Assembly: GCA_030426845.1 (NCBI GenBank)
Contig: JAUHXR010000067.1
Span: 1 to 32,862 of the forward strand
Reading direction: 5' to 3'
From: Polyangia bacterium
GTDB taxonomy: Bacteria; Myxococcota_A; Polyangia; Polyangiales; Sandaracinaceae
Length of the DNA stretch: 32,862 nucleotides
The notes under the pieces were generated by a model. That model did no database searches, was not told where the DNA came from, and saw only the letters and a program-made list of their open reading frames with translations. Below, piece by piece: positions 1 to 32,862 of this stretch. Positions within the stretch are counted from its first letter, which is position 1, and every line of letters starts with the position of its first letter. The position numbers and the translations under genes are program-made.

Positions 1-201
1 GCCCCCCGGCGGCGGCCCGCCCGGGGGAGGTCCGAAGCCGCCCTGCGGAGCGCCGCCCGGCTGCGAGCCGAAGCCGCCCGGCGGCGATCCTCCGGGAGCG
101 CCTCCTGGCTGGCCCGCTCCGCCGCTCGGGGGTTGCCCGAAGCCACCGCCGCCGGGGGGCTGACCGAATCCGCCGCCGGGGGGCTTTTCGAAGTCGCTCA
201 T
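1..201 (-). CDS. Gly/Pro-rich protein, N-terminal part only
   Basis: The reading frame starts at the ATG whose complement is 199-201 and runs off the left edge of the window, so only the first 67 codons are seen. After an MSDFEKPP start the visible part is almost entirely Gly, Pro, Gln, Phe and Ser in repeats of the type GGFGQPPGG. Such a low-complexity leader is common in myxobacterial proteins that carry membrane segments or a folded domain further on, but that part is outside the window. No function can be assigned. It lies downstream of the PPC lipoprotein gene on the same strand, with a 125-bp gap, so it may have its own promoter. Confidence 0.6.
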   Translation of the reverse strand, partial: MSDFEKPPGGGFGQPPGGGGFGQPPSGGAGQPGGAPGGSPPGGFGSQPGGAPQGGFGPPPGGPPPGG

Positions 202-326
202 GGGTCCTGTCCTCCGATCGCCAGCGTCGCACGGAACCCGGCCGAGCGTCACGGCGCGGCCTGCTGGTGCGCGATCAAGCGGGGGGCGTCGTCGGGCCTC
301 GAGGGCCGCGAGGGTCGTGGACGCCG

Positions 327-1094
327 CTACTGCGGCATCATCATCTGCTGGTTCTGCGGCGGCTGCCCGGGCGGGGGCTGCCCGGGCGGGGGAGCCTGCG
401 CGGCCAGCGTCTGGGCCGAGACCTGCGGCAGCTCGGTGAAGCCGATGACGTAGGGTCCAGACGCGCCCTGGTCATACGTCCCGACGAACACGCTGTAGGC
501 GCCGGGGCCGAAGGCGCCCTCGACGAGCGGGTTCCGGTTCGTGTCGACGTTCACGTCGTCGTGGCACCACACCTCGCCGTTGGGCCCGCGCACGACCAGG
601 ACGGTGTCGGTCTGAGACGAGACCACGATCCGCAGCCGCGCGAACGGCGCGGTCAGCTGGATCACGTGGTTGGGCTGCGGCCCGATGTAGCCGGGGCAGT
701 TGGCGGCGAAGCTCGGCGGCACCGTCTGGCGCGCCTCCAACGGCCCGCCGGCGATCCCTTGCTGGACGATCGGATCCGGCTGGAACCCCGGCGCGAGCGG
801 GATCGGCTGGCCGACGGGCTGCATCCCGGCCGGCGGCATCGGCGGCGCCGGCGGATCGGGGACGGGGTCGTGGCCCGGCACCGCGAGCGGCGGATCGAAG
901 CTCGCCGGCTCCGCGGGCATCACGGCCATCCCGGGGGGCATGCCGGGCGGCGGCGCGGGCGGGTCGGGGACCGTCCGGCCGGGCACCGCGAGCGGCGGAT
1001 CCTCGGGCAGATCGGGCTCGTCGTCGCAGCCCGCCAGGGCGCTCGCGCCGAGGAGGGCGAGGGCGAGGGCGAGGCGCGAAGGTCGACGGGTCAT
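327..1094 (-). CDS. Lipoprotein with PPC-like C-terminal beta domain
   Basis: This encodes 255 aa. The chosen ATG (complement of 1092-1094) gives a clear lipoprotein signal, MTRRPSRLALALALL, ending in a LAGC lipobox with the lipidated Cys at residue 23. An ATG four codons upstream (1106) is an alternative. Residues about 25-115 are Pro-rich and contain two copies of a PPLAVPG...VPDPPAPP block. From about residue 125 to 225 the sequence looks like a pre-peptidase C-terminal (PPC) type beta domain (TDTVLVVRGPNG, CHDDVN, FGPGAYSVFVGTY). The tail is Pro/Gln-rich and ends MMMPQ. The PPC domain is usually found on secreted proteins and is thought to mediate surface contacts; no catalytic domain is present. 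The gene is divergent from the M1 aminopeptidase lipoprotein gene, with only 46 bp between the starts. Confidence 0.82.
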   Translation of the reverse strand: MTRRPSRLALALALLGASALAGCDDEPDLPEDPPLAVPGRTVPDPPAPPPGMPPGMAVMPAEPASFDPPLAVPGHDPVPDPPAPPMPPAGMQPVGQPIPLAPGFQPDPIVQQGIAGGPLEARQTVPPSFAANCPGYIGPQPNHVIQLTAPFARLRIVVSSQTDTVLVVRGPNGEVWCHDDVNVDTNRNPLVEGAFGPGAYSVFVGTYDQGASGPYVIGFTELPQVSAQTLAAQAPPPGQPPPGQPPQNQQMMMPQ

Positions 1095-1127
1095 GGCCGG
1101 CGGCATGATACCGCACCGAAAACGAGA

Positions 1128-1133
1128 TATAGC
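1128..1133 (+). promoter_or_regulatory. Probable -10 element of the M1 aminopeptidase gene
   Basis: TATAGC lies 7 nt before the GTG at 1141, in the least GC-rich stretch of the divergent spacer. No good -35 is visible. This spacing puts the transcript start at or next to the GTG, so the mRNA would be leaderless. Confidence 0.4.
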
Positions 1134-1140
1134 GCCCGAC

Positions 1141-3885
1141 GTGAAGAGCCCTACGCACTCCTTCGTCGCGCTCGCCTGCGCGCTCCTCGCCCTCGCCGGT
1201 TGCGGCGGCTCGTCCGACGTCCGCCCGGAGTACAGCGCGGCCGAGGGCCGCGGCGTCGCCGAGGGAGGCGAGGCGGTCGAGGCCGCGCTCGACGTCCCCC
1301 TCGGGCCCCTCCCGGAGGGGGTCACCCCGCTGCGCTACTCGCTCTGGCTCGAGGTCGTGCCCTCACGCGACCGCTTCCGCGGCCGCGTCGAGATCGACGT
1401 CCGCGTCGACCGCGCGACCGATCTGATCTGGATGCACGGCCAGGACCTCTCGGTGACCGAGGTCGAGGTGCTGCCCGAGGGCGCCGAGGGGATCTCGGGT
1501 CGCTTCGAGCAGATGCACGAGACGGGGGTCGCGGCGCTCCGCCTCGACGCGGCCATCGAGCCCGGCGAGGCGACCCTCGTGCTCGGCTACGACGCCCCCT
1601 ACGATCGCCAGCTCAAGGGCCTCTACCGCGTCGACACGGGCGGCGAGTCCTACGCGTTCACCCAGTTCGAGGCCACCAGCGCGCGCCTCGCGTTCCCGTG
1701 CTTCGACGAGCCGCGGTTCAAGACGCCCTTCGAGCTGACGCTCTCGGTCTCGCGCGATCACGAGGCGGTCGCCAACACCGCGCCGACCGGCCTGCGTGAG
1801 GTCGGCGGGATGCGCGAGGTCCGCTTCGCGCCCACCGAGCCGCTCCCGACCTACCTCGTCGCGATGGCGGTCGGCCCGCTCGACATCGTCGAGCACGCGC
1901 CCATCCCGGCCAACGACGTGCGCGACCGCCCGCTGCCTTTCCGCGGGGTCGCGGCGCGCGGACAGGGCCCGCGGCTCGCCTACGCGCTCGAGCACACCGC
2001 GGCGCTGCTCGCCGACCTCGAGGCCTACTTCGGCGTCGCCTACCCGTACGACAAGCTCGACATCATCGCGGTGCCCGACTTCGCCTCGGGCGCGATGGAG
2101 AACGCGGGCGCGATCACGTTCCGCGAGACGCTCCTGCTGCTCGACCCCGAGCACGCGCCGGAGGGCCAGCGCCGCGCGTTCGCCTACGTGATGGCCCACG
2201 AGCTGGCCCACCAGTGGTTCGGCAACCTCGTGACGATGCCCTGGTGGGACGACATCTGGCTCAACGAGGCCTTCGCGACCTGGATGGGCAACAAGGTCAT
2301 GCGCCACGTGCACCCCGAGTACCACGCCGACGTCGGCATGGTGGAGTCGGTGCACGGCGCGATGGGGAACGACTCGTTGACGAGCGCGCGGCAGATCCGC
2401 CAGCCGATCGAGACGAACCACGACATCCGCAACGCGTTCGACTCGATCACCTACCGCAAGGGCGGCGGGGTGCTCGAGATGTTCGAGCGCTGGATCGGCG
2501 AGGACACCTTCCGCGAGGGCATCCGCGAGCACCTGAGCCGGCACCGCTTCGGCACCGCGACCGCGGAGGACCTGCTCGACGCGCTCAGCCAGATGGCGGG
2601 CCGCGACGTGGCGACCCCCTTCCAGACGTTCCTCATGCAGCCGGGGGTGCCGCTCGTCGCCGTGACGCGGACCTGCGGCGACGACGGCAACTACCTCACC
2701 CTGCGGCAGAGCCGCTACCTCCCCGTCGGCTCGACCGGCGAGCGGGAGCGCACCTGGCAGGTCCCGGTGTGCGTGCGGTGGGGCCGCGGCCGGGCGGTCG
2801 AGGATCGCTGCGAGCTGGTGACGGACGCCGAGGCGCGCTTCGATCTGGGCGCGAGCTGTCCCGACTGGGTCATGCCGAACGCCGACGCGGCCGGCTACTA
2901 CCGCTTCACGCTGCCGCCCGACGAGGTGGATCGGCTGATGAGCCGCGGCTGGTCGCGCCTCACCGCGCGCGAACGCCTGAGCGTGGCCGGCAACCTCTCG
3001 GCCGCCTTCGACGCGGCGACTCTCGACACCGGCGCGGTGTTCGGGACCTTCGACCGGGTGGCGGCGGACGACGCGATGGGCGTCGCGACCGAGCCGATGG
3101 GCCTCGTGGCCTTCGCGCGCGATCACCTGCTCGAGGAGGCGCAGCTCCCCGCGCTCTCGCGCTTCGCGACCGGGCTCTACGCCGCGCGCGCGCGGCGGCT
3201 CGGCTGGGGCCCCCGGCGGGGCCGGACCGAGCCGGGGGAGACGGGCCTCCTCCGCGCGCAGATCGTGACCTTCCTCGCGTGGACCGCGCGCGACGCGCGC
3301 ACGCGCTCGGAGGCCGCGGCGCGTGGCCGGCGCTACCTCGGTGAGGACGCCCTGGTGCCGTCGGCGGTCGACCCGAACCTCGTCCGGGTCGCCCTCCAGA
3401 TGGCGGTGCAGGAGGGTGACGAGGCGCTGTACTCGCGCCTCGAGGCGCGCGTGCTCGCGAGCGACGACGCGCTGTTCCGCGGGGAGGGCCTGCGGGCGCT
3501 CGCCTCGACCACCGATCCCGAGCTCGCCGCGCGCGCGCTCGCCCTCGGCCTCGACGAGCGGCTGCGGGTGAACGAGGTGACCATCCCGCTCGCCGTCCAG
3601 CTCGCGCTCCCGGAGCGCCGCGACGCGGCCTGGGCGTGGATGCAGGAGAACTTCGACGCGCTCTTCTCGCGGGTGGCCACGACCCGGGCCGGTTACGCGC
3701 CGTGGATGCTCACCGGCTTCTGCACCGAGGTGCGCGCGGCCGAGGTGGAGGCGTTCTTCGCGCCCCGAGTCGAGGAGCTGCCGGGGGCGCCCCGGAACCT
3801 CCGCGGAGCCCTGGAGGCGATCCGGCTCTGCGCGGCCCGCGCGGAGGCCCAGCGCCCGAGCGCCCGCGCGCGCTTCGCGCCCTGA
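1141..3885 (+). CDS. M1-family zinc aminopeptidase, lipoprotein
   Basis: This encodes 914 aa and probably removes N-terminal amino acids from peptides at the cell envelope. The GTG at 1141 begins a short lipoprotein signal that ends LALAGC (Cys21). Family hallmarks are the GAMEN exopeptidase motif at about residues 317-321 and the zinc site HELAH at 353-357, followed exactly 18 residues later by the third ligand Glu in LNEAFATWM. The N-terminal beta domain and the long C-terminal helical domain are both present, so the length matches a full M1 enzyme. Lipid anchoring differs from cytosolic PepN and suggests nutrient-peptide processing at the envelope. A peptide-type importer lies a few kb downstream (6429-10244), which would fit, but they are not in one operon. 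An in-frame opening extends far upstream over the divergent gene and is not used. A -10-like TATAGC sits 7 nt before the GTG. Confidence 0.93.
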   Translation: MKSPTHSFVALACALLALAGCGGSSDVRPEYSAAEGRGVAEGGEAVEAALDVPLGPLPEGVTPLRYSLWLEVVPSRDRFRGRVEIDVRVDRATDLIWMHGQDLSVTEVEVLPEGAEGISGRFEQMHETGVAALRLDAAIEPGEATLVLGYDAPYDRQLKGLYRVDTGGESYAFTQFEATSARLAFPCFDEPRFKTPFELTLSVSRDHEAVANTAPTGLREVGGMREVRFAPTEPLPTYLVAMAVGPLDIVEHAPIPANDVRDRPLPFRGVAARGQGPRLAYALEHTAALLADLEAYFGVAYPYDKLDIIAVPDFASGAMENAGAITFRETLLLLDPEHAPEGQRRAFAYVMAHELAHQWFGNLVTMPWWDDIWLNEAFATWMGNKVMRHVHPEYHADVGMVESVHGAMGNDSLTSARQIRQPIETNHDIRNAFDSITYRKGGGVLEMFERWIGEDTFREGIREHLSRHRFGTATAEDLLDALSQMAGRDVATPFQTFLMQPGVPLVAVTRTCGDDGNYLTLRQSRYLPVGSTGERERTWQVPVCVRWGRGRAVEDRCELVTDAEARFDLGASCPDWVMPNADAAGYYRFTLPPDEVDRLMSRGWSRLTARERLSVAGNLSAAFDAATLDTGAVFGTFDRVAADDAMGVATEPMGLVAFARDHLLEEAQLPALSRFATGLYAARARRLGWGPRRGRTEPGETGLLRAQIVTFLAWTARDARTRSEAAARGRRYLGEDALVPSAVDPNLVRVALQMAVQEGDEALYSRLEARVLASDDALFRGEGLRALASTTDPELAARALALGLDERLRVNEVTIPLAVQLALPERRDAAWAWMQENFDALFSRVATTRAGYAPWMLTGFCTEVRAAEVEAFFAPRVEELPGAPRNLRGALEAIRLCAARAEAQRPSARARFAP

Positions 3886-4033
3886 TCGTCGCGACGGCGG
3901 GCCGTACCCGAACCGGGGGGCTTGAACCGCGCGCCGCGGGGTCTTAGTTCTCTGATCCCGAACGATCCAAGCAGTGTCACGCGAGGCCGCGATGCGAGGA
4001 AGCCGCGGCCGAGAATCCAAGAAAGAAGGCCCC

Positions 4034-4423
4034 ATGTCGCTCACGAGCACCATCCTGAAGGCGGGCGCGATGTACGCGCTCGGCCGCGCGGCTCAGAACA
4101 TCAACCGGGACGACGTCGAGAAGGTCGCCGGCCTCTCCGGCGACGACCTGCGCCGCTACGGCTTCGACCGCCTCGACGCCGCCCTCCACACCGTGGGCCT
4201 TCAGCGCGAGTCCACCATTCCGAGCTCCACGGCGATGATCCTCAGCGGCTTCGCCGCAGGCGCGATCGTGGGCGCGGGCGTCACGTTCCTGTTCTACACG
4301 GATCAGGGCGAGGCGGTTCGGGCCAAGATCGGCGAGTTCTTCGGCGGCAGGGCGGAGGGCGAGGTCGCCGCCGCGACCGACGCCGAGACGAACGGCGCCA
4401 ACGGCGCGACCGTCAACGCCTGA
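4034..4423 (+). CDS. Small YtxH-like single-pass membrane protein
   Basis: This encodes 129 aa. The ATG at 4034 is preceded by a purine-rich ribosome-binding site (AAAGAAGG) at good spacing, which decides this start over upstream in-frame ATGs. Residues 1-60 are polar and mostly helical (IN-RDDVEKVAGLSGDDLRRYGFDRLD). Residues about 66-88 are a hydrophobic Gly/Ala-rich segment (SGFAAGAIVGAGVTFLFYT), followed directly by a charged amphipathic helix (QGEAVRAKIGEFF), then an acidic Ala/Asn-rich tail. The Gly-rich membrane helix followed by a charged helix is the pattern of YtxH/gas-vesicle-associated stress proteins; this is a family-level resemblance only. The exact role is unknown. Confidence 0.8.
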   Translation: MSLTSTILKAGAMYALGRAAQNINRDDVEKVAGLSGDDLRRYGFDRLDAALHTVGLQRESTIPSSTAMILSGFAAGAIVGAGVTFLFYTDQGEAVRAKIGEFFGGRAEGEVAAATDAETNGANGATVNA

Positions 4424-4462
4424 CGCGCGCTTCCGCCGCGTCGCCTCGACCGCGAGCCCGCG

Positions 4463-4514
4463 CGACCGCGTCCCGACGGAATCCGTCAGGACGGGGTCTT
4501 TCGCCTCGCGGTCG
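4463..4514 (+). terminator. Nested hairpin, possible terminator or leader structure
   Basis: The outer arms CGACCGCG (4463-4470) and CGCGGTCG (4507-4514) are perfectly complementary. An inner stem GACGG/CCGTC with a 3-nt loop follows at about 4475-4487. There is no real T-tract. It lies between the YtxH-like gene and ettA, so it could end the first transcript or form part of the ettA leader. Confidence 0.35.
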
Positions 4515-4683
4515 ACGGCTCGGCGAGGAGACCGTGGCCGACGTCGATCGGCCTTCCGGTCGCCCGTCGCCTCGATGCAGCGGCCGGGGCACCGCCTGGC
4601 GCCCGCGAGAGGAGCCAGCCTGCGAGTGATCTCCGGCAAGGCCGGTAGTCAGGGCAGGGCGGGTGTGGCACAACCCGCGCGAC

Positions 4684-6363
<1,680 letters not shown>

Positions 6364-6385
6364 TCGCGGCGAGCGGAGCTGCGCG

Positions 6386-6410
6386 GGTCCGGTGGTCAGT
6401 CTACCGGGCC
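6386..6410. terminator. Hairpin between convergent genes
   Basis: GGTCCGGTGG (6386-6395) pairs over 10 positions, two as G-U, with CTACCGGGCC (6401-6410) around the loop TCAGT. It lies between the convergent ettA and permease genes and has no T-tract. It probably helps end transcription from both sides. Confidence 0.5.
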
Positions 6411-6428
6411 GCGTTCAGCCCCGTTCGC

Positions 6429-7391
6429 TCAGCTGCCGCGCAGCCTGACGCGCGGGTCGAGCATCGCCACGCCGATATCGGCCGCGATGTTGCCAACCTG
6501 GACCGAGACGGCGGTGATCACGACGACGCCCATGATGACCGGGACGTCGAGGTTGCGGATCGCCTCGATGACGAGGCGGCCCATGCCCGGCCAGTTGAAG
6601 ATCGTCTCGGTGATGATCGCGCCGGCGACGAGGAACGGGATGCGCAGGCCGATCAGCGTGACGATCGGCAGCATCGCGTTGCGCGCCGCGTGGTGGAGGA
6701 CCACGCGGCTCGCGCTGAGCCCCTTGGCGCGTGCGGTGCGCACGTAGTCGTTGCCGAGCGTGTCGATCATCTCGCTCCGCATGATCCGCGCGATGGTCGA
6801 CGCGCCCGCGATCGCCATCGTGAGCGCGGGCAGGAGCGCGTGGTAGACGTGGTCGAGCGCGCTGACGCCGTAGCCGCCGATCGGGAACCAGCCGAGGCGG
6901 AACGCGAAGACCATCACGAAGACGTGCCCGCTGACGTAGACGGGGACGCTGATCCCGAGGAACGCGAGGCCCATGAACCCGGTGTCGAACCAGGTGTTGC
7001 GGCGGAGCGCGGCGAGCGTACCGAGCGTGAGGCCGAACAAGAGCTGGAGCAGCATCGCGAGCCCGGTCAGCAGCACGGTGCGCGGCAGGCGCCAGAGGAT
7101 GACCTGGGTGACCGGCTGGTCGTCGCGGTAGGAGCGGCCGAGGTCGCCCTGCGCGACCCCGAGCAGGTAGCTGCCGTACTGGTCGAGCTTGGGGCGGTCG
7201 AGCCCGTGCTCGTGCCGGAACGCCTCGCGGGCCTCCGGGCTGGCGTTGGCGCCGAGGGTCGCGGTCGCTGGGTCACCGATGCCGATGGCGAGGAAGAACA
7301 CGGCGCTCGTGACCGCGAACACGATGACCAAGCCCGCGAGCGTGCGGCGCACGAGGAGCTGAGCGAGCCCAGGCGGGAGCAGACCCTTCAC
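6429..7391 (-). CDS. ABC peptide-type importer permease, DppB/OppB-like
   Basis: This encodes 320 aa and forms one half of the inner-membrane channel of a dipeptide/oligopeptide/nickel-class importer. The N-terminus (LLVRRTLAGLVIVFAVTSAVFFL) is the typical first helix of DppB-like permeases. It is followed by a periplasmic segment with LGANASPEAREAFRHEHGLD, then several membrane helices. The EAA-type loop that contacts the ATPase is seen in DYVRTARAKGLSASRVVLHHAARNAMLP. The length is normal for the family. The start is the GTG (complement of 7389-7391), which overlaps the TGA of the solute-binding gene by 4 bp (GTGA), implying translational coupling. An upstream extension of the frame runs over the neighbouring gene and is a shadow. 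It is the last gene of the operon. Confidence 0.93.
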   Translation of the reverse strand: MKGLLPPGLAQLLVRRTLAGLVIVFAVTSAVFFLAIGIGDPATATLGANASPEAREAFRHEHGLDRPKLDQYGSYLLGVAQGDLGRSYRDDQPVTQVILWRLPRTVLLTGLAMLLQLLFGLTLGTLAALRRNTWFDTGFMGLAFLGISVPVYVSGHVFVMVFAFRLGWFPIGGYGVSALDHVYHALLPALTMAIAGASTIARIMRSEMIDTLGNDYVRTARAKGLSASRVVLHHAARNAMLPIVTLIGLRIPFLVAGAIITETIFNWPGMGRLVIEAIRNLDVPVIMGVVVITAVSVQVGNIAADIGVAMLDPRVRLRGS

Positions 7392-9172
7392 CGGCGTCCC
7401 CTTCCGAGCCGCGGCGCGAAGGGGCGCGCGAAGGCCGGGAGCGCGTCGATCGCGAACGGCCCGCGCGCGACGCGCTCGCGCGGCAGGTCGAGCCACACGT
7501 CCCGGTAGAAGTTGGACCACACGGGGTGGGGGCGGTAGTTGCGCACGTAAGGTTGCCAGAGCTCGTACGCGACGTCGCTGAAGATGAACGCCCACGGCGC
7601 GTCGGCGACGATCTGCTCGGAGGCCTGGTGGTAGAGCGCGAGGCGCCGCTCGCGGTCGCGCTCGACGCGGGCCTCGTCGAGGAGACGGTCGACCTCCGGG
7701 CTCGCGTAGAAGGACTTGTTCATCGAGTCGGTCGGCCGGCGCGAGCGGCTGTGGAACAGGATGTCGAGGAAGTTCGAGGCGTCGGGGTAGTCCATCGACC
7801 AGCCGGCGAACCAGGACTGGACGGTGCCGCGGGTGCCCGTCTGCTGCAGGAACATCGGGAACGCGACCTGGCGGATCTCGACCTCGATCCCGATCGCCGC
7901 GAGGTCGGACTGGACGAGCTCGCCGTAGAACCGGCCCGTGTCGCCCTCGCCGGTCCAGAAGGTCACCGGCTCGTCGAGCCCGTCGGGGTGGCCGGCGAGC
8001 CGCATCTCCTCGCGCGCGCGATCGAGGTCGTAGACGTGGGCGCCCGGCAGATCGGGGTCGTAGCCCGGGAGCGTGCTCGGGATGGGCTGGCCGGTGAGGG
8101 CCATGCGGCCCGCGCGCGAGCGCAGCCAGCGCGGGCGGTTGATGCAGTAGGCCACCGCGCGGCGGACGTGGACGTCGTCGAAGGGCGGCAGCTCGACGTT
8201 CATGCCGACGCCGCGGATGATCGTGTCGACCGCCTGGACCGAGTAGGGCTCCCACGCGGGCTGGCTGCGCAGCTCGAGGTAGTCCGCGAGCGGCATGCGG
8301 TGGAGGTGGTCGACCTCGCCGTTGCGGAAGCGCATCGTCGCGGTGCCGCGGTCGAGGTTGAGCTCGAAGACCACGCGCTCGGGGTAGGGCTGCCCCTCGT
8401 CGGCGAGGAAGTAGTTGGGGTTGCGCGTGAACGTGAGGCCGATGCCCGGCTCCCAGCGCTCCAGCACGTAGGCGCCCGTGCCGACCGGGTTGCGGTTCAC
8501 GTCCGCGCCGTAGTGGGCGTAGGCCTCGCGCGGGACGGGGTAGGCGAAGGGCATCGCCATCGCGAAGAGGAACGTCTGATCCGGCCGGCTCAGCGTGATG
8601 TCCACGGTGTAACGGTCGACCACGCGGATGCCGCGCACGTGGCTCGCGTCGCCGGCGCGGAACTCCTCGTAGCCGTCGATCAGCTCGTAGAAGGTGACGC
8701 CGGGGCTCCCGGTGGCCGGGTCGAGCATGTGCTCGAGCGACCAGCGGATGTCGTCGGCGACGATCTCGCGCCCGCGCCCGCCCTCGAAGACCACGGAGTC
8801 GGCGAAGCGGAGCCCGCGCCGCAGCCGGAAGCGGAACGTGCGGCCGTCCTCGGACACGTCGGGCAGCGATTCGGCGAGGCGGGGGACCAGCTCGAGCGTG
8901 TCGCGCTCGTAGTCGAGGAGGCCCTCGAAGAGGAGCTTGATGGCCTGGTTGGAGAGCGCGTCGAAGCGGGTGTGCGGGTCGGTCCCTCGCAGCCCCGTCT
9001 CGTGCCAGACGACGAGCGTCCCGCCGCGCTGCGGGGTCTCGTTGCCGGCCCCCATGTACCGAGGCCCGTCGGGCGCGTCCGGGAGGGTGGCGGCGACCAC
9101 CGCGGAGGCGACCGCGAGGATCACGAGGCCCGCGACCCCGGCCACGCTCTCACTCCTTCGGGTCGAGCGCAT
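7388..9172 (-). CDS. ABC importer solute-binding protein, family 5 (peptide/nickel type)
   Basis: This encodes 594 aa. It is an extracytoplasmic binding protein that hands its ligand to the two permeases encoded around it. The N-terminus (SVAGVAGLVILAVASAVVAATL) is a hydrophobic export signal or membrane anchor; no lipobox Cys is seen. The mature part has the family 5 pattern: GGTLVVWHETGLRGTDPH, LFEGLLDYERDTLELVPRLAES, FRLRRGLRFADS, VGTGAYVLERWEPG and a C-terminal YPDASNFLDILFHS segment. It overlaps the upstream DppC-like gene by 23 bp and the downstream permease gene by 4 bp. The ligand cannot be read from the sequence; oligopeptides are the family default. A binding protein placed between the two permease genes is less usual than one at the front. 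Confidence 0.92.
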   Translation of the reverse strand: MRSTRRSESVAGVAGLVILAVASAVVAATLPDAPDGPRYMGAGNETPQRGGTLVVWHETGLRGTDPHTRFDALSNQAIKLLFEGLLDYERDTLELVPRLAESLPDVSEDGRTFRFRLRRGLRFADSVVFEGGRGREIVADDIRWSLEHMLDPATGSPGVTFYELIDGYEEFRAGDASHVRGIRVVDRYTVDITLSRPDQTFLFAMAMPFAYPVPREAYAHYGADVNRNPVGTGAYVLERWEPGIGLTFTRNPNYFLADEGQPYPERVVFELNLDRGTATMRFRNGEVDHLHRMPLADYLELRSQPAWEPYSVQAVDTIIRGVGMNVELPPFDDVHVRRAVAYCINRPRWLRSRAGRMALTGQPIPSTLPGYDPDLPGAHVYDLDRAREEMRLAGHPDGLDEPVTFWTGEGDTGRFYGELVQSDLAAIGIEVEIRQVAFPMFLQQTGTRGTVQSWFAGWSMDYPDASNFLDILFHSRSRRPTDSMNKSFYASPEVDRLLDEARVERDRERRLALYHQASEQIVADAPWAFIFSDVAYELWQPYVRNYRPHPVWSNFYRDVWLDLPRERVARGPFAIDALPAFARPFAPRLGRGRR

Positions 9173-10244
9173 CGCGCAGCCCTTCGCCGAGGAGGTTGAA
9201 GCCGAACACGGTGAGCACGATGAGCGCGCCCGGCAGCAGCAGGAGGCGTGGCTCGTACTGGAGGTAGTCCGCGCCGTCGCGCAGCATGCTCCCCCAGCTC
9301 GCGATGGGTGGCTTCACGCCGACGCCCAGGTAGCTCATCGCGGACTCCACGATGATGATGTTGGCGACCATCGTGGTCGCGATGACGATCGCGGGGCCGA
9401 GCACGTTGGGGAGGAGGTGCTGGACGATGATGCGTCCGTCGCTCGCCCCGAGCGCGCGTGCGGCCTGGACGTACTCGAGCTCGCGCACCTGCAGCACCTT
9501 CGCGCGGGTCACGCGGGCGAGGGTGGTCCAGCTCAAGAGGCCGAGCAGGAGACAGAGCCAGAAGAGCGACGGGTCGTCGATGACGCGGTTGAGCGCGATC
9601 GCGACCAAGAGGAAAGGCAGCGACAGGACGAAGTCGACCAGGCGCATGATCGCGACGTCGATCGCGCCGCGGTAGTAGCCGCTGACGAGGCCGGCGCCGA
9701 AGCCGAGCAGCCCGGCGAGGAAGACCGCGCCGAGGGCGACCGAGAGCGACACCCGGCCGCCGTAGAGGAGCCGTGAGAGCTCGTCGCGGCCGATGTTGTC
9801 GGCGCCGAGCAGGAACGTCCCGTCCTCGACGTGGCTCATCGGGCCCACCGGCACGCCCGCGTCCGTCAGGCCGGCGTCGTAGATCGCGTCGGGGTGGAAG
9901 GGCGCCGCGAGCGGGCCCACGAACCCGATCAGGACGACGAGCACCACGAGGGCGCCGCCGACCACCGCGCCACGGTTGCGGGTGAAGCGGCGCCAGGCCC
10001 GCGGGTCTGCGAACGAGACCCCGTCGCGCCGGGTGACGTAGACGAGCGCGAGGGCCCCGGGCAGGAGGAGGGTGACGCCCATCCAGGGCAGGGCATCGCG
10101 GTCCCAGGGGCGCCACTCGACCTCGAACGCCGGCAGCGCAAGGAGGCCGAGACCAGCGAGCACCGCCGCCGTCGCGAGCCGCTGCAGCCAGGGGCTCGCC
10201 TCCGGAGCCTCCGCGGGGACACCGCGACCGCCGCTCGTGGCCAT
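9150..10244 (-). CDS. ABC peptide-type importer permease, DppC/OppC-like
   Basis: This encodes 364 aa and is the second permease half of the importer. It is longer than a usual DppC (about 300 aa) because it begins with two extra hydrophobic segments (LATAAVLAGLGLLALPAF and MGVTLLLPGALALVYV) ahead of the standard OppC N-terminal region, RRFTRNRGAVVGGALVVLVVL. The typical motifs follow: HPDAIYDAGL, LGADNIGRDELSRLLYGGRVSL, the ATPase-contact loop EYVQAARALGASDGRIIVQH, and the end GEGLRDALDPKE, which is diagnostic for this family. It is the first gene of the operon. A good promoter lies directly upstream, with its -10 only 7 nt before the ATG. Confidence 0.93.
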   Translation of the reverse strand: MATSGGRGVPAEAPEASPWLQRLATAAVLAGLGLLALPAFEVEWRPWDRDALPWMGVTLLLPGALALVYVTRRDGVSFADPRAWRRFTRNRGAVVGGALVVLVVLIGFVGPLAAPFHPDAIYDAGLTDAGVPVGPMSHVEDGTFLLGADNIGRDELSRLLYGGRVSLSVALGAVFLAGLLGFGAGLVSGYYRGAIDVAIMRLVDFVLSLPFLLVAIALNRVIDDPSLFWLCLLLGLLSWTTLARVTRAKVLQVRELEYVQAARALGASDGRIIVQHLLPNVLGPAIVIATTMVANIIIVESAMSYLGVGVKPPIASWGSMLRDGADYLQYEPRLLLLPGALIVLTVFGFNLLGEGLRDALDPKE

Positions 10245-10251
10245 CAGCGCA

Positions 10252-10281
10252 TCGCTACCAGTCGGGCGTCCGCCGCGTCAA
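10252..10281 (-). promoter_or_regulatory. Promoter of the importer operon
   Basis: Read on the minus strand, TTGACG (complement of 10276-10281), an 18-bp spacer and TAGCGA (complement of 10252-10257) are followed after 7 nt by the ATG at 10244. Both hexamers resemble sigma-70 type elements. The spacing implies a leaderless or nearly leaderless mRNA. Confidence 0.5.
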
Positions 10282-10346
10282 CGCCGGCCGCCGCCGCGCC
10301 CCTCGACGCCGCGCGACGCGCGCGGGTCCACGTGCTGCTCATCCGC

Positions 10347-10448
10347 GCGCCTCGCCGTCCGCGCCTCGCCGTCCGCGCCTCGCCGTCCGCGCCTCGTCGT
10401 CTGCGCGCCTCGCCGTCCGCGCCTCGTCGTCTGCGCGCCTCGCCGTCC
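10347..10448. repeat. GC-rich tandem repeat, 14-16 bp units
   Basis: There are seven consecutive units. Three copies of GCGCCTCGCCGTCC (10347-10388) are followed by a 30-bp pair, GCGCCTCGTCGTCTGC plus GCGCCTCGCCGTCC, present twice (10389-10448). The units are directly adjacent with no spacers. The array lies in the 222-bp gap between the stop of the Cys-rich lipoprotein gene and the start of the importer operon, both on the minus strand. Confidence 0.9.
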
Positions 10449-10466
10449 AGCACCAACCCCGGACGG

Positions 10467-10751
10467 CTACTCGCGGGTGCCCATCCCGAAGGGGTTGCCG
10501 GCGCCGCGCTGACACACGAGCACGTTTCCGGCGGTCACCGCCGAGCAGGACCAGCCTCGCGGGCACTCCTCGCTGCTCGCGCAGCTCCGGGTGCACACGG
10601 CGTCGTCGCCCGCGATCCCGGCGACGCAGATGCCGTGCTCGCACTCGTCCGCCTGCGCGCAGGCCTCCCCGATCGGCTTGTCGCGCGCGCCGCCGCAGCC
10701 GCCGAGGCAGAGGGCGGCGAGCAGACCGAGGCGAGGCAGCAGGCGGTGCAT
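10467..10751 (-). CDS. Small Cys-rich lipoprotein
   Basis: This encodes 94 aa. The ATG (complement of 10749-10751) gives a clean lipoprotein signal, MHRLLPRLGLLAALCLGGC, lipidated at Cys19. Upstream in-frame ATGs would bury the signal and are rejected. The mature part has eight further Cys in a pattern CAQADECEHGICV...CTRSCASSEECPRGWSC, suggesting four disulfides in an extracytoplasmic knot-like domain. Similar Cys-rich modules are frequent in myxobacterial surface lipoproteins. No function is known. Confidence 0.8.
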   Translation of the reverse strand: MHRLLPRLGLLAALCLGGCGGARDKPIGEACAQADECEHGICVAGIAGDDAVCTRSCASSEECPRGWSCSAVTAGNVLVCQRGAGNPFGMGTRE

Positions 10752-11064
10752 GGCCCGGATGGTGGCCGATCTGCGCACGAGAGCAACGCGATCGTTCGTT
10801 TGAAAAGAGATCGCTGTCAGCTCGAGCAAACAGTCGATCGCCTTTGGATCACCACGATCGCGTAGCGATGCCGATCCCCGTGCACCTAGCTTGGATCTCG
10901 AGCGGAGAGCCAGGGTTCTAAGTGGCTGAGAATACTGTGGAAAAGCAAAAGTGTCCTCGGCTTGCACATTTTCTTTGACACGATTCGTTTCATGCGAATA
11001 CATTCGCCGTCACCCAAGCAGAGCGATCGTCCAAGACGATCCCCGTTAGTGCTGAGACGCATCG
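10752..11064. other. 313-bp intergenic region, unusually AT-rich for this window
   Basis: This separates the divergent Cys-rich lipoprotein (minus) and MerR-like (plus) genes. It is visibly richer in A/T than the rest of the window, especially 10795-11010. It contains one clear plus-strand promoter (10975-11004). No RNA gene or reading frame with coding character is recognised in it. Confidence 0.6.
10975..11004 (+). promoter_or_regulatory. Sigma-70-like promoter of the MerR-like/sigma-4-like operon
   Basis: TTGACA (10975-10980), an 18-bp spacer and TACATT (10999-11004) form the best housekeeping-type promoter in the window. The predicted transcript would start near 11011, leaving a leader of about 54 nt before the ATG at 11065. 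Confidence 0.6.
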
Positions 11065-11592
11065 ATGGCCAACCCGACCAAACAGGCCTGGACCGAAGAG
11101 GAGCTGAGCGCGGTAGAGCGCGCTCACCCCGAGGGCATGACCGTCCAGCAGATCGTCGACGCCTTCTCGGCGCGAGGGGATCGGCTGACCGAGGCGACGT
11201 TCCGCAAGTACGTGCAGCTCGGGCTGCTGCCGCGCAGCCGGCGCGTGGCTCGCGGGCGCAAGAAGCGCGGCTCCCAGGGCCTCTATCCCGTCTCGGTGGT
11301 CCGGCAGATCGACGAGATCCGCCGGCTGATGGCCGCCGGCTACACGATGGAAGAGATCCAGCGGGAGTTCCTCTTCATCCGCGGCGACATCGACGCGATG
11401 GGGCGTCAGCTCGCGCGGATCGTGTCGGCGGTGGAGCAGGCGCTCGACGAGCGCGGCGAAGCCGACGCCGACGACTTCGCGACCCATGAGCTGGGCGCGG
11501 TCAAGGAGCTCGGGGCGCAGCTGATCGCGCGCCTCGAGCGCATCGAGAAGCGGATGTCGATGCGCGCGCGGATGGCGCGCGCGGTCGTTTAG
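11065..11592 (+). CDS. MerR-like winged-helix transcriptional regulator
   Basis: This encodes 175 aa. Residues about 20-90 fit a MerR-type DNA-binding domain: a first helix-turn-helix ([33 protein letters not shown], where [10 protein letters not shown] corresponds to the MerR RYYEREGLLP signature), a basic wing ([17 protein letters not shown]) and a second helical pair ([24 protein letters not shown]). Residues about 105-170 look like a coiled-coil dimerisation helix. There is no C-terminal metal- or drug-binding domain and no Cys, so the signal is unknown. The gene lies 52 bp upstream of the sigma-region-4-like gene on the same strand, and the two probably share the promoter at 10975-11004. 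Confidence 0.85.
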
Positions 11593-11644
11593 GGGGACGG
11601 GCGCGCCGGGCGAGGGCGGCGCCGCGGACCCGCAGGGAGGAACC

Positions 11645-12211
<567 letters not shown>

Positions 12212-12232
12212 GGCCGCCGGGCCGCCGGGGGG

Positions 12233-12715
12233 CTACTCCTCCTCGTCCGCCCCGCGGCCCCGCGCGCGCTTGGTCGTCTCGTCCACCGCGCGCATCACGT
12301 CCTTGGTGAAGCGCCCGAGCTCCTGCCCGAGCTCCTTGGCCAGCGGCTCGGCCGCGTCGCTGACGCGGCCGACCACGCGGCGCACCTCTTTGGTGGCTTG
12401 CTTGACCGACGGGTCGCGGGCGGCCCGGCCGAAGAGGAGGCTCGCGGCGTTCCGGAAGTGGTCCACCGCCTCGAGCAGCTCCTCCTTCGCGCGCCGCTCC
12501 GAGTCGTCCACCGCGCCGGTCGCGTCGACGCCCTCGGCGTGGGCCTCCGCGGTCGGCGCGTCCGGCCCCGCGCCCGACGGCCCCGCGCTCGACAGCCCCG
12601 CGCCCGACGGCCCCGCGCTCGACGACGCAGGGGCCTTCGCGCGAGCGCTCGGGGGCGCCTCGCCGGTGTCCTGCGCGCTCGCGTCCGCGCCCGTGTCCTC
12701 GGTGTCGTTGGCCAT
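12233..12715 (-). CDS. Hypothetical protein, disordered N-terminus and charged helical C-terminus
   Basis: This encodes 160 aa. Residues 1-70 are low complexity (Ala, Ser, Gly, Pro, Asp) with an imperfect repeat of SSAGPSGAG. Residues about 72-150 are strongly helical and charged (RRAKEELLEAVDHFRNAASLLFG, VKQATKEVRRVVGRVSDAAEPLAKELGQELGRF), compatible with an amphipathic membrane- or protein-binding helix bundle. No known family is recognised and there is no signal peptide. A TAGCTC hexamer lies 5 nt before the ATG. It is convergent with the sigma-4-like gene. Confidence 0.65.
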   Translation of the reverse strand: MANDTEDTGADASAQDTGEAPPSARAKAPASSSAGPSGAGLSSAGPSGAGPDAPTAEAHAEGVDATGAVDDSERRAKEELLEAVDHFRNAASLLFGRAARDPSVKQATKEVRRVVGRVSDAAEPLAKELGQELGRFTKDVMRAVDETTKRARGRGADEEE

Positions 12716-12874
12716 GCCCTGAGCTAGCGCATCGGGAGCGGTCTGACGAGCGGATCCAGACCGGCCTGCGCGGGGTCGGTCCGGCGCCGGTCGCGCTGCG
12801 TTGAGGCTACGGGCTCCGGTCGGGGCCGCCGCCGGGGCAGGCGCGAGGGCAGGGGCAAGCTGGGTTGTGGCGGC

Positions 12875-14956
12875 TCACTCGCAGGTGGGGCGCCAGATGA
12901 GGACCTCGTTGTTGTTCTCGCGGCACTCGTTGATCGCCCCGCCGCCGCCCTCGAGCTCGGTCGGATCGTCGATGAGCGCGTAGTACGAGATCGGGTCGGA
13001 CGGGTCGATCATCAGCTCGACCGTGACGTCGACGCTGTCGCCCTCCGGCGCGAGGCCGCGCGGGGTGGTCACCTCGGCGACCCGCTCCCCGAGCGCCACC
13101 GGCCCGCGGTAGAAGCCGACGACGACGCCCGCGCCCGCGCGCTCGAGGCCGTAGTTCGCCACCGTGACGGTCACGCGGATACGGTCGGGCGAGAGGCACT
13201 CGTAGCTTCCGTGGCCGCCCCAGAGGTCGGGCACCACGAGCACGTCCATCGGGTCGCCTTCGCGGAGGTTCTGGCGGTAGGCGTTGAGCTCCCGCCACGA
13301 CGGCTCCTCCCCCATCGGGAGGGTGCCGTCCTCGTTGATGTTCGTGATGTGGTAGGCGTGCTGGTTCCAGATGCGACGGGCCCCCACCCAGCGGCCGCGC
13401 GCGTCGCCCCAGATCTCGACGCCGGGGTCGGTCCAGAAGTCGCGGATGAAGAAGGCCTCCGCGTTCGAGCTGAACACGATCTCCGCGTCGCCGTCGTTGT
13501 CGACGTCCGCGATGACCGGGTTCTCGGTCCGCGTGCGCGAGCTGTTGGCGTGCTCGAAGAGGACGCGGCCGGTCGTCCCGTCGTAGACGCGGAAGTGGTA
13601 CTGGTCGTTGTAGACGACCTCCGCGCGGCCGTCGCCGTTGAAGTCGAACACGCTCGACCCGGTCCCCGCCGAGGAGCCGTCGCCCGTCGGCGAGGCCCAC
13701 CGCAGGCCACGGCCCGTGCAGCCGGATGGGCGCGGCGACTGCTCGCAGTCCAGGTCGTAGACGCCGTAGAGCCCGCCGTGCGCGATGCCGATCTCGGGGT
13801 GGCCGTCGCCGTCGAAGTCGGCGACCGTGGGCGCGCCGCCGACCGCGGTGGTGGTGCGGCCCTCGATGATGCGGACGTACTCGACCGCGCCGGTGCGCCC
13901 GTTGAGGATGTAGAAGTAGCCACGCGAGGTCAGGATGACCTCGGGCCCAGGCACCGACGGCATCATGTCCGCGACCGCGCAGAGCCCGTCACCGATGGTG
14001 TCCTGGTTCCAGTAGATGTCGCCGTTGGCGCGGAACGCGGTGCGGCCGGCGATGACCTCCTGGACGCCGTCCTCGTCGAGGTCGGCCACGCACGAGATCG
14101 GTCCGAGGAACTCGTTGGTCCCGCGGGTCGTGATGGACGAGTCGCCGACGAAGCGCCGGTCGCCGGTGCGACCCTCGAGCACGTTGCGGCCCACCACCAC
14201 CTCGACGTCGCCGTCGCCCTCGAGGTCCGCGAGGGTCACCGCCGTGCCGATCGTCCGCTGGAAGCGGTCGCCGCGGTCGCGCGCGGTGGGGAACGGCGAC
14301 TCCCAGAGGAGCGTCCCGTCGTGATTGACGGCCACCGTGCCGCTGTAGATGCCGAGCGCCAGGAACTCGGGGAGCCCGTCGCCGTCGATGTCACCGGTCG
14401 CGACGTTCCCCGTCGCCTCGTAGGGCCCGAGATCGCCGGTGTTCGGCGGGTAGCTGAGGGTGGTCTGGGTCGCGGGGTCCCAGATCCGCAGGATGCCGCG
14501 CTCCTCGCCCCGCAGGGTCGCGTAGCTGATGAACGCGATGACCGTCTGGTCGATGCCGTCGGTGGGGTTGGGGTCGATGACGACCGGCGTGCTACACACG
14601 TGGGTCGAGTCGGCGTGCTCGATCGGGCCGTCCGGCCAGCGGGTCTCGAGGACCGGGTCGTCGAACGCGAAGACGGTCGGCTCGATCCGGCAGGTGCTCG
14701 GGTCGGGCGGGGTCGGCGGGGGCGGCTCGATATCCGGGCCGGCGTCGAACCCTCCGTCGACGCCGCCGTCGAAGCCCGCGTCACGCTCGCCCGCGTCGGG
14801 GTAGTAGATCTGCCCATCCGGGCCGATGACGGCGCCGTCCGGTAGACCGGCGTCGTCTCCGTTGCCGTGGCTCAGCCAGCAGCCCGGGAGGAGCGCGCCG
14901 GTGAGGAGGGCGAGCGCCGCGGCGGTCGTCAGGGAGAGGGGGGAGGGGTTCTTCAC
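12875..14956 (-). CDS. Lipoprotein with FG-GAP/VCBS repeats (beta-propeller type)
   Basis: This encodes 693 aa. The GTG (complement of 14954-14956), with AGGAG just upstream, begins a lipoprotein signal ending LLPGC (Cys26). A linker rich in Asp, Gly and Pro follows to about residue 90. Six Asp-rich calcium-binding-like repeats are seen: DIDGDGLPEF, DLEGDGDVEV, DLDEDGVQEV, DFDGDGHPEI, DFNGDGRAEV and DVDNDGDAEI. These are typical of FG-GAP/VCBS propellers. The last about 90 residues (RIRVTVTVANYGLERAGAGV) look like a CARDB-type immunoglobulin-like domain. This class of large surface lipoprotein is abundant in myxobacteria; adhesion or matrix roles are proposed for the family but cannot be shown here. 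Confidence 0.9.
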   Translation of the reverse strand: MKNPSPLSLTTAAALALLTGALLPGCWLSHGNGDDAGLPDGAVIGPDGQIYYPDAGERDAGFDGGVDGGFDAGPDIEPPPPTPPDPSTCRIEPTVFAFDDPVLETRWPDGPIEHADSTHVCSTPVVIDPNPTDGIDQTVIAFISYATLRGEERGILRIWDPATQTTLSYPPNTGDLGPYEATGNVATGDIDGDGLPEFLALGIYSGTVAVNHDGTLLWESPFPTARDRGDRFQRTIGTAVTLADLEGDGDVEVVVGRNVLEGRTGDRRFVGDSSITTRGTNEFLGPISCVADLDEDGVQEVIAGRTAFRANGDIYWNQDTIGDGLCAVADMMPSVPGPEVILTSRGYFYILNGRTGAVEYVRIIEGRTTTAVGGAPTVADFDGDGHPEIGIAHGGLYGVYDLDCEQSPRPSGCTGRGLRWASPTGDGSSAGTGSSVFDFNGDGRAEVVYNDQYHFRVYDGTTGRVLFEHANSSRTRTENPVIADVDNDGDAEIVFSSNAEAFFIRDFWTDPGVEIWGDARGRWVGARRIWNQHAYHITNINEDGTLPMGEEPSWRELNAYRQNLREGDPMDVLVVPDLWGGHGSYECLSPDRIRVTVTVANYGLERAGAGVVVGFYRGPVALGERVAEVTTPRGLAPEGDSVDVTVELMIDPSDPISYYALIDDPTELEGGGGAINECRENNNEVLIWRPTCE

Positions 14957-15133
14957 GAGAGCTCCTGAGGGGGGGCGCCAGGGGATTCGAACGGAGGGCA
15001 ACCAAGCTCCGTGCCAAGCTCGCGCGGGGGTGCGAGGAGGCACCGGACACGGAACACCCCGCGTTCTCGGGGGTCGCGTCGCCCAGGTGGGCGAAGATGC
15101 CCGACCGCCGTCAGGATCCTTACGCGCGTTCGG

Positions 15134-15907
15134 TTACGCGTCGAGCCGGCGGCCCAAGGTCGCGGTGAGCGTCCCCACGCCCGACACCTCGACGTCGACG
15201 CGCTGGCCGGCGGCGAGCGGCCCGACCCCGGCCGGCGTCCCGGTGAGCACCAGGTCACCGGGCTCGAGGGTCATCACGCGCGCGATGTAGTCCACGAGGG
15301 CCGGGATGTCCCAGATCATCTGGTCGGTGCGCCCGCGCTGACGCTCCTCGCCATCCACCCGCGTCACCAGCTCGAGCGCGTCGAGCGGGCCGGGGTCGGT
15401 CTCGAGCCACGGGCCCACCACGCAGAAGGTGTCGAACCCCTTGCCCCGGGTGAACTGAACGTCGCGGCGCTGGAGGTCACGGGCCGTGACGTCGTTGGCG
15501 CAGGTGATCGCGTAGATCGCGGCCTCGGCCTCCTCGCGGGAGCCGCCCTGGAAACGGCGGCCGAGCACCACGCCGACCTCGCCCTCGTAGTCGACGCGCT
15601 CGCTCGCGGCGGGCCATCGGATGACGCCGCCGGGCCCGAGCAGCGAGCTCGGCGGCTTCAGGAAGAGGAGCGGCTCGGGCGGGACCTCGTTGCCGAGCTC
15701 CGCGGCGTGGGCGGCGTAGTTCCGCCCCACGCAGACGATCTTGGAGGGCGCCACCGGCGCCAGGAGCGGGCCGACTGGGCAGGGCTCCCCGACCGGCCGG
15801 CCTCCGCGCCACGGGGCGTCGTCGAGCGGCCGCCCGGCGGCGTCCGTCCCGTCCTCGAGGGCCACGAACCGCGCCTCCCCGTCGATCGTCGCGCGCGCCA
15901 CCCGCAT
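15134..15907 (-). CDS. Fumarylacetoacetate hydrolase (FAH) family enzyme
   Basis: This encodes 257 aa. The FAH superfamily splits or decarboxylates small 2-oxo acids such as acylpyruvates or fumarylpyruvate, with a divalent metal. Visible motifs are KIVCVGRNYAAHAAELGNEVP, LFLKPPSSLLG, the metal-binding YEGEVGVVLG (Glu residues) and ANDVTARDLQ (Asp), KGFDTFCVVGPW, and the end VLTGTPAGVGPL. The length matches single-domain bacterial members. The short N-terminal lead and domain order resemble the acylpyruvase/YcgM branch, but the substrate is not certain. The GATAAA at 15916-15921 (minus strand) lies 8 nt before the ATG. Confidence 0.92.
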   Translation of the reverse strand: MRVARATIDGEARFVALEDGTDAAGRPLDDAPWRGGRPVGEPCPVGPLLAPVAPSKIVCVGRNYAAHAAELGNEVPPEPLLFLKPPSSLLGPGGVIRWPAASERVDYEGEVGVVLGRRFQGGSREEAEAAIYAITCANDVTARDLQRRDVQFTRGKGFDTFCVVGPWLETDPGPLDALELVTRVDGEERQRGRTDQMIWDIPALVDYIARVMTLEPGDLVLTGTPAGVGPLAAGQRVDVEVSGVGTLTATLGRRLDA

Positions 15908-15966
15908 CCGGACGCTTTATCACGCGCCGGCGCCGGGGGCATCGCGTGGTGCTCTCGCGGGAGGGG

Positions 15967-17187
15967 CTACTGCTGGACGATCACGATGGTCGCGTCGTCG
16001 GTGAAGCGGATCGCGCCGTTCTCGCCGCCGCAGCTCCAGCAGGTGCTCCACAGCAGCTCGCCCCGGGTGGCCGGATCGCGGAGGATCGCGAAGGAGGTCT
16101 CCGGCTCCTCGACCACGAAGCTCGCGGCGTGCAGGAAGCGGTCGCCGCCCATCGGGTAGAGCGCGACGAGGAGCGCGGCGTCGGCGGTGCGGCCGGAGAC
16201 GATCCAGACCTCCTCGCCCACCGAAGGGGACCACGCGAAGGGCGCCGTGGCCAGCTCCCAGTGCATCTCCTCCACCGTGGCCCCGCCGCGCGCGAGCGCC
16301 TGGACCCCGGCCGACTCGCCGGCGACCTCGAAGCCCTCGGCGAAGCGGGCGAGCGGCTCGATCGACGCGAAGATCGCGCGCCAGCGGTCCGGCGGCACGT
16401 CGAGCTCGCGGAACTGCCGGCGCAGGCCCACGTCCGGGTAGCTCGCCTCCGAGCGCGCGCCGCCGCAGCAGCGGAACGCGAGGGCGCGCCCGCCTCCGGC
16501 CGGGTTGACCGCGTGGCGCGTCCCACAACGATGGGCGGCCGGGCTGTCCTCGGGCCGCCCGCCGCGCGCGACCGCCGTCCGCTCGAGCACCGCGAGGCGC
16601 GGTGGCGCGTCGCTCGCGGTCCACTCCGGGGCGCGCACGCCGAGATCGAGCACGCCGTCCGGGGAGGCGCAGGCGGTGACGTCCTCGAGGCAGGCGGCGA
16701 CGTCGAGCTCCTCGCCGGTCGCGAAGCTCGCCTCGCCGTCTCCGCGGCACGCCCGCTCCCACTCCAGCTCGTCGCAGAGCCGGCGCCCCTCGGCCTCGCA
16801 CAGGGCCTGCGCCTCGCGGCGGGTGGCCGCAAGGGTGGGGGGACGCGCGGGATCGTTCGGGTAGGGCAGCCGATCGATGTCGAACCCGTCGAGCTCGATC
16901 GGCGCCAGGTCCGCCTCGACCGACGGACGACGCCCGGGCAGGCCCGGTCGGCTGCCGGCGCGCAGGGCCCCCGCGGGGATCGAGACGACCTCACCCGCCC
17001 GCGGCGGCGCGACCGCGGGGCGCGCGGGGGTGGGCGGCGGCGGCGGTGAGGGCGTAGCCACCGCCACCGCGGACGGAGGCGTGGGAGGCGGCGCCGCCCG
17101 AGGCCCGGCGTCGACGGCGGCCGAGGGCGTGGAGCAGCCCGCCCCGAGGAGGGCGAGCACCAGCCGGAGGGTGGTCAGGCGTCGCAC
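15967..17187 (-). CDS. Lipoprotein with FGE-sulfatase-like domain and extra C-terminal domain
   Basis: This encodes 406 aa, starting at a GTG (complement of 17185-17187). The signal MRRLTTLRLVLALLGAGC suggests lipidation at Cys18. A Pro/Ala-rich linker follows to about residue 65. Residues about 66-240 resemble the formylglycine-generating-enzyme (FGE/SUMF1) fold: VVSIPAGALRAGS, ELDGFDIDRLPYPND, TRREAQALCEAEGRRLCDELEWERACRG, and a late ALAFRCCGG where the family ends GFRC. The fold is often used structurally, and the catalytic Cys pair cannot be confirmed here. Residues about 245-406 are an additional domain with paired Cys (STCWSCGGENG) that I do not recognise. TAGGGT lies 6 nt before the GTG. 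Confidence 0.78.
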   Translation of the reverse strand: MRRLTTLRLVLALLGAGCSTPSAAVDAGPRAAPPPTPPSAVAVATPSPPPPPTPARPAVAPPRAGEVVSIPAGALRAGSRPGLPGRRPSVEADLAPIELDGFDIDRLPYPNDPARPPTLAATRREAQALCEAEGRRLCDELEWERACRGDGEASFATGEELDVAACLEDVTACASPDGVLDLGVRAPEWTASDAPPRLAVLERTAVARGGRPEDSPAAHRCGTRHAVNPAGGGRALAFRCCGGARSEASYPDVGLRRQFRELDVPPDRWRAIFASIEPLARFAEGFEVAGESAGVQALARGGATVEEMHWELATAPFAWSPSVGEEVWIVSGRTADAALLVALYPMGGDRFLHAASFVVEEPETSFAILRDPATRGELLWSTCWSCGGENGAIRFTDDATIVIVQQ

Positions 17188-17193
17188 GGCCCG

Positions 17194-17222
17194 ACCCTAT
17201 CGACCGGGGGATCGCGCACCAA
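17194..17222 (-). promoter_or_regulatory. Promoter of the FGE-like lipoprotein gene
   Basis: On the minus strand, TTGGTG (complement of 17217-17222), a 17-bp spacer and TAGGGT (complement of 17194-17199) are followed by 6 nt and then the GTG start. This implies a leaderless transcript. Confidence 0.4.
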
Positions 17223-17273
17223 CTTTTCGAGCGTCGCGCGCGCTCGAGCTGCGCGCTGTCGGCGGAGACAGCC

Positions 17274-17293
17274 GGCCTAGAGTCTGCTAGGCC
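17274..17293 (+). promoter_or_regulatory. Perfect inverted repeat over the putative rnpB -10
   Basis: GGCCTAG (17274-17280) and CTAGGCC (17287-17293) are perfect inverted copies separated by AGTCTG. The TAGAGT at 17278-17283, a plausible -10 for the RNase P RNA, lies inside. It could be an operator, or a hairpin at the very 5' end of the precursor RNA. Confidence 0.4.
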
Positions 17294-17295
17294 AC

Positions 17296-17680
17296 CGCGG
17301 TCGGAGCGGTCCAGGTGATCGCTGGCTCGCCCCTCGGGGCGGGCGGGAGGAAAGTCCGAGCTCCACAGAGCAGGATGCCAGCTAACGGCTGGTAGGGGTG
17401 ACCCTCAGGAAAGTGCCACAGAGAGCAGACCGCCCCGCCTCGCGCGGGGTAAGGGTGAAAGGGTGAGGTAAGAGCTCACCGGGCCGGCGGTAACGTCGGT
17501 CGCACGGCAAACCCCATCCGGAGCAAGACCGAATAGGGAAGCGTCAGGGCGGCTCGTCCTTGCTTCCGGGTTGTGTCGCTCGAGGTCCGCGGCGACGCGG
17601 ATCCTAGACGAATGATCGCCACCCGCGACCCCGGCGACGGACGCGGGAACAGAACTCGGCTTACGGGCCCTCCGACCGCG
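17296..17680 (+). ncRNA. rnpB: RNase P RNA (bacterial class A)
   Basis: This is the catalytic RNA that cuts the 5' leader from pre-tRNAs. It was placed by conserved blocks: GAGGAAAGTCC (17347-17357), CACAGAGAGCAGACCGCC (about 17417-17433), GGTAAGGGTGAAAGGGTG (17448-17465), the GCAAACCCCATCCGGAGCAA block (from about 17507), TAGACGAATGATCGCC (17603-17618) and ACAGAACTCGGCTTACGGG (from 17649). The two ends form an 11-bp P1 helix, CGCGGTCGGAG (17296-17306) with CTCCGACCGCG (17670-17680), which fixes the boundaries to within a few bases. A TAGAGT -10 lies about 13 nt upstream. About 385 nt is a normal length. Open frames drawn through this stretch are spurious. Confidence 0.96.
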
Positions 17681-17681
17681 C

Positions 17682-17708
17682 CGCCGCTCCCACCCGGGGG
17701 TGGCGGCG
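17682..17708 (+). terminator. Possible rnpB terminator hairpin
   Basis: CGCCG (17682-17686) and CCACC (17690-17694) face GGTGG (17699-17703) and CGGCG (17704-17708). The stem is followed by TGTCTATTT, a short T-containing tail. It directly follows the P1 helix of rnpB. Confidence 0.4.
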
Positions 17709-17838
17709 TGTCTATTTCGAGCGGCCCGATCGAGGAGAGCGACGAGCGCGACCCCAAGAGGAAACCGCTTCGGGCGCTCGCCGCCACCGGCGGACGCGAA
17801 ACCTGTGCACGAGCCGAGGAAACCAGCGAAAGCCTTGG

Positions 17839-18510
17839 TTATGGCTGGTCTTTTCGGGCCCAGCCTGCGCTCAGGATGTCGCGGTCCTCGAGGGCCTCGA
17901 CCCGGTACAGGTGGCGCGGCCGGATGCTGGTGAAGCGATCCAGGCGCATGCGCACCCGCAGCAACCCGTCGAGCAGCGGCAGCCGATCGAGATCGCCGGG
18001 GGCGCCGACCTCGAGCAGCAGCTCGTCCAGCGCGTCGTGCGCCTGCGGGGGGTGGAACACCATCCCCGGCGCGAGCGCGAGGGCGTCGCCGAGGACGAGC
18101 ACCCGACCGTCGAACCGGTCGCCCGGGCGGGTGGCCGAGGGCTCGAGGCGGTAGCGCGCCCCTCCGATCCGGTCGACGAGCAGGCCGCCCTCGCGCGCCT
18201 CGTAGAGGCTCCGCGCGCTCGTCAACAACGCCTGGGCCACCTCGCGGTCCCGCTCGTCGCCCGCGCCCCGGCGCAGCCAGCGGGCCGCCGGGGCCTCGCC
18301 GTCGGCCGTGCGGTGCTCACAGAGGAACCAGTCGAAGAAGAACTGGATGCGCTCCTCGTAGCAGGCGTCGCCCGGCTCGAACGCGCCGGTGTCGGCGTGG
18401 AACAGCGCGCGCGCGCGCTCGAGCTCGGCGCCGTCGTCCTCGGCGGTGAGGTCCGCGAGCATCCGCTCGAGCACGGTCTCGAGGATCGCCGTGGGGATGG
18501 CCTCGGGCAT
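17839..18510 (-). CDS. Hypothetical protein
   Basis: This encodes 223 aa from the ATG complementary to 18508-18510; upstream in-frame ATGs would overlap the divergent gene. No signal peptide or membrane segment is seen. The N-terminal half is acidic and helical (ILETVLERMLADLTAEDDGAE), with an aromatic block, EERIQFFFDWFLCEHR. The C-terminal half looks like beta-rich strands (GGARYRLEPSATRPGDRFDG, VLVLGDALALAPGMVFHPP). The codon usage looks genuine. I do not recognise the family. The gene is convergent with rnpB and divergent from the cytochrome cassette, starting 82 bp from it. Confidence 0.7.
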   Translation of the reverse strand: MPEAIPTAILETVLERMLADLTAEDDGAELERARALFHADTGAFEPGDACYEERIQFFFDWFLCEHRTADGEAPAARWLRRGAGDERDREVAQALLTSARSLYEAREGGLLVDRIGGARYRLEPSATRPGDRFDGRVLVLGDALALAPGMVFHPPQAHDALDELLLEVGAPGDLDRLPLLDGLLRVRMRLDRFTSIRPRHLYRVEALEDRDILSAGWARKDQP

Positions 18511-18592
18511 CGCGGGCGCAGCTTGGGATGCGCGCGGCGCCGCGTCCAGACTTGACAGCCAGGGGTCGGGGCGGGGAGATCGCGAGGGTCGG

Positions 18593-19063
18593 ATGAGCGA
18601 GCAGCCGAGCGAAGACGTCCAGCGCGCGATCGGGTTCGTCGAGGCGACGATCGCGGCCCTCGGCATCGACCCGGCCAAGACGCGCCACCGGCGCGAAGGC
18701 CACTGCACCTACGCGCTGCGGCGCGGCAGCGCGCGCATCCTCGTCGCGGTGCACGCCCCGAACGCGTCGCTCGCCGAGGGGCGGCTCCGGGTGGTGGCGC
18801 CGGTGATCCGTCTCGTCGGCGATCCGGCGGAGCCAGCGGATCCGGCGCTGCTCCGGTTCCTCCTCGAGGCGAACGCGCGCGATCTCGTGGGCGCGGCCTT
18901 CGGCATCAGCGGGCCGGACGTCGTGGTCGTGGCCGAGCGCGCGGTGCGCGATCTCGACCGCTCGGAGGTCGAGGCGATGATCCGCAACGTGGGTCGCGCC
19001 GCCGACCGCTACGACGACGAGCTGTCCCGGGTGTTCGGCGCCCCGCGCGCTTCGGACGTCTGA
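18593..19063 (+). CDS. YbjN-like / type III chaperone-fold protein
   Basis: This encodes 156 aa. The ATG at 18593 follows GAGGG and is preferred to an upstream in-frame ATG that overlaps the divergent gene. The order of a helix (DVQRAIGFVEATIAALGI), a run of strands (HCTYALRRGSARILVAVHAP, LRVVAPVIRLVG), a helix (DPALLRFLLEANARDLVGAAFG), a strand (PDVVVVAERAV) and a final long helix is the pattern of YbjN and CesT-type secretion chaperones. This is a fold-level call, without sequence search support. It has no signal peptide, so it should be cytosolic. Its TGA is immediately followed by the GTG of the barrel gene, so the two are translated together. Confidence 0.7.
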   Translation: MSEQPSEDVQRAIGFVEATIAALGIDPAKTRHRREGHCTYALRRGSARILVAVHAPNASLAEGRLRVVAPVIRLVGDPAEPADPALLRFLLEANARDLVGAAFGISGPDVVVVAERAVRDLDRSEVEAMIRNVGRAADRYDDELSRVFGAPRASDV

Positions 19064-20455
19064 GTGCCGCGGCTCGGTTGGGCGTCGTTCGTGATCCTCG
19101 GGGGGCTCGCCCTGGCTGCGCCCGCGCGGGCGTTCGACGTGCAGCTCGACACCGACACGAGCTTCCAGATCTACGAGGTGCGATCGCCCACCGCGCGGGC
19201 GTTCATGGCGCGTCGTCGGCTGCTCTCGCGGCTCGGGGTGCGGATGACCCACGATCTCACCGAGCCGGCGGCGGACGGCTCGGCGATCCGCCTCCTCGCG
19301 GAGGGGCAGCTGCGGCTCGAGCAGGACTTCGGCGAGACCTGCCTCCTCGACCGTGAGCTCTGCGTGGTCGCGGTGGACGCCGACGACGCGGGCGCGTGGC
19401 AGCCCCTCGCGGCGGACACCCGGCTCGACGTGCCCTCGCTCTGGGTGGGGGTCAGCGGCCTGCCCCTCGGGGTCACCGCGCGCCTCGGGCGTCAGCTCGC
19501 GCTCGACACGATCGGCTTCGCGCGCTTCGACGGTCTGTCGCTCCAGAGCGCGCCGGTGCGCTGGCTGCGGCTCGAGGCGTTCGGCGGGATGCTGGTGCGC
19601 GGCACCTCGCTCGCCGGGACCTCGCGCAGCGACCCGCAAGGCTCGATCCGCCTCGACACCGAGCGTGACGTCCCCTGGGCGGCGCGGCCGTCGGACACCT
19701 GGGTGCTCGGCGCGCGCCTCAGCGGCGGTCCGGGGCGGCTCCTGTCGCTCTCGATCGGCTACCGCTACATGTGGGACGGCGACGGCGAGGTGATGTCTCG
19801 GATCTCGGCCGGCGCCTCGAGCCAGCCCGCGCCCTGGCTGCGCCTCGACGCCAACGCGGTGGTCGACCTCTTCACCGAAGAGGTCATCGAGGCGCGCGGC
19901 ACCGTCCGGCTGGGGGAGGGCGCGGTGGTCGGGCACGCGCAGGCGTCGCGGCACGTGCCGCGCTTCGACCCGGGGACCATCTGGGCGTGGTTCGCGGTCG
20001 CGCCGATCAACCTGGCCGAGGTGGGCGCGCGCTGGGAGGTCAACGACGACGTCTCGATGGGCGGGGCGATCAAGGGCCGCTACGCCGAGCTCAGCGACGG
20101 CGAGGACCTCGACGCGGGCCTCGACGGGTGGCTGCGGGCCCGCTGGGAGGGGGTGCGGTTCACCTGGACCGGGTTCGTGTGGTCCGGCGCGCTCGGCCCG
20201 CTCGCGGGGGTGCACCTCGGGGCGCGGCGGCCGATCCTCGGGTGGCTCGAGCTGGGGCTCGCGGTCAACGTCTGGTACTTCGAGGACCCGAACCGCCAGG
20301 ATCTCTCGGGCGTGGTGCTCAACGAGGTCCTGGAGGGCCGCTTTCGGATCAGCCCCGAGACGCTGGTCGTGACCGAGCTGCAACACGCCACGAGCCGGGT
20401 GGTCGGCCACCGCTTCCGCGGCCTCGTCGCCCTTCGGGTGGAGACCTGGCCGTGA
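19064..20455 (+). CDS. Exported outer-membrane beta-barrel-like protein
   Basis: This encodes 463 aa. The GTG directly abuts the preceding stop codon. A signal peptide is clear (SFVILGGLALAAPARA, cleavage after about residue 23). The mature part is free of hydrophobic helices and consists of alternating strand-like segments with aromatic girdles (LLSLSIGYRYMW, GTIWAWFAVAPINLAEVGARWEV, LGLAVNVWYFED), ending FRGLVALRVETWP. This is typical of an outer-membrane barrel, perhaps 16-20 strands. It has only two Cys (ETCLLDRELC), probably a loop disulfide, and no heme motif. Its gene overlaps the 13-heme cytochrome gene by 4 bp, so a porin-like partner for the cytochrome is the best guess. It is shorter than MtrB (about 700 aa), and homology to it is not shown. 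Confidence 0.78.
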   Translation: MPRLGWASFVILGGLALAAPARAFDVQLDTDTSFQIYEVRSPTARAFMARRRLLSRLGVRMTHDLTEPAADGSAIRLLAEGQLRLEQDFGETCLLDRELCVVAVDADDAGAWQPLAADTRLDVPSLWVGVSGLPLGVTARLGRQLALDTIGFARFDGLSLQSAPVRWLRLEAFGGMLVRGTSLAGTSRSDPQGSIRLDTERDVPWAARPSDTWVLGARLSGGPGRLLSLSIGYRYMWDGDGEVMSRISAGASSQPAPWLRLDANAVVDLFTEEVIEARGTVRLGEGAVVGHAQASRHVPRFDPGTIWAWFAVAPINLAEVGARWEVNDDVSMGGAIKGRYAELSDGEDLDAGLDGWLRARWEGVRFTWTGFVWSGALGPLAGVHLGARRPILGWLELGLAVNVWYFEDPNRQDLSGVVLNEVLEGRFRISPETLVVTELQHATSRVVGHRFRGLVALRVETWP

Positions 20456-21678
20456 GGCTCCGGGCGAGCCTGCTCCTCGGCGCGACCCTCGCGGCGGCGC
20501 TGCTCGCGGTGGGCCTCGGGCTGCGCGCGGGCGCGGCCGGCCAGGCGCGTCCTCCGGCCGCGGCGCTGCGCGAGCGGCCCCCCGACCGGCACGGCCCCTC
20601 GCCGATCGTCTATCCGCCGCAGCGCATCGCGATCCGGATGGACCACTCCCTCGACGCCCACCGGCAGCTCCGGTGCGTGCGGTGCCATCAGGGCGCGGGG
20701 CTCAGCCAGCGGGCGCGCGACCTGCTGCTGCCGCGCGAGGCGAGCTGCGCGCCGTGCCACGACGAGGAGCTCGATCGGGACGGGCCCGATCGCGAGGCGC
20801 GCTGCGGAACCTGCCACGTCGGCTACACCGAGGGGGCGCCGCCGGCGGTCACCGATCTGCCCACCGCGCGGCTCCGCTTCTCGCACCGGACCCACGTGGA
20901 GCGCGGCGTCCGCTGCCGGACGTGCCACGAGGGGGTGGAGCGCGCGGGCCAGGCCGACCGGCGGCACCTGCCGCGGATGCGCCAGTGCTTCGAGTGCCAT
21001 GGGCCCGAGGGCTTCGCGGCCGAGGCGAGCGCGAGCGGGCGCTGCGAGACCTGCCACCTGACCCGCCCGGACGGCGTGCTCCGGACGCGCTTCGCCGAGG
21101 GCACGATGAACCCGCCCGACTGGCTCTTCGGCATGCGCCACGATCACGAGTGGCTCGTGCGGCACCGGTGGGTCGCGGCCGATCAGGGCGGCGCCTGCGC
21201 GAGCTGCCATCAGGAGTCCGACTGCGCCGACTGCCACGACGGGCGCGTGCGGCCGCGGCGTGTGCACCCGGGAGACTACTTGACGACCCACGTCGCCGAG
21301 GCGCGGCGGGATCAGCCGCGATGCCAGAGCTGCCACACGACCGCGCGCTTCTGCACGGAGTGCCACGCGCGCCTCGGGCTCGCCTCGATCGCGGCGCCCG
21401 ATGTTCGCTCGGCCGCGCCCTATCACCCGCCGGCCGCGGTCTGGACCGAGGGGCCGAACCTCCACGCGCTCGAGGCGCAGCGCGCGATGAACGCATGCGC
21501 GAGCTGCCACGCGGAGCGCGACTGCGTTCAGTGCCACGGATCGCTCGGGATCGGGGCGGGGGTGAGCCCGCACGGTCCCGGGTTCGCCAGCCAGTGCCGC
21601 GCCGCGCTCGAGCGGAACCCGCGGGCCTGCGCGACCTGTCACGGAGACGTGGCGGCGCTCCGCGGTCGCTGCCTCTGA
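20452..21678 (+). CDS. 13-heme c-type cytochrome, periplasmic
   Basis: This encodes 408 aa. The start is a GTG overlapping the barrel stop (GTGA). The N-terminus RLRASLLLGATLAAALLAVGLGLRAGA is a signal peptide or anchor. Thirteen CXXCH heme-attachment motifs begin at residues 75, 99, 118, 155, 179, 198, 249, 258, 291, 301, 349, 358 and 393. Many extra His (FSHRTH, MRHDHEWLVRH, RRVHPGDYL) can serve as distal ligands, as in multiheme cytochrome c3/c7-like electron wires. The last six motifs before the final one form three close pairs. MtrA-type cytochromes have 10 hemes in about 330 aa, so the heme density is similar. It likely moves electrons through the envelope with the barrel protein; direction and donor are unknown. 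Confidence 0.93.
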   Translation: MRLRASLLLGATLAAALLAVGLGLRAGAAGQARPPAAALRERPPDRHGPSPIVYPPQRIAIRMDHSLDAHRQLRCVRCHQGAGLSQRARDLLLPREASCAPCHDEELDRDGPDREARCGTCHVGYTEGAPPAVTDLPTARLRFSHRTHVERGVRCRTCHEGVERAGQADRRHLPRMRQCFECHGPEGFAAEASASGRCETCHLTRPDGVLRTRFAEGTMNPPDWLFGMRHDHEWLVRHRWVAADQGGACASCHQESDCADCHDGRVRPRRVHPGDYLTTHVAEARRDQPRCQSCHTTARFCTECHARLGLASIAAPDVRSAAPYHPPAAVWTEGPNLHALEAQRAMNACASCHAERDCVQCHGSLGIGAGVSPHGPGFASQCRAALERNPRACATCHGDVAALRGRCL

Positions 21679-21695
21679 GGCGAGGTCCGCGCTCT

Positions 21696-21711
21696 CGCGG
21701 CGCGCGCCGCG
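21696..21711. terminator. Perfect 16-bp palindrome between convergent genes
   Basis: CGCGGCGCGCGCCGCG fills the second half of the 33-bp gap between the cytochrome gene and the convergent glycosyltransferase gene. There is no T-tract. It may act as a bidirectional stop. Confidence 0.35.
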
Positions 21712-23097
21712 TCAGCTCCGCCCGGGGTCCGTGTCGGGGACGACGATGCCCGGGTGGGTGTCGCTCGGGTGATGGGCGCGCGGCCGGGTGGGCTCGTTGG
21801 GCACTCCGTCGTCGCCGGGATCGCTCGTCTCCGCCGTGTCGGCGCTCGGCTCCGAGCCGGGTGGCATCGTGTCGGGGGCCCTGGGCCGCTGGGTCGGCGC
21901 GTCGAGCATCTCGATCTGGCTCTCGCTCAGCTCGATCAGGCCGGTCGGTGGATCGAAGCCCTCGTCCCACGGGTCGTGGACCTGGGAGCCCGGGACGAGC
22001 AGATCGTAGACCTGGCGGATCCGCCGCCGGCGCGCGCCGGAGCTGAGCTCGTCCCGAACGCGCTGGTACGCGGCCGAGGCGACGCGCTCGCGGAGGCCCG
22101 CGTCGCGGAGGACCTCGAGGACCGCGTCGGCCAGCGCGCTGTCCGAGCCGGCGGGGTAGAGCAACCCTTCGACCTCGTCGCGAACGAGCTCGGTCACCCC
22201 GGGGACGTCGGCGACCACCACCGGCCGCAGGCACGCCATGTACTCGAGCAGCGGCTGGGGCAGGGGCGAGATGCCGTCGTGGGTGCGCGCGGCCGCGGGG
22301 GCGACGCAGACGTCGGCCGCCGCGACCACGCCCGCGATCTGATGCGGCTTGGGCTCGCCGCGCACCGACACCACGTCGGCTAGCTTTGCTTCGCGCACCT
22401 GCGCGCGCACGGCCTCGCGGCGCTCGTCGTCCGCCTCGCCCGCGATGAGCACCCGCACCGGACGCACCGCGCGGATCTTGGCCACCGCGCTCAGCAGCGT
22501 CGGCAGATCGCGGCCCTCCGAGAACGGGCCGAGGTAGAGGAGCCGCGGGATCGAGAAGGGACCCGTCTGGCCGAAGTCGAAGTCCCCCACGTCGACGCCC
22601 GGTCGGACCACGTCGACCGCGGCCCGCCCGTTCAGCGGCTTGGCGGAGGCGTTGCTGCTCACGAGCACCCGCCCCGCGGCCTGCAGGGTGATCCGGTGCG
22701 CGTCGAGCCAGTCGCGCTCCTCGTCCGGGTCCGGGAAGGTCGCCACCTCGTACACGAGGAGGGCGCTCGATCGCCGGCGGGGGTGCGTGGCCGCGACCTT
22801 GCCCGCCCACGGATCGAACACGTGCACGACGTGATACGTCTCCGAGTCGAGCTGCCGCGCGACCGCGCGCATGTACAGGCTGCGGCGCTCCTCGGCGCTG
22901 GCTTTGGCGACCGGGACGCGGAACATGCGGGCGCCCGCCATGCGCTGGACGTGCGGCAGGTTCTCGGTCTTGAGGGTGACGAGGTCCAGCTCGGCCCGGA
23001 GGCCGTGGATCATGGAGGCCATCGCGGACCCGTGCGCGCTGGCGCCCGGGACGGCGGCGAAGGCCGCGCCGAGGACCCGGATCCGAGCGCCTCCCAT
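21712..23097 (-). CDS. Glycosyltransferase, GT-B fold, family 4-like
   Basis: This encodes 461 aa and probably transfers a sugar from a nucleotide-sugar donor to a glycan or lipid acceptor. The N-terminal Rossmann half begins RIRVLGAAFAAVPGASAHGSA. The C-terminal donor-binding half has PRLLYLGPFSEGRDLPTLL, VLIAGEADDERREAVRAQ, IAGVVAAADVCVAPA and the conserved LPQPLLEYMACLRPVVVADVPGVTEL, where family 4 has its E-x7-E region. After about residue 375 comes a disordered acidic/Pro-rich tail of about 85 residues (DTMPPGSEPSADTAE...), unusual for the family. TAGCTT lies 6 nt before the ATG. Nothing near it suggests a specific polysaccharide locus. Confidence 0.85.
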   Translation of the reverse strand: MGGARIRVLGAAFAAVPGASAHGSAMASMIHGLRAELDLVTLKTENLPHVQRMAGARMFRVPVAKASAEERRSLYMRAVARQLDSETYHVVHVFDPWAGKVAATHPRRRSSALLVYEVATFPDPDEERDWLDAHRITLQAAGRVLVSSNASAKPLNGRAAVDVVRPGVDVGDFDFGQTGPFSIPRLLYLGPFSEGRDLPTLLSAVAKIRAVRPVRVLIAGEADDERREAVRAQVREAKLADVVSVRGEPKPHQIAGVVAAADVCVAPAAARTHDGISPLPQPLLEYMACLRPVVVADVPGVTELVRDEVEGLLYPAGSDSALADAVLEVLRDAGLRERVASAAYQRVRDELSSGARRRRIRQVYDLLVPGSQVHDPWDEGFDPPTGLIELSESQIEMLDAPTQRPRAPDTMPPGSEPSADTAETSDPGDDGVPNEPTRPRAHHPSDTHPGIVVPDTDPGRS

Positions 23098-23128
23098 ACC
23101 CCGAAGCTACCACGAGGAGAGTTGGGCC

Positions 23129-23158
23129 TTGCCATGCCTCGCAGCCTGGGACTACAAC
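23129..23158 (+). promoter_or_regulatory. Possible promoter upstream of the 84-aa gene
   Basis: TTGCCA (23129-23134), an 18-bp spacer and TACAAC (23153-23158) lie 33 nt before the GTG at 23192. A ribosome-binding site, GGAGGA (23182-23187), stands between them. Confidence 0.35.
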
Positions 23159-23191
23159 AGGCGACCGCGGACCGAACACCCGGAGGAACTG

Positions 23192-23446
23192 GTGAAAGAG
23201 CTCGCTCGCTTTCTTCTGCAGAATTGTCAGCTCGACTTCTCGGGCGAAGTGACGATCGAGCAGATTCGTCAGTTTCTTCGTGACGACGACTCGCGTGAGG
23301 CGCGAGCGCTCCTGTCCAAGCTCATCGAGGACAAGGGCGTGGACGACATGCTGGTCGTCGTCGCCGACTGCCTCAAGGAGCACATCCCGAACGGGATCAA
23401 CGAGGACACGATCCGCCAGCAGCTCTCGTTCTACACGGAGAGCTGA
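23192..23446 (+). CDS. Conserved-looking small acidic protein of unknown function
   Basis: This encodes 84 aa. The GTG is preceded by a strong ribosome-binding site (GGAGGA). It has no signal peptide. Its sequence is helical and amphipathic (VKELARFLLQNCQLDF, IEQIRQFLRDDDSREARALL, VDDMLVVVADCLKEHI). Base composition is lower in GC than in neighbouring genes (for example TTT, CTT, AAT, CAG and ATT codons near the start). I do not recognise a family. It lies four bases upstream of the apparent CTG start of the next gene, so the two are likely co-translated. Confidence 0.7.
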   Translation: MKELARFLLQNCQLDFSGEVTIEQIRQFLRDDDSREARALLSKLIEDKGVDDMLVVVADCLKEHIPNGINEDTIRQQLSFYTES

Positions 23447-23450
23447 GGTC

Positions 23451-24242
23451 CTGCGCCGGCTCGGCGTCGTCCTCGCGCTCCTGAGCGTGGGCTGCGACGT
23501 GCCGCCGGCCCGCGACGCCGACGGCCCGGTGGTCCTGGCCAGCGATCCGATGCCCGGCGACGTGGACGTCGACCGGGCGGCGTCGTTTCGCGTGTTCTTC
23601 GATCGCCCCGTGCTGCCCCGGGACGTCCGGCGCGGCCGGGTGGTGGTGCGGAGCGGCGGCCGGTCCGCGTTCCTCTCGGCGTGGTTCGATCCCGTCGAGC
23701 GGGTGATGCACGTCGAGAACCTCCTGCCGCCGCTCGACCCGGACGTCGGCTACCGGCTCGTCGTGGAGGGCGTGCGTGATCTCGAGCGGCGCCCGATGGC
23801 CGACGCGTACACCGCGCCGTTCACCACCGGTGCAGAGGCCCGAGGCACCCCGACCCCGCTGGCCGGCTGGGCCGACGTCGCTCCGATCCTCGCTCGCTGT
23901 GCGGCTGACGGCTGCCACGGCGGCGCGACCCCGGCGCTCGGCCTCGATCTGTCGAGCGGGGCCGGGGTCGAGGCGACCGCGATCGGGGTCGCCGCGCGCC
24001 AGACCCGGGTCGGCACCCAGGACGACACCGTGTGGTCGGGGGCGAGCACGCTCGACGGCCTCGCCCGGATCGACGTCGTCGGCGGGGTGGGGCGACCCTC
24101 TCGGAGCTACCTCCTCTACAAGGTGATCGGGGACCCCCACGCGGCCGGATCGGTCATGCCGCCGCCCCCCGACGATCCGCTGACGGCGGACGAGCAGGGG
24201 CGGCTGAGCCGCTGGATCCGGGCCGGCGCGCCCACGCTCTGA
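23451..24242 (+). CDS. Lipoprotein: Ig-like domain plus cytochrome-like domain (CX4CH)
   Basis: This encodes 263 aa. No ATG, GTG or TTG is available in frame at the right place; a CTG at 23451, just after the preceding TGA, gives LRRLGVVLALLSVGC, a short lipoprotein signal (Cys15). Residues about 26-128 look like a bacterial Ig-like (Big_5/SbsA) domain: SDPMPGDVDVDRAASFRVFFDRPV, LVVEGVRDLERRPM. The C-terminal half has the layout of mono-heme c-type domains on myxobacterial lipoproteins (LARCAADGCHGGATPALGLDL, SYLLYKVIGDP, GSVMPPPPDDPLTADEQ, IRAGAPTL), with a possible Met axial ligand in VMP. The heme site is CX4CH (Cys150, Cys155, His156) instead of CX2CH, so heme binding is plausible but unproven. 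Confidence 0.75.
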   Translation: MRRLGVVLALLSVGCDVPPARDADGPVVLASDPMPGDVDVDRAASFRVFFDRPVLPRDVRRGRVVVRSGGRSAFLSAWFDPVERVMHVENLLPPLDPDVGYRLVVEGVRDLERRPMADAYTAPFTTGAEARGTPTPLAGWADVAPILARCAADGCHGGATPALGLDLSSGAGVEATAIGVAARQTRVGTQDDTVWSGASTLDGLARIDVVGGVGRPSRSYLLYKVIGDPHAAGSVMPPPPDDPLTADEQGRLSRWIRAGAPTL

Positions 24243-24282
24243 GCCGCGTGGCCTTCGGCCGGTTCGCGGGCGGAGGGGCGCC

Positions 24283-24310
24283 TCGACCCCGCCGGGATCT
24301 GTTGTAGAGT
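24283..24310 (+). promoter_or_regulatory. Promoter of the DsbA-like gene
   Basis: TCGACC (24283-24288), a 16-bp spacer and TAGAGT (24305-24310) are followed by 7 nt and then the ATG at 24318. No ribosome-binding site is present, so the transcript is probably leaderless. Confidence 0.45.
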
Positions 24311-24317
24311 CCGCCCG

Positions 24318-25220
24318 ATGCGGACGGATTCCCGACTCCCCTGGCTGGCCGTCGTCCTCCTGGGGATGATGTCCCTGGGCGCGAGCTGCAGCGGCGGCTC
24401 GGATGGTGACGGCGACCCCGGCTCCGGCGGCGAGCGCCCCGAGCCGGCCGAGGAGACCCCCCGGGTCGAGAGCCTCGACGCGGTCGACGTCTCCGAGCTG
24501 ACCCGGGCCGAGCAGCGGGTCTGGGTCGAGCTGATCAACGACCAGCTCTCGCCCTGCGGCGAGCCGATCAGCGTCGGTCGCTGCGTGGCCGAGGAGCGGA
24601 GCTGCCGCAGCTGCGTGCCCGCGTCGCGCTACCTCGTGCGCCTCATCCAGGAGGGCTACGAGCGTCAGGAGATCGAGGAGCTCTACGGCCTGCGCTACGA
24701 CGAGGATCAGGCGGTCGAGATCGCGACCGAGGGCTCGCCGAGCCGCGGATCGCAGATGGCGCCGGTCACGATCGTCGAGTTCAGCGACTTCGAGTGCCCC
24801 TATTGCGGCCGCGCTCATCCGATCGTCCAGCAGCTCCTGCGCGAGTTCGAGGGGCGGGTTCGCGTGGTGTTCAAGCACTACCCGCTGAGCGCGCACCCGC
24901 ACGCGATGCCGGCCGCGCGCGCCGCGGTGGCGGCGGGCAACCAGGACCAGTTCTGGCCCATGCACGACCTGCTGTTCGAGCACCAGCGCCAGCTCGAGGA
25001 GGAGGACCTGATCGGCTACGCCGAGCAGCTCGGCCTCGACATGGATCGCTTCCGCGCGGACATGGCGGCGACCGAGACGCAGGACCGGGTCGAGGCGGAC
25101 AAGGACGCGGGCCGCGAGGCCGGCGTAGAGGGGACGCCGACGTTCTTCGTGAACGGGCGGCGCTTCCGCGAGCCGCCGTCCTCCCTCGCCGCCTACGTGC
25201 GGGAGGCGCTCGACCAGTAG
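24318..25220 (+). CDS. DsbA-like thiol oxidoreductase with extra Cys-rich N-terminal domain
   Basis: This encodes 300 aa and is exported (signal LAVVLLGMMSLGASC, possibly lipidated at Cys24). Residues about 145-298 form a DsbA/thioredoxin-4 domain: VTIVEFSDFECPYCGRAHP with the active-site CPYC (Cys160, Cys163), VVFKHYPLSAHPHAM, and the cis-Pro loop GTPTFFVNGRRF. Such proteins exchange disulfides in the periplasm. Residues about 72-130 are a separate segment with four Cys (80, 89, 96, 99) and LVRLIQEGYERQEIEELYGLRY, whose shape recalls the CcmH heme-lyase subunit helix pair; this resemblance is inference. A TlpA/ResA-like gene follows 78 bp downstream. Confidence 0.9.
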   Translation: MRTDSRLPWLAVVLLGMMSLGASCSGGSDGDGDPGSGGERPEPAEETPRVESLDAVDVSELTRAEQRVWVELINDQLSPCGEPISVGRCVAEERSCRSCVPASRYLVRLIQEGYERQEIEELYGLRYDEDQAVEIATEGSPSRGSQMAPVTIVEFSDFECPYCGRAHPIVQQLLREFEGRVRVVFKHYPLSAHPHAMPAARAAVAAGNQDQFWPMHDLLFEHQRQLEEEDLIGYAEQLGLDMDRFRADMAATETQDRVEADKDAGREAGVEGTPTFFVNGRRFREPPSSLAAYVREALDQ

Positions 25221-25298
25221 CAGTCGCCTGCGCAGGCTCTGTACGATTTGGTACGCTCCGCGTGAATCGACGCCGGAGCGTCGCGTCCTACGGAGGCC

Positions 25299-25820
25299 AT
25301 GAGCAGGATGTCCAGGTTCACCCCCCGCGTTTCCTTCGCCCTCGCGCTCGCCGCGGTCCTCATGATCGCAGGCAGCGCCTTCGCGCTGAACACCGGCGCC
25401 CGCGCTCCCGAGATCGGGCTGCGCGATCTGAACGGCCGCAACGTCACGATGGCCTCGCTGCGCGGCAAGGTCGTGCTCGTGGACTTCTGGGCGTCGTGGT
25501 GCGAGCCCTGCGCCGAGGAGTTCCCGGTGCTCGAGCGGCTCTACAACCGCTACCGCGAGCAGGGCTTCACGGTGGTCGCGGTCTCGCAGGACCGCACCGC
25601 GGACAACATGCAAGGGTTCCTGCGCCAGCACCGCGCGAGCTTCCCGGTGGTGCTCGACTCGAACCACGCGGTCGCGGGGCGCTACAGCCCGCCCCGCATG
25701 CCCTCCAGCTACATCATCGATCGCACGGGCGTCGTGCGGCACGTCCACGAGGGCTTCCGCTCGAGCGACGCGGCGGTCTTCGAGCGCGAGATCCGCGCGC
25801 TCCTCCAGCAGGGCAACTGA
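25299..25820 (+). CDS. TlpA/ResA-like periplasmic thioredoxin
   Basis: This encodes 173 aa. The signal peptide (SFALALAAVLMIAGSAFA, cleavage before LNTG) places it in the periplasm. The thioredoxin-fold core is APEIGLRDLNGRNVTMASLRGK, VVLVDFWASWCEPCAEEF with active-site CEPC (Cys68, Cys71), then GFTVVAVSQDRT, and MPSSYIIDRTGVVRHVHEGF with the cis-Pro. ResA/CcmG/TlpA proteins reduce disulfides, often on apocytochrome c before heme is attached. GGAGG at 25292 lies 2 nt before the ATG at 25299 and 11 nt before a second ATG at 25308, so the exact start is unsure. With the DsbA-like gene upstream it forms a thiol-redox pair. Confidence 0.92.
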   Translation: MSRMSRFTPRVSFALALAAVLMIAGSAFALNTGARAPEIGLRDLNGRNVTMASLRGKVVLVDFWASWCEPCAEEFPVLERLYNRYREQGFTVVAVSQDRTADNMQGFLRQHRASFPVVLDSNHAVAGRYSPPRMPSSYIIDRTGVVRHVHEGFRSSDAAVFEREIRALLQQGN

Positions 25821-25842
25821 GCCCCGTCGAAGCTCGACGGAC

Positions 25843-25872
25843 GGCCCGGGCGATCGCGCGATCGCTCGGGCC
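25843..25872. terminator. Strong 13-bp hairpin between convergent genes
   Basis: GGCCCGGGCGATC (25843-25855) pairs with GATCGCTCGGGCC (25860-25872), with a single G-U, around the loop GCGC. A smaller hairpin, CGTCGA/TCGACG, lies at 25825-25839. They sit in the gap between the convergent TlpA-like and GAF genes and probably end transcription from both sides. Confidence 0.6.
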
Positions 25873-25899
25873 TCGCTGCGTCTGGCCGTGGGGCGCCGC

Positions 25900-28242
25900 T
25901 CAGGCGCGGCGCTCGGGCCGCAGGCGGGCCGCGTGGAGGAACTCGCCGAGCTTCTCCGCGACGTAGGCGAGCAGGTTCGCGTCGGCCCGGCTGAACTGGG
26001 CCTGCTGCTGGCGGTTGAGGCACTGCAGCATGCCGAGGAGCCGGCCCTGGTGGCTGATGGCCATGAACGCCATCGTGCCCACGTGCATCCCGGGCCGACC
26101 GTCGGTCGCCGCGTCGTAGCGGGGATCGGCGTCGACGTCCTCGATCAGCAGCGCCCGGTCCGGCGCCAGCGCGGCCGCGCCGATCAAGCCGGAGAGCCGC
26201 GGGACGCCGACCCCCTTGCGGCCGTCGCCACCCGGTCCCGTGAGGGCGACGAAGCGCAGCTCGTCGGTGTTGATGTCGTAGAGGCAGGCGCTGTACGCCT
26301 CGGCCGGGACGAGCTCCGAGAGGAGCCGCACCACGAACTCGAGCCCCTCGACCGGGGTGGTGAGGAAGAAGAGGTCCTGGAGCGCCTCGAACGCGTCGAC
26401 GAGGACCTCGTCGGTCTTACGCCGCTCACGAGGCGCCGCCGCGGGCGGGGGCAACGAGTCGACCACGTCGTCGCTGATCGTGAGCTCCAGCTCCTCGGAC
26501 GCCGGTGACGACACGGTGGACCCGGCCGACGGGGCGGGCTCGGCGGGCGCCGGGGGCGGCGGCGCGCTCGCCGCTCCGGGGGAGGTCCGCGCGCTCGGGG
26601 CCTCGCTCGCGGGCGGCGTCGAGGTCGCGGCCGGGGGCATGGACGTCGGCGGGTTGGACGGAGTCGCCGGCGGCTGCGACGGACGGGGCCGGCCGATCTG
26701 CGGCTCGCCGCGCCAGTCTTTCCACTGCAAGGTGAGGATCGGCGGTCGGCTCGGGCGGCCCTCCCAGCGGTGGTCGAACACCGCCATGTTCACGAGCTTG
26801 CCCTTCGGGCGCCCCTCGAGATCGGCGCGCAGCTCCTCGAAACGAGACGCGAGGATCGCCTCCGCGAGCGCCTCGCTGGTCCCCTCGGCGACCACGTAGG
26901 TGCGCTCCCGGTAGGTGAGCGGCGAGTCCTTGCTCGGCTCGTCGTCGCGCTGATGCAGCAGCTCCCACGTCGGGGCCGAGTCCGGCATGGTGAGGCGCGA
27001 CGCGTCCACCTCGGGGTCGGCCTGGGTGACCTCCTCGGCCGCCGTCCGTTGCTCGGTCGGCTCGGCGCCGGGGGACTCGGCCGACTTCTCTGCCGACTTC
27101 TCCGCCGACTCCGCCGACTTCTCCGCCGACTCCTCGGCCGGAGGGGCCAGCCCCAACGCGCGCGCGTCGTAGGCGATCGTCCGCGCCGGGGCCTTCTTGC
27201 GCGGGCGCTCGGACGCGGGCGCCGGCTCGTCCGCCGCCGCCGGCGGCGCACCGAGCTTCAGGTCGTTGGCGTTGTAGGCGATCGTGCGCTTGGTCGCGCC
27301 GGCGCTCGAACGCTCGGCGGCAGCGGGTCGGTTCGTGGCCGGGTTCGCGTTCGGGTCCGGGAGGGCGAGCCCGAGCTCCCGCGCGTCGAACGCGATCGTC
27401 TTCTTGGCGGAGTCCGCGCTCTCGACCGCGCTCGCGTTCGCCGGGGCGGCCGCCTCGGCCGGGGGCGCGAGGTTCAGGTCGTTGACGTTGTAGGCGACGG
27501 TCCGCTTGGGGCCGGACTTGCCCGCGGAGGCGGCGGGGGCTGCCCTGGGCGCGGTGCTCGTGGGCGCGGTGCTCGTGGGCGCGGTGCTCGCTGAGGTCGA
27601 CGGGGGCGCCGCGGAGGCTGGTGCCCCGGCGGTCGGGCTGGTGGACGGCGCCGCGGGCGGCGTGAGGTTCAGGTCCTTGGCGTTGTAGGCGATGGTCCGC
27701 TTGGCGGCAGGCGGGCTCGCCCCCGGCGGCGGATCGCTCGGCTTCGGGACCCGGACGCTCGGGGTCTTCTTGTCGTCCTTCGGGGCCTCCGACTGTGCCT
27801 TCGACTGTGCCTTCGACTGTGCCTTCGACTGTGCCTTCGACTGTGCCTTCGACTGTGCCCTCGACGGTGCGGAGCTCGTCGTGGACGCCGTGCTCTCGGG
27901 AGCGGCGCGGGGCACCTCCTCCGACGGGACGCGGGGGCCCCGCGGGGGCTGCTTCGCCTTGAGGCTGGTGGTCTCGTCGGGCGCGAGGACGTAGGTGCGC
28001 CGCTTCATCGGGTCGTGCACCGTGACCGTGCCGTCGTTCGCGACCTGCACGCTCCCGCCGGGCGGAACGCCGCCCGCCTCGCCGATCACCTCGCGGGCCC
28101 GCTTGAGGGCGGTCATCCAGTTGCCGGCGTCGACGCTGGCCTCCGAGATCGGGACCGAGCCTCCGATCTCCGTGACCACGAGTCTCCAGCTCTTCGACGC
28201 CAAGCCAACCGCCCTTCGAACAGCGCGAGGAGATGAAGCCAC
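25900..28242 (-). CDS. GAF-domain protein with repeated (K/R)T(I/V)A(Y/F) motifs
   Basis: This encodes 780 aa from a GTG at 28242; a TTG at 28203 (LASKSWRLVV) is a possible shorter start. Residues about 18-88 are a small N-terminal domain (WRLVVTEIGGSVPISEA, VQVANDGTVTVHDP, RRTYVLAP). Residues about 100-400 are disordered. They hold a QSKA tetrapeptide tandem (about 130-153), STAPT and EKSAES repeats, and five copies of a motif of type KRTIAYNAKDLNL at about 181, 246, 280, 318 and 353. A Pro-rich linker follows. The last about 155 residues are a GAF domain (FVVRLLSELVPAEAYSACLYD, GVPRLSGLIGAAA, GTMAFMAISHQGRLLGMLQCLNR), a small-ligand sensor fold. No output domain is present, so it may work as an adaptor or scaffold. 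Its ligand is unknown. Confidence 0.83.
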   Translation of the reverse strand: MASSPRAVRRAVGLASKSWRLVVTEIGGSVPISEASVDAGNWMTALKRAREVIGEAGGVPPGGSVQVANDGTVTVHDPMKRRTYVLAPDETTSLKAKQPPRGPRVPSEEVPRAAPESTASTTSSAPSRAQSKAQSKAQSKAQSKAQSKAQSEAPKDDKKTPSVRVPKPSDPPPGASPPAAKRTIAYNAKDLNLTPPAAPSTSPTAGAPASAAPPSTSASTAPTSTAPTSTAPRAAPAASAGKSGPKRTVAYNVNDLNLAPPAEAAAPANASAVESADSAKKTIAFDARELGLALPDPNANPATNRPAAAERSSAGATKRTIAYNANDLKLGAPPAAADEPAPASERPRKKAPARTIAYDARALGLAPPAEESAEKSAESAEKSAEKSAESPGAEPTEQRTAAEEVTQADPEVDASRLTMPDSAPTWELLHQRDDEPSKDSPLTYRERTYVVAEGTSEALAEAILASRFEELRADLEGRPKGKLVNMAVFDHRWEGRPSRPPILTLQWKDWRGEPQIGRPRPSQPPATPSNPPTSMPPAATSTPPASEAPSARTSPGAASAPPPPAPAEPAPSAGSTVSSPASEELELTISDDVVDSLPPPAAAPRERRKTDEVLVDAFEALQDLFFLTTPVEGLEFVVRLLSELVPAEAYSACLYDINTDELRFVALTGPGGDGRKGVGVPRLSGLIGAAALAPDRALLIEDVDADPRYDAATDGRPGMHVGTMAFMAISHQGRLLGMLQCLNRQQQAQFSRADANLLAYVAEKLGEFLHAARLRPERRA
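27791..27862. repeat. 12-bp tandem repeat inside the GAF-protein gene
   Basis: Six adjacent copies of GACTGTGCCTTC are present, the last with one change (GACTGTGCCCTC). On the minus strand they encode (QSKA)5-QSEA. The unit length keeps the frame, so copy number can change without breaking the gene. Confidence 0.92.
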
Positions 28243-28285
28243 GCGGCCCCGGTCGGGTCAAGCAAAGCCGAATGAGTGTGCGGCG

Positions 28286-28314
28286 TTGCGTCGGTTGGAG
28301 GTGGACGCTAGAGC
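28286..28314 (+). promoter_or_regulatory. Promoter of the regulator-pdxA-uvrA operon
   Basis: TTGCGT (28286-28291), a 17-bp spacer and TAGAGC (28309-28314) are followed by 6 nt and then the GTG at 28321. This implies a leaderless transcript. It lies in the 78-bp divergent gap with the GAF gene. Confidence 0.5.
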
Positions 28315-28320
28315 GCGCGG

Positions 28321-28998
28321 GTGTGGATCCTGATCGTCGGCTCGCCGCAGACGGTCGAGCGACCCGAGGGGGGCGCCGAGGCGCTGCGCCAGCTCGGTTG
28401 CCGCGTGCGCACGAGCGACCTCTGGGACCGGCTCGACCACCCCGAGCTCGCCGCCGACCCGCCTGGCGCGGTCCTGATCGAGGCGGTGGACGAGGTGGAC
28501 GCGGGCCGCGCCGCGATGGTCCGGCTGCGGGCCGTCCCCGCGCTCAGCGACGTGCCTGTCCTGCTGGCGGTCACCGTCAACGCCATTCAGCGGATCCAAC
28601 CCCAGGACGCGTTCGACGACATCGTGCTCGTCCCCTACGTCCCGGTGGAGCTCTACGTCCGCATCCGGCGGGCGGAGTGGGGCCGGAGCGAGTTCGAGAG
28701 CCCGGAGCGGATCAAGGTCGGCAAGGTGGTGATCGACGTGGCGGGGCACGAGGCCTGGGTCGACGGCCGCGCCGTGGTGCTGACCCAGCAGGAGTTCGCG
28801 CTGCTGCGGTTCCTCTCGAGCCACCGCGGCCGGGTGTTCAGCCGCCAGCAGCTCCTCGACCGGGTCTGGGGAGTCGACTACTACGGCGGCAGCCGCACGG
28901 TGGACATCCACGTGCGGCGGCTGCGCATGAAGCTCGGGACCGACAAGGTGCCGCTCCGCACGGTGCGCGGGGTCGGCTACAAGATGGACGCCCCGTGA
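28321..28998 (+). CDS. OmpR/PhoB-type regulator with degenerate receiver
   Basis: This encodes 225 aa. Residues about 130-222 are an intact winged-helix DNA-binding domain of the OmpR class (VVLTQQEFALLRFLSSHRG, SRQQLLDRVWG, RTVDIHVRRLRMKLG, TVRGVGYKM). Residues 1-110 have the receiver fold, but its key residues are changed: the N-terminal acidic pair is replaced by Gly-Ser (IVGSPQ), the phospho-acceptor Asp by Glu54 (VLIEAVDE), and the conserved Lys is missing (VPYVP). Thr85 is kept. It is therefore unlikely to be switched by a histidine kinase, and none is encoded nearby. Its stop overlaps the pdxA start (GTGA), so it is co-translated with pdxA and uvrA. Confidence 0.88.
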   Translation: MWILIVGSPQTVERPEGGAEALRQLGCRVRTSDLWDRLDHPELAADPPGAVLIEAVDEVDAGRAAMVRLRAVPALSDVPVLLAVTVNAIQRIQPQDAFDDIVLVPYVPVELYVRIRRAEWGRSEFESPERIKVGKVVIDVAGHEAWVDGRAVVLTQQEFALLRFLSSHRGRVFSRQQLLDRVWGVDYYGGSRTVDIHVRRLRMKLGTDKVPLRTVRGVGYKMDAP

Positions 28999-29906
28999 CC
29001 TCGCTGCTCCTGTCCGTAGGGGACCCGGCGGGGGTGGGGCCCGAGATCGCGGTCGCCGCGGCCCGGGCGCTCGGCGGGGCGCGCGACGTCGTGCTCTTCG
29101 GGGACGCGCGCCGGCTGGGGCCGGCGGTGGCCGGGCTCGCCGGGGTCGAGGTGGTGGACTGCGGGGCGGTCCCGGACGAGGTCGCGCGCGCGTCCCGGCC
29201 CACCGCGGCGGGCGGCGAGGCGCAGCTCCGGGCGCTGGACGCGGCGTCGGCGGCGGCGGCGCGAGGGGAGGGGGCGCTCGTGACCGGTCCGACGAGCAAG
29301 GCCGCGGCCGAGCTCGCGGGGGTTGCGTTCACCGGGCAGACCGAGCACCTCGCCCGGGGCGCGGGCCTTGCCGCCGACGCGGTCACGATGATGTTCCTCG
29401 GGCCGCGCCTCAAGGTCGCCCTCGCGACGACCCACGTCGCCGTCCGCGACCTCACGGCCGCGGTGCAGCGCGGGCGCGTGGAGCGCGCGATCGACCACCT
29501 CGCGGAGGCGCTGGCCGCGCTCTCGATCCCGCGGCCCCGCCTCGCGGTCACGGGTCTCAACCCCCACGCGTCCGAGGGGGGCCTGTTCGGCGACGAGGAG
29601 GCGCGCGCGATCGCGCCGGCGATCGAGGCGCGCGCGTCGCGTCACGACCTCGTCGGGCCGGTGGGCGCCGAGACCGCGTTTCGCTGGGCGAGCGCGGGGG
29701 AGGTCGCGGGGGTGGTCGCGATGTTCCACGACCAGGCGACGATCGCGAGCAAGCTCCTCGACTGGGGAGAGGCCGTCAACGTGACGTGGGGGCTCCCTTT
29801 CGTCCGCGTCAGCGTGGACCACGGGGTGGCCTACGACGCGGTGGGGCGCGCCGACCCGCGCGGGATGATCGCGGCGATGCGCCTCGCGGTGGAGCTGACC
29901 CGGTGA
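28995..29906 (+). CDS. pdxA: 4-hydroxythreonine-4-phosphate dehydrogenase (pyridoxal phosphate biosynthesis)
   Basis: This encodes 303 aa. PdxA oxidises 4-phosphohydroxy-L-threonine with NAD+ in the DXP-dependent vitamin B6 pathway. Diagnostic motifs are LLLSVGDPAGVGPEIAV at the start, VTGPTSKAAAEL, FTGQTEHLA, LKVALATTHVAVRDL with the metal/substrate His, GLNPHASEGGLFG, and AMFHDQATIASKLL near the end. The last differs slightly from the usual YHDQGL-P-K. The protein is a little shorter than E. coli PdxA (329 aa), with a compact N-terminal region. The GTG start overlaps the regulator gene and the stop overlaps uvrA, both as GTGA. No other pdx gene is in the window. Confidence 0.94.
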   Translation: MTSLLLSVGDPAGVGPEIAVAAARALGGARDVVLFGDARRLGPAVAGLAGVEVVDCGAVPDEVARASRPTAAGGEAQLRALDAASAAAARGEGALVTGPTSKAAAELAGVAFTGQTEHLARGAGLAADAVTMMFLGPRLKVALATTHVAVRDLTAAVQRGRVERAIDHLAEALAALSIPRPRLAVTGLNPHASEGGLFGDEEARAIAPAIEARASRHDLVGPVGAETAFRWASAGEVAGVVAMFHDQATIASKLLDWGEAVNVTWGLPFVRVSVDHGVAYDAVGRADPRGMIAAMRLAVELTR

Positions 29907-32704
29907 GCCGCCGCCTGACGGTGCGGGGCGCGCGGCAGCACAACCTCCGCGCGGTCGACGTCGATCTGCCCCGGGACGCGCTCACCGTGATCACCGGCCC
30001 GAGCGGCTCCGGCAAGTCTTCGCTCGCGTTCGACACGATCTACGCCGAGGGCCAGCGCCGCTACGTCGAGAGCCTCAGCACCTACGCGCGCCAGTTCCTC
30101 GACCAGCTCCCCAAGCCCGACGTCGACCTCATCGAAGGCCTCTCGCCCTCCATCGCGATCCAGCAAGGGACGGTGTCGCGCAACCCGCGCTCCACGGTCG
30201 GGACGGTCACCGAGATCTACGACTACCTCCGCGTGCTCATGGCGCGGGTGGGGGAGCCGCACTGCCCGACCTGCGACCGGCCGATCCGCGCGTACACCGT
30301 CCCGCAGATGGTGGCCCGCGTGTTCGCGCTGGGCGAGGGCGCGCGCGTGATGATCCACGCTCCGCTCGGCCGCGACGAGGTCGGCGACCTCGGCTCGCGG
30401 CTGGAGGAGCTGCGCCGCGACGGCTACGTCCGGGTGGTCCTCGACGGCGAGACGCGGGAGCTTGCCGACCTCGAGGCGCCTGATCCGAGCGTCCCCCACG
30501 ACCTCGAGGTCCAGGTCGACCGGCTGGTGGTTCGGGACCGGGCGCGGCCGCGGCTCGGCGAGTCGCTCGAGCTCGCGACGCGGCTCGCAGGCGGCGCGGT
30601 CCGGGTGGTCGTCCAGGGCGCCGAGGACCTCGTGATGCAGGAGGGCCTCGCGTGCCCGGAGCACGGGCCGGTCCTCGAGTCCCTGAGCCCGCAGACCTTC
30701 TCCTTCAACAGCCCCCACGGCGCGTGCCCCGGCTGCGACGGGCTCGGGGAGCAGACGCGCTTCGACCCGGACCGCGTCGTGCCCGACCCGGACCTGTCGA
30801 TCGCGGACGGCGCGATCGCGCCCTGGGGCAAGCCCGGCGCGCCCTACCACCGCGCGATGAGCCGGCAGCTCGAGTCCGCGCTCACGGGCAAGCTCGCGGT
30901 GAAGCTGGACACGCCCTGGAAGCGCCTGCGCAAGGCCGCGCGCGCCCGCGTGCTCGACGGAGAGGGCGCGTGGGAGGGGGTGCTCCCGATCCTCGAGCGA
31001 CGGGCGAAGGACCATCACCAGCGGCGCCTCGAGCAAGGGAGCGACGCGGAGGCGGCCGGCTACCTCGAGGAAGAGCTGGAGCGCTACGCGGTCCGCCAGA
31101 CCTGCGCGGTCTGTGGCGGCGCGAGGCTCCGGCCCGAGGCGCTCGCGGTGCGGCTCGGCGCGCACAACATCGACGCGCTGACGCGGATGTCGATCCGCGA
31201 GGCGACGGAGGCGTTCGGCGCGGTCGCGCTCGAGGGGGCGCGGCTGGAGATCGGCGCGCGCCTGCTCCGCGAGGTGCGGTCGCGGCTCGCGTTCCTCGAC
31301 GACGTGGGCCTCGGCTACCTGAGCCTCGATCGCCGCGCGCGCACCCTGAGCGGCGGGGAGGCGCAGCGCATCCGGCTCGCGACCCAGATCGGCGCCGCGC
31401 TCGTCGGGGTGCTCTACGTGCTCGACGAGCCGTCGATCGGCCTGCACGCGCGCGACAACGAGCGCCTGCTCGGGACGCTGCTGCGGCTCCGCGACGCGGG
31501 CAACACGGTGGTCGTGGTCGAGCACGACCCGGCGACCTGGCGGGCCGCCGATCACCTCGTCGACATGGGCCCGGGCGCGGGGCGCCTCGGCGGGCAGGTC
31601 GTCGCGGCCGGGACGCCCCAGGAGGTCGCCCAGGTCGAGGCCTCGAGCACCGGCCGCTACCTCGCGGGGCAGCGGCCGAGCCTCGCCGGGCGTCGGCGGC
31701 GGGAGCCCTCGGGGTGGCTCACGGTCGCGGACGCCCGCACCCACAACCTCCGCGGCGTGACCGCCCGCGTGCCGCTCGGCGCGCTCACCTGCGTCAGCGG
31801 GGTGAGCGGGAGCGGCAAGTCCTCCCTCGTGTCGGACACCCTGCTCCCGCTCGCGCGGGCCGCGCTCCACCGCGCGAAGGTCGGCGACGTCGCCGGGCGC
31901 CTCGAGGGGCTCGAGGCCCTCGACAAGGTGGTGTCCATCGATCAGGCGCCCATCGGGCGGACCCCGCGCAGCAACCCCGCGACCTACTCGGGGCTGTTCA
32001 CCACGCTGCGCGAGCTGTTCGCCTCGCTGCCCGAGGCGCGCGCCCGCGGCTACTCGGCCGGGCGCTTCAGCTTCAACGTCAAGGGCGGGCGCTGCGAGGT
32101 CTGCAAGGGCGACGGGGTGCTCCGCGTCTCGATGCACTTCCTCCCCGACGTCTTCGTGACCTGCGAGGAGTGCGCGGGGCGCCGCTACGAGGCCGAGACG
32201 CTCGCGATCCGCTACCGCGGCCTGTCGATCGCCGACGTCCTCGACCTCACGATCGAGGAGGCGCTCGAGCTGCTGTCGGCGATCCCGAAGCTCCAGATCG
32301 GCCTCAAGGCGCTCACCTCGGTCGGCCTCGGCTACGTCTCGCTCGGGCAGTCGGCGACCACGCTGAGCGGCGGCGAGGCCCAGCGGCTCAAGCTCGCCAA
32401 GGAGCTCGCGCGGCGCGACACCGGCCAGACCCTCTACGTCCTCGACGAGCCCACGACGGGCCTGCACTACACCGACGTCGTCGTGCTGATGGACGCGCTC
32501 GAGACCCTCGTCGACCAGGGCAACACGGTGCTCGTCGTGGAGCACGACCTCGACGTGCTCGCGCGGGCCGACCACGTGATCGATCTCGGCCCCGAGGGGG
32601 GCGACGGAGGCGGCGAGATCGTCGCGGCGGGGACCCCGGAGGAGGTCGCGGCGGAGCCCCGCTCGCACACCGGCCGCTACCTCGCGTCGCGGCTGGGTTG
32701 CTGA
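29903..32704 (+). CDS. uvrA: Excinuclease ABC subunit A
   Basis: This encodes 933 aa, a normal UvrA length. UvrA is the DNA-damage sensor of nucleotide excision repair; it dimerises, loads UvrB and hydrolyses ATP. Visible features are Walker A GPSGSGKSSLAFDTIYAEGQ, the YVESLSTYARQFLDQ helix, the UvrB-binding region, a first zinc module with Cys251, His254 (CPEH), Cys275 and Cys278, the signature LSGGEAQRIRLATQIG and LDEPSIGLH. In the second half are GVSGSGKSSL, the second zinc module (CEVCKGDG...CEEC), and LSGGEAQRLKLAKEL with LDEPTTGLH. The GTG start overlaps the pdxA stop. The last seven codons and the stop lie within a perfect 32-bp tandem duplication. Confidence 0.97.
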   Translation: MSRRLTVRGARQHNLRAVDVDLPRDALTVITGPSGSGKSSLAFDTIYAEGQRRYVESLSTYARQFLDQLPKPDVDLIEGLSPSIAIQQGTVSRNPRSTVGTVTEIYDYLRVLMARVGEPHCPTCDRPIRAYTVPQMVARVFALGEGARVMIHAPLGRDEVGDLGSRLEELRRDGYVRVVLDGETRELADLEAPDPSVPHDLEVQVDRLVVRDRARPRLGESLELATRLAGGAVRVVVQGAEDLVMQEGLACPEHGPVLESLSPQTFSFNSPHGACPGCDGLGEQTRFDPDRVVPDPDLSIADGAIAPWGKPGAPYHRAMSRQLESALTGKLAVKLDTPWKRLRKAARARVLDGEGAWEGVLPILERRAKDHHQRRLEQGSDAEAAGYLEEELERYAVRQTCAVCGGARLRPEALAVRLGAHNIDALTRMSIREATEAFGAVALEGARLEIGARLLREVRSRLAFLDDVGLGYLSLDRRARTLSGGEAQRIRLATQIGAALVGVLYVLDEPSIGLHARDNERLLGTLLRLRDAGNTVVVVEHDPATWRAADHLVDMGPGAGRLGGQVVAAGTPQEVAQVEASSTGRYLAGQRPSLAGRRRREPSGWLTVADARTHNLRGVTARVPLGALTCVSGVSGSGKSSLVSDTLLPLARAALHRAKVGDVAGRLEGLEALDKVVSIDQAPIGRTPRSNPATYSGLFTTLRELFASLPEARARGYSAGRFSFNVKGGRCEVCKGDGVLRVSMHFLPDVFVTCEECAGRRYEAETLAIRYRGLSIADVLDLTIEEALELLSAIPKLQIGLKALTSVGLGYVSLGQSATTLSGGEAQRLKLAKELARRDTGQTLYVLDEPTTGLHYTDVVVLMDALETLVDQGNTVLVVEHDLDVLARADHVIDLGPEGGDGGGEIVAAGTPEEVAAEPRSHTGRYLASRLGC

Positions 32705-32744
32705 TCGGCTAGCTCGCGTCGCGGCTGGGTTGCTGATCGGCTAG
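32681..32744 (+). repeat. Perfect 32-bp tandem duplication at the uvrA 3' end
   Basis: Bases 32681-32712 and 32713-32744 are identical. The unit starts CTCGCGTCGCGGCTGG and ends GATCGGCTAG. The first copy holds the last seven uvrA codons, the TGA and 8 more bases; the second copy lies after the stop. Confidence 0.95.
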
Positions 32745-32754
32745 AGCACCGATC
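32735..32754 (+). terminator. Possible uvrA terminator hairpin
   Basis: GATCGG (32735-32740) and CCGATC (32749-32754) pair around the loop CTAGAGCA, followed by GGTTTGG. The stem is short and the T-run is poor. It uses the end of the second 32-bp repeat copy. Confidence 0.3.
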
Positions 32755-32862
32755 GGTTTGGAGAGTCGAGAAAGCTCGGAGCGCGACGGCCGTTCGGCGT
32801 GGTCAGACGTGACGAGGCGATGCTCAGGCATCGTCGAGGAGCGGCTGGCCGCGCCGGACGGC

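Follow-up and report, generated by a model that had tools for sequence, protein, structure and literature searches.

Extracellular electron transfer is a trait commonly linked to metal-reducing organisms. The genes that serve it include porin–cytochrome clusters (Pcc), which encode barrels of 18–22 strands and periplasmic cytochromes with 5–14 hemes, and whose outer-membrane cytochromes are known to carry atypical CX3-15CH motifs (Shi et al. 2014, PMC4245776). The two-gene Pcc clusters of Anaeromyxobacter and Kuenenia encode cytochromes of 338–344 aa with 12 or 14 hemes, those of Anaeromyxobacter being classed as 'Group IV' (PMC4245776).

In this study, we analysed a window of 32,862 nucleotides, positions 1–32,862 of contig JAUHXR010000067.1, from a member of the Sandaracinaceae (Polyangiales). 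The host is a soil bacterium and a relative of the predatory myxobacteria. A sequence-only reading had proposed that a barrel gene and a multiheme cytochrome gene in this window may encode an undescribed type of electron conduit, in a lineage from which extracellular respiration is not known. The claim of an undescribed type has to be narrowed, since a barrel with a 12-heme Pcc cytochrome is already described from Anaeromyxobacter, of the same phylum (PMC4245776); the claim about the lineage agrees with our literature search, which found no report of a conduit or of multiheme cytochromes for Polyangiales. Our analysis points to a three-part porin–cytochrome conduit across the outer membrane, made of the barrel, the cytochrome and a lipoprotein, and we put the probability of this reading at about 0.8. 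The features of the locus are as follows.

18593–19063, + strand: YbjN/TY-chaperone-like cytosolic protein, 156 aa (PF10722, E 3.8e-9)
19064–20455, + strand: outer-membrane beta-barrel protein, 463 aa, candidate sheath of the conduit (AlphaFold2, VIA-align, adjacency to the cytochrome gene)
20452–21678, + strand: 13-heme c-type cytochrome, 408 aa, Sec signal, without a lipobox, candidate electron wire (13 CxxCH; Cytochrome_C7 in Pfam)
20584–21066, + strand: N-terminal six-heme domain of the cytochrome, residues about 45–205, ActA-like, putative periplasmic collector (VIA, profile)
21094–21675, + strand: C-terminal seven-heme module of the cytochrome, residues about 215–408, putatively inside the barrel (seven-heme forms at loci L240, L241 and L243)
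21712–23097, − strand: group 1 glycosyltransferase, interrupting the conduit cluster without being a part of it (Glyco_trans_1_4, E 9.7e-24)
23192–23446, + strand: 84-aa protein, highly conserved, not conduit-specific (88 of 97 Polyangiales genomes)
about 23451–24242, + strand: monoheme Big_5 lipoprotein, candidate third conduit part (co-occurrence, lipobox, Big_5 E 7.9e-6)

The tight junctions of the first three genes were confirmed by reading the sequence: the TGA stop of the YbjN-like frame (19061–19063) is directly followed by the GTG start of the barrel gene (19064), and the TGA stop of the latter (20453–20455) overlaps the GTG start of the cytochrome gene (20452) as GTGA. The lipoprotein gene lies 1.8 kb downstream of the barrel/cytochrome pair. 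The glycosyltransferase gene splits the cluster in Sandaracinaceae, whereas locus L118 of Sorangium lacks it and has an uninterrupted cluster. The 84-aa gene and the lipoprotein gene come directly after the cytochrome gene in Sorangium, and many others share this arrangement. Genes at these neighbouring loci were called by a simple codon-position script, and the calls serve as maps only.

The predicted barrel and the 13-heme cytochrome

The 463-aa protein had been described as exported and barrel-like, and both properties hold: it carries a Sec-type signal peptide, MPRLGWASFVILGGLALAAPARA, followed by FD, and an AlphaFold2 model computed from an alignment of 38 homologues (mean pLDDT 86, pTM 0.78) predicts 22 strands of at least nine residues over residues 24–459, with no plug domain. 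Values of pLDDT below 50 are confined to the signal peptide and one loop. By standard barrel geometry, the backbone diameter would be about 40 Å at 22 strands, against 47 Å at the 26 strands of MtrB, so the objection that the protein forms no barrel wide enough for the cytochrome does not apply to the predicted structure, and the barrel is predicted to be smaller than MtrB, as proposed. Among its matches in the PDB (Foldseek, VIA-align), the MtrB chain 6r2q_B (Z 16.0) gave the longest alignment in the match list, with 385 residues aligned, and the pilus ushers PapC and FimD scored Z 14–19. Most fold matches with 22–24 strands are ushers and other non-electron barrels, which counts against the conduit reading. 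At the level of sequence, the protein matched no family in Pfam or NCBIfam and no relatives among PDB sequences, and OMP_b-brl matches in Pfam were weak and limited to 6 of the 38 homologues. Membership of the MtrB/PioB family was ruled out by the HMM search, given that PF11854 (MtrB_PioB) matched neither the window barrel nor its 38 homologues (E 0.1), nor any protein of 28 related genomes.

The cytochrome contains exactly 13 CxxCH motifs, the number originally counted, as against 10 hemes in MtrA, and matches Cytochrome_C7 in Pfam (E 1.3e-17). An alignment of 39 homologues shows every one of the 13 motif histidines conserved and 10 additional histidines outside the motifs invariant, which suggests bis-His hemes of the electron-transfer type. 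The decaheme MtrA/PioA/DmsE family was excluded by the 13 hemes and by the NCBIfam search, in which TIGR03508 gave no match at E 1; a match to MtrA (6r2q_A, E 2e-4) spans fewer than 50 residues and was not used. A search of plasmids with the cytochrome gave no match. Recoding was considered for apparent in-frame stops and rejected at the locus checked (L268), where the profile match overruns a normal stop.

The two halves of the cytochrome have different relatives. Residues 41–203, with six hemes, resemble the ActA chains of Alternative Complex III (ACIII; VIA Z 4.9–6.1), and the N-terminal half gave profile matches to 6lod, 6f0k, 8k9e, 6btm and 3ov0. A structure search with the whole model returned this ActA-like half only; the seven-heme half was modelled without hemes and with low confidence at 264–371. 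At three loci outside Polyangiales (L240, L241 and L243), the barrel gene is followed by a shorter, seven-heme protein that matches profile positions 181/188–366 only. On this comparison, the C-terminal seven-heme module is the constant companion of the barrel, and we infer that it lies inside the barrel because the seven-heme forms keep just that module beside it.

Distribution of the pair and its lipoprotein companion

Among 97 Polyangiales genomes, 58 contain both barrel and cytochrome, two the barrel only and five the cytochrome only; each of these seven single-gene genomes has its match close to the end of a contig or is incompletely assembled. The genomes surveyed are mostly metagenome assemblies. 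In named genomes, which include Sorangium cellulosum, Polyangium, Minicystis, Labilithrix and Sandaracinaceae, both genes are present at 78 of 80 loci, the other two being on cut contigs, and 13 hemes were counted at 78 of the 80. Of the 379 genomes in the wider Myxococcota sample, 149 were matched by the barrel profile and 144 by the cytochrome profile (E 1e-40); among good-quality genomes, 116 of 237 were positive in the barrel search and the cytochrome search alike. The cytochrome gene follows the barrel gene at 38 of 40 loci outside Polyangiales, and the other two loci reach contig ends. On these counts, the recurrence of the adjacent pair in the same order is far beyond chance, and the pair is conserved in relatives within Polyangiales and in other Myxococcota classes. 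The distances of barrel and cytochrome are correlated (r 0.78), and a cytochrome tree, which sets the window's type apart from a second myxobacterial family (loci L268–L281), is compatible with mainly vertical descent.

The YbjN-like gene was confirmed as encoding a YbjN/chaperone-fold protein, with scores above the Pfam cut-offs for PF10722 (37.3 bits against 22) and TY-Chap1 (PF22551, E 2.6e-7, 30.8 bits against 27) and an additional match to CesT_Tir_1. It is probably co-transcribed with the conduit genes, but its proposed role as their partner did not hold: the gene is missing from 38 of 65 conduit genomes and occurs without the conduit in three (G004, G009 and G077). We rejected it as a functional partner on this distribution and on two natural deletions described below. 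The 84-aa protein, without a Pfam family over cut-off, has its gene upstream of the lipoprotein gene in the loci read. It at first looked like a conduit part and was dropped when the gene was found in 28 conduit-less genomes among the 88 that carry it, since it is present regardless of the conduit.

The lipoprotein had not been mentioned in the sequence-only reading. Its start codon is uncertain, with CTG at 23451 fitting a signal peptide, LRRLGVVLALLSVGC. It has an Ig-like Big_5 domain and a single heme motif, CAADGCH (CX4CH, about 23898–23918), which takes the form C(X2-5)CH across homologues. The lipobox cysteine and the heme-motif residues are invariant, and a Met-Pro near the C terminus is nearly so; no recognised catalytic domain was found. 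As raw genome counts that ignore kinship, 60 of the 97 Polyangiales genomes have both a full-length lipoprotein and the conduit, none has the lipoprotein alone, 32 have neither and five have the conduit alone, these five being contig-broken or incomplete. Conduit and lipoprotein are jointly absent within four families (f1, f4, f9 and f12). Their link does not depend on proximity: in one genome (G037) about 420 kb of the same contig separate them, and in four others (G013, G049, G053 and G043) both are present on different contigs. In two genomes, G009 (L250) and G077 (L251), barrel, cytochrome and lipoprotein are all missing, while the YbjN-like, glycosyltransferase and 84-aa genes are retained in their usual order; other sampled members of the genus of G009 carry the conduit. 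Because the three genes were lost jointly with their neighbours kept, the unit would comprise barrel, cytochrome and lipoprotein, without the YbjN-like protein. A further point in favour of the conduit is that in other orders the gene directly upstream of the barrel gene encodes a secreted protein with the same kind of monoheme domain: at L225 this protein has a single heme motif, at L227 three PSCyt1-like domains.

The same losses bear on whether the parts form a wire at all. Barrel and cytochrome could be coupled without one: the cytochrome might store or relay electrons in the periplasm, with the barrel serving as an ordinary porin or as a pore for the secretion of, say, the lipoprotein. 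Such an arrangement is consistent with the pilus ushers among the best fold matches of the barrel, and a 13-heme protein might well act as a periplasmic capacitor. We nevertheless consider it improbable, given that all three genes are inherited and lost jointly, that the seven-heme forms keep exactly one module beside the barrel, and that large multiheme cytochromes accompany the homologous second family. Taken together, the computational evidence makes the reading of barrel and cytochrome as an outer-membrane electron conduit a well-supported one.

Electron flow and possible roles

In the proposed conduit, quinol oxidation at the inner membrane would feed periplasmic carriers; contig C56 of the same genome contains an ACIII-type gene set with a pentaheme ActA-like protein and NrfD. 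NapC/NirT was rejected as the quinol-side partner, given that it occurs neither in the window's genome nor in its family, and this absence counts against the conduit reading. The N-terminal six-heme domain would reach into the periplasm and collect electrons from the carriers, and the cytochrome would thread the 22-strand barrel, an insulating sheath whose lumen the seven-heme module would fill. At one mouth of the conduit, likely the outer one, where MtrC or OmcB stands in known systems, the monoheme lipoprotein may serve for docking or as the terminal subunit. One heme is few for a terminal cytochrome, which counts against this reading. The near-invariant Asp at position +2 of the lipoprotein does not settle its location, because the inner-membrane signal is Asp+2 in E. 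coli and Lys+2 is reported for Myxococcus xanthus (PMC3222651).

We favour outward flow. The opposite direction, in which electrons from outside (Fe(II), humics or another cell) would enter the periplasm as in MtoAB/PioAB, agrees with the fact that Sorangium and Polyangium are aerobes. It is also in keeping with Fe(II)-oxidation clusters often lacking a large surface cytochrome (PMC4245776), as the sole candidate outer partner here has one heme. Inward flow seems unlikely to us, since the N-terminal domain of the cytochrome resembles the quinol-side ActA and since the paralogous family is accompanied by NapC/NirT, a quinol oxidiser.

The conduit might also serve, in place of general respiration, one particular redox enzyme at the surface or in the periplasm, which would be the lipoprotein or, in other families, another partner. 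The almost 1:1 co-occurrence of the Big_5 lipoprotein with the conduit speaks for this, as does locus L221, where a CCP_MauG diheme lipoprotein directly follows the cytochrome. The lipoprotein is, however, without a recognised catalytic domain and the CCP_MauG neighbour occurs at one locus only, and we regard a dedicated enzyme as an unlikely destination.

Returning to an outward conduit, its wider role can be suggested only tentatively, at less than even odds: a phylum-wide conduit in mostly aerobic predatory myxobacteria, whose 13-heme wire runs through a 22-strand barrel and ends in a single-heme Ig-like lipoprotein, would export electrons where oxygen is locally limiting, or on contact with prey or with redox mediators that the cells make themselves. 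If the conduit reading is true, a large group of soil and marine predators is electrically connected across the outer membrane, as about one in two of the sampled Myxococcota genomes of good quality carries the genes, Sorangium and Polyangium included. Given that natural deletions and near 1:1 co-occurrence define its parts, the system is testable in cultured strains.

Comparison with known systems

Barrel and cytochrome fall within the published description of Pcc: the barrel is predicted to have 22 long strands (pLDDT 86) where 18–22 are described, and the adjacent, overlapping gene encodes an exported c-cytochrome with 13 CxxCH where 5–14 CX2CH are described. The outer-membrane c-cytochrome, usual and not obligatory in Pcc, may have a counterpart in the co-occurring lipoprotein with its one CX2-5CH motif. 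Like the window system, MtrCAB, MtoAB and PioAB combine a barrel with a periplasmic multiheme cytochrome, and with a lipoprotein in Mtr, and the barrel fold matches MtrB; the window system differs in having a predicted 22 strands, 13 hemes and a monoheme lipoprotein rather than 26, 10 and a decaheme one, and in lacking PF11854 and TIGR03508 matches. ActA shares the likeness to residues 41–203, but has no seven-heme half and is a subunit of an inner-membrane complex.

The second myxobacterial family (L268–L281) is found in Polyangiales and other Myxococcota. It has a homologous barrel (profile 24–56 bits), adjacent and in the same order, and a homologous 12–13-heme cytochrome (117–144 bits), but its cytochromes are 340–370 aa long, several with a lipobox-like N terminus, and form their own clade (support 98). 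Its loci carry 12–34-heme cytochromes of the Geobacter CxxxxCH/CxxCH type (TIGR01904) and, in several cases, NapC/NirT. In size and heme count its cytochromes have the published Anaeromyxobacter Pcc values. Because this family fits the published Pcc numbers and is homologous to that of the window, the window system is best filed, by kinship, as a variant of the Pcc kind, with Anaeromyxobacter and Geobacter OmbB/OmaB compared by description only. With the Anaeromyxobacter Pcc it shares the phylum and a barrel of 18–22 strands beside a 12–14-heme periplasmic c-cytochrome; it differs in the length of that cytochrome, 408 aa against 338–344 aa, and in the monoheme Big_5 lipoprotein as its putative third part.

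Genes near the proposed conduit

Two genes lie 3′ of the monoheme Big_5 lipoprotein gene proposed as the third part of the conduit:

24318-25220, DsbA-like lipoprotein
25299-25820, TlpA-like thioredoxin

Both were retained at the conduit-loss loci L251, L257, L258 and L261. The gene for an 84-aa protein (window 23192-23446) was found in 88 of the 97 Polyangiales genomes, mostly as a single copy; among 23 sequences the protein is constant in length, with a mean column identity of 73%, and a Pfam search returned no family above the cut-off. A further conserved neighbour in Sandaracinaceae encodes the following protein:

15967-17187, minus strand, lipoprotein-like protein with an FGE-sulfatase-type domain

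Neighbours at other loci

At one locus, a CCP_MauG diheme peroxidase-like lipoprotein gene (L221:9153-10148) directly follows the conduit cytochrome gene. Certain lineages outside Polyangiales carry a minor pilin gene cluster beside the conduit; at L234 and L240 this cluster is divergently oriented to the conduit and followed by a large PilY1-like gene:

L234:8368-14501, minor pilin region
L240:8350-14501, minor pilin region
L241:304-3127, minor pilin region

A second barrel-cytochrome family

A second family, pairing a barrel with a 12-13-heme cytochrome and homologous to that of the window, was read at L268-L281 in Polyangiales and other Myxococcota (genomes G101, G106, G122, G248, G015, G022, G025, G040, G051, G063 and G086). 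These operons also encode cytochromes with 12-34 hemes (TIGR01904), and NapC/NirT is present at several of the loci. Judged from gene content, this family looks like a classical metal-reducer-type conduit in myxobacteria.
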